Source: Lepidostoma basale
Taxonomy: Eukaryota; Arthropoda; Insecta; Trichoptera; Lepidostomatidae
DNA length: 64,000 bases
NCBI GenBank assembly: GCA_022606425.2
Contig: JAHDVF020000880.1
Location: 1,302,001 to 1,366,000 of the forward strand
Reading direction: 5' to 3'
Part shown: positions 1 through 64,000 of the stretch, one piece after another
How positions within the stretch are numbered: the stretch's first letter is position 1
How the letters are laid out: each line of letters starts with the position of its first letter
Notes under the pieces: model-generated
The model's input: the letters and a program-made list of their open reading frames with translations, nothing else
Databases searched by the model: none
Told to the model about the DNA's origin: nothing
Position numbers and translations under genes: made by a program

Positions 1-420
1 TGGTTTGTAAGTTTTTTTTGAACTTAGCTTTATTGGTTTGAGAGAATAATTAATAGTTTTTTTGTTGTTGGGAAATTACGTTCTTACAATGCCAATTTTG
101 AAATACTATTAATATATTGAGTAGGTAGTTTGATAATGAGATACATTCATGTGTAGGCGTAACAAATAATGACGGATTCAAATGTTTCGAATCAATTTAT
201 AATGAGGATCGACAAGGCTAATTTTACACTACAAGTTGAAGCCATTTTACGACAAAGCGGAACCTAATTAACGATTTTATCCGTATCTGAAATTCCATTC
301 ATCAATTGTTAATTTAGCTTAGCCTTCGACAGATTAATTAATTTAACATTTACCAATTAATATCTACGACTATGAATCTGCAAATATTATTCTGATGACT
401 ATTTAAATAACTAACCTGTC
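1..420. other. AT-rich sequence without recognisable feature
   Basis: No open frame, repeat family or RNA motif found elsewhere in the window could be recognised here. Confidence 0.5.
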
Positions 421-778
421 TGTTCCTGGAGTCAGGCTCTCTTGGGAGGCTGACTCCCAGCTATCCCTCCATCTCTGTGGCGGTCTTCCAGGGGGACATA
501 GCCAACAGAAATCTGATGTGCCAAAACGTGTAGGATTCTGGAGAGATCCACCCTCTGCACGTGCACATTCCAGTATCTTCTATCGTTGTCTGCCCAATCT
601 TATCACATCTAACATATAACAGATTTCGCGGATAGCTGTGCTCTTCACCCTATCTCGAAGAGTCTTTCCTGCTATTGTTTTCAGCTTCCGCATCTCTGCC
701 ACCCACACTTTAACCTTCTAACCTCTGGTCTCAATGTCATATGCCAGTATATGCCTTAAGCTGGTTTTGTTTATTTTG
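421..778 (-). mobile_element. RTE-like LINE (family A) 3' fragment, antisense
   Basis: Read on the minus strand this matches the C-terminal coding end of the RTE-like element at 1429-3206: the stretch coding for a GRPPKRW-like motif followed by an arginine/tryptophan-rich end is recognisable near 440-500. It is decayed and 5' truncated. The same region recurs at 36880-37480. Confidence 0.7.
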
Positions 779-850
779 ATCATCACGCCATTTCCCCAGG
801 AGGGTAAGCAGAGAGAATGGACCACCACACTGTTCTGTCCTGACATACAT
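779..850 (-). mobile_element. 3' end of TTAG/TTTG-tailed LINE, antisense
   Basis: Contains the hallmark 3' terminal block of the window's commonest LINE (CATCACGCC, a TTTCCCC box, GGTAAGCAGAGAGAATGG). An internal piece of the same LINE follows at 1005-1125, with L2-like sequence between them. Confidence 0.65.
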
Positions 851-865
851 CTACCCAATTAAAAA

Positions 866-990
866 CTTTCATATTTTGTTCTATTATACTTTCTAATCGA
901 TCGCGAATATCAATCAAACGCAGCGTTCACATTTAGATTTAAAACACGTCTTAATGCGCCCTTGAGGTGATTACTATCATACAACTATCA
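866..990 (+). mobile_element. L2-like LINE 3' UTR fragment
   Basis: Shares the 3' UTR seen after the L2-like ORF at 54965-55390, including the blocks CACATTTAGATTT, AAACACGTCTTAATGCGCCC and TTGAGGTGATTAC. Here it lies in sense orientation and is only about 125 bp long. Confidence 0.65.
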
Positions 991-1004
991 TACAACGTTT
1001 TCAT

Positions 1005-1125
1005 CCTTCTTTTGCCAGCTCCAAGCTTCACTTCCATACATGAGGGTTGGCATTAGAACTCCATTGTGTACTGCCATTTTTACTTCTGTGGATATATTTC
1101 TATTTTGCAGAAATTACTTTGAGTG
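1005..1125 (-). mobile_element. TTAG-tailed LINE internal fragment
   Basis: The minus strand encodes the post-RT segment of this LINE (a VLMPTLMYGSEAW-like stretch followed by a WQKKDE-like stretch), the same segment seen at 30014-30120, 37990-38100, 38690-38780 and 50085-50140. Confidence 0.6.
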
Positions 1126-1321
1126 CGCCATTTATTTTATTCTTAACTTTAATCAAAGAAAGACTTATTATATACAGAGTTATATTCAGTAAATATAATC
1201 CTTAAAAGTACTTATTACAGTAGGGAAAACATTTATTTACATAGTTATACAATACACAATAATAATTTGGAAAATTTGTACATTTGTAAAGATATGTTTT
1301 ACCTGAATACTGAAAAAATAT

Positions 1322-3154
1322 TTGTTTTTTCTTTGTATGAGTATAACATATTCATATAATAAGTCTTTGTTTAGTCAAAGTTTAGTTATATATTTACTTT
1401 GGAGGATAGAGGAGGTCACCTCTGAAACCTTAATATATAAGAGCAACCCCACACCAGAAGAATACCGCAAATATAAGAATACAAGAAACAGAGTCAACGC
1501 GGAAATCAAGAAAATAAAAACAGAATATTGGGCCAAATTCTCAAAAGATATGGAATATGACCTTCATGGTGCCCAAAGAAAAGTGTGGAAACTACTTAAA
1601 AACCAAAGAAAGCCTATCAATGAATACACTCAGACAACAAAAATTCCAATTGATGAATGGGAAAGGTACTTCAAACAACTCTATTCTATGGACCCGGGGC
1701 ACGGATACCCGACAATTGAAGCTACTGTAGAAGAAACATTCAGTGAAATAGAGACACTGACACATATTAAGAAGCTGAAAAATAGGAAGGCTCCCGGAAT
1801 CGATAACATCCCCAATGAATTAATTAAGTACTCTGGCGTAGAATGTATAAAAGAGATCCAAAACATATTTAACAGGATATTGGCCGCTGGAACTATACCA
1901 CAGGAATGGAGAATAAGTATAACAACACCTGTATTTAAGAAAGGGCAAAAGAAAAACCTAGAGAACTACAGAGGTATCTCCTTATTATGCACAATGCTTA
2001 AGCTATTTACAAGTATTCTGAAAACGAAACTTGAGCAAAAGATAACGAATAGGGAAGAACAGCAGGGTTTTCGACGAAATCGCTCCACAACAGATGCAAT
2101 CTTCATTCTGAGGCAACTGAAAGAGAAAGCAATTGAATATAATAAAGTAGCCTATATATGTTTTGTCGATCTGACTAAGGCATTTGACAGGGTGTTGTTA
2201 AGAGATATTGTAAGAAAATTACAGGAAGGAGGAATATCCAATACATTGATAAAGACTGTCCAAGATCTATATACCAATTGCAAAACGAAAATTAAGGTTG
2301 ACAATGAACTGTCTAGGGAAATTCCTACAAGCAATGGTATAAGACAGGGAGATAGTTTGAGCCCCTTTCTGTTCAATCTTATTATGGACGAAATTATAGA
2401 AGAGGTAGCTGGCCTGGGACTAGGTTATAAAATGGGCAGTAAAACTGTGAATGTCATTTGCTATGCGGACGATGCCGCATTAATAGCAGAGTCTGAAGAT
2501 GACCTGCAAAGAATGTTGTACAAATTCCACACAGTATCCCAAAGGCTAAATATGGCTATATCAGTCAACAAAACAAAAAGTCTCACTATATCTAGGCAAC
2601 CTGCAAGATGTAAACTGACTGTTGATGATATACCTGTGGAGCAAGTGATGAGTTTCAGGTATTTGGGAGTGGAGATCTGCAGCCAAAGTGACCTTTATAC
2701 CGAAGTACGTGAACAAGTCAGTAAAGCCTCTGCCGTGTCAGGATGCCTGAAGAATCTGGTCTGGAAAAACAAGCACATGCGTATCGACAGCAAGATCAGA
2801 ATATACAAAACATGCGTGCGACCCATCATGACGTACGCTGTAGAGACGCGGGCTGACACTGTGCGAACCAAGGGACTACTTAGAACATCGGAGATGAAGG
2901 TCCTAAGATCAATTACTGGAAAAACCCTCCGAGATCGTGTCCGCAACGCAGACATAAGGAAAACCTGCGAAATAGAGGATATCGTTCAGTGGAGTAGATC
3001 CAGAAGAAGATACTGGAGGGACCATGTAGCCCGAATGGATGGTGACAGACTCGCGTATACAGCCGCCTATGAAATCCCTTCCGGACACCGCCCACCTGGA
3101 AGACCGCCTAAGAGATGGAGGGACAGCTGGATCTCATCATCCGACGAGATATGA
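1322..3154 (+). CDS. RTE-like LINE reverse transcriptase, 5' truncated
   Basis: The open frame starts at an ATG in flanking host DNA. Element-derived sequence begins at about residue 37. It codes for the reverse transcriptase and C-terminal part of an endonuclease/RT polyprotein of the RTE or a related LINE clade. Visible RT motifs are NRKAPGIDNIPNELIK (about residues 155-170), FVDLTKAFD with the first catalytic Asp near 283, GIRQGDSLSPFLFNL, and the active-site YADD at 381-384. The C-terminus has a short GRPPKRWRDSW motif shared by related LINEs. The N-terminal endonuclease domain is missing, as expected of a 5'-truncated copy. There are no frameshifts in about 575 element-derived codons, so the insertion is probably young. 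A truncated copy could not retrotranspose on its own. Clade assignment (RTE versus a neighbour) is by resemblance only. Confidence 0.85.
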   Translation: MFFLCMSITYSYNKSLFSQSLVIYLLWRIEEVTSETLIYKSNPTPEEYRKYKNTRNRVNAEIKKIKTEYWAKFSKDMEYDLHGAQRKVWKLLKNQRKPINEYTQTTKIPIDEWERYFKQLYSMDPGHGYPTIEATVEETFSEIETLTHIKKLKNRKAPGIDNIPNELIKYSGVECIKEIQNIFNRILAAGTIPQEWRISITTPVFKKGQKKNLENYRGISLLCTMLKLFTSILKTKLEQKITNREEQQGFRRNRSTTDAIFILRQLKEKAIEYNKVAYICFVDLTKAFDRVLLRDIVRKLQEGGISNTLIKTVQDLYTNCKTKIKVDNELSREIPTSNGIRQGDSLSPFLFNLIMDEIIEEVAGLGLGYKMGSKTVNVICYADDAALIAESEDDLQRMLYKFHTVSQRLNMAISVNKTKSLTISRQPARCKLTVDDIPVEQVMSFRYLGVEICSQSDLYTEVREQVSKASAVSGCLKNLVWKNKHMRIDSKIRIYKTCVRPIMTYAVETRADTVRTKGLLRTSEMKVLRSITGKTLRDRVRNADIRKTCEIEDIVQWSRSRRRYWRDHVARMDGDRLAYTAAYEIPSGHRPPGRPPKRWRDSWISSSDEI

Positions 3155-3206
3155 TTTCTGTGTCACAGATCGTCAGATCTATCAAAAGAAGAAGAAGAAG
3201 AAGAAG
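1429..3206 (+). mobile_element. RTE-like LINE insertion with 11-bp target-site duplication
   Basis: The direct repeat ACCTCTGAAAC occurs at 1418-1428 and again at 3207-3217, bounding a 1778-bp insertion. The 3' end is a (GAA)n run directly before the right repeat, typical of RTE-type LINEs with short tandem-repeat tails. The 3' UTR between stop codon and tail is only about 50 bp. Confidence 0.85.
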
Positions 3207-3337
3207 ACCTCTGAAACGAATTGTGTTTAATATTTTTTTTTCTGTAAAAATATATGATACGTAAAAGTGGATAAGCCAGTATTTATAATTCTATTCCAAA
3301 TTATCACAATGAAAACAAATTAAAACTTCTGATTTCT

Positions 3338-3450
3338 TGAAGTTTTATTATATTTTATGGGAATGGCATGTTTCACGTGTCGAAGGCATTATCAAATATT
3401 TTCAAAAAATTGATAATGCCTTCGACACGCGAAACATGTCATTCAAATAA
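3338..3450. repeat. Foldback element with hammerhead-like arms (GCCTT family)
   Basis: Two inverted arms face each other. The plus arm has TTGATAA (3410-3416), TGCC, GCGAAAC, ATGTC. The minus arm mirrors it with GACATG-type and TTTCACG blocks at 3368-3385. The hammerhead core positions C3 and G8 are T and A in both arms, and stem II is decayed. Related copies lie at 43.4, 43.9, 55.4, 58.4 and 61 kb. Confidence 0.55.
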
Positions 3451-3639
3451 AATATAATTTAAAGTATTAATAATTTTAATTGGAGTTTACGTCATTGTTC
3501 AAGAAACAATAAATCTAATTATCATATATTAAACTAAATTATATTGTAACAACTTATGGAACGATAGGACATTAACACTTTGGAATTCCATAGTAGTTTA
3601 CTTTGGAAATTGAAGAACTTTGTTAAATCCACTATTTAA

Positions 3640-3795
3640 TAGAAAATATTAAAAAACACGACATGTTTCGGAGAATACCTCCATCTTAAGTTGTAAAAAT
3701 ATAATAAAAAATAAACAATTGAAGATTAATGAAGATGGAGGTATCCTCCGAAAAATATCATGTTTTTTTAAATATTTTTTATTAAATAGTGGATT
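3640..3795. repeat. Foldback element with hammerhead-like arms (GGAG family)
   Basis: Minus arm near 3660-3700: CTTAAGA, then GGAG/CTCC stem II, GAAAC, ATGTC, GTG. Plus arm near 3728-3770: ATGAAGA, GGAGGTATCCTCC, GAAAA. A third relative at about 9245-9290 keeps an intact CTGAAGA. The arms are separated by AT-rich sequence. Confidence 0.5.
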
Positions 3796-3799
3796 AAAC

Positions 3800-4440
3800 A
3801 AAGTTTTTCAATTTTCAAAGTATATATTGTAACAAAATATAACAGTCCGCATTAATATAAATTATACAATGCAACTTTAAAATTTTGAAATAATTGTTGA
3901 AAGCAATTAAATGTATTTTAAATAAACTATCCGAATCAAAATAAGCAGAAAATTTTGTAGTTTGAAAATATATCATTGGAATGCCAAATAATGCCTCATT
4001 AAAGCCACACAATAATTAAACGCGCCTGTTTTATGAGAATAACCAAAACAATAATGCATTAATGTTTGTATGAATGCGTTATAGGTTTACTCTGAATTTC
4101 AATGCAGCATCGGCTTTAATGCCCCGGTTCGAGGAATTTTACGTCGAATGCATATCCCGGGCGTGCATTCACAGCGCTCGAACCTTCATTGCCATAATGC
4201 ATTTAGTGAACTGAATCGTCGGAAATTACAATCTACATGGCTGCTTGTTAAATGCCAAATTGTTGAAAACCCCTTTGTGGCAACCTGACCCATATTCCCA
4301 CCCACTATTAAACCGGTGCAGAGTAGTCCATGGACGTTGTGTACTCAAACATTATAAATTTCTTAGATTGTATTATACATATTAGAGTTCAAGTTCCAAC
4401 CCTTGTAGCTACATAGGAACGGAAAAATAAAGATTAATTA
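3800..4440. other. No gene; non-repeat block of higher GC at 4080-4340
   Basis: The first half is AT-rich and featureless. From about 4080 to 4340 the sequence is compositionally normal, shows no family resemblance to other repeats in the window and has no open frame. A conserved noncoding segment or an old unique region are both possible. Confidence 0.35.
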
Positions 4441-5365
4441 AAGATAACTAACTAACTAACTAACTAACCATCACGCCGTTTCCCCGAAGGAGTAGGCAGA
4501 AAGAATGGACTGCCACACTTTTCTTTCCCAATATATTTCTTCCGCTTCCTCAACATTCAAACATAGTGTCATGCACGCGCTGACTCCTCACGTGGCTGAC
4601 ATTCAATATTTGATTTATTTGATAGTGCCACGTTTTCTTCAGTTTTCCTATATATCTGGTTCCATTTATATAGTTAGCATATTTTTTTTTTACCATTCAT
4701 TCTCTCCATATGTTCAAATCATCTTAATGATCCTTTCAGTATTTTGTTCATGACACCATCATTCGCACCGCATTCACTTCTTATATTTTCATTTGACACT
4801 TTATCGTACACAGAGTATTCACACATTCGTCTAAGAGATCCCATTTCTGCTGCATTTATTCTACTTTATTATTTTTTTTTGACAGTTCTATGCTTCGCTT
4901 CCATACATAAGGGTCAGTAGAAGAACACCATTGTGCACTGCCATTCTAGCTTTTTTGGATAGGTTTTTGTTTGCGATGACAACTTTAAGTGCATCATTTA
5001 CTTTGTTGCCTGCCCCAACCTTCTTTTCAATATCCCTCTCCACTCGCCCATCTTTTTTAAACTTCTTCTTCTTCTTCTTCAGCTTACCGTCCACTCTTGG
5101 ACGAAAGCCTCCTCCATGTCCCTCCATGTCGATCTCTCCTGCACAGTCTGCATCCATAGCATCCCAGCGTATCGTTCCAGGTCATCCCTCCACCTCATTT
5201 GTGGTCTTCCTACTCTTCTTCCTCTTATGTCTCTCGGTCTCCAATTCAGCAGTATTTTGGTCCATATTTTGTCTGCAGCTCTAGCGAGCTTTTGTCAACA
5301 TACTACCTAAATACACGAGCTCATATACTTGCTCCAAATTTTCACCATTCGCGCTAATGTTGCAG
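4441..5365 (-). mobile_element. TTAG-tailed LINE 3' part, antisense, interrupted
   Basis: Begins at its 3' end with (CTAA)n, then CATCACGCCGTTTCCCCGAA and the usual AGAATGGACTGCCACAC block. It continues through the post-RT coding region to about 5050 and resumes near 5290-5365. Interrupted by an RTE-like 3' fragment (5052-5288). The frame is broken. Confidence 0.75.
5052..5288 (-). mobile_element. RTE-like LINE 3' end nested in a TTAG-tailed LINE
   Basis: Starts with a (TTC)n run, the reverse complement of a (GAA)n tail, followed by coding sequence whose reverse complement gives an R-W-R-D-L-E-x-Y-A-G-M-L-W-M-Q-like C-terminus. Sequence on both sides belongs to one other LINE copy, so this is a nested insertion. 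Confidence 0.7.
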
Positions 5366-6110
5366 CCTGATTTCTTATTTAAAAAAAAAATATTAATTAA
5401 GGATACCTACATGTATGTTTTCCAGAACAATGATGTAAAATTGCATATCAAATTATTAATACAAATGATTCGGTGAACCAATAAGGTCAGTAATGCAAAC
5501 CTAGGTACTACAGAGAGCCAGAGCCAATAGTTAAAACATATTTTCGTTATTCTACGCCTCTCACAACACCTTGTTTTAAGCAATTAAAATATTGGAGAAT
5601 CTATACGATAATTAGCCAATAACAAAACAAATTTATTGCTCCATTAATACCGAAGTACTCCTTTACTACTTAATTTGTAGCTATTTTTTGTGTAAAGAGG
5701 AATCGAGAAGCTTTTATAATTAATTAACGCTTAGTAGGTATTATTTATTTTCAGGTATTCCTAAAAGCCCATTGTGGTCCAATTATTTAATGTATTATTT
5801 AAAAAAAAAAAAAAATTTCCCTATCGATGAAGTTACATTCACTTGTCACACAATAGCTTAACTTAATACTTGAAAGTTTCTCTGGCTTAGTCACATATTT
5901 TTCATATAAGATTATGATTCATTGATTAATACCAACATTTATGTGGTTGAAGATCCAGTTTCTTATTGCTTTTTCCTAGGTAAAGGTAACTGAGTTGACT
6001 AGTTGGACAGATATTTGATGAAAACTATCCCAGTATCCATCTACCCAAGTTGATTATCTTATGATGATGAGAGTTTTACTAAATTGTGGATTTAAGAAAT
6101 GTTCTTAATG
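5366..6110. other. AT-rich sequence, no gene seen
   Basis: Poly-A runs near 5380 and 5805 and no recognisable coding or repeat signal. Confidence 0.4.
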
Positions 6111-6117
6111 TAATTCA

Positions 6118-6285
6118 TTCATTCATTTCTCGGCGCTACATCCCGGTGTGGGACTTGGCCTCTTCCACAACGGCCCTCCGCTGACTTCTGTCATCTGTCA
6201 CCTGGCCATCTCTCTCCATTCCCCAGCTCCTTCCAATTTCTCCCAATCTTCTTCCACGCAATCTGCCCATCTTTTAATGTATTAA
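6118..6285 (-). mobile_element. LINE 3' coding fragment, antisense
   Basis: Higher-GC patch whose minus strand encodes a tryptophan/arginine-rich C-terminus of LINE type (an EMGRLRGRRLGEIGRS-like stretch). No tail is visible and the family is uncertain. Confidence 0.4.
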
Positions 6286-6689
6286 AGGTAATTAATTTAT
6301 TAAAGGTCTCAATGAAATTATATAATTGGAATATAATTAAGACTTTTAAATGTAAAAACAAGTTTTATCGTATCAAATGGGAGTGAAATATGTTTTCTTT
6401 AATAGAGAATTATACAATGTTTTATCAAATACCAGGTTTTTATGCGGCAAAAGAAAAAGCATGTTAGACAAAAGGCAGCACCAAAATGCTTCACTTAGTG
6501 CTAAGTTAAGTGAAGGTCTACACACGTACTGTAGCACGAAGCATATATTATAGTGTGACCATCGCGATAATATGGTGGCTTCAGTTTGATAGGATACGTC
6601 AACGAGGCTCATACCGTAGACTTAATGAAAAGTCATAAATTTATACAACAAAAACTTTTTTTGTCTATGTTTTTCAAATACTTTTATAA

Positions 6690-7050
6690 AGAAAAACATG
6701 TTACTGTCATATAATGTAAAAAAATATATATTATTACTCTTAACATTACAATACTTTATTTCACTTAACACAGACATGTTTCGATTATAACATAATTTTT
6801 ATCAATATATATTATTATATAGTAAAAAAATATATATTATTACTCTTAACATTACAATACTTTATTTCACTTAACACAGACATGTTTCGATTATAACATA
6901 ATTTTTATCAATGTAAACATTTTATAAATATTGTACACTATAAAGGTTATGTTATTACCGAAACATGTATGTGTAAATTAAAATAAAGTATTGTAATACT
7001 AAGTACTATTATATTTATTCAAATATGAATCCACAACACAAAGTGAAGTC
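6690..7050. repeat. Foldback element with hammerhead-like arms and an internal tandem duplication
   Basis: About 88 bp (6718-6805) is repeated almost exactly at 6824-6911. Each copy contains on the minus strand TTGATAA, an ATTAT/ATAAT stem, CGAAAC, ATGTC. The right arm (6945-6985) carries GGTTATG, ATTACC, GAAACATGT on the plus strand. The flank near 7020-7050 (AACACAAAGTGAAG) recurs at 21770, linking this copy to the element at 21655. Confidence 0.6.
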
Positions 7051-7059
7051 GAATATAGA

Positions 7060-7690
7060 AGAACATATAAAAAAAAAAACAAATAGAAAATGAATGTTTT
7101 AATTAATATTAAGTAGTTAATCTAGATTTTTTATCATACTTCAAGTAACAATAAATCTTTTTGTTTATTTTTATCAATAATTTTTTTTTATTTGAATAAT
7201 AATTTAGTCTTATTTTAGCGTGACGTTTTTTTCATTTATTTGAATATTTTTACTACCTATGTATAAGTGAAGTTTTAACGATGACGTAGTAATTTAATGT
7301 TATAGGGCCGATGACGTGCAAATAAGTCATTAGTGCTTCAGCACACAATTAATACTGTGTCAAACGAATATAAATTTAGCGCCGCCTCTGTGATATGTGC
7401 AGTACCCGGATGGTTATTAATAAAATTTATATTGAAAATGTATTCCGTAATTTCGGCCTTTTGTTTTGAATTGAAAGCTCTCACGCTCCAAAAACCAATA
7501 ATTCCCGCAGGAATATTTCAAAAACTCGTTTTTAGAATAAAGTGTTCACAAAATGCTTTACGCCTGAACAATTAATTGCACAAAACTAAAAGCCAGATTG
7601 CTCAATAAAAATTCCAGTAAATACTCATATGAAAACGTTCTCTGTCATTTCGTTTACGATTCCATGACTATAAATTTTGTATATACATAT
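7060..7690. other. No gene recognised; unique-looking block 7290-7600
   Basis: 7290-7600 is less repetitive and includes an 80-codon ATG frame (7333-7575) without recognisable motifs, probably chance. Confidence 0.3.
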
Positions 7691-7694
7691 ATGC

Positions 7695-8060
7695 GCGGAC
7701 ACAGACAAAATGTCAAGTCTACAGATTTAAGGTCGCCCAACGCACCATGGAAAGAGCCATGCTTGGAATAACCTTAAGGGACAGATTTAGAAACGAATAT
7801 ATTCGTCAACAAACCAAGATGACTGAGGTGGCTCTGAGGATGGGCGGGCAGAAGTGGCGATGTGCTGCTCATATTTGACGGAGAACCGACGGCCGATGGG
7901 GGAGACGGGTTCTGGAGTGGAGACCGCGCACAGGATTCTGCAGAGTTGGGCGTCCCTTTGCCCGCTAGACCGACGATCTGAAGAGGATTGCTGGACATGG
8001 ATTGAATGGGAGCGGCCATAGATAGGGGGCGGTGGCGTGCTTTGGGAGATATATGCGTTT
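7695..8060 (+). mobile_element. RTE-like LINE 3' coding fragment, decayed
   Basis: Frames pieced together give RTMERAMLGITLRDRFRNE, then a QTKMTEVALR stretch, KWRCAAH and VLEWRPRTG, the post-RT C-terminus shared with the fragments at 14112, 35455 and 41205. There are stop codons and frameshifts. Confidence 0.65.
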
Positions 8061-8139
8061 ATATATACCTCGGACTAATATATTGTATGTTGAATTGTTG
8101 TAAAGCTAATACAACTATTTATTATTTCTTATTATTCTT

Positions 8140-8670
8140 CTAAGTTTAGATTGTATGACTGAGCGGTTCTGGGAAGATGACTTCCAGATATCTCATCTCT
8201 TCAGCGGTCTTCCTGTAATCTCTAGCTGCTGGAATTTTCAACATTGACAATTTTTTGTAATTCTTGAATCGAATTCCAAAAAAATGGGATTCCAAATATA
8301 TTTCGAGAAAATTAAGGGTTTCGACAACGTGGCCGACCACCGAAAATATGGCGAGATACTTGACAGTCCCCGTTCCAGGAGAACGGATATGCAACCAACA
8401 ACAGGTAATTGGACCTATAAGAAGAAGAATTATAAGAATACACAGAGGTCTAAAGAAATCCCACCGCTTACACGAGTTTGTAATAGGCGAACGGCGCCTT
8501 CTGCCTTCGCAAAAAAGCTTCTTACAAAAGCTTCGCTCATTCAATCCCTAGGCCCGCCCCTAATCCAAGTGGGACTTAAATTAATTGGTGAATGCACCAT
8601 TCCAGAAAAAATCAAAAGGCAAAAGGGTCTGCAGGCCACACTTAATCTAGTTTAACTTCAAGTCACTTCT
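8140..8670. other. Unclassified repeat-like segment with overlapping open frames
   Basis: Frames of about 95-132 codons overlap on both strands. The 8150-8260 part resembles the antisense of a LINE C-terminus, while the rest matches nothing I know. No splice or promoter signals were recognised, so I do not call a gene. Confidence 0.35.
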
Positions 8671-9235
8671 ACCAGGATGTTCCAATCTCACGAAACAGCA
8701 TAAAATATGGTACATGATTTTATGGACTAACATAAAACTATTTCAGACAGACATGGTGAGGGTGGGACAGAGTGTGGGATGGGAAAAAAAAGTGGAATAA
8801 AAAAAAAAATGGAAAAGGAAATAAAGAAAACACTGGTCATGGAAACAAAGGACAGGAACACAGGTAACCTAACATTTTAATGCCTGTCGGCACTGGTCAG
8901 AGCCAAGAGACGTTATTCGGACCGTAAGACGACATGACCACACGCCAGGCGCGTATGTGATTCTAGACACTCACACGGTTTTGTACAGTAGTAAAGTCGT
9001 AGGTACCTGGAGGCACCACGCTACGGCGCTAAGGCGCCTGACTTGCATGAACAGGTATGTGGACCAATTAGACACCGCCTTCATATGCCCCATAATAAAA
9101 AGAAGACGAAGTCATAATATTTTTAGAAATACCGCAAAACAATAAGCATAAAATAAAACACTAAACATATCGAACATGAACGCGAAAAGCCACTATGGAT
9201 TCAACCAACCACTACTTAGAGTAATATACTTAGGA
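8670..9235. other. No recognisable gene
   Basis: Purine-rich 8750-8870, then a mixed segment with a 62-codon chance frame at 8957-9145. No known family recognised. Confidence 0.35.
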
Positions 9236-9345
9236 AATTGAAAATAACTTTGATTAATCCGGTTTCGGAGGATACATCTTCAGGTGTAAAAATATAAATA
9301 AAATTCGATACAACGATTCAAATTTTAAAAATTAACCTGGGCTAT
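9235..9345 (-). repeat. Hammerhead-like arm (GGAG family), single
   Basis: The minus strand reads CACCTGAAGA, a shortened stem (TGTATCCTCC), GAAAC, CGG. The core CTGAAGA is intact, but stem II has lost part of its 5' strand and stem III differs from the ACATGT of its relatives. Confidence 0.45.
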
Positions 9346-9984
9346 TTGTTAAAAGTACTAATGATTATTTTTTAACAGTTAGAACTAATAAATAATACGA
9401 AATAAAAATAATACATGATGCTAATAGAAAAAAATTTAAAAATTGTAATTTAAAAACAACATACATTTGAAAAGCATAATTTATTTAGAAATTTATAAAT
9501 GATTAATTTGCATTTGATTGGGAATGGGAGCTTGGGAGATTAAATGTAGACAAAGTACTTATTTTTTATTAAACACCTCCTTTTAAAAAAAAAATATTGA
9601 TCGCCAAATAAAATTACACCCATATCGGGTAATTGCCTAATTTTCAAATAATGGCTAAATATTGCCAATCTTTGTTTAAATACACCGAAAATCATATCGA
9701 TTTTAGTATTAATCGAACATTAAACGTTTCCTCGTGTTTGACCAGGTGGGCGGCAGTTGATTCTAAGTTTCTTCTATATTTGACTATGACTAAAAATATC
9801 GCCTAAGATCTTTCAACGCCCACTGGTGGATGGTATCAACCTAGTTAGAAATCACAGACCCAGAGCGATCAAACAAAATAATCTCCCCTAATAATGACAA
9901 ATAGTGATTTTTTTAAAGACTAACATCATGGATTTATAACAATGATATTAGAATTTATTTTACAATCTTCAATGTGAGCAGAAA

Positions 9985-10090
9985 TAGCTCATTATTATTA
10001 TTATGAAGGAATCTGGTCGTGTCTAGGCTTGAATCCATGTTCCCTGGATCAGGAGCCAAGCGCTCTATCCCCTAGATCTATCTATCTATG
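9985..10090 (-). mobile_element. Short tRNA-derived SINE or tRNA pseudogene
   Basis: On the minus strand an A-box-like TAGGGGATAGAGCGCTTGG is followed about 30 nt later by the B-box-like GGATTCAAGCC, then (ATA)n. It is unlike the other SINE family in the window. Cloverleaf pairing is poor, so a functional tRNA gene is unlikely. Confidence 0.45.
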
Positions 10091-10295
10091 TAATATCTGT
10101 CAAAGCTGACCATATTCATGGAATTTAAAAACTATTTATTTAGAATTAAACATGTTTATTGTAACTGTTCATATTTATATTGATGAAGGGCTTTTCTCGA
10201 AACAATTTATTTATTGTAATGAAATATTGTGTTACATAGTTTAAAAGATTGTTCAATTCGTTAAAAAACAGTTAAAATAATTTTCAAATTGAATT

Positions 10296-10535
10296 TGATT
10301 AACTAACCAACCTACCATCACAACGTCTCTTCGAAGGAGTATGCAGAATGAATAGAATTGTAAAATTCTGGTATACAGGTACTCCTCTGGCGTTCTTAGC
10401 ATTGATTTCTCCAGCTCCTCATGTGGCTGATATTATATTTATATTAGATTAATTTGATCATGCCACGTTTACCTAGATCTTTAAAAGTATGTCAGTCCAT
10501 TCTTTCTGCCTTCCCCTTTGTGTTAATGTTGGCAT
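10296..10535. mobile_element. TTAG-tailed LINE 3' ends in opposite orientations
   Basis: An antisense 3' end occupies about 10300-10480. A sense 3' end begins at about 10483 (AGTCCATTCTTTCTGCC) and is cut by the Jockey-like element. Its last bases reappear at 11177-11205, so the Jockey-like copy is nested in it. Confidence 0.65.
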
Positions 10536-10539
10536 CGAC

Positions 10540-11176
10540 TGGCTATAAACTTCTGGGTTTTGTCTTAAGAATTTGCAAACAGTTCCGAAATCCTTAAGCG
10601 ATGGCATCAATGTTTAGCGGCATCGTTAGATCAAAATTAGAATACGCGAGTGGTGTATGGTCCATACTAGCAAAAGTATGTGGAGGTGTTAGAACAAATC
10701 CAGAAAAAAAATTCTGAGATACCTCTACATGCGGATGAATGGGGTATATCCGAGGTTTATGCACCACAATGATCTATCGATTAACACAGAGTACCGCAGT
10801 CTCGAATCAGGAAGAAAAGGTACATTGATGATCTTAAGATTTAAAATACTCCGTAACTTCATTGATAGCCCATACCTCTTCGAGTGTTGTGCACCGGACA
10901 GGTATGCTCGCGCTAGAAGACACGATCTGTTGTGCATACCGCATAGCAGAACAAATGTCATGGCGCAGCATACAATAACCCGGGGTATGGTGCTCTTGAA
11001 TGAGGTGTCAGTCGATGTGGACATTCTCCAAATGACCTGTGCGTCCTTTAAAGATCATATAGGTTCCAACCACAATTGCTGATATATGTGTTTTACTTTC
11101 ACATGTATATCTGTGTTATTTTTGTAATGTAAAATGTATACAGTAATTGGGTTCTAAAGACCTGTCGTATACAAAA
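10540..11176 (+). mobile_element. Jockey-like LINE 3' end with hairpin 3' UTR
   Basis: Decayed C-terminal coding region: IVRSKLEYASGVWS near 10625, LRYLYMRMNGVYP, SLESGRRKGTL-like, DRYARARRHDLL, then stop near 11082. The 3' UTR has GTATACAGTAATTGGGTT, then CCTGTCGTATAC, then poly-A. GTATACAG and CCTGT.GTATAC can pair as a hairpin. The same tail ends the tRNA-derived SINEs at 19150, 49150 and 50250. Confidence 0.75.
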
Positions 11177-11890
11177 AAAAGACGGCGTGATGGTCATTCA
11201 GTTAGTTAAGTTATTGTACCGAGAAAGACAAGCAAAGCATTTATTTTTGCTTGCAAATAAAACAACAAGTAACTTTGGAATCAAAATCATTACTGAATTT
11301 TAGTAGAATGATTCAAAATCAAAATATTTTCACAGCCGAATGCGCCGTGCGTATTTTGTTTATAGAATTAAATAAATAACAACGTTTAAGCATCGGGCTC
11401 CTAACTGTCACGGCTCACTTCCGATGGAAAGACTCCATTGTTGGGTTTAGTATAAATGAAAACCTATTTTTTTAATGTCCGCGCCATAAGTGACGCTTTG
11501 TCAAATGGGCTCTCTCTAATAAAAGACAGGGGAAATGATAAGCACACAACAGAAATATGATTTATTGTGGATGCCACGTACGTATAATATTATATAACAC
11601 AATACATTTTTATCAGGGGCGTTCAGCAGAAATTTTGTAAGCGCCGTTTTCACTGTGTGCTACCAGCTTATAAAATCGGGAACCATTTTATTTTTTAAAT
11701 AAAAGATCTTGAATAGCAGATGGCAATATCAAATTCATCGTTTACTTAAAAGCGACCATATCGGAAATGCAGATAACCTTTCGTGATCTTCTTTTTCGTA
11801 TCAATAGCAAGCTGGTTTTAAATATTTTAGATTTAACGACATAATTTATAGTATATACTAAACATATTATATTAATACAACTAAATTAGG
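11177..11890. other. LINE tail remnant then AT-rich sequence without a gene
   Basis: 11177-11205 is the end of a TTAG-tailed LINE (GACGGCGTGATGG, TTAGTTA). The rest shows no recognised feature. Confidence 0.4.
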
Positions 11891-11894
11891 TAGG

Positions 11895-12358
11895 GTATCT
11901 ACGTAGGTTACGTAGTGTACATCACTACGTTACCCACGTACCCTACGCAGTCTACGTACCCAATATATCCTATGCACTCTACTTATCCTACGCGCTCTAC
12001 GTATCCTACGTACCGTATGTACCTACATACCTTACATGCCCTACGCACTCTACGTATCCTACGCATCCTACGTACCATACGCAGTCTACGTATCCAAAGC
12101 ACCCTACGTACCCTACGCACTCTACATAAAATTTGTATCCTACGTACCTTACCCACTCTACGTACCCTAAGCACCCTAAATACCCTACGCACTATACATA
12201 TTATTTGCACCCTACACACTCTACGCACTTACACACCTTACGCACCTTAAGCCCTCTACGCGTCATACGACGCCTTCGTATCTTATGCTCCCTACGTACC
12301 TTACGCACCTTACGCACCTAACGCACCTTACGCAGCCTACGTATCGTACGTACCGTGT
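11895..12358 (+). repeat. 9-bp TACG minisatellite
   Basis: About fifty degenerate copies of a 9-bp unit, consensus TACG(T/C)A(C/T)(C/T)C, for example TACGTACCC and TACGCACTC. Because 9 is a multiple of 3 and the unit lacks stops, open frames up to 111 codons appear on both strands (Tyr/Pro/Thr/Ser-rich on plus, Arg/Val-rich on minus). No start context or splice sites support a protein. Confidence 0.85.
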
Positions 12359-12359
12359 A

Positions 12360-13060
12360 TATTTGTCAAATTAACATGTACGTGTATAATATTTGCAATG
12401 GTTCCTTGCAATATTTTTTAAAAATCATACAACGCCTCTGACAAATAACTGTGTATTACAAAGATATGTAATAATACACATACACATAACAAACGACAGT
12501 GAAAAATAACTCACCGCATTCAGTGTGTCGTTTATTATACTTTCCATATCTCCTCAATTCTGTTTATAAAAAATATTTTTTTGATACGTTTGTATCACTC
12601 AACATCACATATTTAATGATTTACGCATAATAAACAACATAATTATTGTTTAAAAAAATTTAACTGTTATTTATTGCAGATTCCCTAAATTAAATCAGCG
12701 GCGTCATTTAAACATCCCGAATATAAATTTATATGAAGTTTTGTCTCATTTGTTTCATCGAACAAAATACATTTTTTGTAGATCTCTTTGGGACAATTTC
12801 ATATTTAAACAGTATTATTCATTCTTTAACGTAAATACATATGTAGCAAATAAAATACAGTAAAAAAATTTAAGAGGAAAATTTATTGGTTTATCTTTGA
12901 ATATATCATCGATTATTGTAATTCACATTTTTAATATCTTCATAAAAATAAAATTATAAGTTTAATAAGATTATTCAAACGATTTCAGTTATGGTTGGAA
13001 GGGAGAATACAGTGTAAATTCTCATTAATCAGTAATATAACACTTATTATCATATAATTT
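12360..13060. other. AT-rich sequence, no gene seen
   Basis: No open frame or recognised repeat. Confidence 0.45.
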
Positions 13061-13062
13061 TT

Positions 13063-13683
13063 TTTTTTTTTTTTGTTCTGTCACACCTCCGTGGTGCATA
13101 GGGCCTCAAGGAATCTTCTCCACCCGACTCTATCACATGCCTGATGCTTAACATCGTCCCAAGTGAGACCTGCTGCCTTAACCTCGTCCTGCAGGGTTCT
13201 TCTCCAGGTGGCTCTAGGTCTGCCTCGCTTTCTCTTTCCCCCCATAGGGGACCAGTCTAGTGCGCCCTGAGCGATGCAGGCTGGGTTCCGTCTCAGAGTG
13301 TGACCGATCCACTGCCATTTGCGCCCAGCGACTTGTTCTCTAATTGGCTTTTCACCTACCATGGTCCAGAGAACGGCATTTGACACGGTTTGGGGCCAAT
13401 AGATTTTGAATATTGAGCGAAGGCACCTATTTATAAACACCTGGAGTTTACCAATAACGTCTGCGGTAGATTTCCAAGTCTCACATCCGTACAGCAGCAC
13501 GCTTTTAACGCTACTGCTGAATATTTGGAGCTTGAGCTTTCTCGAAATGATACCGGAGCGCCATACAGGGCGAAGCATAGTGAAAGCTCCCCTTGCCTTG
13601 TTAAGTCTGCTGGCTACATCCTCCTCCGTACCTCCTGAGCCTGCTATCATACTACCGAGGTAGCAGAAGCTGGTCGTGGTCAC
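13063..13683 (-). mobile_element. RTE-like LINE 3' end (family E), antisense
   Basis: Poly-T at 13060-13075 is the complement of the A tail. The 200-codon frame (13683-13081) encodes the post-RT C-terminus: FCYLGSMIAGSGGTEEDVA, KARGAFTMLRPVWRS, VKSVLLYGCETW, INRCLRSIFKIYWP and KRKRGRPRATWRRTLQDE. Open and little decayed, but 5' truncated just after the RT core. A copy 28894-29372 is similar over its length. Confidence 0.8.
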
Positions 13684-13689
13684 AATAAA

Positions 13690-14110
13690 TTAGTAAAACA
13701 AATTCAAATTAACAACGTTATGGTAAACATATTTCAAAATTAAGTCTTTTGTCAAAGAGAACAAATCAAATTTATTTCATGATAATGAAATTTAAAATTT
13801 CCGTTTTGAAAATGGAGTAACACCGTATCTAAATAAAATCTCCTCTGCAAATATGAATGAGCGAATAATCATTTGTTCTTTTATGTTTCTAATTGCCACA
13901 CGGAAGCAACACACATATTATTAATTGAATGTGCTTCATTTCATCGTTAAGATTGTAGCTAGAAGTTTATAAATAAAGCCATAATACATAAACAAATATA
14001 ATAATGTTATTAAGAAAATATAGGTAAATATTGGATTTAAATGCCTACATATTATACATATTGAAAATACGTCTTCATCATTTATGTATATGGATTTGGC
14101 CTGCAATGTA
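13690..14110. other. AT-rich sequence, no gene seen
   Basis: No recognised feature between two LINE fragments. Confidence 0.4.
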
Positions 14111-14111
14111 A

Positions 14112-14575
14112 TAAGTTGAAGATTTTCTCCTGTTTAACTCTTCTTCTTCTTCAGCCTATTTCCGTTTACTCCTGGACAAAGGCCTCCTTCATTCGCTTCC
14201 ATGTCACTCTGTCCTGTGCAGACTGCATCCAGGTTATTCCGACGTGTCTGTTGAGATCATCCTTCCATCGTAGTTGCGGTCGCCCTGCATTTGTCTTTGC
14301 CGTCCACGGTCTCCAAGTCAGCAGTCTTCTTGTCCATTTTTCATCTGAGCTTTTGGCTACGTGACCTGCCCATTGCCATTTTAGAGTCGCCACCCGGTGG
14401 ATGATGTCAGTGAACTTTGTTTTTTCTCTCACCGTATCGTTTCTGACTCAGTCTCTTAGGCTTATTCCTAACATGGCTCTTTCCATGGCTCTTTGGGTCA
14501 CTCGTATTTTCTCGGCACTTTGTTTGGACAATGTAACAGTTTCAAGACCATAAGTACCAACTGGCATGAAATTAG
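14112..14575 (-). mobile_element. RTE-like LINE 3' end (family D), antisense
   Basis: (TTC)n near 14138 is the complement of a GAA tail. The minus strand encodes RAMLGISLRD-like, REKTKFTDIIHRVA, KWQWAGHVAK, WRPWTAKTNAGRPQLRW and WMQSAQDRVTWK before the stop. 35455-35640 is a second copy of the N-terminal part. Confidence 0.75.
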
Positions 14576-14647
14576 TTATTTCCTATTTAATTACATAATT
14601 AAAATGACAATGAGAAAATATAAACTTAATCACTCATATTTAAAGAT

Positions 14648-15886
14648 TTAAAAATAGAAATGCGGGGGAAGGGGTGGAGGAGGTGGAGGAGGTTGTAACA
14701 TTGACAGTAAATGTGACTGAATTTTTTTCTTCGGTGGTAAGGAAAGGCGTTGGTAAAATGATGCCGGGAGCGTCGAGTAGAGCGAATGAACATCATGTGA
14801 TGAATGATGATGTTTCGATGATCGTGAAGAATGCGACGTATTTGGTTTTGATCCGTCATGTTTAGGTGTTTCGTCGCCTTCTTTATGTGCGCTATGGATG
14901 TGTGGTACATGGTGACGTATTGATGACCCATCATTTTGGAATGGATGTGGCAATTTTTCATTTGAATGTGATGACTGAAGAGAATCGGGATCTTGTAGAG
15001 CATGGCTGTGATGATTAGGAATAACAGTCCCATCTTCTAATGATTCAACTTCACCGTGGTTTTCCATTCGTACGTCTTCGTTTGCTGATTGAAACAATCT
15101 CGAGTTTGTTTGATCAAGATTATGTGGTATAATATGTGGATGCGGTGGTTTTTCATTGAGCACTGGTTCAGATGCATTTTGTTGAATTGGATCTATATAA
15201 TGTGATATGTGCGGCTGTAAAATATTATTTTTTGCTTTAAGTGGGTGTGTATTTGCTATCCTTTGCTTTTGTTGGGGTGATGGAGTGGTTTTGAAAACTT
15301 CCTCGAACAGAATAGAACGCGGCGAAGGAAATGCTTTTGTTTTCTGCATTTCTTGAATCAAAATAGAAAGGGGTTCATCATGTTTAATAGGTTCATGCAT
15401 ACGGCTTTGTTCAAATAATTGTCCATGCGAAAATGTTTCATTATTTAGATCTTGTCCAGTGTGTTCGTGTTCTTGTTGAAGCCCTGTTGATTGTTCATGA
15501 TCGTTTGATGAATGAAATGGTAGCGTTAAATCTTGATTGGATAAATTATTTACACGATCTGAAAGTAAGCATTCCGGTGTGAATATGGTTGCATCAAATG
15601 GTGAAGGAGGTATCAATGGAAGTGGTAATATTGAGGAAGGCCTTAAAGGTAACAATGGAAGTATCGAAGATAAGAGGGACCTACGTTCTTGACTTTTCTT
15701 TGTTAGACTGTCCGTTTCATTATGTGTTTGCGTTTTATGTGCAGCTTGAACAATCTGATTTCGAATTGGATGATCCGGTGGCAATAGATGAATAAATTGA
15801 ATAATCGTAGAAAGGCATTGTGGTGGTATGGGAATATCCTCTCCCAATCGGACGACTATTTCTTTTTTCTTGTCTCCCTGGTTTTC
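14648..15886 (-). CDS. Secreted His/Pro/Ser-rich protein, exon 2
   Basis: Main coding exon of an unrecognised gene. It starts after a 3' splice site (TTTTCTAG at 15894-15887, minus) and stays open for 412 codons to TAA at 14648-14650. A TTG at 15847 is an internal Leu codon, not the start. Read with exon 1 (phase 0 to phase 0) the protein is 432 residues. The N-terminal part is hydrophobic/proline-rich (SSILPLLPLRPSS) with two Cys only (PPQC, TPEC). The middle is Gln/His/Asn-rich. Near the C-terminus come His clusters (SSKHHHSSHDVHS) and a PPPPPPP run before the end. No transmembrane segment beyond the signal peptide. The composition suggests an extracellular structural, secretory or metal-binding protein, but no family is recognised. 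A variant poly-A signal ATTAAA lies about 60 nt past the stop. Confidence 0.75.
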   Translation of the reverse strand, partial: ENQGDKKKEIVVRLGEDIPIPPQCLSTIIQFIHLLPPDHPIRNQIVQAAHKTQTHNETDSLTKKSQERRSLLSSILPLLPLRPSSILPLPLIPPSPFDATIFTPECLLSDRVNNLSNQDLTLPFHSSNDHEQSTGLQQEHEHTGQDLNNETFSHGQLFEQSRMHEPIKHDEPLSILIQEMQKTKAFPSPRSILFEEVFKTTPSPQQKQRIANTHPLKAKNNILQPHISHYIDPIQQNASEPVLNEKPPHPHIIPHNLDQTNSRLFQSANEDVRMENHGEVESLEDGTVIPNHHSHALQDPDSLQSSHSNEKLPHPFQNDGSSIRHHVPHIHSAHKEGDETPKHDGSKPNTSHSSRSSKHHHSSHDVHSLYSTLPASFYQRLSLPPKKKIQSHLLSMLQPPPPPPPLPPHFYF

Positions 15887-16074
15887 CTAGAAAACAAAAT
15901 AAGGTATTTTAATTTTCTATAAAAAAATTGAAACCATAAAATAAAATGTTAATTTCTTATTTTGCTTACATAAAAAGAGTTGTTTTTCTTCTATATTTGT
16001 CATATTTTGTATTGTTATGATGCTTTATTTCTCTTTTTCTTTTTTATATACTCTGTATATACAACACTTCTATT

Positions 16075-16240
16075 AAAAAAATAAAATTACAAAGACATGT
16101 TTCGGACAACCATTCCTTCTTCAGTGATACATATTTTAAATATGTATCTTTATAATATGTATCACTGAAGAAGGACTGGTTGTCCGAAACATGTCTATGG
16201 AATTTTTATTTATTATAAAAGTGTTATATACACAAATAAC
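16075..16240. ncRNA. Inverted pair of hammerhead-like motifs (CTGAAGA family)
   Basis: Plus arm: CTGAAGA at 16165-16171, GGAC/GTCC stem II with a five-base loop (16173-16185), GAAAC, ATGTC ending at 16195. The stem III strand ACATGT is palindromic and GTC is a permitted cleavage triplet. One extra A sits between the core and stem II. The minus arm mirrors it at 16099-16132. The core CTGANGA and GAAA are intact in both arms. Activity is not shown. Confidence 0.6.
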
Positions 16241-16869
16241 ATAAAAAAGACAAAAAGATATATAGTTGTTTTTAATGATAACGATTAATACTTAGATTTC
16301 TAAGCATATGTTACTCTGTAATCACTACGCAGCATATTATTCATCGACCCATTTTGAAACGAACTTTTTAAAACGATATTTTCTTACAAATCTAATCATT
16401 ACAGCAATAATCTTCCTCAAATATCAGAGAATTAATAAACCCATACTCAAGATCATGATGCGGACGATTTGATAATCTGACTAAACTCTGTGATAACAGG
16501 CAGTTAAAATTTATAATGTATGCTATAAATATTTCTACTTAGCAGTGATCCAAAGTAATATTGAACAGTTTTGACACATCAATTTTAAGATTTGAATCGA
16601 TGAATATTAAATTTGAACCCAATAAGTAATAATATTGAATACAAAATCGAGTTATTTGACCTTTTCGGATAAATTATTATAACTTAGGGCCAAACTGACA
16701 GAGGTCAGACCAAAATGTCAATTTGTTCAAATCAAGAACTTAGACTATAAGAAGGCCTTAAATCTTTCGTTGGAGATAGGTACTAAATAATAATTTACTC
16801 AACGAAAATCTATAACTTCAAATCATAACAAGAATTGTAAAATAGAATATTGAAAAACAAGATACAATA

Positions 16870-17150
16870 CGTTGCTGTTTTTTGAGGATTTTAACTTTTT
16901 ATGGCTCCAACATTATAAAAAAATTATATTATAATCAAGCCTTGGTCAATAATGTTTTCGTACGTTTTAATTGGAATCACAGCCCACAGAAAAATACTAG
17001 ACAGGTCGTCAAATACCAAAAAAGAGTGTTCAGAAGCTCTCTTAAAACTTTTATTTTTAAGAGAAGCTTTCCGGACGTTGAGCGCCCTTGAAGTGAATCT
17101 CTCACAAAAATGGCGCTATATAAATCATCATCATCATCATCATAAAGGTG
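16870..17150 (+). mobile_element. L2-like LINE 3' end with (CAT)n tail
   Basis: Ends with GCGCCCTTGAAGTGAA, CTCACAAAAATGGCGCTATA and a (CAT)n run. This matches the 3' UTR of the L2-like copy at 54790-55390. Preceding coding traces (KVFRSSLKTFIFKRSFP) resemble the C-terminus of that family. Confidence 0.6.
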
Positions 17151-17384
17151 ATATTGTATCTACCCACCATTGAATTATTGTATTGGTTAAATTAGTACAC
17201 TTAAAATTTAGACTTTTGTATCTATTCTGTTTTAAATCATGAAAATAAAAATCCTCACTTTCATCTTCTAGTCTTAATGACCAAGAGATGGTAGCGTGCT
17301 GCCGAAACCGACGGAAGCTCATAACTTAATTCATATTATTAACGATTTTATTTATTTTCATTTTTTAAAATGAACTTCTACCAA

Positions 17385-17605
17385 GAAATTTTTATTGACA
17401 ACTTTTTGAGTCAAGGCAGACCGAGGAAAACAAGGCATGACCAAATTAATCAAATGTTAAAGGTTGGTCATGCTAGAAGTCGGAAGAATCGACGTATGAC
17501 TTGCTATATGAATGTGGAGGAATCTGGAGAGGTGTGCCGGGGTAGAGTAGTGTGGCGGTCCATTCTCTCTGCCTACCCCTACGGGGAAATGGCGTGAAGG
17601 TTTGT
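17385..17605 (+). mobile_element. TTG-tailed LINE 3' end
   Basis: Sense copy: coding trace GRPRKTRHDQINQML, then AATGTGGAGGAA, GTGTGCCGGG, and the terminal CTGCCTACCCCTACGGGG block ending in (GTT)n. A sister subfamily of the TTAG-tailed LINE. Confidence 0.7.
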
Positions 17606-17689
17606 TGTTGTTGAATCAAATGGAAATTGAATAAAAAATAAATAAAATGGTTTTTCTTTGTCATTTAAATAATTTTTAGTTTGGAAGAT

Positions 17690-17885
17690 AAAATAACTAA
17701 TTAACTAACTAACCATCACGCTGTCTCGCCGAAGGGGTAGGCAGAAAGAATGGACTGCCACACTTTTCTTTCCTGACATATTTCTCTCGCTTCCTCAACA
17801 TTCATACATCGTGTCATGCACGCGCGTCGATTTCTCTGACTCCTCACATGGCCGACATTCAATATTTGATTTATTTGATAAGACA
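17690..17885 (-). mobile_element. TTAG-tailed LINE 3' end, antisense
   Basis: (CTAA)n, CATCACGCTGTCTCGCCGAA, then the AGAATGGACTGCCACAC block and the GCGTCGATTTCTC region. 5' truncated. Confidence 0.75.
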
Positions 17886-18040
17886 AGATTTATCATTAGA
17901 TAAAATATATTTTTTTAATTAGGCAAAAGCAGAAATAAGTTGATTTTGAGATAGTTTCGTAATATTTAAGAATATTTTATAAGATATTTAAACAAAGTTC
18001 AAATAATATAATTAATAACAACTGGACGAAACAAAATTAC

Positions 18041-18100
18041 CTCGAAAGACACCGCTAACACAATTAAAGTTATAAAACAAAATATATTTTTTAGGCCCAT
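18041..18100 (-). CDS. Secreted His-rich protein, exon 1 (signal peptide)
   Basis: ATG at 18100-18098. Twenty codons encode MGLKNIFCFITLIVLAVSFE, a classic signal peptide with a short basic n-region, a hydrophobic core and an AVS-type cleavage region. The exon ends at GAG|GTAATT. It joins exon 2 at 15886 in phase 0, where the mature part would begin near ENQGDKKKE. The start is supported by the promoter spacing just upstream and the absence of another in-frame ATG before exon 2. Confidence 0.75.
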
Positions 18101-18127
18101 TATGACCGCTTGAGTTTTTAAATACCA

Positions 18128-18162
18128 ACTGAATTTATTTCAAATTCAAACATTTATTTATA
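18128..18162 (-). promoter_or_regulatory. TATA box and initiator of the secreted-protein gene
   Basis: On the minus strand TATAAATA (18162-18155) is followed by the arthropod initiator TCAGT (18132-18128). The A of TCA at 18130 lies about 32 nt after the first T of the TATA box, the expected spacing. The predicted 5' UTR is 30 nt to the ATG at 18100. Confidence 0.7.
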
Positions 18163-18564
18163 ACGTTACACTAATATTTTATCTAATATTAAAATTATTT
18201 TATCAATGCACGTGATTTTTAATTTTTTTATGTAATAACTTATTAATAGGTAAACATTGATTGCATTAGAACTGTGTCATAAAACTTGCATATGATTCAA
18301 TTATCAACACGTATTTTCAGAAAATAAACGTGCGATATCTCATATCATTTTCGTTTTGTCAACGAGTCAGCATAAGTCACAAAGACATTGTTAAGTTAGA
18401 TGATTTAAAAAAAAAACTCGAAATAGCCTAATTTTGCATTAATATTAAACACGTAGAATGTGATATGCGAAATGTATTAATTATAATATTTTTAAATAAA
18501 TATTTAATATTTAATTGATAGTTGTGATGATTGAGGTTTTTGTTTTGTTAAATTCCATTATAAA

Positions 18565-18945
18565 TTATTATAGCGAAGCATGGAACTGGCAAAAGAAGGA
18601 TGAAAGTAGAATAAATGCAGTAGAAATGAGATCTTTTAGACGAATGTGTGGATACTCTGTGTACGATAGAGTGTCGAATGAAAATATAAGAAGTGAATGC
18701 GGTGCGAATGATGGTGTCATGAACAAAATAATGAAAGGATCATTAAGATGGTTTGGACATATGGAAAGAATGAATGAAGAAAGAATGGTAAAAAATATAT
18801 ATGTTTATGATGTAAATGGAACCAGAAATAGAGGAAGACCGAGGAAAAAGCGAGAGAAATATGTCAGGAAAGAAAATTGTGCCAGTCCATTCTTTCTGCC
18901 TACCCCTTTGGGGAGACGGTGTGATGGTTAGTTAGTTAGTTTTTA
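18565..18945 (+). mobile_element. TTAG-tailed LINE 3' end with open C-terminal frame
   Basis: The 138-codon frame 18515-18931 encodes EAWNWQKKDESRINAVEMR, FRRMCGYSVYDRVS, SECGANDGVMNKIMKGSLRW, FGHMERMNEERMVK and NRGRPRKK. It then runs into the terminal CTGCCTACCCCTTTGGGGAG block and (TTAG)n. A representative sequence of this LINE family. Confidence 0.8.
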
Positions 18946-18949
18946 GTTC

Positions 18950-19145
18950 TAGTGTCAACCCATATCTTTAGAAGTAAGGCTTGTAGCTGGTAAAAGAAGG
19001 ATAAATGACGATAAGAATATGGAAAAAACAATATATTTATGATTATATAACAAACGACGAAATAAGGAAGAAATTTACGGCGGATGATTGCATTAAATAA
19101 AATTTAAATAGGATCCCTGAGATGGAAATGGTTAAAGGTTTTTTC
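18950..19145 (+). mobile_element. Decayed TTAG-tailed LINE interrupted by a SINE
   Basis: Weak traces of the same C-terminal coding region. The copy resumes at 19380 with a GAAGCCGTGGATAACC-like stretch, on the other side of the SINE at 19146-19378. Confidence 0.45.
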
Positions 19146-19378
19146 TTTTCAATGTATACAACAGGTCATTTGAACTCAATGACTGTGTATATTTTTTTAG
19201 CTATTATATTGATTCTCATGAGCCAATCTATCGCCATTTTATTTTCACATAAATTCTACACCAGACCAATGACAGTGTGACAATCATACTGCCATTGCCG
19301 GGAATCGAACCCAGAACCTTCGGTATGGAAGTCCGAGCTTTCACTACTCTGTCACGAATGTCAATAAGCTATACCTAT
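19146..19378 (-). mobile_element. tRNA-derived SINE with Jockey-type 3' tail, antisense
   Basis: The minus strand has a B box GGTTCGATTCCC near 19305 and a decayed A box near 19355. The conserved body follows (GTGACAATCA.., CAGACC..). At 19150-19195 the tail reads ACAGTCATTGAGTTC, then CCTGTTGTATACA, matching the 3' end of the Jockey-like LINE at 11133-11170. Confidence 0.75.
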
Positions 19379-19379
19379 A

Positions 19380-19605
19380 CAAGTAGTGTGAGTGGAAAGC
19401 GAAGCCGTGGATAACCAAAAAAAGCATGGCATGATCAAATTAATAAATTAATAAAATATAGCTATATTCGCAGTCGAAAAATCACCGAGGGTGAATTTTA
19501 TGATGTATGAATGTAGAGGAATCTTGACAGGTATATCAAGACAGAGCAGTATAGCAGTCTATTGTTTCTACCTACGGAAAACGGCGTGTTGGTTAGTTTG
19601 TTAGT
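19380..19605 (+). mobile_element. LINE 3' end (TTTG/TTAG-tailed), continuation after SINE
   Basis: AAAGCATGGCATGATCAAATTA, AATGTAGAGGAATC, and a terminal ACGGAAAACGGCGTGTTGG followed by TTAGTTTGTTAG. Strongly diverged. Confidence 0.6.
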
Positions 19606-19624
19606 TTTTTAATAATGAAATTTG

Positions 19625-20165
19625 GATTATTCAGTGTTTTTAATTATTAAAAATTAAACGCCTTAGCATTCTTAAATGAATTAAACCGCTGTTTTGCACA
19701 TTCAAAAGTGGAAAAATATAGTGTTTTAATTTATAAAAAATTTATCATTTTAGAATTCCAGAGTGTTAACGCATTAAGTTTATCTAAAAAAATCTAGCCT
19801 TAATATTTTATTAATGAAATAAAACGATGTATTTTAACTACTGCCACTTTTGTCTTTATTTCGACAGCGACCTGAATTGGTCTGAATCGACCAGTCGCTG
19901 TCGAAATAAAGACAAAAGTGAAAGTACGAGGGTTGTCCGTAAAACAAGTTTCCCTGTTTGCCACGGGCGCGCGGATCGCCGTTACGTGCGATCCGGCAAC
20001 ACGTAGCTTGGTCCGCCTCCACACCTCCACCCAGCCAAACTCGCTGCGACGCTCAGTATCGGTTTGTTTTTACGGACAACCCTCGTAGTTAAAAAACAAA
20101 AATTATTTTAATTATTATTTAAAATTCACTTCCATCAAGAGATTTCAGTAAAATAATTTGATTAG
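19625..20165. repeat. Foldback element (GCCAG hammerhead-like family) carrying a MITE
   Basis: Outer inverted sequence ACTTTTGTCTTTATTTCGACAG (19847-19868) versus CTGTCGAAATAAAGACAAAAG (19898-19918). The central hammerhead-like region is lost in this copy. The right part, interrupted by the MITE at 19927-20085, continues with GTTAAAAAAC and CTTCCATCAAGAG, as in the copy at 43660-43830. Confidence 0.6.
19927..20085. mobile_element. 159-bp mariner-type MITE with TA duplication
   Basis: Terminal inverted repeats CGAGGGTTGTCCGTAAAA at both ends, flanked by TA (19925-19926 and 20086-20087). The interior is GC-rich and appears derived from mariner terminal regions. The related foldback at 43760 shows the unoccupied sequence GAAGTAGTTAAAA, confirming the insertion boundary. 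Confidence 0.85.
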
Positions 20166-20184
20166 TTTGAATCTTCAAGAAACA

Positions 20185-20428
20185 AACAAACAAACAAACC
20201 ATCACGCCGTTTCCCCGCAGGAGTAGGCAGAGGGAATGGACCGCCACACTACTCTATCCTGGCAAACCTCTCTAGCTTCCTCAACATTCTTACAACGAGT
20301 CATACACGCACGTCGATTCCTCCGACTTCTAACATGACCAACCTTTAAAATTTGATTAATTTGGTCATGCCATGTTTTCCTCGGTCTGCCTCGACTTCGT
20401 GCCCCATTTACATCATTAACGTAAATTC
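20185..20428 (-). mobile_element. TTTG-tailed LINE 3' end, antisense
   Basis: (CAAA)n then CCATCACGCCGTTTCCCCGC, AGAGGGAATGGACCGCC, and coding complement of the RGRPRKTWHDQINQ-like C-terminus. Confidence 0.75.
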
Positions 20429-20429
20429 A

Positions 20430-21030
20430 ATAAACCTTTATTTATTTAACATAAAAGGACTGTTAATATAGTATTTACATTACATTTTATTATGTGTTCA
20501 TGGTGTGTTTGTTACGTATTTTGTACAACGTGTATAACAGATAATAACAGTATCTTTATTAAAACTATCCGTAATTATCATAATACAAGGGTTTCATAAA
20601 CACATTTTACGTCGATGTCTGCCCTACATCACCATTGGGGCCCGGGAACCAAAGAGGGTTGAAGGTCCTGCGCTCGAAGTAATGAGGGATACCAGACATC
20701 CGAAGAGTAATAGGGAATCACGTCAAACAATGAATAAATTAAGCAGTTTGTAATTACATGGATCAAAGCCCTCCCGATGGTACTAAAGTGAGACTACCGG
20801 CTTTATTGCGTAGAAAATTAGAAAATGGCCGATCGGATTGAAATTTATGTTAAGGTATGGAGAGTTTTCATTGGATTCGACGAGAACCGGAATTATAAGA
20901 TTAAATACATTATGCTTGCCATGAAAAAAGTTGAGATCGAATATTTTAGCTGGTTTATGTATTGGAACAACAGTATTAAGTGATTTTTTTGTTTGTAAAC
21001 GTATTTATTGATTTTATTTCATCCAATAAA
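20430..21030. other. Unique-looking sequence, no gene recognised
   Basis: 20640-20940 is of normal composition (CCGGGAACCAAAGAGGG, GATCGGATTGAAATTTATG) with no open frame and no match to other repeats here. Confidence 0.35.
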
Positions 21031-21034
21031 ACAC

Positions 21035-21445
21035 TACAAACAAACAAACAAACCATCCCGCAGTTTCTCCGCAGGGGTAGGCAGAGAGAATGGATCGCCA
21101 CACTACTCTATCCTGGCACACCTCTCTAGATTCTTCCACATTCATATAGAGAGTCATAAACGCACATAGATTCTCCCGACTTCTAACATGAACAACCTTT
21201 AAAATTTGATAAATTTTTCATGCCATGTTTTCCTCGGACTGCTTCGACTCCGTACTCCATTTACATCATTAATGTATATTTTTTTAACCCTTCTTTCTCC
21301 ATCCATGCGCTCCGTATGTCCGAACCAACGCAGCGATCCTTTCTTGTATCAGCATTTGAAATTCTGTTGTATACCTTTCTACCACACATTCATCTTAGGT
21401 ACCTCATCTCTACCACATTTATTCTGCTCTAATCCTTCTTGCTTC
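21035..21445 (-). mobile_element. TTTG-tailed LINE 3' part, antisense
   Basis: (CAAA)n, ACCATCCCGCAGTTTCTCCGC, AGAGAATGGATCGCC, continuing through the complement of a SLRWFGHMERMDGE-like region and an ISRNADIRKEC-like stretch. Frame broken. Confidence 0.7.
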
Positions 21446-21649
21446 TCTAACTTTAAACAACTTAGAAATGAAAAAAAGCCATTAAAAATAATGAAAATAT
21501 TATAAATAACCAATTAATTTAAATTCAATTCTCATGCTCGATATGTTCCCGTTACATCTCCCCTCTTCTCAATCCTAATTATACCCTTTCCACTTTTATA
21601 CATTACTCGATCTCCATTTAGTATATAAGTGACCACTCTGTTTTATTTG

Positions 21650-21800
21650 ATTGTTTAAATTGTGTACGTTGATAAAGGTTACTTGTAACCGAAACATGTC
21701 TGAGTTCAGTGAAAATAAAATGTGTTGTAATACAAAGTATAATTATATTTATTCAAATATGAATCCATAACACAAAGTGAAGGCGAATGTAGAAGAAGAT
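21650..21800 (+). ncRNA. Hammerhead-like motif with T3/A8 core (GGTTAC family)
   Basis: TTGATAA (21669-21675), then a perfect 6-bp stem II GGTTAC/GTAACC with a TT loop (21677-21690). GAAAC and ATGTC follow, ending at 21700. The C3 and G8 positions of the canonical core are T and A. The downstream flank with AACACAAAGTGAAGGCGAA is shared with 7020-7050. Only one arm is well preserved. Confidence 0.55.
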
Positions 21801-21814
21801 TATTTTACTTAGAA

Positions 21815-22480
21815 ATCGGTATAATTATTATTATGTGTATACATAGATGTATTATGTGCAGGTCGTTTACAGATTATAATTCTGCCCTTAATTTTTATTC
21901 TTTGGACTCTCTCGGAAATAGGCGAACAATTAATGATATGATGTTGCTTCACAAAATCATTCACTTCAAAATAGACAACTCCGAACTTCTTAGTAAATTA
22001 TTACTACCCCTATGCTTTGCACAAGACACACTGCGAACCAAATATTCCACCTTCCTGCTTATCGGACTAACTACGCTCAGAGTGCGGCGGTGTACCGGAC
22101 GTGCGACATGTACAATAAGTGCTTTAATAACATCGATGTGTTCCATCTTAATGAAATTGATTTTAAAAAAATGGTTGGAGCAACCCTTCGGGGCGAATGA
22201 AACAAGTTACTTTACTTTTTCTTTTCTTGTCTTTTTCTTTTTTTTTACATTTTTAGATAATATTTCATCTTTAATTATTCATTATTACTAGTTCTACTAG
22301 TTTTCTCTATAACTTATCAAAGTGTTACTTTATTCTTCTTATATTATAATATTTAACCTTACGTCAATTGTTATACATATAATATTTGTGGTAGCATGTA
22401 ATTGGCCTTGTTTTGTTGTCTCTGTGTGTTTATATTCATATACTGTAATTGCTGTTTGTTACCCTCAATAATAATAATAA
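21815..22480 (+). mobile_element. Jockey-like LINE C-terminus and 3' UTR
   Basis: Coding trace YNSALNFYSLDSLGNRR, INDMMLLHKIIHFKID, SELLSKLL, typical of the LINE C-terminal region, then a 3' UTR with GCTGTTTGTTACCCTCAATAA and (AATA)n. The same 3' UTR recurs at 45070-45195. Frameshifted. Confidence 0.65.
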
Positions 22481-22499
22481 ATAAAATAAAATAATAAAT

Positions 22500-23155
22500 A
22501 TAGAAGGTTATACCCGTAAGAGTGTTTTCGTACGTATGTACAATATAATAAAGCACTGAGATTCGAATACCTTTATTCTCGAAGGTCTCAGACAAATAAT
22601 CTAAGCCCATAGCTGTAATATAATATCTTAACCCGTTTCACTCCTCCCTTATATTATTACAACTCATCAAATCACTTCGACATGTTAAATTTGCGTGCCA
22701 GCCGAGCGGCCCACCGCAGACGCGCACATCGATCTTGCTCATCTGGCTGAACAAGTACAATGAATATTAAAGCTTGTTATTCCTCGAAAAACTTGAGCAA
22801 CGAACTAGGGTAAGCTGAGTTATCTTCGTGATACTGCGGCTTATGTAATATTATATTATACTAAAAGAACCTTTGTTCACGTTCTCATACTAAAAGTGTA
22901 ATACATACTCGTATATTAATCCACTCTTGCCCGAGCATAACACATAAAACTCAAATTAAACAATACATATTTTTTACACACAAAGTTTTACCATAGTTTT
23001 CATTGCGAAAATATTAATTTTAAATTTCCATCTTAAAATTATTCTACTAACTGCGTTCAGAGAAGGGGGTTCCTACCACATACCCGAATCTGTTAATATA
23101 TTTTCCCTAGTTCACACTATTGTTTAGTGGTTATACTTGAATATAAATTATATAA
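22500..23155. other. No gene recognised
   Basis: A GC-richer patch at 22690-22850 is not recognisable as repeat or coding. The remainder is AT-rich. Confidence 0.35.
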
Positions 23156-23159
23156 ATAG

Positions 23160-23280
23160 TGACAAATTTGTTTCGCCATGCGAGGGCGTTCTCAAACTGC
23201 TATTGACATTTAATATTTGAGTTTGAGAATGCCATGGCAAGGCGAAACAAATTTGTAACTATTGATATAAATTAAATCTA
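23160..23280. ncRNA. Inverted pair of hammerhead-like motifs with T3/A8 core (GAGAA family)
   Basis: Minus arm: TTGAGAA (23195-23189), CGCC/GGCG stem II, GAAAC, and a 10-nt palindromic stem III ACAAATTTGT, then C. Plus arm: TTGAGAA (23223-23229), GCC/GGC stem, GAAAC, AAATTTGT, then A. Both GTC and GTA fit the NUH rule. Both arms carry T at core position 3 and A at position 8. Confidence 0.55.
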
Positions 23281-23569
23281 AGTAAAACCGCTAAACAATC
23301 AGTCAAACTCCACATACAAATAATCAAATTGATGCGTGAAGTAATTTATTTTTTGATAAATAATGAAAAATTGAAGTGTAAGGATGTACTCGTATAGGTA
23401 TTTTACTTTGATAAACAGGGTCAAATTTAAAATAATGTCTTGCAATGAAAATTTTAAATTATCTTATATTAAAAAATAGAATTAAACACTTTTTCGTAGT
23501 ATAAACCGATTAATTTAAATAAAGTGGGTTAGTTATAAGTGAGAAGGTATTTAATGAAATTTTTAAATG

Positions 23570-23850
23570 GTGTTTTTTATTTTTATTTATAAAAAATATT
23601 TTGAACTGTTAAATTAAATTCCTTTGTTTTTCGTATCACAATTTTATTATATTTTAAGGTTAGAAAAATCACGAAAATTTGACATTTGATATATTATTGT
23701 AACACCTGATGATGTCAACATAGGCTGATGAAACAGCTGTCACGTAAAATAAAATACAATTGTGATACAAAAAACAAAGTTATTTAATTTTACAGTTTAA
23801 AATGTTAAGGTATCATAGTGTTTCGGCCAAAACAATGGACTTTTTAAAAG
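23570..23850 (+). ncRNA. Hammerhead-like motif (CTGATGA family), single arm
   Basis: CTGATGA at 23706-23712, a weakened stem II (GTCAAC against GCTGAT), GAAAC, and palindromic ACAGCTGT followed by C at 23741. Flanks ATAAAATACAATTGTGATAC and the downstream GTTTCGGCCAAAACAATGG block recur with the other members at 44.9-46.8 kb. Confidence 0.6.
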
Positions 23851-23854
23851 TTAC

Positions 23855-24290
23855 TTAATTTAATTTTTAAATAAGTGCCAAACCACCAAGTATGTATTTA
23901 AGTATTTAAGTTCAATTTAATATTTGATAAACAGATAAGAAATGGAATATAATGATATGTACACAGCCCTAGTATAATCTTCTTAAATTATACAGTGGAA
24001 TTTGCTCAGTTTACTTTTTATAAAGTGTGTTGTTCACAAGCCCCTTACGGTGATTTGATTGTTAAGGGTTCTGAAAATGATCGCAAAATCAAGAACAGGA
24101 AAATAAACTCCCAATATTGTTTGTAGTTCCCAGAATTCTTGTTTGGTCTGATTAAGCATTAATTATATAATTCTTGAATAATGCTGATGTTCTGTTTATC
24201 GCTTATGTCGGATTTTATTATATCAATCTGTGTTTGGATTTAGAACTCGTGTATTGTTATCATATTTGAAAAATCAATGCTAAAGTGTGT
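23855..24290. other. AT-rich, no gene seen
   Basis: No feature recognised. Confidence 0.4.
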
Positions 24291-24299
24291 TTTTTAGAG

Positions 24300-24650
24300 G
24301 TTTAGTTTTTAAACTGGCAACATTGTTTCTACAGAATGTCAATTTAACAGTTGACAGTTGATTTGTAGTCCGTACGTTTTGCCATTTTACCATGAATATA
24401 CTGACGTCAGAACAGCGCTTGCAAATTGTACAAATTTATTTTGAAAATCATGGTTCGGATCGCCAAACGTCACAAATCGTCACAAATCGTGCGCTACGTC
24501 TATTTTACGGTCGACATGATCGTCCATTCGAGCAAGTTATACGGAAGACCATGGATCGTTTTCGCACCACGTACATACACTCTAGTGGATAATACGCATC
24601 CACAATGACGACAATTGTCGAAAATTGGATTTCATGATTGCGCTTCATTC
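24300..24650 (+). pseudogene. Mariner transposase N-terminal fragment
   Basis: Frame 24392-24592 begins ILTSEQRLQIVQIYFENHGS, then RALRLFYGRHDRPFEQVIRK, the N-terminal helix-turn-helix of an insect mariner transposase. A duplicated CACAAATCGT causes a short insertion. The frame ends within about 66 codons and all catalytic residues are absent. A different subfamily from the two elements to its right. Confidence 0.75.
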
Positions 24651-24783
24651 GAGCTAGCCGTGGCACTCATATGCGCGAAATCATATTTTAACAATAATGG
24701 CATAAAATTATATATAAGGTCCTTACATATGAAATTGGCGTTTTGTGTGGGAGGAACATAAAGTATATTTTTAAAATATAATA

Positions 24784-25794
24784 TTAGGTGTATAACTTTG
24801 CTTCCGCCGTTTTTTTTTTCGAAATTCGAGGCTTTATCGTAAAAAACTGGTTATACATTTATGATTCAAAGTATTGTCCATCGCTGGCCACTATATTCTC
24901 CCATCTTTCGGGCAGCATACGAATCCCGCGTTGAAAAAACTGGTCATCTTTTGAAGCGATCCACGAATTGATCCAATTTTTTACTTCTTCATAAGACCGG
25001 AAGTGCTGGTCAACTAGGCCATGTGCCATTGATCGAAACAAGTGATAGTCCGAGGGAGCAACGTCTGGAGAATACGGCGGGTGGGGTAGGACTTACGGCG
25101 GGATATCCCGATGATTTTCTGCGCTTGGGATTATCGTAATGAACCCATTTCTCGTCCCCAGTCACAATGCGATGCAGAAATCCCTTCCGTCTTTGCCTTG
25201 CAAGCAGCTGTTCACAAACACACAAACGCCGTTCAACATCTCTCGGCTTCAACTCGTACGGCACCCAATGTCCTTGTTTCTGAATAATTCCCATGACTTT
25301 CAGGCGTTTTGAAATGGCTGGTTGCGTCACTCCCAATGATCCTGCCAATTCTTGTTGCGTTTGACACGAGTCTTGATTAAGTAATGCCTCCAATTCTGCA
25401 TCTTCGAAAACCTTCTCTCTTCCACCGCCATGCTGGTCTTCGACGTTAAAATCACCGTTCTTGAAGCGTTTAAACCACTCTCGGCACGTTCTTTCACTAA
25501 TAGCGGCCTCACCATAGGTATTTGAGAGCATTCGACGAGCCTCAGCCGCAGATTTCTTCATATTAAAGTATAAAATTAAAACCTCCCGCAAATGACGAGA
25601 ATTTGGCTCGTAAGCTGACATGTTTAAACGGGAATAACTTTATGATGCAGACACAAATCGACTAATATTTCGATGGCGTTATGTTTACAAATACTTAAGC
25701 TTATTGTATGACATCTATGATCTATTTATTCCAACTACCACTTACCGCTACTGCCATCTATTGCAAAACGGCGGAAGCAAAGTTATACACCTAA
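24784..25794 (-). mobile_element. Mariner element 1, internally deleted, TIRs intact
   Basis: Perfect inverted ends: 24784-24813 and 25765-25794 share a 30-bp repeat beginning TTAGGTGTATAACTTTGCTT. TA flanks both sides (24782-24783 and 25795-25796). At 1011 bp it is about 300 bp shorter than full-length mariners of this type. Confidence 0.9.
24859..25621 (-). pseudogene. Mariner transposase (mauritiana-like), internal deletion
   Basis: ATG at 25621. The N-terminal DNA-binding part is intact (REVLILYFNMKKSAAEARRM, EWFKRFKNGDFNVED, LGVTQPAISKRLK, GHWVPYELKPRDVERR). The first catalytic Asp is present in IVTGDEKWVHYDN. Near 25100 the frame jumps to PPYSPDVAPSDYHLF, which holds the third catalytic Asp. 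The HDNARPH region with the second Asp is deleted and the frame shifts. The C-terminus (PERWENIVASDGQYFES) follows to 24859. The element is inactive on its own but could be mobilised in trans, as its TIRs are perfect. Confidence 0.85.
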
Positions 25795-25803
25795 TATATT
25801 TAT

Positions 25804-26818
25804 TTAATCAAAGTATGTACCATTGCTATCTTTGCACTTTTGCCATCTCATAGGTAGTTCATCGATCCCTTTACTAAAAAAAACATTCGGACGGGAATCA
25901 ATAAAATCTTTGAAGTCGGTTTGGACTGCCCCATCGGAGTTGAATTTTTTCCCTTGCAAGAAGTTATCCAAATTTCGAAAAAAATAGTAATCTGTTGGGG
26001 CAAGGTCCGGAGAGTACGGTGGATGTCTTAGACATTCCAATTGAAGCTCTTTTAATTTGGTAGCCGTCTGTTGTGCAGTGTGTGGTCTAGCGTTATCATG
26101 AAGCAGCAGTGGCCTAGAGCGATTAACCAGCCTCGGTTGTTTAGCAGCTAGCTTTTCCATCATGGTTTGCAGTTGCTGACAATTGACATCTGCCGTAATC
26201 GTCTAGCCAGATTTAAGAAAGCTGTAGTGAACGACACCAGCACTAGTCCACCAAACGCTCACAAGTAACTTTTTTGGAGTTTTCGCTTGGGGCATGGCTT
26301 GGCTGGTTCGGCAGGGTTCAGCCATTGCGATGAGCGCTTCCGATTATCATACAAGATCCACTTTTCATCACAGGTAATGGTTCGATTCAAAATCCCTTCA
26401 TTATTGTGCCGGTTGAGTAATGCAACGCTGCAGTCAATGCGCGTTTGTTGATTTGCTTCACCCAATTCGTGAGGTACCCACCTTTCAAGATTTTTCACCT
26501 TCCCAATTTGCTTCAAGTGGATTAAAACAGTTTTATCACTAACACCGCAGCCTGCAGCTAACTCGTACGTGGTTGCGATGGATCCGCTTCCACAATAGCC
26601 TTCAATTCTTTATTATCAACTTTGGTCTCCGGCCGTTCACGGGACTTGTTCTGCAGGTCGAAATTTCCAGAACGAAAACGTTGGAACCAAAAACGCACTG
26701 TGTTTTCTTTTGCGGCACTGTCGCCATACACATCATTAATCCTTCGAGCCGTTTCTGCAGCACTGGTGCCACGGTGGAACTCGTACTCGTAAATAACGCG
26801 ATATTTCAAGTTTTCCAT
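25804..26818 (-). pseudogene. Mariner transposase 2 (SETMAR-like group), frameshifted
   Basis: Start ATG near 26818 (MENLKYRVIYEYEFHRGTSA). Segments in different frames follow: VRFWFQRFRSGNFDLQNKSR, then KQIGKVKNLERWVPHELGE and ITCDEKWILYDN with Asp 1. The last segment has LLHDNARPHTAQQ with Asp 2 and HPPYSPDLAPTDYYFF with Asp 3, ending at 25804. At least two frameshifts (near 26570 and 26270) and one in-frame stop (near 26210) inactivate it. All three catalytic Asp remain readable. Confidence 0.85.
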
Positions 26819-26944
26819 TTTGTAAACTGAGTGACGCAAAGAAAAAAAACAATTATTAAATAGAGCCAATATCATAGACATTTACATTATTTTAATGTGT
26901 TTTTTTATTTTGAATATTTATTGTATACCCTTAAAAAAACACCC

Positions 26945-27235
26945 TATATAACCAAGTATTCTGAGGACAACGAAAATGAAAACGCAATATTTTATTGCTA
27001 AAAGGACTCGACCGTGTAAGGAACACAACAATCCGAGATGCTAGGTTCAAGATGTGGTCAGATGGGGGCGAAAACGTTGAAGGTATCGGTACCAACATGT
27101 CCGACAATTCCACATATGACTCTACATGGAATACCAGATCGACAGCGTCCACCACCACAAATCCAAAGAGTATTAGCTGGAGTTTAGTATCATAGGTGGA
27201 GAAATGGTTTTGAACATTAAAAAAATGTTTTTTTC
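26945..27235. other. Unclassified segment
   Basis: 26990-27190 is of normal composition with a 66-codon frame on plus and a 75-codon frame on minus. I recognise neither. Confidence 0.3.
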
Positions 27236-28240
27236 ATATTCTTCTTCTTCTTCAAGTGCCCTGTCGGGTCCCCCCAACGTTGGCGATCACCTCGGCGAAC
27301 TTGTCCCTGTCTTGCACCGCTTGGAACAGCTCCTCCACACTTCGGATACCGGTCCACATCCTCACGTTTCGCAACCAGGACATTTGTCCCCTACCGGACC
27401 CTCGGAGTCGCTCAATTTTCCACTCAGTTCCAATATCAGTTGGAGAAGGTGGTACTTTTCCCCACGCAGTATATGACCCAGGTGTGAAATCTTTCGAACC
27501 TTAATAGTTGACAACAGTTCTCTGTCAACTCTAGCTCGCCTCAGGTTTTCGGTATTGGTAAGCATGTCTGTCCGGGGAACTCTGAGCATTCGGCGATGGA
27601 GCCACATTTCAAATGCTTCCAGTCTGTTCATTGAGTTAACTTTCAAGGTCCACGTTTTACATCCGTTCAATAAAACAGACCACACATAGCATTTGATCAT
27701 TCTCTGGCAGAGTTTCAAGTTTACGTTATCATTGCAAAAGAGTGATTTTATTTTATTAAACGTAGCTCTTGCTGCCTCAATTCTGCATTTTGTCTCTAGA
27801 TCTGGGTCAAGAGATTGCGTTAGTGTGCTGCCGAGGTATTTAAAAATTTTCACCCTTTCAACGTTATGGCCGTTCAAATGCAGTACTGACCCACTGTAGT
27901 CAAGCCGTTCTAATGTCATCCATTTGGTTTTACTGACATTTGTTGTTAGCCCCAATCTTTCACCGGACTCGTCAACAAGATTAAGGAGGTCGTGAAGATC
28001 ACTGATATTTTCAGCCAATAAAACAGTGTCGTTGGCATATCTTACATTGTTTATCACAACGCCATTAATTTTCAGTCCTTTCTCGGTGTTAATAAGGGCT
28101 CGTTTAAAGCCATAGTCGTAGTAGAGATTAAATAATAATTGAGAAAGGATACAACCCTGTCTCACACCTTGCTGGATGATAATTGCGTTTGACTTCTCGT
28201 ATCCATGTCTTATTTCGGCTGGTTGGAACCAGTACAGGTT
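27236..28240 (-). mobile_element. RTE-like LINE RT and C-terminal fragment, antisense
   Basis: (TTC)n at 27240-27254 marks the tail. Frame 28165-27362 codes for GVRQGC, then ILSQLLFNLYYDYGFKRAL, RYANDTVLLAE, LNVDESGERLGL-like, VLLNGCKTWTLK, FEMWLHRRMLRVP and GHILRGEKYHLLQLI. The RT active-site box reads YAND instead of YADD, so this copy would be catalytically dead at that site. 5' truncated in the RT domain. Confidence 0.8.
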
Positions 28241-28249
28241 TTTAATAAA

Positions 28250-28720
28250 ATTTTAATCTTTGGTATCAATATTGCATCCGACAAGCATTTATGTAGGTAA
28301 AATATTTGAATATACTCGTATTATAATTATAAAACTTTGGCTTTTCATTTTTCATTCTAAAATAAATAAATGCTATGATTTCAATGAATTAATATAGAGT
28401 TTCTTCTAGCGTTGTATATACAAAGTATTATATATAAAAAAAGACAAATAATATAGAGTTTTTTTAAATTTGTTTCGAGAGATTTCAAATGTAAGCCTTA
28501 ATCGAGGATAACATAAAAAACAATATTGTTTTATAAACACAAGCGAAACAAATTACTGTTGTACACATGATATTTTCGCAGAAAGGAGATATTTTTGAGG
28601 TTTATTGTATCAATAATTCACAAAATTAAACCTTTTCACGTGTAAAAAACATTTTTATTTAATTTTGTTTAAAATGAACAATGTTTTTTAAACCATTCTC
28701 CCAAAGTTTTTATTTCTAAA
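28250..28720. other. AT-rich with a weak foldback trace at 28465-28560
   Basis: TTTGTTTCGAGAGATTTC (28468-28485) and AAGCGAAACAAATT (28541-28554) are partly inverted, suggesting a decayed hammerhead-like foldback. Confidence 0.3.
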
Positions 28721-28722
28721 TA

Positions 28723-29493
28723 CAGTAGAACGTAGTTTATCCGAGAGTCAGTTAACCGGAACGTCAATTATCCGGACAAGCCGAGATGATGAAATGCAAA
28801 AAAGAGACGAGGAAAACTTGTTAAAAAAATCTCTGATTTTTTTCCCGTACTGTAGAGTTATTTAAGCCTTTTTATGTACATGTACTACATACAAGCTCCA
28901 AATATTCAGCAGTAGCGCTAAAAGCATACTGCTGTACGGATGTGAGACTTGGAAATCTACCGCAGACGTTATTGAAAAACTCCAGGTGTTTATATATAGG
29001 TGCTTTCGCTCAATATTCATGATCTATTGGCCACAAACAGTGTCAAATGCCGTTCTCTGGACCATGGCAGGCGAAAAGCCAATTAGAGAACAAGTCGCTA
29101 GACGCAAATGGGAGTAGATCAGTCACACTCTGAGACGGAACCCAGCCTGCATCGCTCAGGGTGCACTAGACTGGTCCCCTATGGGAGGAAAGAGAAAGCG
29201 AGGCAGACCTAGAGCCACCTGGAGAAGAGCCCTGCAGGACGAGGTTAAAGCAGCAGGCCTCACTTGGGTTGCTGTAAAGCATCAGGCATGCGATAGAGTC
29301 GGGTGGAGGAGGTTTCTTAGGATCATATGAACCAGGAGGTGTGACAGGACAAAATAAGAAGAAGAAGAAGACTACATACATACTTGTTTTTGCAGTAAAA
29401 TTTGTAAATTCATAATTAATAAATGAGCCGAGGAAAAAAAATCGATTAACACGTAATTTTGCTAAAAGAGCTCGGATTAACAACGTTCTACTG
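28723..29493. mobile_element. Pogo/Tigger-like nonautonomous element split by a LINE
   Basis: Ends CAGTAGAACGTAGTTTATCC (28723) and, inverted, CAGTAGAACGTTGTTAATCC (from 29493) are the pogo/Tigger type. TA precedes the left end; the right flank is TG, a likely mutation. The original element is about 290 bp once the LINE insertion is removed. Confidence 0.75.
28894..29372 (+). mobile_element. RTE-like LINE (family E) insertion with 10-bp target duplication
   Basis: ACTACATACA at 28884-28893 and again at 29373-29382 bounds the insertion, and (GAA)n precedes the right copy. Coding trace: SVKSILLYGCETWKSTADV-like, FRSIFMIYWPQTVSNAV, PIREQVARRKWE then stop, KRKRGRPRATWRRALQDE. Closely related to 13063-13683 but with stops. 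Confidence 0.85.
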
Positions 29494-29589
29494 TGCCCTG
29501 AATTTTATAAACTCATAAGCTATGAATAAGACTATACAAATTCAAAAAATCATGTTTAGATAAAATACTATACTACATAATTTATTTAA

Positions 29590-30640
29590 TTCAACTAACT
29601 AATCATCACGCCGTTTCCCCGGAGGGGTAGGAAGTGAGGATGGATTGCTACACTGTTCTTTACTGACAAATTTCTAGCGCGTCTTCTACATTCACAAATC
29701 GTGACATGCATGCTCGTCGATTGTTCCTACTTTGAACATTGCCGCCTTTGAGTAATTGATTAATTTAATCATGACATGTTTTCCTTGGCCTTCCCCAACT
29801 TTTTTTTCATTCACACTACTTGTATATATCTTTTTAACCATTCTTCCATTCGTTTCATATGTCCAAACCATCTTAGTGACCCTTTATTAATTTTATTTAT
29901 CACGCATTCATCCGCCTTACATTCCTTCCTTACTTTATCATTAGAAATTCTATCATACATTGTTTTCCGATCATTTTTCTTAGTTACCTCATTTCTACGG
30001 CATTTATTCAATTTTAATCCTTCTTTTGCCAACTCCAAGATTCACTTCCATACATAAGGGTCGACACTAGAACTCCATTGTGCACTGCCATATTTGCTTC
30101 AGTCGATATATTTCTATTTGCGGTAATGACTTTGAGTGTACTATTCATTTTGTTTCCAGCTCTAAGCATTCTTCCGATATCTTTCACTATTATTCCATAT
30201 ATTGTAAACATACTTCTTAGATCAATAAATTCGGTAACTTGCTCTAATTGCTCACCGTTCGCACAAATGTCACAATCCGTCATACATTCTTACTTTTCAA
30301 AGATCATTTAGACTTTAGACTTTGACACGTTCATCACAAGGTCATACCTTTTGCATACTTCGTACGTTTTTGTAGATCATCCATGCTGTCAGCGATTAAA
30401 ATAGCGTCGTCTGCATAAAGCAAACAGCTGATGGACATATCGTTCATTTTTCCACATAGATTATCTCATCTACTCCCTTTCCTTCTCCTGTACCCTCACC
30501 CAATAACCCCCTTTACCTCGCTTCAATCCACCAGGCATTTTTCCTCTCTCTCTCTCTCTCTCTTCCCCCTCCAGAATGTTCCGCCTTCCTTATGTAAAAA
30601 CCAAAAAGCGCTTTATCTTCACTGCGATACCTAGGTTAAG
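29590..30640 (-). mobile_element. TTAG-tailed LINE, longest copy with RT active site
   Basis: Starts with (CTAA)n, CATCACGCCGTTTCCCCGGA. Frames on minus: NDKVRKECKADECVINKI, GSLRWFGHMKRMEEW, then MTDCDICANGEQLEQVTEF and NGVLVSTLMYGSESWSW. Further up, the complement of 30390-30430 reads LLYADDAILIADSMDDLQK, the RT active site. This shows that the commonest LINE of the window is an RTE/CR1-type RT element. A (CT)n run lies at 30541-30560. Confidence 0.75.
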
Positions 30641-30699
30641 TTAACAAAATGTTAGCTATAAGAATATAGTTAAGATTACATTTGTAAGAGTAGGCAGAG

Positions 30700-30912
30700 A
30701 AGACGATTCTGTAGGGACTACATCGAGAGAATGGATCCAGCAAGAATTCCTAATATCGTGATGCACGAGAGTCCAGAGGGCCGTTGACCACCAGGACGAC
30801 TACCAAAGAGATGGAGAGAAGGCCGGTCGTCTTCATCACAGAAATAATGTAGATATCCTGCATAATCAGATCGCAAGATCTACAATCAGAAGAAGAAGAA
30901 GAAGAAGAAGTT
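30700..30912 (+). mobile_element. RTE-like LINE (family A) 3' end
   Basis: ERMDPARIPNIVMHESPEGR, PPGRLPKRWRE, then a 3' UTR ending AATCAGATCGCAAGATCTAC and (GAA)n. It parallels the end of the 1429-3206 element. Confidence 0.75.
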
Positions 30913-30959
30913 TTCACTCTGGGATTTCTATGAAATAAATATTTATAAATAACTATTTA

Positions 30960-31140
30960 ATCAAACGTTGTTTTTTAACTACTTTCGCATTTGTTTTTAT
31001 TTCGACATGTTTCGCTGATCTGTATGTATATAAAGGAGCCATTTATTAATAGTATCACCAGTTTGTCGATGCCACCAAGGCTGGCGAAACTGGCTCCTGT
31101 CGAAAAAAAGACAAAAGTGGAAGTAAAAAAGAAAGAAAAT
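30960..31140. repeat. Foldback element (GCCAG/GCCAC hammerhead-like family)
   Basis: Left CGCATTTGTTTTTATTTCGACA, right TGTCGAAAAAAAGACAAAAG. Right arm near 31060-31085: TCGATGCCACCAAGGCTGGC, GAAAC, TGGCTCC. The CTGANGA core is degraded to GTCGATG. Confidence 0.5.
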
Positions 31141-31506
31141 ATTTATTACTAATATACAAATAATATATACTATTACATAATATGTTTACATATTCGTTCA
31201 TATAAAAAATGCCTTTTCAATTAAAATTCGTTCAACAAAGCCGTAATTCATTTCGCACAGGAGAGCATAATATAATTTGTGGTTCGTTTGCACTTTTTGA
31301 TTGCCGAAATATTCCGTATGCAGTGAAATTGTTAATTAATTAATATCCCGCTGTCAGGGCCCACAACCGCAGTGGAATTCATAACCCATTTGTATGAATT
31401 CCGCATAAAACCTACCTCTATTAATTTCAACCAGTGGAATACAATGTTTCAGTTTTGTGGCTTGTTGAAAGATATGAAGTCAGAAAAATCTGTATTTCTA
31501 TCTAAT

Positions 31507-31855
31507 GAAAACAAGTTCAAGGGGTTTCAAAAGGGTAGTAGGGCTACGATGGGGTATGTTTTGCTGGAAAATATGCCTCTACGAAATGTCGTAAGGCGCC
31601 ATGTTGCATTTACAACAGCAACAGTACTATCAAGTCCAACTCTCTGACGTCTGCGAGAGGTCTTTTAAAGACCCCGCGAACCACGGGCAATGTGGCACAT
31701 ATTACATAGTGCCATAGCAGATAGAGAGAGGACGAATGGCGAGCTTACCACTCTAGATATTTTTCCCCAGGTCATCACCATGAGGCCTACTCAAGGGTGA
31801 TAGTCAACGTTAGGGAGACCTGACAAGACACAGTAAGAAGAAGAAAACAAGTTCA
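31507..31855 (+). mobile_element. Unclassified retroinsertion with 13-bp target duplication
   Basis: GAAAACAAGTTCA occurs at 31507-31519 and 31843-31855. The 323-bp insert ends in AAGAAG just before the right repeat, as RTE-type insertions do. The interior (ACGATGGGGTATGTTTTGC, AATGTGGCACATATTACATA) matches no coding end seen here. It could be an RTE 3' UTR or a SINE mobilised by an RTE. Confidence 0.7.
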
Positions 31856-31893
31856 TCCAAACATTGCGACTATTGGTTCTGCGTCAATTTAAT

Positions 31894-32190
31894 CACTAAA
31901 CTAACTAACCAACCATCACGCCGTCTCCCCGAAAGGGTAGGCAGAAAGAATGAACTGCCACACTTCAACCAACGCGGCACCCCATTCTTCTCTTTTCGCC
32001 TCGTGGGAGACGCGGTGTGATGGGTTGCGAACCTCATCGCCACCATTAGGCATCTCCCGCGCACACATCGATCGTTCAACATCCACAAAATAAATCTAAA
32101 ACAAATAATAAAAAATACAATGATATAAAATCAAATAACAAAATAAAAATAATTTAACACATAATGTTATTTTTAGAAGATGCACATATT
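31894..32190 (-). mobile_element. SINE-like element 2 with TTAG-LINE 3' tail, antisense
   Basis: On minus: AGATTTATTTTGTGGATGTT, TGCGCGGGAGATGCCTAA, then a B-box-like GGTTCGCAACCC, GCGTCTCCC, and the last ~60 nt identical in type to the end of the TTAG-tailed LINE. Two further copies at 45901-46185 and 61585-61866 share the full body. Confidence 0.65.
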
Positions 32191-32279
32191 GTCTATTGAA
32201 TTAATGTTCCACGTATCCACCGTTTTTTTAATTAGCTGTAATTAGGCACTTCAAACGAACCAACACCAGCAAGAACTTA

Positions 32280-32765
32280 AAAATAATATTGAAGAAATTA
32301 TTCAAATGGTCTGAGAAGAAACTGCCATGAGAAGGATGAGAGCAGAACAAATGCGGTAGAGATGAGTTCCCTAAGACGTATGTGTAGTAGATCGATATAC
32401 GACAGAATCTCAAATGCTGATATAAGAAAGGAATGTAAAGCGGAAGAAAGTATTATGAACAAAATTATGAAAGGATCGCTGCGTTGGTTCGGACATATGG
32501 AGCGCATGGATGGGGAGAGAATGGTTAAGAAAGTATACGTTAATGGAGTAAGGAGTCGAGGCAGACCGATGAAAACATGGCATGACCAAAATATCAAATT
32601 TTAAAGGTTGGTCATGTTTGAAGTCGGAAGAATTGATGTGCGTGTATGACTCGCTATATGAATGTGGAAGAAGCTAGAGAAGTGTGCCAGGATAGAGTAG
32701 TATGGCGGTCCATTCTCTCTGCCTACCCCTACGGAGAAACGGCCTGATGGTTTGTTGTTGTTGTT
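32280..32765 (+). mobile_element. TTG-tailed LINE 3' end
   Basis: Frame 32362-32604 codes for SLRRMCSRSIYDRISNADIR, KECKAEESIMNKIMKGSLRW, FGHMERMDGERMVKKVYVNG and SRGRPMKTWHDQN. It is followed by AATGTGGAAGAAGCTAGAG, CTGCCTACCCCTACGGAGA and (GTT)n. Confidence 0.8.
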
Positions 32766-33170
32766 GTAGTATGTTTTATACATAGATGCGGAAAGCAAAG
32801 GAAAACTTATTAAAAGACATCCCACGTACTAGCAAAATTTTACACTTTTGCTGTTAACCAATATCTAGGATTAAAACTAAAAAACCTTTCTTCTTTCATT
32901 CATAACAATAATAAATCAGACAAAGAGATTTTTTGTAATTATTTACAATGAACTTTTACCAAGAATTTTCAAGAAGCAGCATTTATACATATTTTCTTAT
33001 ATTTTTTTCTAATTTGAAAAATAACTTATGTATTTGTTTGCCATTATATAAATATCCTCAAAATTCTTGATAAATTGAGATATTTTAATACCCTACATAA
33101 TTGTTTTTTTTTTTCATTTATGTTACTCGATTAAATAATGTTAAAGATTTTTTTTTGTATATTGTTACAG

Positions 33171-33280
33171 GAAGTTTCATCTGAAAAGCAAATTGAAAAG
33201 CCATTCAAGAAGAAACAAAAAATATTCCACTTGGGCGGGCTGCGCTAGTCCTTCTCAATCTATAATATTTAACATCCAAG
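33171..33280 (+). CDS. Candidate upstream exon of the Ig gene
   Basis: A 110-bp segment bounded by a strong acceptor (TTTTTTTTGTATATTGTTACAG) and donor (CAAG|GTAAGA). One of three frames is open throughout: KFHLKSKLKSHSRRNKKYST, WAGCASPSQSIIFNIQ, ending with a lone G, i.e. phase 1. Dscam-family genes often join a short leader exon to Ig1 in that phase with an ...NxQ|GP... boundary. That resemblance is the only link; no Ig1 exon was found downstream. It could be another gene or chance. Confidence 0.35.
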
Positions 33281-33349
33281 GTAAGATACTTCCACTCTGA
33301 ATTTTTCTCAAAATCACAAATATTAAAAACATTTACTTCGAATAGCATA

Positions 33350-34000
33350 TCAGTGTATTAGTATAATAAGTAGGTACGAGATATTCAATTATTGGGTAAG
33401 AGATATTCAAATTAATAAGTGGGTAAAGGATATTCAATTATGGGGTAAGATATATTTAATATGGGGTAAGATATATTCAATTCAATAAGTCGGTATAAGA
33501 TATTCAATTATGGAGTAAGATATATTTAAATATGGGGTTAGAGATATTCAAATAAGCGGTAAGAGATATTCAGTTATTAAAATAATGTTGTTAAATATGA
33601 TTTTACTTCAAATTGTGAATAAATTACATGATTTATAATAATTGGGTGAGAGATATTCAAATAAGGGGTAAAATATATTCAATGCAAAAAGTTGGTAAGA
33701 ATTACATGTATTCAGTTATTAAAATAATGCTATTAAAAATAAATTTACTACAAATCGTGAATAAATTACATGATTTATAATAATTGTATAAGAGATATAC
33801 AAGTAAGGGGTAAAATATTTTCAATTCAATAAGTTGGTAAGAGATATTCAGTTATTAAAATAATGCTGTTAAATATAAATTTACTACAAATCGTGAACAA
33901 ATAACATGATTTATAAGAATTGGGTAAGAGATATTTCAGTCATTAAAATAATGCTATTAAATATAAATGTTATACAAACCGCAAACAGATTACTGTTTTA
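33350..34000 (+). repeat. Satellite-like array of GGTAAGAGATATTCAA units
   Basis: Short units (GGTAAGAGATATTCAA, GGGGTAAGATATATTCAA and variants) are organised into a longer repeat of about 90-145 bp. That repeat is marked by CAGTTATTAAAATAATG at 33573, 33716, 33849 and 33937. An outlying unit lies at 34413-34495 beyond a foldback insertion. Confidence 0.8.
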
Positions 34001-34244
34001 GATCTAAACATGACAATCAATGTTCCAAAGACACATGTATTTTTTTGCAAACTGTTAAATTATTGAACACAGTTCTAATACGGATACAAACTTATTTATT
34101 TTATATTATAAATAGCAGTGCCCGCCATGCGTACAAATTCCCTTTTCATTTATATTGGTTTGAAATAGGTACACGTATACAAAACAGACACATTAACATG
34201 AACACAATATATAAAAGAATAATTTTATTTTATTTCTCTTTTTC

Positions 34245-34875
34245 TTTTATAAACACTTTGTTTATACAACACTAACATTTAAAAAAATTATAATTAAATG
34301 TACATATTTCGGACAACCAGTCCTTCTACAGTGAAACATATAAAGATACATATTTAAAATATTATATTAATTATTTGTATTATTTTCTTCATTTTTAATT
34401 TAAAATAAATTAAATTATTAAAATAATGGTGTTAAATATACATTTACTACAAATCGTGAACAAATTACACGATTTATAATAATTGGGTAAGATTACAATT
34501 TAAAATAAAGAAAATATTATAAATAATCGAATAAATTAAGCGTCAAGTCCAATTTTTGATTTATTTATTTTGTTTTAAGTAAAATTACCTGAACCCCAAA
34601 AAGATTATTCTTTGAAAAATTAAATTCAATCATGATATTTGTTACAACAAAAGCATACACGTTCCAAAATAAATCTTTATAACATCTGTCAGATCATGTA
34701 AACAATTTTATAATGTTTTGAATATGCATCTTTATAATATGTATCACTGAAGAAGGGCTGGTTATCCGAAACATGTCTATGTAATTTTAATTTTTTTAAT
34801 GTAAGTGTTGTTTAAAAAAAGAAAAGATAAATAAAGCAATTACAACACAAAGTATGGCGAATTTAGAAGATATTT
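34245..34875. ncRNA. Hammerhead-like pair (CTGAAGA family), arms separated
   Basis: Plus arm: CTGAAGA (34746-34752), GGGCTGGTTATCC stem-loop, GAAAC, ATGTC. The minus arm at 34308-34340 is decayed (TTTCGGACAACCAGTCCTTC). Satellite sequence lies between the arms, so the foldback was opened by rearrangement or insertion. Same family as 16075-16240. Confidence 0.5.
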
Positions 34876-34879
34876 TATT

Positions 34880-35380
34880 TTATTATGAATTTTAAAAGTT
34901 GATACGCATTCAACTTTGAATACAATATCGGCTCCAAAGATTACGGCTACGTTAATGGTATTGTCATTAGTTGACAAAATGCCAAAATGTTTCTTCTCGA
35001 GCGCCATCTATTGTGCATTGATGGTAATACGAGTATGTTCCTACGCGATGAATAATATTTGCTGATGAATTTTGAAAGTTGGCATATATTCGTCTTGGAA
35101 TATTTTATCTTTTCCAAATCATGTTAATTAAAATGCCAATATTGCCAACAACAACTGTACACAGTTTTAACTTAATTGGATCAACGATGCGTGAACGCAT
35201 GAGGAACAATCACACAGCCATTATTTTTCTATGTAAGATAAAATAATTTATTATTCAGTGGGCATGCGTGCAATCCTGGTGACCACTCGTTTTCATTTTC
35301 AAATAATAAGCTGATTATCTGCACATATTGAAGATTATTAATATATAATTTCTGATTCTGTTGATTTAAATATTAAATTT
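34880..35380. other. No gene; short internal direct repeat
   Basis: GAATTTTAAAAGTTGATACGCATTCA at 34888-34913 is echoed at 35076-35101 (GAATTTTGAAAGTTGGCATATATTCG). No other feature recognised. Confidence 0.35.
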
Positions 35381-35454
35381 ACATAATTAGGCATGAAAAA
35401 AACAAGCCATGTCCAATTTATATACTAGCAAAACAAAAATTGTATTCTGTATCT

Positions 35455-35645
35455 GTATCGCCACCCGGTGGATGATGTCAGTGACCTTTGTTTTTTCTCT
35501 CACCGTATCGTTTCTGACTCTGTCTCTTAGGTTTATTCCTAACATGGCTCTTTCCATGGCTCTTTGGGTCACTCGTAGTTTCTCGGCACTTTGTTTGGTC
35601 AATGTAATAGTTTCAAGACCATAAGTATCAACCGGCAGAACGCAG
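35455..35645 (-). mobile_element. RTE-like LINE (family D) fragment, antisense
   Basis: The minus strand encodes TKQSAEKLRVTQRAMERAML, GINLRDRVRNDTVREKTKVT, DIIHRVA, almost as in 14430-14575, and stops abruptly at both ends. Confidence 0.75.
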
Positions 35646-35649
35646 GCTT

Positions 35650-36220
35650 ATGAAGACTTTTCGTTTCAGGTTGATCGGTATTTTCCGGTTTTTACATCAT
35701 TGTACAAGAGACAATAAACAAATGTTTTATGTTCGGTTAGTTCGCAAGCCTTTTAATTGATACAACAATCAGAAGATCGAAGTTGTTTCCTTGAATAAAA
35801 AAAATAGTGGAAGTCGTAGCATGTACTTTTGCAATACCATTTTAGATTCCTGTGTCTGTTTTTTGCCTTGCATACTTTGGGTAAGGTATGATAAGGTATG
35901 ATCAGTATGGGTAAGGTTAGGTTGTGTATTGAATAATCATCATTCAGAAGCACCGTTTTTAGCGGAGGTCATACAATTTACGTACCCCGGCTCCAGGTTT
36001 CAGCTTCCGATCCCGCTTGAAACGTTAGATGTGCGATGACCTTTACAGATATAATAGCAAATCCTACCCTTACCAGTAAGGGACAAGGTTACTCTAGCGC
36101 AGTGGGGTGCATTTTTTATTGTTAATCATAATTATAATATCAAAAAATAAAACGCCTTAGATATATTTTATTTTGTAGATTACAAATTATTTTGTTTATT
36201 TATATTATAATATCATGTAA
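35650..36220. other. Unclassified, partly GC-richer sequence
   Basis: 35950-36110 (CCCGGCTCCAGGTTTCAG, GTAAGGGACAAGGTTACTC) looks repeat-like but resembles no class I know. Confidence 0.3.
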
Positions 36221-36224
36221 ATTT

Positions 36225-36430
36225 ATCAAAACCCCGTGAAGTATCTACTTCGCTTTTTTTCTTTTCAACCAGTTTTACTCCACTGCTGGATAAAGGCCTC
36301 TTCTAAACTCTTCAAATATTTTCTTTCTTGGGCTATCTGTTGCCATCTACGACACTCAAGTTGGATATTATCATCCAACCACATTTTTTTTTTTAAATGC
36401 CTCTTTTGTTGTTCCAAGTACATATTAGTT
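36225..36430 (-). mobile_element. LINE 3' end fragment, antisense
   Basis: CAACCAGTTTTACTCCACTGCTGGATAAAGGCC with (T)n ahead is the antisense of a common RTE-type 3' end (a GLYPAVD-like protein end). Confidence 0.5.
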
Positions 36431-36699
36431 TTGTTATAAGTATCACGGAAGAATATTTAAAAACATTTTGAATTACAATACTTAGACATATCCAGATTCC
36501 ACTATTAAAACATTTATTTTATTAAGAAGTATATAAGTTAGGACTAACAAAGGATGTTAATGTTATCTACGCTAAACAAACCAATATATCATTTTAAAAT
36601 AATTATTCAAAAATAATATTTTTTTTTAATGAATAAATATAAGTCTTTCAGAAATAAGGGAATCATTTTATTTTTTGCAGAAAAGTTCTTAAAATAAGG

Positions 36700-36875
36700 T
36701 TTTGAAAGGAATGTGGCAACAGTTATGACTGCCATACCGAACGTTTCGGGCTCGATTCCCGGCAATGACAGATAAAAATTCTCAAACTGTCATTGTTTTG
36801 GTAGAACTCATGTGACAATAAAAATGGCAATAGACTAGCTACCTATCACAGTCATGAGGATCAAGAGCAAAATAA
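36700..36875 (+). mobile_element. tRNA-derived SINE, 5' damaged
   Basis: A-box region decayed (TGTGGCAACAGTTATGACTG). B box GGCTCGATTCCC is near 36748, followed by the family body (CATGTGACAATAAAAATGGC, CTAGCTACCTATCACA). Confidence 0.7.
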
Positions 36876-36879
36876 TTGT

Positions 36880-37505
36880 AAAGAAATCAGGCTAGCCTTT
36901 CTTGGGAGGTTGACTCCCAACTATCTCTCCATCTCTTCGGCGGTCTTCCGGGGGGACGGCAGCCGGCAGGAATCTGATGCACCACAGCGTGTGGGATTCT
37001 GGTGGGATCCATCCTCTACACGTGCGCATTCCAGTATCTTCTGCGTTGTCTGCCCCATCTCACGAAATCCTCCACCTTGCAGATCTCGCGGATGGCCGTG
37101 TTCCTCACCCTATCTCTAATAGTCCTTCCTGATATCATCCTCAGCGTCCTCATCTCTGCCACCCGTACTTTAGCCTTCGTTCTTGTGGTATCCGCTCTGG
37201 TCTCAATTCTATATGTGAGTATAGGCCTTACGCAGGTTTTATATATTCTGACCTTTCTGTCAGTGACTGACTGTTATATGAGAACTGTTCTCACATACTT
37301 GTTTTTCCATATTATATCCTTGAGACAACCTGATATCGCCGAAGCCTTATTGACTTGTCTTATTGTTTCACTGACAAGATCATTTTGACTGAGCAGATCC
37401 ACTCCCAGATATCTAAACATTGCAACCTGTTCCAGCATTCTGTCATTTAAGGATAACCTGCATCCTAAGGGTTCTTTTGAGAATTGAGAACTAAATATAC
37501 ATTTA
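36880..37505 (-). mobile_element. RTE-like LINE (family A) 3' part, antisense
   Basis: The complement encodes the C-terminal half of the element at 1429-3206. 37510-37274 gives NDRMLEQVAMFRYLGVDLLS and VSETIRQVNKASAISGCLKD. Then the counterpart of EMRTLRMISGRTIRDRVRN follows. The frame is broken. Confidence 0.75.
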
Positions 37506-37509
37506 AACA

Positions 37510-37860
37510 ATATTTTTTACAATTTATTTTATTTTCATTACTTATTGAGAGACCTAGAGAAAAATCTTATTATTCACGTGCCGCGAACAGTCCGGGCCCT
37601 CATATCTCACCTTAGAGGGTAAACGTTCCCATTACCGCCCGATCCGGCTCTAACTTGCTGAATTGACGACCCACTAACCGGATGGCCTCATTAAATTGGT
37701 CCAAACTTGGTTCAACTTCTAACCGAACCTTTATTGAACCTTTACTTACTCCTTACTAGTCATTCCAATCTTCTAAGTTTGCCACTAAAAATGTTTTGGA
37801 TTAAACAACGTTAAATTGCTTTAGAGATTTAGACACTTACATTGCAAAATCCAAAATTAT
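37510..37860. other. Unclassified segment with GC-richer core
   Basis: 37570-37770 (GTGCCGCGAACAGTCCGGGC, GATCCGGCTCTAACTTGC) has normal composition, no open frame and no counterpart elsewhere in the window. Confidence 0.3.
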
Positions 37861-37864
37861 TTAT

Positions 37865-38560
37865 TGAAAAAGAAAGATGACAGTCTATAACATTAGTGTG
37901 AACGGTGAAAATCTGGGACATGTGGATAAATTCGTGTATTTAGGAAGTATGTTTACAAAGATATTGAATGAAGGTTTCGGCAACAGAGTAAATGGTGCAT
38001 TAAAAGTTGTCATCGCGAACAAAAGCCTATCAAAGAAGCTAAGGCCGACCCTTATGTATGGAAGTGAAGCATGAAACATGCAAAGGAAGGATGAAAGTAG
38101 AATAAATGCAGTAGAATTGAGATCTCTAAGACGAATGTGCGATAAATCTGTATACAATTTTGTTTATAGAAAATGTTTTATGTGCAAAATCTGTGTACGA
38201 TTAAGTGTCAAATGCAAATATAAGAAGTGAATGCGGTGCGAATGAAAGTGTTATGGACAAAATAATGAAATGGTCGTTCAGATGGTTTGGACTCATGGAA
38301 AGCAGAAGGGCGAAGAAGGTGTATATAAACGACGTGATCGGAGCTAGAAATAGAGGAAGGCCGAAGAAATCTTGGCACGCTGAAATCAATCAAATATTAA
38401 ATGTTAGTCATGTGAGGAATCTAAGAAATCGACATGCGTGCATGAAACGATGTATGAAAGTAGAGGAATCGAGAGATGTATGTCAGAACAGAAGAGTATG
38501 GCGGTTCGTTATTTCTGCCTATCCCTTCGGGGAGACGGCGTGATGGTTAGTTAGTTATAA
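37865..38560 (+). mobile_element. TTAG-tailed LINE 3' part, first of a tandem pair
   Basis: MTVYNISVNGENLGHVDKFV, YLGSMFTKI, VNGALKVVIANKSLSKK, then SNANIRSECGANESVMDKIM, RNRGRPKKSWHAEINQILN, and the CTGCCTATCCCTTCGGGGAG end with TTAGTTAGTTA. Frameshifted. Confidence 0.75.
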
Positions 38561-38574
38561 TAATATTATTCTTC

Positions 38575-39210
38575 TTCTTTGAATGTTCACAAGAGATGGG
38601 CGAGTGGAGAGGGATATTGAAAGAAGGGTTGGGGCAGGCAACAAAGTGAATGGTGCACTTAAAGTTGTCATTGCAAACAAAAACTTTTCCAAAAAAGCTA
38701 GAATGGCAGTGCACAATGGTGTTCTTCTACCGACCCTTATATATGGAGCGAAGCATGGAACTGGCAAAATAAGGATGAAAGTATAATAAATGCAGTAGAA
38801 ATGAGATCTCTTAGACGAATGTGTGAATACTCTGTGTACGATAGTGTCGAACGAAAATATAAGAAGTGAATGCGATGCGAATGATGGTGTCATGAACAAA
38901 ATAATAATAGGATCATTAAGATGGTTTGGACATATGGAAAGAATGAATGAAGAAAGAATGGTTAAAAAAATTATATGTTAATGATGTAAATGGAACCAGA
39001 AATAGAGAAAGACCGTGGAAAACGTGGCACGATAAAATAAATCAAATATTGAATGTCGGCCATGTGAGGAGTCAGAGAAATTGACGCGCGTGCATGACAA
39101 GCTGTATGAATGTTGAGGAATCGAGAGAAATATGTCAGGAAAGAAAAGTGTGGCAGTCCATTATTTCTACCTACCCCTTCGGGGAGACGGCGTGATGGTT
39201 AGTTATAATA
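38575..39210 (+). mobile_element. TTAG-tailed LINE 3' part, second of a tandem pair
   Basis: Repeats the same region: GRVERDIERRVGAGNKVNGA, LKVVIANKNFSKKARMAVHN, GVLLPTLIYGAKHGTGK, down to CTACCCCTTCGGGGAGACGG and a GTTAGTTA end. It begins only ~15 bp after the first copy's tail. Confidence 0.75.
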
Positions 39211-39424
39211 TTCTTCTACTTCATCTTCGTAGTTTCAATCTTAATAATTGGTTTTGTAACAAAGTCTGAAACCTCGTCATCCACTGCTCTTGGCCTCCTC
39301 AGCCTTCCTCAACTCAACACATGTGACCTAGTTCTTGTCATCGCACACCTGTTTCATATTTTACCGTTGGTGGCGACTTTTATAATTTATCCCCTCAACC
39401 ATGCCCTTTATCTCTTAGACAAAC

Positions 39425-39690
39425 AAAATAAACAAACCATCACGCCGTTTCCCCGCAGAGGTAGGCGGAGAGAATGGACCGCCACACTATACTCTATCCT
39501 GACATACCTCCCTAGCTTCCTCCACATTCATACAGCGAGTCATACACGCACGTCGATTCTTCATGCTTCTGACATGACCAACCTTTAAAATTTGATCAAT
39601 TTGGTCATGCCATGTTTTCCTCGGTCTACCTCGACTCCGTACTCCATTTACATCGTTAACGTATACTTTTTAAAACCATTCTTTCTCTTA
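39425..39690 (-). mobile_element. TTTG-tailed LINE 3' end, antisense
   Basis: ACAAACCATCACGCCGTTTC, CCGCAGAGGTAGGCGGAGAG and the complement of a GRGRPRKTWHDQID-like region. Confidence 0.7.
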
Positions 39691-39989
39691 TCTGTTAGAT
39701 CATACCAAAATAAACTGGAAAGACTTGTTGTGATGTGGTTCGGTTGTGTTAATAAAAGTCACAGGTTAGTTGATAGTTATTTATTTCGATTTCGGCACAA
39801 ACATAAATAAGCCAAAGCTAGGGCTGGAGGAGCAGTATTCGACACTACATTTTGACAATCGTAACAATTTCGCTGCATCGCTCCCAATTTCATTCTCCCA
39901 TCGTAGTCTTTGTCGTCCAAATGGCCTTTTACCAGCATCGATGTTGGGGTTTGTGATGACGGTATTCTCCGTACGTGTATAAAATGTTA

Positions 39990-40375
39990 TCATTTATCTT
40001 AATAATCAAATCAAATCAGTTTATTTTTTCAAAAGACATTACAAACTACAATAATAATATAAAGCATCTTTCGAGAACAGGTAAAAATAAATTAAAATAT
40101 GTATAGCATCTATTGAGAACAGGTAAAAATAAAAAACCAGGAACGCATGAGAGATGGTTCGACTTTAGGAATACAAGACACTCTCTAGAGAATTTGTCTT
40201 CTGAACGTGTTTTTACTAATATGAAAGACGTCGATTTCCGAAGCGATCATGTTCAACAGTTTGATTGCTCTCCCCATCGGCATCACAAGAGGCAGGTTAG
40301 TTCTGCATGTTGGGACCTAAAATAGTCTGTCCTGACGCTGTCGAAGATCATATTTCTTCCGCTGACTTGGGTAAA
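39990..40375 (-). mobile_element. Jockey-like LINE 3' end, antisense
   Basis: Starts with (TCAAA)n, then TTTTTTCAAAAGACATTAC. The complement of 40200-40330 encodes the C-terminus ending in ESIKLLNMIASEIDVFHI-like sequence. A second copy at 47130-47420 shares TCGAGAACAGG- and CTTCTGAACGT-type blocks. Confidence 0.65.
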
Positions 40376-40549
40376 AAAAACGGCTGCGCATTTGATTAAC
40401 GCCATATTTAATAATTGTTTATTAATTAATGTTCTAGCAAACGAAATCATGTTTATAAAATAATAGTTCTAGGTAGCGAACATTTACGATATACGTTATG
40501 TAGTAATGTCTTGTCCTGTCACGAGGAGTAAATTCATGTCGTCGGATTC

Positions 40550-40770
40550 TTGTAGATTATACGTTCGCAACAGGGGAGGTACCGCCCCCACAGTGGGCGC
40601 TTCAGCCAACCAAGGGGGTGGAAACGGGTCAAGAGGCAAATGGGGGCGTTAATGTAGTCAAATAGGGCGCTGGGGTGTAATTATTTGTTAAATTATTAAT
40701 CGAATACTTTGTAAATACTGTTTTCATGAAAAACATATTGTCTTTCCATCTTTATCATAAAATTTCTTAT
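40550..40770 (+). mobile_element. hAT 5' terminal region fragment
   Basis: CGCCCCCACAGTGGGCGCTT, CAAGGGGGTGGAAACGGGTC, AATAGGGCGCTGGGGTG, then TTATTAATCGAATACTTTGT and TTTTCATGAA. The block sequence parallels 50765-50945. Probably the left part of the hAT element whose transposase remnant is at 41880-42650. Confidence 0.5.
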
Positions 40771-40819
40771 TTTTCTTATTGAGAAGCATTTTAAAAATCT
40801 TCTACTTGTTGTTTTACTA

Positions 40820-41050
40820 CTATCGAAGATTGGACAATATCATGACTTTTTCTACCCTTGATACAGCAGCTCTAAACAGGGATGTTGTGCTGAATACGAA
40901 CAATTGGCAAAGGTTTTCTAGCCTGGATGTTTTTCTTCTCCTTACACTTCGTTTTCCGTTTATTTTAAATTTAATCAGCAGTACTTTGTATCGTTTCTCA
41001 GAATGTGCCCGAAGTATTCCAGTTTCCTGCACTTTATGGTCGTGACATTT
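40820..41050 (-). mobile_element. LINE C-terminal fragment, antisense
   Basis: The minus frame 41032-40820 reads MQETGILRAHSEKRYKVLLI, RRRKTSRLENLCQLFVF, a C-terminal RTE-like motif, without a recognisable tail. Confidence 0.5.
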
Positions 41051-41204
41051 TTTTGTTCATTCGCTCAGGTTTCTTCATTAAAAAAAATGTTTTGAGATTT
41101 TGTAAACCAAATTTGGTTTATTTTCTTGATACTATATTTGATTATGCGTTATCATTGCGAAACATTTCATTCCCGTAAATAGTTAAGAATTGTTGGTGAT
41201 AAGT

Positions 41205-41745
41205 TTTTGGAAGATGGTGGGTTAAAACGCTCTTTGAAAATGATGAAATACCGGTTTGTCTCAAAAGAGAGGTCTACGATATGTGTATATTGCCTATGAT
41301 GATATACGGACTAGATATGTCAACTCTTACAGCAAAAAGTATCCACAGGCTCAAGTGTACACAGAGGTCCATGGAAAGATAGATACTTGGTGTGAGCTTG
41401 CGTGACCGCATAAGGAATGAAGAAATCAGACGCCGCACCAGGGTTGCTGACGTCATGGACCGAGTGCCAAAATTTAAATGGCAATGGGTTGGAAACTTGG
41501 CTAGACAGGGTGGCAACAGATGGGCACCCAGGATACTTTTTTGGAGACCATGGGCAAATAGGCGAAGTGTTGGAAGGCTACGGATGAGATGGACCGATGA
41601 TATTGTCAAAAGGGTTGAAAAATCTTGGATGCAATAAAGGCAGGATAGAGACAAGTGGAGGAAATTGGAAGAGGCCTATATTCAGCAGTGGAGGGAAGAA
41701 GGCTAGCAAAGAAGATGAAGAAGGGTTTAAACGCAATCCACACAG
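41205..41745 (+). mobile_element. RTE-like LINE 3' end
   Basis: KREVYDMCILPMMIYGLDMS, SLRDRIRNEEIRRRTRVADV, KFKWQWVGNLARQGGNRWAP, FWRPWANRRSVGRLRMRWTD, then WMQ and a stop, and DRDKWRKLEEAYIQQWREEG. It ends near (GAAGAT)-like repeats. It lies between the hAT 5' block and the hAT transposase remnant, so it may be an insertion in that element. Confidence 0.75.
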
Positions 41746-41879
41746 TTAAGCATGTATGGATATAATAAAAACAAATATTTTAATCGTAATTATAACTGTT
41801 ATGGGAGAGGGGGACATTGATTTTTCTTTCTTGTAAAGGGGGTAGTGGTACAGGAAATATTAGGTACGGCAATGTGCAA

Positions 41880-42850
41880 ATTATTAATATTTGTGATATT
41901 GTTGTTGAAAAACGCATTTTCTAAACAAAATTTAACGCAACTGTGACTTTTCGGTCAAGCATTAGTGAGTTATTTGACAGACATCTTTGAAAAATTAATC
42001 ATGCTTAATAAACAACTACAAGGAGCAAACAAGTCCTTTATAAATGCAAAATCTAAGATATTTGGAATCAATTTCATTGAACTTCTGCAGCTGTATATAA
42101 ACATGCTTCGGACGACAAATTTGAGCAATTTTATTGGATAACTAAGTGTGAGGTGACTGATTCAGCTGTAATTGTTATTGTGGATCACTTGGATAATATA
42201 GCTAGTGACTTAAATAACATATATTCAGAATAAAAGAATTTTCTTTCCGATCTTCGATAACTTAACCAATATTGGTAGATATTACTGATGTGGCCATGCA
42301 GTATCAAGAACTTTTAGAATTGCGAAATGATAAATATTTTAAAGCACTACACAATTTAAAAAATACAATGGCGTGGCTTTGGGTCGAGACAGAAACTAAA
42401 TACCCGATTATGACAAATTTAGCAAGAAAATAACTGTTGTCATTCCCATCATCATATTTAGTTGAATGCGGTTTATGCGTTGTAAATATTTTTTTGTGTT
42501 GAAAAAACGAAATTGTCTTGATATCACAAACCGTGGAGATTTTAGATTCAAATTGACCAAATGATTACGTCACATAAAAACTCTTTGCAGCTCACATCAA
42601 GCCCAAGGATCCTACTAATTTTCTTTTGAGTAGTAATGTAACATAATATACGAGTACGTAATATTTATTTATGAAAATTAAATAAAAATAGCGTTTATTG
42701 TATATGTGCAATATATACTATTTGAAGCAAATCTTTTTTTTTAGAATTTGTTAGGTAAATAAAAAATGAAAGGGCGTGGATATTTTTAAATTGTTGAAGT
42801 GGGGCACGATACAAATAAGGTTGGAAAACCCTATTGTAGATGAACAAATA
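41880..42850 (+). pseudogene. hAT transposase remnant
   Basis: Readable pieces in shifting frames: YLTDIFEKLIMLNKQLQG (41971 on), FINAKSKIFGINFIEL, WLWVETETKYPIM (about 42375), SFPSSYLVECGF (about 42440) and NCLDITNRGDFRFKLTK (about 42510). The last three correspond to the C-terminal dimerisation region of ZBED5/SCAND3-like hAT transposases. There are many stops. A GGTTGGAAAACCCT block at 42822-42835 resembles a hAT 3' terminus. Confidence 0.7.
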
Positions 42851-42859
42851 AAATGCAAG

Positions 42860-43300
42860 TTTTCAGAAAAGACGTTTAATAAAGAAAATCATTCTAGCAT
42901 GAGCTATTGTTTCAAATAGCTGAGAAATCGTGACAATATATAGTATTTTCTCAGAATAGATTCCAGAACAAGCGTCTATTGTTGCCACAATTGGAATTCA
43001 CGTACATAGTTACAAATAATTATTATGAGAGACTGCATCTGTTCTCAATATGCCAGCTGTGAGATAAGTTATCGAATACACTTCGAATGACTTGTTTAGA
43101 ATAACGAATGAACTAAGAATAGAATCTTATATAAATGTTATTGTTTTATTTCAAATGCTATAATTTCATCCTTAGCATTTAAAATTATCTTCATATTCAT
43201 CAAATAATTATTCAAATGATAATATCAATGTTTCTTGTTTCAATTGTTATGATGTAAAATTCCAAATAAAATAATTAGCACGAATGAAAACTAAGTTATC
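42860..43300. other. AT-rich, no gene seen
   Basis: No feature recognised. Confidence 0.4.
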
Positions 43301-43304
43301 CCAT

Positions 43305-43630
43305 ATAATAACTAAAAAACAGACGTTTTCATTCGTATTTATTGTTTCTTGAACAGTGTTGTAAAACTCCATATTAAATAATTAATTCCAACAAAATCGT
43401 CTGTTTTCGTGAAGTTTTGTTAAAATTGGAAGAAACATGTTTCGTTTTTGTAAGGCCTTCTGCCTTTGATAATGCCTTAAGAAGACGAAACATGTATATT
43501 TTATATATCACAATAAAACTTTAATAAAATAGACGTTTTCATTGGTATTCAATCTTTAAATGGAGTTTTACATCACTGTTCAAGAAACAATAAATACGAA
43601 TGTAAACGTCTATTTTCTAGATATTTAAAT
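43305..43630. repeat. Foldback element with hammerhead-like arms (GCCTT family)
   Basis: Outer palindrome AACAGACGTTTTCATTCGTA (43318 on) against TACGAATGTAAACGTCTATT (43596 on). The inner right arm has TTGATAATGCCTT (43467), AGACGAAAC and ATGTATATT. The left inner arm is GAAACATGTTTCGTTTTTG. Core C3/G8 are T/A. Confidence 0.5.
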
Positions 43631-43649
43631 TATTGTTTTTCTAATAATT

Positions 43650-43835
43650 AAATAAAACGATGTTTATTTAACAACTTCCACTTTTGTCTTTATTTCAACA
43701 GCGACCGATTTCGCCAGGCTCGCTGGCAACGACAGACTGTCGAAATAAATACAAAAGTGGAAGTAGTTAAAAACATCGTTTTTTTTTAATTATTTTATAT
43801 ATTATACTTCCATCAAGAGATTTCAGTAAAATCAT
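43650..43835. repeat. Foldback element (GCCAG hammerhead-like family), uninterrupted
   Basis: CCACTTTTGTCTTTATTTCAA (43677 on) against CTGTCGAAATAAATACAAAA (43737 on). The inner minus arm contains GCCAG/CTGGC stem II, GAAAT and CGGTC. At 43761 GAAGTAGTTAAAA is the empty counterpart of the MITE insertion site at 19925. Confidence 0.6.
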
Positions 43836-43839
43836 TTGA

Positions 43840-44000
43840 TTATATTTTATCTGATGAAAATATTGCATTGCTAAGGCATTATAGAATTATTGACAATGGG
43901 TAATGCCTTAAAAGGGCGAAAAATTTCATTGCCATTACATATAATTAACCTACTTGAAAACCGACGTTTTCATTTGTATTAAGTATAGTGATATCATAAT
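43840..44000. repeat. Foldback element (GCCTT family), decayed
   Basis: GCTAAGGCATTATAGAATT on the left and GGGTAATGCCTTAAAAGGGC, GAAAAATTTC on the right. The core is mutated in both arms. Confidence 0.4.
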
Positions 44001-44439
44001 TAAATCGGATTTTAAGGAATCATGTTTATCATTATTGAAACTCGATTCGTTTAATAAATTAATTAAAAATACATTTTAATCATTTCTTTTAAACCCGTGA
44101 AATAATGCTTTCCTTAGTCTAAATATTGTTGTTTTTACAAGATTCATTGTTAAAGAAATTTTTGTTTTTACGAAAATTCAATACGAATATATATAAAAAA
44201 AATCCTTTGGTGCCAAATGGGTGGGCGAGTTTCAAATTCTAAAGCGTTTGTGTGAAAGAATTCACTAATAAACGTTATTTTTATACCCGTTTTTAACCCC
44301 GGCATTAATTAATCTCGAGGTTTAATTTGAAAAAACAAACTGCTGAAACAGTAAACAACCCCTATCCCTTGTAAATTATATTTTCCCTCGCAACACATTT
44401 CGAAGTGAAATACATTGTCCAATTAATTCCTGACTTCCT

Positions 44440-44733
44440 TTGTCCCGCTTAGGAGGGGCTACTGAAAGTAATTTAGCCCATCTCGTGATAGTATTAAAGG
44501 AAGAAAAAAATATCGCAATACCTCCTCGGGTTTCATTACAAAATAATAGTATAGTAAAAGATGCCGTGGATATTGCAAAACATGATACTTACCGAAGGTA
44601 CACGAGGTTTCGAATATCGTCGCTTGTTGAAAATATTCCACCTAGATTATACAAAAAGAGTAATATGTTTTTTCTAAGAAACCAATATAAAAGAAAAGAA
44701 ATACCATTGAGACGGAGTAAATTTTTGAAATAA
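44440..44733 (+). CDS. Hypothetical 97-codon open frame
   Basis: Basic, Lys/Arg/Ile/Asn-rich frame, LAHLVIVLKEEKNIAIPP at its start and LRRSKFLK at its end. A CCCGCTTAG acceptor-like site lies just inside it. No domain is recognised and there is no promoter. In sequence this AT-rich, a chance frame is quite possible; an unusual exon is the alternative. Confidence 0.15.
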   Translation: MSRLGGATESNLAHLVIVLKEEKNIAIPPRVSLQNNSIVKDAVDIAKHDTYRRYTRFRISSLVENIPPRLYKKSNMFFLRNQYKRKEIPLRRSKFLK

Positions 44734-44837
44734 TTGACTTTTTACAGTGTGCTTTGAAAAAATATATAGATGTCTTCATAAATCTAGAATATGTACTAAA
44801 TCTAGAATTGAAAATAATTTTGTTTAATCCACAATAT

Positions 44838-45290
44838 ATTTAAAAAACTTAGTCCATTGTTTTGGCCAAAACACGATGTGATACCTTAACATTTTAAACT
44901 ATTAAATTAAATAACTTTGTTTTTTGTATCCCAATTTTATTTTATTTTACGCGACAGCTGTTTCATCAACCAATGTTGACATCATCAGATATTACAATAA
45001 TATAATAATGTTATATAATAGAAATAATGCGAACTGTCGCTATAATCTCATAAAATATTTTTATTACTTTAAATTATTCTACCATTTTGTATTTGTAATA
45101 GCGTGTAATTGGCTTTACCTAATTGTTTAAATATACTTTTGATTTATGTACTGAAATGGCTGTACGTTACCCCCAATAAGTAAATAAATAAAAATAAACT
45201 GTCATAAAAAAAAGTCATTTAAATTTAAAACATATTACAAGTATCACAGCGTTTCAGTCAAAACAATGGACTACGAATTTATGTTAAAAC
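44838..45290. ncRNA. Hammerhead-like arm (CTGATGA family) split by a LINE 3' end
   Basis: Minus strand: CTGATGA at 44988-44982, GTCAAC/GTTGAT stem II, GAAAC, palindromic AGCTGT, C, GCG. The element's outer flank TCCATTGTTTTGGCCAAAAC (44852 on) reappears inverted at 45255-45280. Between them lies a Jockey-like LINE 3' end. Confidence 0.65.
45005..45195 (+). mobile_element. Jockey-like LINE 3' UTR
   Basis: GTGTAATTGGCTTTACCTAA, ACTGAAATGGCTGTACGTTA, CCCCCAATAAGTAAATAAAT. Same 3' end as the copy at 22390-22480. Confidence 0.6.
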
Positions 45291-45329
45291 GTATATAACG
45301 CCGATTCCAATCTACATCTCAAGAAACAA

Positions 45330-45720
45330 AGCCAAAAAAATGCATGCCTTTCAGTAGTACACAATAAGCGCCGTTCCTTGTTGAAACAGCCGGCAAAGAA
45401 GTCTAGAAAATCCCTTTTGTACAAAACAATATTTTACGGGAAGCTTCCCCCTGTAAAAACAAATGACTTTCAAAAACACTGATCCGGATAACAAATGAAT
45501 CCCATGTTTTTCTGATGCAGACGGGGCAGCTGACACCACCCGGTTGTATGAAAAGTCATTCCAACTTGTCACAATCATCCCGCTCCTTTCATGAAAAACG
45601 GCCTTTGAAATAATAGCTGGCATTAGATGTTTACGACTAACTATCCATTATCGGCTTGCCCAAAGATGTCTGTGAACTCTGAACTGTGAACTATGACCTC
45701 TGCGTTAAAAGAAGTAGTTT
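45330..45720. other. Unique, GC-richer noncoding block
   Basis: Distinct in composition from surrounding repeats (GAAGCTTCCCCCTGTAAAAA, GACGGGGCAGCTGACACCAC). It contains a 90-codon minus frame without motifs. A candidate conserved noncoding element of an intron. Confidence 0.3.
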
Positions 45721-45829
45721 TTTTTATAATTTAATTTCTCTTGTCTTTATAAGTTTAACGTATTTTTTTAAATTTATTGTCCATTGTTTCGGCTGAGACC
45801 CTATAATACTTCAACATTATAACTAACTA

Positions 45830-45900
45830 ACTAACCATCACGCTGTCTCCCCAAAGGGGTAGGCAGAAAGAATAGACTGTCACACTTTTCTTTAACTAAC
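45830..45900 (-). mobile_element. TTAG-tailed LINE 3' terminus, antisense
   Basis: CTAACTAACCATCACGCTGTCTCC then AGAATAGACTGTCACAC; it is cut at about 45890, where SINE-like element 2 begins with the same terminal block. 46186-46230 resumes the LINE. Confidence 0.6.
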
Positions 45901-46185
45901 TAACTAACTAACCATCATGCCATCTCCCCGAAAGGGTAGGCAGAAAGAATGGACTGTCACACTTTTACTGATGCGGCACTCCATCCTTCTCTTTTCGCCC
46001 CGCGGGAGACGCGGTGTGATGGGTTGCGAACCTCATCGCCACCAATAAGCATCTCCCGCGCACACTTTGATCGTCCAACACCCACAAAATAAATCTTAAA
46101 CAAATAATATAAAATACAATGATATAAAATAAAATAACAAAATAAAAATAATTTAACACAAGATGTTCTTTTTAGATGGTGCACA
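45901..46185 (-). mobile_element. SINE-like element 2 with TTAG-LINE 3' tail, antisense
   Basis: Second complete copy: (CTAA)n, TCATGCCATCTCCCCGAAAG, then GGAGACGCGGTGTGATGGG, GGTTGCGAACC, GCATCTCCCGCGCACACTTT and ATAAATCTTAAACAAATAAT. Close to the 31894 copy. Confidence 0.65.
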
Positions 46186-46289
46186 CTTTTCTTTCCTGAC
46201 ATATTTCTCTCGCTTCCTCAACATTCATACAAAATAATTTAATTTCATTTATAATTTTATTTTATTTTATTCATAATTTCATACTCCAA

Positions 46290-46520
46290 CATTATTAACT
46301 GTTAAAATTGATCACACTGTTTTGATATCGCAATTTTTACTATTCACTGTTTGGGGGTGTCGCGACAGCTGTTTCGCCAACCCATGTTGGCGTCATCAGG
46401 TGTTACAAACAAATGCTGTTTGTAATACCTGACGATACCAACATCGGTTGGCGAAACAGCTGTCGCGACTCACCCAAAAAGGTGATCATAAAAATTGCGA
46501 TATCATTACAGTGTTATTAG
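46290..46520. ncRNA. Inverted pair of hammerhead-like motifs (CTGATGA family)
   Basis: Minus arm: CTGATGA (46399-46393), CGCCAAC/GTTGGCG stem II with ATGG loop, AAAC, AGCTGT, C at 46364. Plus arm: CTGACGA (46429-46435), CCAAC/GTTGG stem (46438-46451), GAAA (46453-46456), palindromic ACAGCTGT, C at 46464. Both cores are intact. Stem I is short (first and third base pairs form in the minus arm). Confidence 0.7.
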
Positions 46521-46554
46521 TTTTAACAGTTCTAATTTTTTTATATTTATAAAC

Positions 46555-46830
46555 TCTTAAATTAAAAAAAACTATGTTTAATGTATCACAATTGTATTTG
46601 ATTTTTCGCGACAGCTGTTTCGTCAACCTATGTTGACATCATCAAGTGTTTTAACACATTATTATTGTAACACCTGATGATGTCAACATAGGTTGACGAA
46701 ACAGGTGTCGTGAAAAATAAAAAATTAATTGTGATACATAAAACATTTTTATTTTAAATTTAACAGTTTATAGTGTTAAAGTATCATAGTGTTTCGGCGA
46801 AAACAATGGACTATTTTATTTTTATAGTAA
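46555..46830. ncRNA. Inverted pair of hammerhead-like motifs, best preserved stem I
   Basis: Plus arm: CAC (46671-46673), CTGATGA (46674-46680), stem II GTCAAC/GTTGAC with ATAG loop (46682-46697), GAAA (46698-46701), ACAGGTGT, C at 46709, then GTG (46710-46712). CAC pairs with GTG as stem I. The minus arm (46606-46652) has TTGATGA with stem II intact. Flanked by ATTGTGATACATAAAA and the GTTTCGGCGAAAACAATGG block. Confidence 0.75.
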
Positions 46831-46831
46831 A

Positions 46832-47125
46832 AAAATGATACATAACAAGCAAACATCATTTATGCGACTCATTTCGACAAACATACATGTATAACATTTT
46901 CACATATTAAGAAACACGAAACAACTTATCTCAGAAGGAGTTCTAGAACTTCATTTCATATGTTTTAAGAATCACTTCGGTTCGTACAGTATGGGGCCGC
47001 TTCTCTACAGCTTACGTTATACCCGTATACTAGTAGATCGTACGCATGTATTGTCAATTCTAACATTGTATGTGTTTGTTCTTCCAAACAAGATATTTAA
47101 GACACCGTGATACGGCAGACGTTTT
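46832..47125. other. No gene recognised
   Basis: AT-rich with a moderate-GC patch at 46970-47050. No family assigned. Confidence 0.35.
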
Positions 47126-47129
47126 TTTT

Positions 47130-47425
47130 CAAATCACATCAAATCAAATCAGTTTATTTTCTCAAAAGATATCATCTATATTTGAAAAGACAAACAACAA
47201 TTATAGTTGAAGGCATATATTGAGAACAGGTAAAACATAAAAAATTATAATACCAGGAACGTATGGGAGATGGTTCGACATTAGGAATACAAGATACTCT
47301 CCAAAGTCAAGAGTATTTGTCTTCTGAACGTACTTTCACGAATATGAAAGACATCGATCTCCGAAGAGATCATGTTCAGCAGTTTGATTGCTCTCCCCAC
47401 CGGTTTAATTAACTTATTCTCGTAA
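47130..47425 (-). mobile_element. Jockey-like LINE 3' end, antisense
   Basis: (ATCAA)n at 47140-47152, TTTATTTTCTCAAAAGATAT, then the same coding complement as at 39990-40375 (TTCTGAACGTACTTTCACGA, ATGTTCAGCAGTTTGATTGC). Confidence 0.65.
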
Positions 47426-47644
47426 TTCATAATACAGGTCATTACAGCTACAGATCTCTTCCCCCAAATTCAAGGAAATTTATCAAAGGATGATATGAAA
47501 GTATTAACAATACGTTTTTTTCCATTACTGTTTATAAAATAAAAATATGCACATATCTTCCTAAAATAACATCAGAGAATCATACTTGTTTTTTAATTCA
47601 AAAAATAAAACAACAATAACAATTTTCTTCTTTTCTTATTTCAG

Positions 47645-47985
47645 AAAATGTATTTTCTAATACCATTATTAATCATACACTCCATCAAAGACCGCTCCAG
47701 GGAAATGTTAGAAAAAAATACAAATTTCAAATATGCTCATCAAAACGAACGCCATCCATAATTTCAAAGTAAGAACCGTGGACTTTTCATCTTTGTTTTT
47801 AAAACATACTTATCGTTGTTGTAAAAAATAATTGTTTTTTTTTCCTAGAATTAATTTATTATCAAAACAAAACAATTTCAGAATATTTCCATGGAGGGAG
47901 GGAACATCTAATTCCTCGTTTTACGTGTTATTCGGAAAGACAGACGACTCGGAAATATTATGTACGTTTCCCGAAAACGTTTTCA
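47645..47985 (+). other. Possible exon pair of unknown gene
   Basis: Segment 47645-47768 has a strong acceptor (TTTCTTCTTTTCTTATTTCAG) and donor (GTAAGAACC). 47849-47985 has acceptor TTTTTTTTTCCTAG and donor CA|GTAAGT. Joined, they leave one frame open for about 86 codons across an 80-bp intron. The product (IINHTLHQRPLQGNVRKK, SSFYVLFGKTDDSEILC) is not recognised and not Ig-like. The final phase does not fit the next Ig exon directly. Confidence 0.2.
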
Positions 47986-48535
47986 GTAAGTACAAAACGA
48001 GGAAAAAAAGGGATTCAGGTAAATATTATACCCTCTTGTAAATATTACTTTTTCCAGAAAATTTAGCATATAGGTACAATGACAAAATCATCAAAATTTT
48101 ATTTATTGTATTGTTCATTTAATACGCTTGTTTACCTATCAGAATACAACAATTCAATAACTATTTTTTTAAATTAAAATAAATAAAAAACTGTATTTTG
48201 ATTTTATATGAATTATCTTAAATTTAATATGTTTTACAATAACAATATAAACGTATTTATTAAACTTTACTTTGACAAAAATATCCGTTTTATTCAATAA
48301 ATTATGAGGGACATGTTTTGCCTTCTTATGACACTATCAAAAGCCCCAAATGTTCAATTAGATTAATGATAATACCCCAATTAATTGAAGGTTGTGGCAT
48401 TAACACTGTGGTATTCCATTGTTATAACCCTAGAATTGAATAAATAACGCTGTTTTTATTTAGCTTTATTATATTTAAGATTTAATATATTGACTCTGAT
48501 AACATATATATTGTTCTAATATATCTTTGATATAT

Positions 48536-48780
48536 TGACGACCTTCGTGGCCGAGTGGTAAGTGCATTGACTGCCACCACAAAGGTTCCGGGTTCGATAC
48601 CCGGCGAGGCCAGTGTGATTGTCACACTGTCTTTGGTCTGGTGTAGAATTCACGTAACAATAAGAAGATATATTAGCTACCTATCACATGTTACGAGAAT
48701 CACTATGATAGCTATAATAGCCTTTACATCGATTTGGCTCATGCTGTCATGATGTCAAGAGCGATTTTAAAATTTAAAAA
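48536..48780 (+). mobile_element. tRNA-derived SINE, full body (first of three)
   Basis: Perfect A box TGGCCGAGTGG (48548-48558) and B box GGTTCGATACC (48592-48602) at tRNA-like spacing. Then the family body GTGTGATTGTCACACTGTC, TTTGGTCTGGTGTAGAATTC, CTACCTATCACATG. The tail is poly-A after GATGTCAAGAGCG, without the Jockey-type tail. Confidence 0.85.
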
Positions 48781-48971
48781 AAAATACATATTATATACAT
48801 TGAAGTCAGAGGTCACCTCGGAAAAATTGTTATGGTTGATATTTTTATATTATATAAATATTTCATTAATTAAAATGAAATAAAACTGCGTTATTTATTT
48901 AATTTCTATGTTATGATTATACCCCAGTATGGTTTAATGTATCGATGCCACAAAATATAATAAAACTTCTA

Positions 48972-49205
48972 GACGACCTTCATGGCAGAGTGGAAAGTGC
49001 TCTGACTTCCATACCGAAGGTCCCGGGTTCGATTCGAAGTGTGATTGTCACACTGTCTTTGGTCTGGTGTAGAATTCACGTGACAATAAAATGGCGATAG
49101 ATTGGCTACCTATCACATGTCACAAGAATCAATATAATAGCTAAAAAAATAAATTGTATACAGTTATTGGGTTCAAGCAACCTGTTGTATACATAAAAAA
49201 AAATT
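48972..49205 (+). mobile_element. tRNA-derived SINE with Jockey-type tail (second of three)
   Basis: A box TGGCAGAGTGG, B box GGTTCGATTCG with the next few bases deleted, body as in the first copy. The 3' tail TTGTATACAGTTATTGGGTT, then ACCTGTTGTATAC and poly-A matches the Jockey-like LINE end at 11133-11170. Confidence 0.85.
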
Positions 49206-49492
49206 CAAAAAAAAAAAAAATCTGAGATAAAAATAATTTTTGACAATACACATATTTTATATTTTCGCCAGGATTAGTCCCGGAGATGATGTACAGTTTC
49301 ATAGAGCAGGCGGTCCAGCCAGGGGGGCACATTTCTTTAAAATGTTCTGCGACAGGCGATCCGCTTCCAAGGTTCGATTGGATGCTGGATAATGATTTTC
49401 TATCGATATCAACGCACAGGTAAACCAAATATTCATAGAATTTTTAAAACAGACTAATAATTAATTAAAATTAAATTAAATTAATTAAATTA

Positions 49493-50280
49493 TCAACCTT
49501 CATGGCAGAGTGGTAAGTGCTCTGACTTTCATACAGAAGGTTCCGGGTTCGATTCCCGGCGATGGCAGTATGATTGTCACACTGTCTTTGGTCTGGTGTA
49601 GAATTCACGTGACAACTAAACTAACTAACTTACCATCACGCCGTCTCCCCGGAAGGATAGGCAGAACTAATGGAACGCCACACTGTTCTATCCTGACATA
49701 CTTCTCTGGATTCCTCTACATTCATACATCTTGTCATGCACGCACGTCGATTTCTCCGACTCCTCACGTGACCGACATTCAATATTTGATTGATTTGATC
49801 GTGCCACGTTTTCCTCGGCCTTCTTCTGCCTTCCTCTATTTCTAGCTCCGTTCACGCCGTTAACATATACCTTCTTTACCATTCTGTCTTCACTCATTAT
49901 TTCCATGTGTCCAAACCATCTTAATGACCCTTTCCTTATTTTGTTCATAACACTTTCATTCGCACCACATTCACTTCTTGTACTTGCATTTGTCACTCTA
50001 TCATAAACAGATTTGCCACACATTCGTCTTAGAGATCTCATTTCTACGGCATTTATTCTACTTTTATCCTTCTTTTGCCATTTCCATGCTTCATTTCCAT
50101 ACATAAGGGTCGGCACAAGAACACCATTGTGCACTGCCATCTTGGCTTTTTTGGATAGGCTTTTCTTTGCGATGACAACTTTAAGTGACAATAAAATTGC
50201 GATAGATTGGCTACCTATCACATGTCATGATAATCAATATAATAGCTCTAATAAAATGTATACAGTAATTGGGTTTAAAA
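49493..50280 (+). mobile_element. tRNA-derived SINE with nested LINE (third of three)
   Basis: The SINE runs 49493-49615 and resumes at 50192-50280, ending ATGTATACAGTAATTGGGTT and poly-A. Between them a TTAG-tailed LINE is inserted. The poly-A ends about 25 nt before the acceptor of the Ig exon at 50313. Confidence 0.85.
49616..50184 (-). mobile_element. TTAG-tailed LINE 3' end inserted in a SINE, with target duplication
   Basis: GTGACAA at 49609-49615 and 50185-50191 is the duplicated target. Starts (CTAA)n, ACCATCACGCCGTCTCCCC. The minus frame gives LSLKVVIAKKSLSKKAKMAV, HNGVLVPTLMYGNEAWKWQK, SVYDRVTNASTRSECGANES and GSLRWFGHMEIMSEDRMVKK. Confidence 0.85.
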
Positions 50281-50312
50281 AAAAAAACATTTTTTAATAT
50301 GTATTGTTTAAG

Positions 50313-50464
50313 GATTGCTGTGGGTCAGTTTATCGATCACTCCGGATTTGTGATATCACACTTGAATATATCCGGGGTCCGTGTTGAAGATGGTGGACTG
50401 TACGAGTGCAGAGCCAGTAACTCCAGAGGACATACATCCCATTCAGCAAGACTAAACGTTTACG
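50313..50464 (+). CDS. Dscam-like Ig gene, exon A (second half of an Ig domain)
   Basis: 152-bp exon, acceptor TTGTTTAAG, donor TACG|GTAAGA, phases 2 and 1. It encodes RIAVGQFIDHSGFVISHLNI, then GVRVEDGGLYECRASNSRGH and HSARLNVYG. The E-F strand signature ISHLNI...EDGGLYEC gives the second disulfide Cys of the domain, and the A...NVYG end is the G strand. In Dscam proteins this is the end of Ig6, whose linker continues GxPYIR. A cell-surface adhesion/recognition receptor of neurons or immune cells is expected. The first half of this Ig domain was not found upstream in the window. A SINE poly-A lies directly ahead of the splice site. Confidence 0.85.
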
Positions 50465-50469
50465 GTAAG

Positions 50470-50760
50470 AACTATCTTAATATTTGTGCTACTGAAGTTC
50501 ACAGGTGCAAACAACATGGTTATAAGTTACGTTATTACATATACATATCGCACGCTTAATAGTAAACTAACCGATTATGGTTTAGGTCATAATTGAGTTA
50601 ACATAAGACAGAGGCTTGTGTTAACGCTATCCATCAAGTTTTAACAATGTTAACGCTATCCATTCGTACGAGTTTTTCGACTGTTTTTGTTAAAACACCG
50701 ACTCATGTCAGATTGAACAATTTTTTTTAGTTAAGCCAGTGTTCTATTAAGCGTGCGATA
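50470..50760. other. Intronic sequence with inverted segment near 50580-50700
   Basis: TTAACGCTATCCAT occurs twice (50621 and 50651), and GCGTGCGATATG/CATATCGCACGC flanks (50538 and 50752) are inverted. Probably a small decayed foldback. Confidence 0.35.
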
Positions 50761-50764
50761 TGTA

Positions 50765-50945
50765 GTCCATAGGTTCCCAACGGGTTATGGTGGTTCCTAA
50801 GTTGGCGCTGGAGCTCTCCGTGGTGGCGTAGTGGGTCCAGAGACAAATAGGGGGCAAGGAGGACGGCTGTAGCGAATCTATTTGCATTAATAATTATTTA
50901 ATACTATTTTCATGAACAGATCATTCATGAGAGTAATTTAAAAAA
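50765..50945 (+). mobile_element. hAT 5' terminal region fragment
   Basis: GTCCATAGGTTCCCAACGGG resembles a hAT terminus. GTTCCTAAGTTGGCGCTGG, GGTGGCGTAGTGGGTCCAG and ACTATTTTCATGAACAGATC follow. It parallels 40550-40770. Confidence 0.5.
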
Positions 50946-51009
50946 AAAGAACAAATGTCTGATATACAGGATCATCGAAAAAAATGACAACATTTAAGAT
51001 AACTTATAA

Positions 51010-51115
51010 TTAAATAAAATGATGTTTTTTAAACTACTTACACTTTTGTCTTTATTTCGACAGCGACCGGTTTCGCCAGGCTCGCTGGCATCGATAGACT
51101 GGACCAGTCGTTTGG
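51010..51115 (-). repeat. Half of a GCCAG-family hammerhead-like foldback
   Basis: ACTTTTGTCTTTATTTCGAC, AGCGACCGGTTTCGCCAGGC, TCGCTGGCATCGATAGACTG. Minus strand: GCCAG/CTGGC stem II, GAAA, palindromic ACCGGT, C. The upstream core is CTATCGA, mutated from CTGANGA. Confidence 0.5.
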
Positions 51116-51477
51116 ATCGGTTTTTACTTCAATATATTGAGGTTTTTTTGTACACATAAAAGAATATTACATACCTGTACGCTAGGGTGTCCCTTATATA
51201 GGCAAAAATTTTTTTTTTTGGATTATTGAAACGCATACCCCCTAATTGTGTTTAATAGTCTACTAGTTACCCAAATACAGAATTTCAACTTCCTACGTTA
51301 ATTCTAACCCGTGCCGACTTGCCCTCAAAGTTTTAGAAAATAGGTGATTTAAGTGTCTCTTAAATGAAGTTGTTGATGATCACTTAAAACCATTATGTTA
51401 GATAAATGTTGATGAAAACACATATTTATAAAATGCTTTTCATGTAACTATCAAAAAAGATCCAAATTTATATTTAT

Positions 51478-52420
51478 TTACTTGGATATTTCCTCTTCAA
51501 AGTCTCTTTTTTTACAGTCTGGGTAAATTTTTCTATGTTCTTGCACACAACATAATATAAACTGCTTATGTTCTTCATCTGCGGTAGCCAAATCATGAAA
51601 GTCTGTCATTAGATTAACAGCTCTTTTAGTTGTGTCATTAACTGCTTTTACGCTAGTAACCTTATTTTTAGCTCCCACAAACGTCGCGCTGTCTTTCTAT
51701 GAAGATACAATTTATTGAAGGAAATTACTATCAAGTTCCAGTTATGAAAATAAATCTTTACTCTTGACAGAAACAAAATCACTCAAAGATTTCCATGAAA
51801 CAAGATAACAAATACTTGTAGTACCTATAAATAAAACAAATTAGTTCTTAATTAAATACCAGATTAAACACTTCTTACGTACCATATAGAGACCCAGATA
51901 TCTGTTCCTTCGATGGAACATATTTCTTTCCCGAATCACCAAAACTTTATTTTTGTAAGTTTTCTACAATGTTTTTTTAGTCTGCTCATCAACGTTGTCA
52001 TCAAAAATTAAAAGGATAGCTATTTCTTCTGACAAGTACCACAAATGTTGACTGAACTTGTTTAAAGCCACTTTGGAAATTGTCAATTTCTTCGTTATCT
52101 TTTAAGGTCTTTCAAAAACATAAATCTTGATTCTGAGCTTTTATTGCTAAAATACGTTCAAGCCAGGGCTTCACATAAACTGCCACAATAAATAAACAAA
52201 CATCTCGTAAAGCTTGTTTGTCCTTAGCGCAAATTTTAAACTGGAACTGCAGCAAAAGTATTTTTAAGGAGTAAATAGCTCTTGCCATCCATCGTGCTTG
52301 ATGCATTGGGCCAGCAGGTCTGATTTTTATTTTATTTTTATTGCCTCCACTCAGAAAAACAATAGCAAGCTCAATGAGTTCTCTATAATCATCTCGTACA
52401 ATCGATTTTGCGATTCAAAC
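51478..52420 (-). pseudogene. Transposase remnant of the 2.6-kb DNA transposon
   Basis: Minus-strand pieces in order: MHQARWMARAIYSLKILLLQ (52306), VCLFIVAVYVKPWLERI, NQDLCF, KVALNKFSQHLWYLSEEIAI, LIFDDNVDEQTKK, then VKAVNDTTKRAVNLMTDFHD and DEEHKQFILCCVQEHRKIYP at the C-terminus. These look like one degraded transposase C-terminal half. I know similar sequences only as unnamed transposon-derived insect proteins. Stops and frameshifts throughout. Confidence 0.6.
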
Positions 52421-52649
52421 GCACTTTTGAGCATCAGTTTTTATATGTGATGGTGGCCAGCAAAGAGTAACAAATATCTTTCTAGTTTTTGCACATAAGC
52501 TCCCTTCAAGCATCCTGTATAAAATGCTGTCGTATCACAGCACATTCAAGAGCATAGGCGTGTGCGATATCGAATAAATTATCTAATTCAAGTTGAAAGT
52601 TCCTTTCGCGGCGCCAATGCAAGTCCTGAATCTTCTTGCTATTTTTGCA

Positions 52650-53270
52650 GTTTCATTTCATTTCATTTCATTTATTTTGCTAATAATCACAAACATTACA
52701 GTCATGCAATTCCAAATCATTTGCAATTACATTGTAAACAGAGAAGTATTAAAAAAAAATAAAAATTAAGCTTAAGAGTAAGAAAAAATCATAACATTGA
52801 TATTGCATCCCTGAGGCAACTCACACTATCACGAAATATGTCGACCTCCGAGGCGATCCGATTAAGCAATAAGATTGCCCTACCCATAGGCATTACCATT
52901 GGCAGGTTGGTTCTGCAGCGTGGCAAATAAAACAATCTGTGCTGTCTTTGATGAAGGTAATTATCAGGGACAAATAGACCTACATCACTTAGGACATCCG
53001 AGTTCTGTATACGGCCGCCAATCAGCTGAAAGAAGTGAACTCCCAAGTGAATGTTCCTCCTTCTCTCCAATGATTGGTAGCTTAGCATACCTAGCAAGAA
53101 TTCAGTCGGAAAGAGCCACGGGTAATAACCGCGCTCCCTGAGGTAAAGAAAGCGCAGAAATTTTTTCTGCACTCGCTCCACCATCAGAGAATATCGAATC
53201 CCCGGCGGTGACCAAATAACGGAACTATATTCCAGCCGACTTCTTACCAGGGAATTATCTCTTCAGACCT
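52650..53270 (-). mobile_element. Jockey-like LINE 3' end nested in the DNA transposon
   Basis: A (CATTT)n tail complement at 52653-52676. Frame 53184-52789 codes for RVQKKFLRFLYLRERGYYPW, LLGMLSYQSLERRRNIHLGV, HFFQLIGGRIQNSDVL, YLPRCRTNLPMVMPMGRAIL and LLNRIASEVDIFRDSVSCLR, then stop. The upstream complement adds NSLVRSRLEYSSVIWSPPG-like sequence. Little decayed, 5' truncated. Confidence 0.85.
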
Positions 53271-53799
53271 CGTCTGTTCAGTTCTCGTCAGACCTGATGA
53301 AGATCCACTAACTTCTTAACATAATTAAGAACAGCTCTGGTAGGTATTCTAGCCTTTTTTCAGAATATGTTGCACTCCAGAATGACAAGATTTGCGCTTT
53401 CATTAACAGTCAAATTAACTTCACGCATGTTGAAAAATAGATCTGCGAGAACTTGACGATTAGATGGTTGTTTACACCTGTTATTTGGTGATTTACTTCA
53501 CCAACCAAGAAAATGCTTTTTTAATTGCTTCTTAGTTCCATTGAAATCTTCAAAATATAAAACAATCCGTGTTTACTACCCTACAATCGAGACTAAATCA
53601 TAATAACAACGACAACGCGCCGCTCCTGTGACGCAATTTGTATGGGACATCTTTACGCGCAAGTCGGCACGGGTTACACTGTTCCGAATAAAGAAAAAAA
53701 TTGGTTTCGGATGTTTTAGGCCCAAATGAATAAAACAATAGCCTATGCATTGTAAAATTAAAACTTTGAAAAATAAGGGACACCCTACTGTACGCATAT

Positions 53800-54205
53800 G
53801 AAAATAATAAACATTAATAATTTAAATCCCTAGTTTTAAATTATAAATTATAATTTTTTTTTATATTTTATAAATGAATTGTTACACCACATTGAAAATT
53901 ACTTCTCGTGTGATCAATTTCAAATTTGGAAATTAAATTCAAATCAAGCCAATTCCAGATGAAACGAAGCCGTACTAAAATCCTCATTTTCAAACGCGAC
54001 GATGTGTACTCGTCAAAAATTCTTCATCTGTACACCATAGTCATAATAACATTCACAAATAGAGAACAAGGTTTGATGAATTTCATGTAAATTCCCCTAA
54101 AAGGGTGGTTAATCGCTTATGCGAAAGATTTTTAGGGTGTGTTTAAATTGATTTATATTTGATTGGTAACGTTAAATTCGAGTTTTTATTGCGTTATTAA
54201 TTGAT
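53800..54205. other. Intron sequence, partly unique
   Basis: 53930-54180 is non-repetitive by eye and precedes an Ig exon. No other signal. Confidence 0.35.
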
Positions 54206-54210
54206 TTCAG

Positions 54211-54301
54211 GTCCGCCCTACATTCGATCTATGAGTACTAAGAGGGGAGTAACAGGAGGTGATATAATAATTTTGTGTCCTTACTACGGATATCCAATCA
54301 G
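54211..54301 (+). CDS. Dscam-like Ig gene, exon B (first third of an Ig domain)
   Basis: 91-bp exon with acceptor TTGATTTCAG and donor CAG|GTAAGA, phases 1 and 2, matching exons A and C. Product: GPPYIRSMSTKRGVTGGDII, ILCPYYGYPI. The PPYIR linker, C strand Cys in ILCP and YGYPI turn correspond to the start of Ig7 in Dscam proteins, where the usual motif is CPVAGYPI. The Trp follows in exon C. Confidence 0.85.
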
Positions 54302-54559
54302 GTAAGAATCCTTTTTTTAAATTGGAGTGTAAGGAGAAATATTTTTTTTAAATAACACATTTTGCGTAATGCTTTTTTTAGTTTCAATCTTAGAGATTGG
54401 TTTGCATGGAAAAATATGAACATCTTTGCTGGTTGCATCTTGGCCTTTTAAATACGGTAGTTTCGCGTAACTTTCCACATTTGTATACAGCAAGTTGCTT
54501 AAACCCTAAAATCGAATACTGTATAGATTTTTTTAGCTATTGATTCTAAAGATATGCGA

Positions 54560-54690
54560 TTGGTAGCTAATCTGTCGCCATTTTATTGTCACGTGAATTT
54601 TACACCAGACCAAAAACTGTAACATGCATCGCCGGAAATCGTACCTGAGACCTTCGGTGTGCCTCTCTGTCACGAAGATCTTCAAGTGCT
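54560..54690 (-). mobile_element. tRNA-derived SINE fragment, antisense
   Basis: GGTAGCTAATCTGTCGCCAT, GTGAATTTTACACCAGACCA, then the B-box region GATTTCCGGCGATGC (complement). The A box is decayed. Confidence 0.65.
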
Positions 54691-54789
54691 TTATATTACT
54701 TGAGTTATCATTTGCTTCATTACATAGCTCTTGGTAATATAAAGTGTTTAAATTTGGTTTCGCTCTTGCTACAGAGTGAAACCGGTTGG

Positions 54790-55390
54790 CTCTACTAACT
54801 CAAATAAAATAATAATAATAATAATATGCTAACTTTTAAAGCGCCGTTTTTGTGATGTAATCACCTCAAGGGCGCATTAAGACGTGTTTTAAATCTTAAA
54901 AATCTAAATGTGACCGCTTAAAAAACGATCGGTTTAAAAGTATAGTAGAACAAAGTATTAATGTTTAAATTGGGTATGAAATATGAAAAAGGTGGGTTTT
55001 CAATTTAGATCTGAAATCTGTCGGATCATTTATGCATCTAAGGTGTGAAGGGAGATTGTTCCAAGCTGATGGACCGGCTACCGCGAACGCTCGATCCCCG
55101 AAATTTGTACTGGGGCAACGCTTCGGCTCAACTAATCTTCCTATTGCTGAGGAGTTCGCCGAGCGAAGTGTGGATTTCCGTGAATTTAGGCTGTCCGTTA
55201 TACAGAGTTCAGATATATAACTTGGTGCCATTCCATGTAGCGCTTTGAAGACTGTCCAGCAGAGTTTATACTGGATTCTTTCTGGACTTTTAAGCCAGTG
55301 AAGTTCTTTGAGATGTTGTGTTATATGGGACTTTTTTGGAATGCCTTTAATGAGCCTTGCTGCAAATGTGACAATTGATAATGCCTTAGA
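54790..55390 (-). mobile_element. L2-like LINE C-terminus and 3' UTR, antisense
   Basis: Frame to 54965: LKELHWLKSPERIQYKLCWT, VFKALHGMAPSYISEL, STLRSANSSAIGRLVEPKRC, FGDRAFAVAGPSAWNNLPSH and DFRSKLKTHLFHISYP, the classic C-terminus of L2/CR1-type LINEs. The 3' UTR ends with GGCGCTTTAAAAG and (TTA)n near 54820. The 5' end abuts a GCCTT-family hammerhead fragment at 55370. Confidence 0.85.
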
Positions 55391-55475
55391 AGGGCGAAAC
55401 ATACTATTCCCATAATAAAACTTCTAGACAACTGACGTTTTCATTCGTATTAATTATCAAGTAAAGTGGTTTATA
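55370..55475 (+). repeat. GCCTT-family hammerhead-like arm
   Basis: TTGATAA (55375-55381), 5-bp stem II GCCTT/AGGGC with AGA loop, GAAAC (55396-55400), then ATACTATTCC, a mutated ATGTCATTCC. The flank CTGACGTTTTCATTCGTATT marks the family. Confidence 0.5.
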
Positions 55476-55479
55476 CTTA

Positions 55480-56095
55480 GTGAAAAATTGCTTAAATCTA
55501 TTTTTCAATATGTCATACCAGCAAGTAATGGCTTCGTTTCAAAGTGTTTAAATGTCAACAGTTTTTGGTAAAAGTTAACACAATGCACAATTTAATCAAC
55601 AATCTTCCGGTTGCCGAATGTGATAATTGTTTAAATATGACGCAAGCTGCACAATGCACAGAGCTATTCGATAAATTCTCCGCTTGTGAGAAGATGAACT
55701 AAAGCGGCCATCCGGAAAGCGGAAGATAGCTGGTCCCATAGTGTGGAAGGTAACTGTCGATTCTAACGAAAAATTATAGTCATGTGGAATTCTTTTCACG
55801 GACTTTTTATTAATAGAATCTATTTTATCAAACTTTAATCCAATTTCTTATTTAGTATTTGAAATTTATGTACTAAACCAAATATTTTAATAATGTACCA
55901 GGAACTTAGATCTTTCAAAGGGACACGAATATATTGTCATTGTATTAATAAAGAGACTGCCCGATTACTGTTATTAACATTGTAATTTTAGTGTCGTGTA
56001 ATACGAGTATGAACATATTGTTTAAATATAATATTTTATTACAGTATTTCTTCTGAATTCGCCTTCGCTTTGTTTCCTGGATTCACATTTTATTT
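55480..56095. other. Intron sequence, no gene seen
   Basis: A 67-codon minus frame at 55596-55799 shows no motif. The rest is AT-rich. Confidence 0.35.
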
Positions 56096-56099
56096 AATA

Positions 56100-56285
56100 G
56101 AAAAACCACTTTGTATTTTCATAACACTTTATTTATTTTTTGATTTACAGACACATTTCGCTTGTGACCCAACCTTTTTCGATACACATAAAATGTGGGC
56201 ATCGAAGGAGTTGTTGGATGAACCGAAACATACCTATATGTTAAAATAAAAATAAAGTTTTATGAAATAAAAATTGATATTCTAT
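56100..56285. repeat. Foldback element, hammerhead-like but degenerate
   Basis: CATTTCGCTTGTGACCCAAC on the left and GTTGGATGAACCGAAACATA on the right. GAAACAT is retained, but no clear CTGANGA is visible. Confidence 0.35.
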
Positions 56286-56559
56286 TTATTTAAATATTAC
56301 AGTAACTCAGATAAATTCATTGAAACTAGTAGAAATACATAATCAGTATATTATAAAATATGAGAAAAAATAGTACAAAAATATCAGCTAAAGTAGTAAT
56401 AAAATAAACAAACTATTTTTATATTTAATGTATTTATAGCAAAAATATCAACCGTCATATAGTTTAAAAGTCAAAGATATATGAAGAGTTTTATGGATTG
56501 AAAAATTGAAAAATAATTAAAAGCTCTTTATTATTTTGTTTTTACACCACGTTATTTGT

Positions 56560-56645
56560 CTAAACGAACCAATCGGTTTCGCTCCCTCCATTCGAACACA
56601 TTTGAAGAGCGAAATCAATTGGTTCGTAAAAACAAATGAAGTGAT
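56560..56645. repeat. Short foldback with GAAAT arms
   Basis: CGAACCAATCGGTTTCGCTC (56574 on) against GAGCGAAATCAATTGGTTCG (56606 on), nearly perfect inverted arms around a 12-base centre. Confidence 0.5.
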
Positions 56646-56649
56646 GTAA

Positions 56650-57345
56650 AAACAAATAATAAAAGTGTTATTTATAAAATATAATAATAAGACCTTTTGT
56701 ATTTAACCACGGTATGTTTATTACAATAGTTAATCATGGACCCAAGCTGCATCAGGGCAATATAAAAATTATACTAAAACACTAAATTTACATGAATTTA
56801 TAATAATAAATGGTGGTGAAGTCAGAAGGGGGGTAAGAAAAGGCAAGGGATAGTGAAAAAGGTTTTTCTTCGATGTAGCGAATTTCTAGGAAATCTAAAA
56901 TAATGTAATGTATGTACGTATTGTAAGTAAAAGTACATACCTAATGCAAACAATCACAACAAATTGAAAGGGATACCGGCAATGGGGAATATGCAGAATC
57001 ACCTAACTTATTTGGAAACAAATTAAGAATAGGGCTGAACGATAAATTAATTTGATTATTGATAATATTTTGGTTGCTGTTTATGGCTTTCTTAATCTCT
57101 CAACATCGTAGTTAAATACAAAGTGTTTTATTATTTTATACAAAAGTTTGAAATGTCAAAGCATAAAATGAGTTATTTGTAAGAAATTTGTTTTGAAATT
57201 ATTTTTAATAATGCTAAACTACAAAATCAGTGCTTTTTACGAAAGTATACAAATTTGTACTTTATATCTATGATAATACATAAAAAAAAGCAATGTTAAT
57301 TTATTTAAGGCAGACAAACAAATAAAAGCTCACTTCCTATTAACT
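56650..57345. other. Intron sequence, no gene seen
   Basis: AT-rich, without recognised repeat. Confidence 0.4.
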
Positions 57346-57350
57346 TTCAG

Positions 57351-57675
57351 CCATGTAAAGTGGCAGACAAACGGACTCGACATAAGCTCCGACCCCCGCT
57401 ACCAGCAGGATGGAGGGTATTTAAAAATCTCGGGCCTTAACCCCTCGAGGGACGCAGGGACACTCGCCTGTTCCGTCGGTAGCCCCGGGGGCGAACTCGC
57501 CAGGAGGGACCTGCAGCTCCTTATTAACAGTCCTCCCGTTCTTTCCCCTCTCATGTTCCCGCCAACCCTTAATTCGGGGCAGAGGGCGCAACTGTCCTGC
57601 ACGGTGATATCGGGAGATATGCCCGTATATTTCACGTGGTTGAAGGATGGAGGACCAATCTCTGCCTCAATGCAA
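57351..57675 (+). CDS. Dscam-like Ig gene, exon C (rest of one Ig domain, start of next)
   Basis: 325-bp exon, markedly GC-rich against its introns. Acceptor TAACTTTCAG, donor CAA|GTGAGT, phases 2 and 0. The first part gives HVKWQTNG with the core Trp, YLKISGLNPSRDAGTLACSV with the second Cys, and the strand end LARRDLQLLIN. The second domain starts SPPVLSPLMFPPTLNSGQRA, QLSCTVISGDMPVYFTWLKD with Cys and Trp. This matches the Ig7-Ig8 boundary of Dscam proteins, where SGDMPVYFxW is characteristic of Dscam Ig8. A 78-codon minus frame here is only a shadow of the GC-rich exon. Confidence 0.9.
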
Positions 57676-58029
57676 GTGAGTAATATTTTTACAATAATCG
57701 ACCAATCTTTTTTTTGCTATTAATTTCATAGAAGAAGATAAATATAGTAGACTTCATATTATCATAAGTAAAAGAACAACGGATACGTATTTTTTAAATT
57801 ATAAATATTAAGCATGGTTATACAATAATATAAAACAACAATTTAACAATTCAATTGAAAAATTTATTTTATAATAAATACTTTCACTACAAAACCAACA
57901 TAAATAACTAAGAGTACAAATACCATAATCTTTCAGTCGAAGAAGTCTCTATAAAATGCAACCAAACATTGGATATGTTAATAATGAAAATAAAAAAAAA
58001 TTAAATCTTTTTAAAATACATGTTTAGTT

Positions 58030-58135
58030 AAAATCCACAAATGTTTGTGTTTTCGACCGGTTTCGTCAGCTTGCTGTCATCCTCTGTAACCTATATAAAA
58101 AAAATGATAGGCTTATGTGAAATAAAAATTGTGGG
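58030..58135. repeat. Half foldback with TTTCGTCAGC motif
   Basis: TTTGTGTTTTCGACCGGTTT, CGTCAGCTTGCTGTCATCCT. Minus strand: GACGAAACCGGTC, i.e. GAAA, palindromic ACCGGT and C, as in the GCCAG family, with no intact CTGANGA. Confidence 0.4.
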
Positions 58136-58139
58136 GGGT

Positions 58140-58370
58140 TGAAGGTTAACGATTCTATGTAATCCAATAGTGTTAGGAAGTTTGAGTAGTATAATTATTA
58201 TTATTTTGTAAATTAACCTTTTCCCTGCGATTCGGTCAAATACGAATAGTCCGTCAATAGGGAGAGAATATTTTTAACCATTTTTTTGTTAAAAACTTAT
58301 ATTTGAATGATAAATGTACTTACCGGGGCTATTTTTGCATATTATATTTGTTCCGTTATTTCTTCAGCAA
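58140..58370. other. Intron sequence, no feature
   Basis: Nothing recognised. Confidence 0.35.
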
Positions 58371-58374
58371 TCAG

Positions 58375-58460
58375 ACGATGAATTGAAAAGTAAAATTAAA
58401 AAACATTTGATAATGCCTCGTAAGGGACATGTCATTCCCATTAAATATAATTAAACTCCT
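58375..58460 (+). repeat. GCCTT-family hammerhead-like arm, GAAA deleted
   Basis: TTGATAATGCCT (58407 on), CGTAAGGGACATGTCATTCC. The GCGAAA of other copies is missing between the stem and ACATGTC. Confidence 0.45.
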
Positions 58461-58464
58461 AGAA

Positions 58465-59460
58465 TTTCGTATTAATTAATAAAAAAGTACTTTATATATT
58501 AACACACACTCATAATGCACAATATTTTAATAGAAATTGATAAAAAAATTACTCATAGTTCATTAATAAATTCACACAAAACAAAAGAAAGAGTAGAATT
58601 TATCCCAATTTATAATAAATAACAGATAATATACAACGAAACGTCGAAAATAACATGCGCGCGTGACAAATGAATATAGTGTAATGGCGACCGATGGGAT
58701 ACTTCACAGATGTGATTTACCGACAGCGCACATATAAACCGTAATTATGACGAAGTAAAACATATTTAATTAATTATTTTTACAGATTTCTGTAAAAGAT
58801 AAATGTAGGTAAGTACTGGAGTCATTTTTCATTCTAAATTCTTACAATAGATGTCACTATATAGTATATAGTATACACACTAATAAATCTGATATATCAC
58901 GGCTACTGATGTTATCAGTTAAGAAATCTTACACGTGTTTTGACGGCTAACGGTGCGAATAGGTTAAATCATTTTCATGTTCTGACTATGTTCATGATGA
59001 AACTATACAATTTTAAGCTTTTGAAGTAATTATTTAAATTAAAATTTTTCAATTGTCTTGTGTCCCGACTAATGGTGTCTGGAAATACCCCTTTTTTACT
59101 AGAACTCTGAAACAAAAGTATTTTGGCAGATTAAATATTACTAAAAAAAAGAAAATTATTTAAATTAGTATAAGGGAATATTTTAACTGTTCACAATGGA
59201 CATATAAGTGGTGAGTATGCATGCATAAGTTGTTCATTTAATATCATTTTATTTGTGTTAAGTTTTAATCTGTTAATTTCCAAAATTTCTAATTTATCTA
59301 ATTTATGGGCTTTAGGTTGTCCATGCAGAATTTTGGTGTTGGTGTTGTTGTTGATATGTATTATATATGAACTTTAAATACATATATTATCATAAATGTA
59401 TTAAATATGTATGTGTAAGTGCGCAGATGTTCACGGCTGGTTAAACATAACGTATGTTCT
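58465..59460. other. Intron sequence, no gene seen
   Basis: AT-rich, including an ATATAGTATATAGTATAC simple tract at 58858-58875. Confidence 0.35.
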
Positions 59461-59464
59461 CTGT

Positions 59465-59610
59465 GATCTTGATTTTTTCGACCAACGTTTCTGAAATCTT
59501 TGCAGTCTCCATATTCAAGATACTAGTTACATTTCACTATTCTGAAGATAAATACAGTAGCGATCTCCGAAACGTTGTTTGAAGAGGATAACTAATAACA
59601 CTGATATATT
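59465..59610. repeat. Degenerate hammerhead-like foldback
   Basis: The plus strand has CTGAAGA (59552-59558), ATCTCC, GAAACGTTG. The left arm has CAACGTTTCTGAAATC. Stem II cannot be drawn convincingly. Confidence 0.35.
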
Positions 59611-59938
59611 CCAAAGATCCCAGAGAAGACATTTACACTATATAAAAGTATTTGGATTTTACTGTTTTCTAAATTAAATAAATGAATGAAAATCTAGATA
59701 ACAGACATCGCAAACAGAGAGCGAATAAGCTTATTTGCAAAACATTTTGTTTCCATGTTTATTGGATTTCTTACAACTGCTTTATTTTAATTATGGAAAA
59801 AGGCGTAAAGGTATCATGGTAGATTTAATCATATTTTATATTAAATATGAAAAATAATTTGTTTTCGTAACATAATTTATTATTTGATGAACTCGTACTC
59901 GTATATATCCTGTGCAATAATTCGGCTCTTATTTTCAG

Positions 59939-60074
59939 ATAGAAGAGAGGAGTTCGGAGTTTTTTAGTCTTTTAATCATTAAAAGTCTCTCTGCAGTACA
60001 CAGTGGTACCTACACATGCATTTCTACTAATTCTGCCGGCAAAGTTAATATATCTGGTGAACTAATAATTAAAA
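59939..60074 (+). CDS. Dscam-like Ig gene, exon D (second half of an Ig domain)
   Basis: 136-bp exon with acceptor CTCTTATTTTCAG and donor AAAA|GTAAGT, phases 0 and 1. Product: IEERSSEFFSLLIIKSLSAV, HSGTYTCISTNSAGKVNISG, ELIIK. SGTYTC supplies the second Cys of the Ig8-like domain begun in exon C, and ISTNSAGKVN is the usual F-G hairpin. Exons C and D together complete that domain. Confidence 0.9.
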
Positions 60075-60299
60075 GTAAGTGGAAAATAAATTTAATAAAC
60101 AAATGAAGTAGTAATTAAGGGCAATGATAGAATTTTCAACATCTCTTACTTTCCATATCTTGTAATAGAATAATAAAAGTGTGTAAAACAAATATTCCGG
60201 AATTATTTGAATATTATATAATTATTCAAAATAAACTTTGAATTTCTTCCGTCATTTTGTGTTGTGAATTCACATTGGAATAACTTTTTTTTTTATGAA

Positions 60300-60780
60300 T
60301 TAAAACGCTGATTTTTCCACTTTCGTGTTTATTTTTCTCGGCATGTTTCGAAGGCTTACACCTTCATCATCGGGAGAACGATATAAACTTTTTTTTTCAG
60401 TTTATATCGTTATCCCGATGATGAAGGTTTACACCATCATTATTATTATTATTATTTTTATTTTGTTCAATCGCTCTTTACATCATGACAGCATGAGCCA
60501 AATCTATGTAAGGGGTATTATAGCTATCATAGTGATTCTTGTGACATGTGATAGGTAGCAAATCTATCGCCATCTTATTGTCACAAAAATTCTACACCAG
60601 ACCAAAGACAGTGTTACAATTACACTGCCTTCGTCGGGAATCGAACCCGGAACCTTCGGGGTGGCAGGTAATGCACTTACCACTCAGCCACGAAGGTCGT
60701 CGGATCATCAGACCTTCATCATCAGCCTTCAAAACATGTCGAGAAAAATAAATTCAAAAGTAGAAAAAACAGTGTTTTAA
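60300..60780. ncRNA. Hammerhead-like foldback with 5-bp stem I, split by a SINE
   Basis: Minus arm (60378-60335): TTCTC, CCGATGA, GAAGG/CCTTC stem II with a TGTAA loop, GAAAC, ATGCC, GAGAA. TTCTC pairs with GAGAA as a 5-bp stem I. Position 4 of the core is C instead of T and the cleavage triplet is GCC in this arm. The right arm (60383-60425, interrupted, resuming near 60710) keeps ACATGTC, GAG. A tRNA-derived SINE separates the right arm. Confidence 0.55.
60450..60702 (-). mobile_element. tRNA-derived SINE, full body, antisense
   Basis: Minus strand: A box TGGCTGAGTGG (60692 region), B box GGTTCGATTCC (60640 region), body and an end CATGACAGCATGAGCC-like (plus-strand reading). (ATT)n at 60438-60452 is the tail complement. 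Nearest relative: 48536-48780. Confidence 0.8.
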
Positions 60781-60924
60781 TTCATAAAAATTCGTCATTA
60801 TGGAATTCCACAATGTTAACGCCTTATGTTTATCTAAAATGAATAACTTTTCATAAACGTTGTATTTTCACAACACATTAAACTCCATATTAAATAATTT
60901 ATACAAATGAAAGGTTTGTTTTCT

Positions 60925-61045
60925 AGAAGTGAAATTATATTTAATGAGAATGACATGATTTTTCTTGAAAGGCATTATCAAATGTTGACATTTAATCATG
61001 CCTTAGCATGGCGAAACAATTCTGAAAACAAATATTTTCATTCGT
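60925..61045. repeat. Foldback element (GCCTT hammerhead-like family)
   Basis: The minus arm contains TTGATAATGCCTTTC. The plus arm has ATTTAATCATGCCTTAGCAT, GGCGAAAC, AATTC. The flanks with AAAGGTTTGTTTTCTAGAAG and ATTTTCATTCGTATTTATG are family-typical. Confidence 0.5.
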
Positions 61046-61278
61046 ATTTATGACATGTGTGTTGTGTTTACAATTGTTTTTAGCATAAATATTTTTTTAG
61101 TTTATTACTTTGAAGAATGTACAAGAAAATCTAATTTTTTTAATGAAAATATATTTTCAACGTAAAATATTTAGACCGATTTCTTGTAGTAGTTTAGTTA
61201 TTTCGGTCACGTGGAAATAGCTCATTGAAAAGATTTGTATGACGGAAATAAGTACATTTTAACGAAATATGCTTTTAG

Positions 61279-61398
61279 TCCCTCCGTATTGGAAAAACGA
61301 ACCCCAAGATGTATCCATTCTGTTGGGGAGTCCTTTGTCCATCAGTTGTGATGCCATGGGCTACCCCGAGCCCAAAAGGTTTTGGTCCAAGCAACGCA
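61279..61398 (+). CDS. Dscam-like Ig gene, exon E (first half of an Ig domain)
   Basis: 120-bp exon, acceptor ATGCTTTTAG, donor CGCA|GTAAGT, phases 1 and 1. Product: PPYWKNEPQDVSILLGSPLS, ISCDAMGYPEPKRFWSKQR. PPxWxxEPxDVSxxxG opens Ig9 in Dscam proteins. Cys (ISCDA) and core Trp (FWSK) are present. The complementary half with the second Cys should follow downstream but was not found before 64000, so the gene runs off the window. Confidence 0.9.
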
Positions 61399-61524
61399 GT
61401 AAGTGATTTATGTTATTTTGTGATACGTAAAAACTGGTAGCTATGTTTAGTGGTAGCATTTTAAAAACATACACTTTAAATATAGGGTAAACCTAGTAAT
61501 AAAGTTTGTTAACATAATCTTTCA

Positions 61525-61584
61525 TCATCATTTCTTCATTCATTGTTTCCATGTCTCCAAGCTATTATAATGACCCTATCATTT
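61525..61584 (-). mobile_element. TTAG-tailed LINE internal scrap, antisense
   Basis: ATTTCTTCATTCATTGTTTC, CATGTCTCCAAGCTATTATA corresponds to 63085-63130, the complement of the LRWLGDMETMNE-like region. Confidence 0.5.
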
Positions 61585-61866
61585 TTCAACCATTTCTTAT
61601 TTTATTTTATTTTATATTATTTTGTTATTTCATTATTTTTTTTTTTTTTTTTTACATTATTTGTTTTAGATTTATTTTGTGGGTGTTGGACGATCGAAGT
61701 GTGCGCGGGAGATGCCTATTGGTGGAGATGAGGTTCGCAACCCATCACATCGCGTCTCCCGCGGGGCGAAAAGAGAAGGATGAAGTGCCGCATCAGTAAA
61801 AGTGTGACAGTTCATTCTTTCTGCCTACCCTTTCGGGGAGACGGCGTGATGGTTAGTTAGTTAGTA
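61585..61866 (+). mobile_element. SINE-like element 2 with TTAG-LINE 3' tail
   Basis: Sense copy: (T)n, AGATTTATTTTGTGGGTGTT, GTGCGCGGGAGATGCCTATT, GGTTCGCAACCC, CGCGTCTCCCGCGGGGCG, then the LINE-derived end TCATTCTTTCTGCCTACCCT, GGGGAGACGGCGTGATGG and (TTAG)n. Confidence 0.7.
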
Positions 61867-61884
61867 AGTTACTTATTTTATATT

Positions 61885-62170
61885 TTCGTATGAAGCACTT
61901 AATTTGTGGTGACATTTTTAAATGTAATAATAATACACTTGTAAATTTTGTATATAAATCACTTTATTCGATATGAACTGGTTTCTGGTTTCGCTCCCGC
62001 CGGAGCATCGTCAGGGTAACAGAATATACTAAACATAAAATCAGAGAACAACATATATAAAATAAATACATAAAGGAGGGCAGAAAGATACATAGGATAG
62101 TAGAACGGAGAGTCATGAATATTAGGATATAACTATGGTGAATTTCTAATTTATATTCTCGTGGCGGACA
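61885..62170 (-). repeat. Repeat with hammerhead-like motif (CTGACGA, GCTCC family), copy 1
   Basis: Minus strand: CTGACGA (62014-62008), stem II GCTCC/GGGAGC with GGC loop, GAAAC, CAG. Core intact. The surrounding 280 bp (AACATAAAATCAGAGAACAA; GAGTCATGAATATTAGG) is repeated in direct orientation at 63195-63480. The cleavage-triplet side is unclear because of an extra CAGAAAC. Confidence 0.55.
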
Positions 62171-62174
62171 GGAG

Positions 62175-62840
62175 AGTTTATTTTTTACACAATTTTTATT
62201 TTTTGGAATAGATGTCATTTAAGAATTCATTGAAGGCTGCTTATAAAAAAAAATCCTAAGTAGTTTAAACATTAAACTTAAAAAAAAAATAGAAAAAAAT
62301 AATATTGTATCATACGGGTATATCAAGTGCACGTGTGGCATATTTAAGGTAAAATTTGAAGTACACTATATTATTCAATAAAAAATGCACAGTTATTGGC
62401 TGTTATGTTCAACACCAATCAGGATCAAAAACTCAGTTTAAAAATGTTGATACTTGGCACCTTTAATTATCAGCCCTCGATTATTTTTTAAATAATACTT
62501 GTTTTTTTTAATATAATTTCCTATTTGTTGGATTTGCAATTTTTTTCATCTCAATATTTATTTTATTTATATAAATCACTTTAATTTGTATATTTTTTTT
62601 ACTAGCAAGCATGAATTAAAAATAACGTGAATGTGGTTAAATAATTGTTGAATTTTGTGTACGAAAAATATAATTTAAACTTTCTGTTAAAAACATGAAA
62701 AAAAAAATTTTTTTTGGACTGAGTTATTATAATATTTACCTTTTATCTTGCAAAATCAAATAAGGGATGAGATTTGTTAAAATATCCTAACCATTTACGC
62801 TTTAAAATATATTGTCAAATGTATGTTGTAAGGAGTTTTT
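62175..62840. other. AT-rich sequence, no gene seen
   Basis: Homopolymer-rich; no exon of the Ig gene recognised. Confidence 0.4.
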
Positions 62841-62844
62841 TTAA

Positions 62845-63185
62845 ACTCACCATTTTGCCGTCTCTCCGAAGGGGGAGGCAGAAAGAATAGACCGCCAAAC
62901 AGTTTTTTTCCTGGCATAATTCTTCCTTGTCCTCAACATTTGTACATCGTGCCATACACGCACGGTGATTTCTCCAACTCCTCACATAGCCGACATTTAA
63001 TATTTGATGGATTTGCTCGTACCACCATTTTCCTCGGTCTTGCTTTATTTCTAGTTCCGTTTACGTCGTTTACATAATCTCTCTCCACCATTTCTTCATT
63101 CATTATTGCCATGTCTCCAAGCCATTATAACGACCCCATCATTATTTTGTTCATTACGTTTTCATTCGCACTCCATTAACTGATT
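62845..63185 (-). mobile_element. TTAG-tailed LINE 3' part, antisense, tail lost
   Basis: CACCATTTTGCCGTCTCTCC, AAGGGGGAGGCAGAAAGAAT, GACCGCC, then the complement of the C-terminal region to about 63180. Confidence 0.7.
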
Positions 63186-63194
63186 TTATACTTT

Positions 63195-63485
63195 CGTATG
63201 AAGAACTTAATTTGTGGTGTAACATTGTTAAATGTCATAATAATTCAATTGTAATTTGTATAAACCACTTTATTAGTTATTAACACCAACTGGTTTCGCT
63301 ACCGCCGGAGCTTCGTCAGGGTAACAGAATATATTAAACATAAAATCAGAGAACAACATAAAAAAATACATATAAAAATGGAGGGGAGAAAAGGGGATAA
63401 GATAAAGTGTGCGCGAGGACAAATAGGGTGGTAGAACGGTGAGTCATGAATATTAGGGAATAACTTTGTAATATAATAATTTATA
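63195..63485 (-). repeat. Repeat with hammerhead-like motif (CTGACGA, GCTCC family), copy 2
   Basis: Minus strand: CTGACGA (63319-63313), AGCTCC/GGTAGC stem, GAAAC, CAGTTGGT. ACCA and TGGT can pair as stem III. Same flanks and orientation as copy 1. Confidence 0.55.
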
Positions 63486-63789
63486 ATAAATATTCTAAAA
63501 GCTGATAGGGGAGTTCAATTTTTAGTTTTTATTTTGTTGTGGGAATGTTTAAAATGATTTAAAACGGGGAAAATGACTAAAATGGGGTATGAGAAAGATA
63601 AGTCTGATTATTTATTGTATTACGGGTAAATTATTATTAAGGGCTCTCTTGATTTCAAGTGATTCTAAGTTATCAAATTAAAGACCCTGGATTTTTTTTG
63701 TGGAGCATCTTTTCTGGCCTAAAATGAAAACAGAATAAATCCTTAACTGTTATTTTTTTCTCTTTTCGTGCTTATTTTGTCAGGTTAAT

Positions 63790-63885
63790 TTTTCATTTAT
63801 ATATATAAAAATCGGTACAAGAACATAATACACTGCCATCTTAGCTTTTTTTGGATAGGCTTTTCTTTGCGATGACAACTTCAAG
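63790..63885 (-). mobile_element. TTAG-tailed LINE internal fragment, antisense
   Basis: ATACACTGCCATCTTAGCTT, TTTTGGATAGGCTTTTCTTT, GCGATGACAACTTCAAGTG, the complement of the KVVIAKKSLSKKAKMAV-like region. Confidence 0.65.
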
Positions 63886-64000
63886 TGTCAACTTAATTGC
63901 CCTAAAGTTAAAACATAATTAAAAAGAAAAACAGCAATGTGCGAAAAACAGGACGGGTTAGAAAAACAAAATATAACTTAATTTCTCATCTTGATCGGTG

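Follow-up and report, generated by a model that had tools for sequence, protein, structure and literature searches.

What are the two foldbacks that lie side by side between 46.3 and 46.8 kb in a 64,000-nucleotide stretch of the Lepidostoma basale genome (the window), and are the hammerhead-like motifs in their arms derived from true ribozymes? The original prediction was that each foldback presents such a motif on both strands, facing each other, and that relatives occur at 23.7 and 44.9 kb. The pair with its facing motifs is indeed found at this place, and so are the relatives, at 23706 on the plus strand and 44953 on the minus strand. The features of the locus are as follows, the palindromic units being unstranded.

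46281..46531: family A palindromic insertion of the stem II GCCAAC/GTTGGC subfamily, motif in both arms (label 46297)
46364..46399, minus strand: hammerhead-like motif in the left arm of 46281..46531; CTGATGA, stem II of 6 bp, ACAGCTGT, GTC
46429..46464, plus strand: hammerhead-like motif in the right arm of 46281..46531; CTGACGA, A.C at the base of stem II
46548..46818: family A palindromic insertion; left arm short, right arm long with an ATG-bearing tail
46610..46645, minus strand: hammerhead-like motif in the left arm of 46548..46818; TTGATGA, giving U3.G8; ACAGCTGT
46674..46709, plus strand: hammerhead-like motif in the right arm of 46548..46818; CTGATGA, stem III ACAGGTGT, stem I CAC/GTG

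The arms of the first palindrome, 46297-46411 and 46417-46531, are complementary at 84%, and the palindrome is self-inverse at 82.6% over 235 bp; its left edge at 46281 was set by homology to the other family A tail. In the second palindrome the arms 46597-46650 and 46669-46722 are 93% complementary, with an extension (46548-46606 and 46714-46772) at 80%, and self-inversion amounts to 84.6% over 227 columns, the homology ending 62-65 nt past the triplet on the left and about 108 nt past it on the right. The 3' end of the motif points outward in each arm of both palindromes (46297-46531 and 46548-46772), and the best flanking repeat of either unit (46281..46531 and 46548..46818) is 8 bp long, which is at chance level.

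The arm at 46671-46712 had been singled out as having every element of a hammerhead. The core CTGATGA, stem I CAC/GTG and the triplet GTC are all there, but not the symmetry of stem III, which reads ACAGGTGT in this arm and the self-complementary ACAGCTGT in the other five family A copies. Stem I CAC/GTG is confined to this copy, the other five having GCG or ACG after the triplet, and one additional base stands between core and stem II. In the predicted minimum-energy fold of the arm alone, CACCUG pairs with CAGGUG so that core bases are occupied. A stem I pairing of its own, the lost symmetry of stem III and the predicted misfold together mean that this arm is not the best ribozyme candidate.

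Three comparisons rule out a chance motif. The pattern CTGANGA...CGAAA...GTC occurs six times in the window, at 46364-46399 (-), 46429-46464 (+), 46674-46709 (+) and three times in another family, against 0.05 occurrences expected. A stricter pattern, with a TGA core, a stem II of at least 4 bp and a self-complementary stem III, has six matches in the window against four in 200 shuffled windows; among the four arms at 46.3-46.8 kb it passes 46364 and 46610, and rejects 46429 for the A.C at the base of stem II and 46674 for a stem III that is not self-complementary. The third, CGAAACATGTC with at most one mismatch, has 17 matches against 0.94 expected. Twelve of these 17 fall inside palindrome spans that make up 9.5% of the window (binomial P 2e-9), and the palindromes for this association test were located by self-comparison, blind to the motif.

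The feature extends beyond 46.3-46.8 kb, as the 64 kb hold 15 palindromes of one design, 14 from self-comparison and one (30938) found by homology. They are self-inverse units of roughly 150-640 bp with no ORF between or beside the arms, and in every palindrome whose two arms both have a readable motif, the 3' ends point outward. Eight families are readable: A (CTGATGA), B (CTGAAGA), B' and C (TTGATAA), D (TTGAGAA), and E, F and G, which are decayed. If the 3-8 pair is disregarded, 10 of the 15 palindromes keep one undamaged core or more, and both cores are undamaged in four (3347, 16023, 23119 and 46297). The other five (3599, 30938, 43643, 56087 and 60290) have decayed cores and were included by homology and design. 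Outside the locus the features are these, palindromes and inverted pairs again being unstranded.

23595..23842: family A palindrome of tails (label 23595); single motif 23706-23741 (+)
44850..45273: family A inverted tails, both sides long; one motif 44953-44988 (-); no flanking repeat
15988..16263: family B palindrome (label 16023); motifs 16094-16124 (-) and 16165-16195 (+); arms 106 nt past the triplet on the left, 68 nt on the right
15978..15987 (plus strand) and 16264-16273: 10 bp target-site duplication AGTTGTTTTT, left and right of the 16023 palindrome
34235..34871: family B palindrome (label 34256); intact core 34747 (+); arms 66 nt left, 94 nt right
56047..56294: family H palindrome (label 56087); cores decayed; arms 103 nt left, 60 nt right
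6723..7067: family B' palindrome (label 6829); U3-A8 cores 6911 and 6805 (-); right tail long
21660..21800, plus strand: family B' solo copy; TTGATAA...CGAAACATGTC at 21669-21700, long tail
3307..3516: family C palindrome (label 3347); U3-A8 cores in both arms, 3395 (-) and 3410 (+)
43307..43625: family C palindrome, both sides long; U3-A8 core 43466 (+), left core decayed
23119..23299: family D palindrome; both arms with a U3-A8 core, TTGAGAA; stem III ACAAATTTGT; no flanking repeat
3599..3822: family E palindrome; decayed cores; no flanking repeat
60250..60791: family F inverted pair (label 60290); decayed cores; left arm long, right short; interrupted
43643..43794: family G palindrome of tails; one decayed motif 43703-43735 (-)
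30938..31125: family G inverted pair, decayed; homology only

The 34235-34871 palindrome is interrupted by about 400 bp of another repeat, an AT-rich tandem and dispersed one found at 33341-33978 and 34408-34541. The left arm of 6723..7067 is tandemly duplicated (6723-6908), the sole tandem found. Solo copies are represented by 21669 and by the decayed or partial 48310, 51065, 55373, 58401, 60981 and 9293. Family G has tail palindromes with one or no motif at 43643-43794, 51065, 19812-19926 and 30938-31125, and the arms of the first would lengthen stem I of its single motif to nine pairs.

The segments of the motif follow in the order core, one additional base, hairpin, GAAA, a short self-complementary stretch (variants ACAGCTGT, ACATGT, ACAAATTTGT and ACCGGT) and triplet. 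A core of the form CUGANGA ... GAAA ... NUH is present in families A and B; B', C and D have it with U3 and A8, and in E, F, G and H it has decayed. Positions 3 and 8 pair in active hammerheads, and in the window the five families A, B, E, F and G have C-G here, the three families B', C and D U-A. Complete agreement would be expected in 1 of 56 relabellings if the families were independent, a figure that is overstated because B and B' share features. Single copies do make exceptions: 46610 (U.G), 6938 (C/A or unreadable), 31065 (U.G by eye), 43895 (core lost) and the decayed E copy 3733. Cores with U3 and A8 (TTGATAA, TTGAGAA) stand at 21669, 6879, 3410, 43466, 55373, 58401, 60981, 23161 and 23223. 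In these three families the catalytic pair C3-G8 thus has a compensated version, U3-A8.

In hand-picked family representatives 29 of 30 stem II positions pair, where shuffling gives a mean of 17.8 and equals this result once in 20000 trials. The corresponding values for stem I, 24 of 30 against 12.7 (5 of 20000), profit from favourable choices, GTG of family A being present in one copy only. Copy by copy, at least four consecutive stem II pairs are found in 11 of 26 as scored, with several windows out of register, and at least three stem I pairs adjoining the core in 8 of 26 as scored, with little or none in families B and C. The scoring misplaced the core of B34302, C3361, C48310, E3733, F60340 and G31065, where it was read from the printed sequence. 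Since stem II and the 3-8 pair keep pairing at the family level while their letters change, the motifs are, judged by sequence, descendants of real, minimal hammerheads, with a present cleavage activity that is only putative.

In the six copies of family A the 36-base motif has 7.9% differences within subfamilies and 16.0% between them, and the approximately 60 bases past the motif have 17.6% and 34.0%, a contrast that is partly built in, the copies having been found via the motif and the tails being AT-rich with gaps. We read the difference as a trace of selection that once acted on the parent element, and not as selection on the palindromes. The two tests that came with the original prediction gave a mixed answer: no family matches in the Rfam hammerhead covariance check, even at E up to 10, and in the six family A copies, with the bias just named, core and stem II do not drift like the neighbouring sequence. 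Minimal hammerheads without a stable helix III may score below the Rfam models.

Penelope-like elements had been named as a known home of hammerhead motifs, which is right. Their minimal hammerheads are reportedly the subject of work by Cervera and de la Pena in 2014 and Lunse et al. in 2017. Those of the window are alike in core, in stem II and in a vestigial stem III, which is self-complementary and for which a dimer would be needed, whereas the 3-8 pair of the Penelope-like ones is C3-G8 and three families in the window have U3-A8 instead. No natural U3-A8 hammerhead was found described in the literature searched.

A transcript of 46535-46830 is predicted to form one hairpin of -119.4 kcal/mol, against -48 in shuffles (z -17.7), and one of 46297-46531 a hairpin of -154.5. 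As the RNA of a whole palindrome would fold as one hairpin, in which ribozyme and complement mostly pair together, cleavage from a palindrome transcript is by this prediction unlikely. The hairpins 3347-3458, 23119-23299 and 46297-46531 match many Rfam microRNA models below gathering scores and could be misread as microRNA genes. We reject that reading, as about 35 different families match the same hairpin, and the matches are thus explained by hairpin shape. The general warning is that long palindromes of this type, being hairpins, match numerous microRNA models for that reason alone.

How the palindromes are bounded was judged at 14 elements (all palindromes but 30938), with the ends fixed from homology before flanking repeats were sought. 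Exact flanking repeats of 10 bp (16023), 13 bp (34256), 10 bp (56087) and 11 bp (23595) were found, so that four of the 14 elements have at least 10 bp, three of them exactly at the pre-set ends. The 13 bp duplication ATTTTATTTTATT, at 34222 and 34872, is of low-complexity sequence, the 10 bp duplication TATTACAGTA lies at 56037 and 56295, and the 11 bp repeat AATTTTTAAAT, at 23558 and 23862, is uncertain, as it lies 20-30 bp outside the homology ends. Repeats of 8 bp occur at 6829, 46548, 3347 (AATTATCA, at chance level), 43307 and 46297 and of 7 bp at 60290 and 43643, these lengths being at chance level throughout, and none of at least 7 bp was found at 44850, 3599 and 23119. Random pairs of positions reach at least 10 bp in 1.3% (wide) or 0.22% (tight) of cases and at least 8 bp in 8.8%, so that the first three or four repeats alone count. 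A short AT-rich target duplication is present at three units, and at most others it is absent or at chance level. The palindrome unit is a mobile insertion.

The three duplication-bounded units have one arm of 60-68 nt and one of 94-106 nt past the cleavage triplet. Their long-short differences are 38, 28 and 43 nt, the 28 involving the 94 nt arm of 34256, which has an internal deletion relative to its relatives; in families A and F the difference is about 40-49 nt. The long ends of families B and H stop in one homologous stretch, GAATNNAGAAG, and homology ends 62-65 and 105-114 nt past the triplet in A, 70-73 and 107 nt in B, and 50 and about 91 nt in F. Arm lengths could be scored in 10 of the 15 palindromes (46297, 3599, 23119, 43643 and 30938 stand outside this count). 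A short and a long arm are combined in seven of the 15 (16023, 34256, 56087, 46548, 23595, 6829 and 60290), both sides are long in 43307 and 44850, and 3347 is probably mixed.

BLAST relates the tails of B', F and H to one another, although their ribozyme segments differ, and the left-arm tail of 60250..60791 (family F) is common to B'. It is as if ribozyme and tail had been exchanged as modules. A search for the AC-rich tail with one 32-base consensus gave only two copies with at least 22 matching bases, and such a copy also turned up in 1 of 20 shuffles; the tail relationships therefore rest on BLAST. The shared F/H/B' tail is seen at 60249-60283, 56048-56134, 7015-7066 and 21753-21800. Three A tails have an ATG at +94 to +97 (within AAAACAATGGAC), two B' tails have one at +56/+59, and the tails of B, F and H have one too; in AT-rich tails such ATGs can arise by chance, and frames were judged by eye.

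In anatomy the palindromes match Penelope elements, and PAc, a Poseidon element of Anolis carolinensis, minus the body, and we therefore read them as bodiless pLTR pairs. That compact inverted pairs are without precedent does not hold, since Penelope elements are described with inverted pLTRs head to head, a palindromic junction and duplications of 8-10 bp, and with a 31 bp tail on one inverted pLTR, the first 12-22 codons being included and the first 12 of them lying in the pLTR (PMC3846280). Pen2a_Av and others of Adineta vaga, in the same source, are alike in having inverted pLTRs, a tail on one arm and the start of the ORF in pLTR or tail; they differ in that their pairs flank an ORF, and hammerheads occur nowhere in that paper. 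PAc is reported to cut and extend both strands, to have two adjacent internal start sites of reverse transcription that explain a tail of 30-40 bp, and to carry a hammerhead at the junction of pLTR and ORF, which cleaves only with the protein and is dispensable for insertion in vitro (PMC11167929). In the part of that paper available to us PAc forms tandems of full elements and head-to-head joining is not reported, whereas the palindromes of the window are head to head. Two features of this anatomy are seen in the window, the inverted arrangement with its palindromic junction and the tail of 30-40 bp that one pLTR may carry.

We give a probability of about 0.6 to the palindromes being bodiless Penelope-like insertions, made of two hammerhead-bearing 5' pLTRs head to head that come from reverse transcriptase priming on both ends of a break. 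Probably a single staggered cut in the target would start the process, the RT of the element priming on both ends. Each DNA end would prime a copy of its own, the cDNAs would be joined at their 3' ends and fill-in would make the duplication, and the outer ends would be two internal start sites of reverse transcription like those of the anole PAc. The joining of two same-sense cDNAs is a step that we infer, and it counts against the explanation. The hammerhead would serve the RNA of the parent element, and since it would be buried in the hairpin of a whole-palindrome transcript, the palindromes are probably inert by-products. It also tells against the explanation that a scan of 10 of the 22 ORFs of at least 110 aa showed no Penelope RT or GIY-YIG gene, but RVT_1 and Mos1-type domains, which fit an animal, and so do the three of 14 elements that lack a flanking repeat of at least 7 bp, the chance-level repeats of 7-8 bp and the low complexity of the 13 bp duplication. 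A viral contig scan gave no match.

A serious rival, which we nevertheless consider unlikely, also starts from Penelope and has a strand fold back at the 5' end of the pLTR and prime its own copying, so that both arms stem from one molecule. Self-priming of this kind is offered in PMC3846280 for palindromic junctions, there needing an antisense template. Arms nearer to their partner than to any other arm would agree with it, and this is so in 46297 (77.9%) and 3347 (80.6%), although a shared subfamily origin would have the same effect. In 46548 (79.2% to the partner, 87.0% to arms of other palindromes) and 16023 (85.3% against 89.7%), however, the arms are no nearer each other. Nor is it obvious how the copying of one molecule would leave outer ends of two lengths, short on one side and long on the other, each at a fixed site. 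We favour independent priming on the two ends because the outer ends fall on two positions that resemble start sites.

Much less probable, and already disfavoured, is a reading of the units as DNA transposons of the foldback or MITE-like sort, which a transposase would move by their terminal inverted repeats and in which the resemblance to hammerheads would be incidental. Palindromic elements of such size are common in animal genomes, and long inverted repeats, AT-rich duplications and the lack of coding capacity would all fit. But the two arms of a unit end at unequal lengths by design, the termini are not exactly shared and have no common motif, the inner ribozyme motif is conserved and not the ends, and solo copies with a single arm exist (21669).

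Animal retrozymes, small non-autonomous units spreading as hammerhead-cut circular RNAs, are a very improbable source too: they share small size, AT-richness and a type I hammerhead with the window, and insects are among the animals in which repeats resembling retrozymes have been reported (PMC7229834), but retrozymes are direct head-to-tail tandem repeats with a motif per unit, whereas the pairs of the window are inverted and its sole tandem (6723-6908) duplicates a left arm.

For bodiless pLTR pairs there are two further points of contact, and because of them we regard the kind as already known. Short nonautonomous Penelope elements are abundant in heliconiine butterflies (PMC6685494) and, as far as their description goes, resemble the palindromes in being short, bodiless and abundant, and a guide to TE curation (PMC8969392) speaks of inverted pLTRs that have 3' extensions. 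Of the bodiless double-hammerhead form and of U3-A8 families no description was found in the literature searched.

The origin of inverted and tandem Penelope ends is unsettled between self-priming (PMC3846280) and two-strand internal initiation, as seen in vitro (PMC11167929). Bodiless palindromes with a short and a long arm, bounded by duplications, would document two-ended priming in nature and could be counted in every genome, and if the pLTR reading is true, this open question of Penelope insertion becomes testable. The U3-A8 families are a natural test of how much change the hammerhead core tolerates. We tentatively go further and suggest, while expecting this wider claim to fail rather than to hold, that Penelope RTs routinely fire from both ends of a break, with a separate RNA at each end and a choice there between two start sites, that the joined product is a new bodiless palindromic class, and that its hammerheads include natural lineages in which U3-A8 has replaced C3-G8.

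Other repeats of the window are a degenerate minisatellite at 11915-12378 with a 9-base unit like CCCTACGTA, and tRNA-like matches at 49496-49567, 60626-60697 and 48541-48612, which are likely heads of SINEs. There is also a broken relic of a mariner-type transposase at 25010-26163, with a Mos1 HTH above the cut-off and a DDE_3 match below its own.
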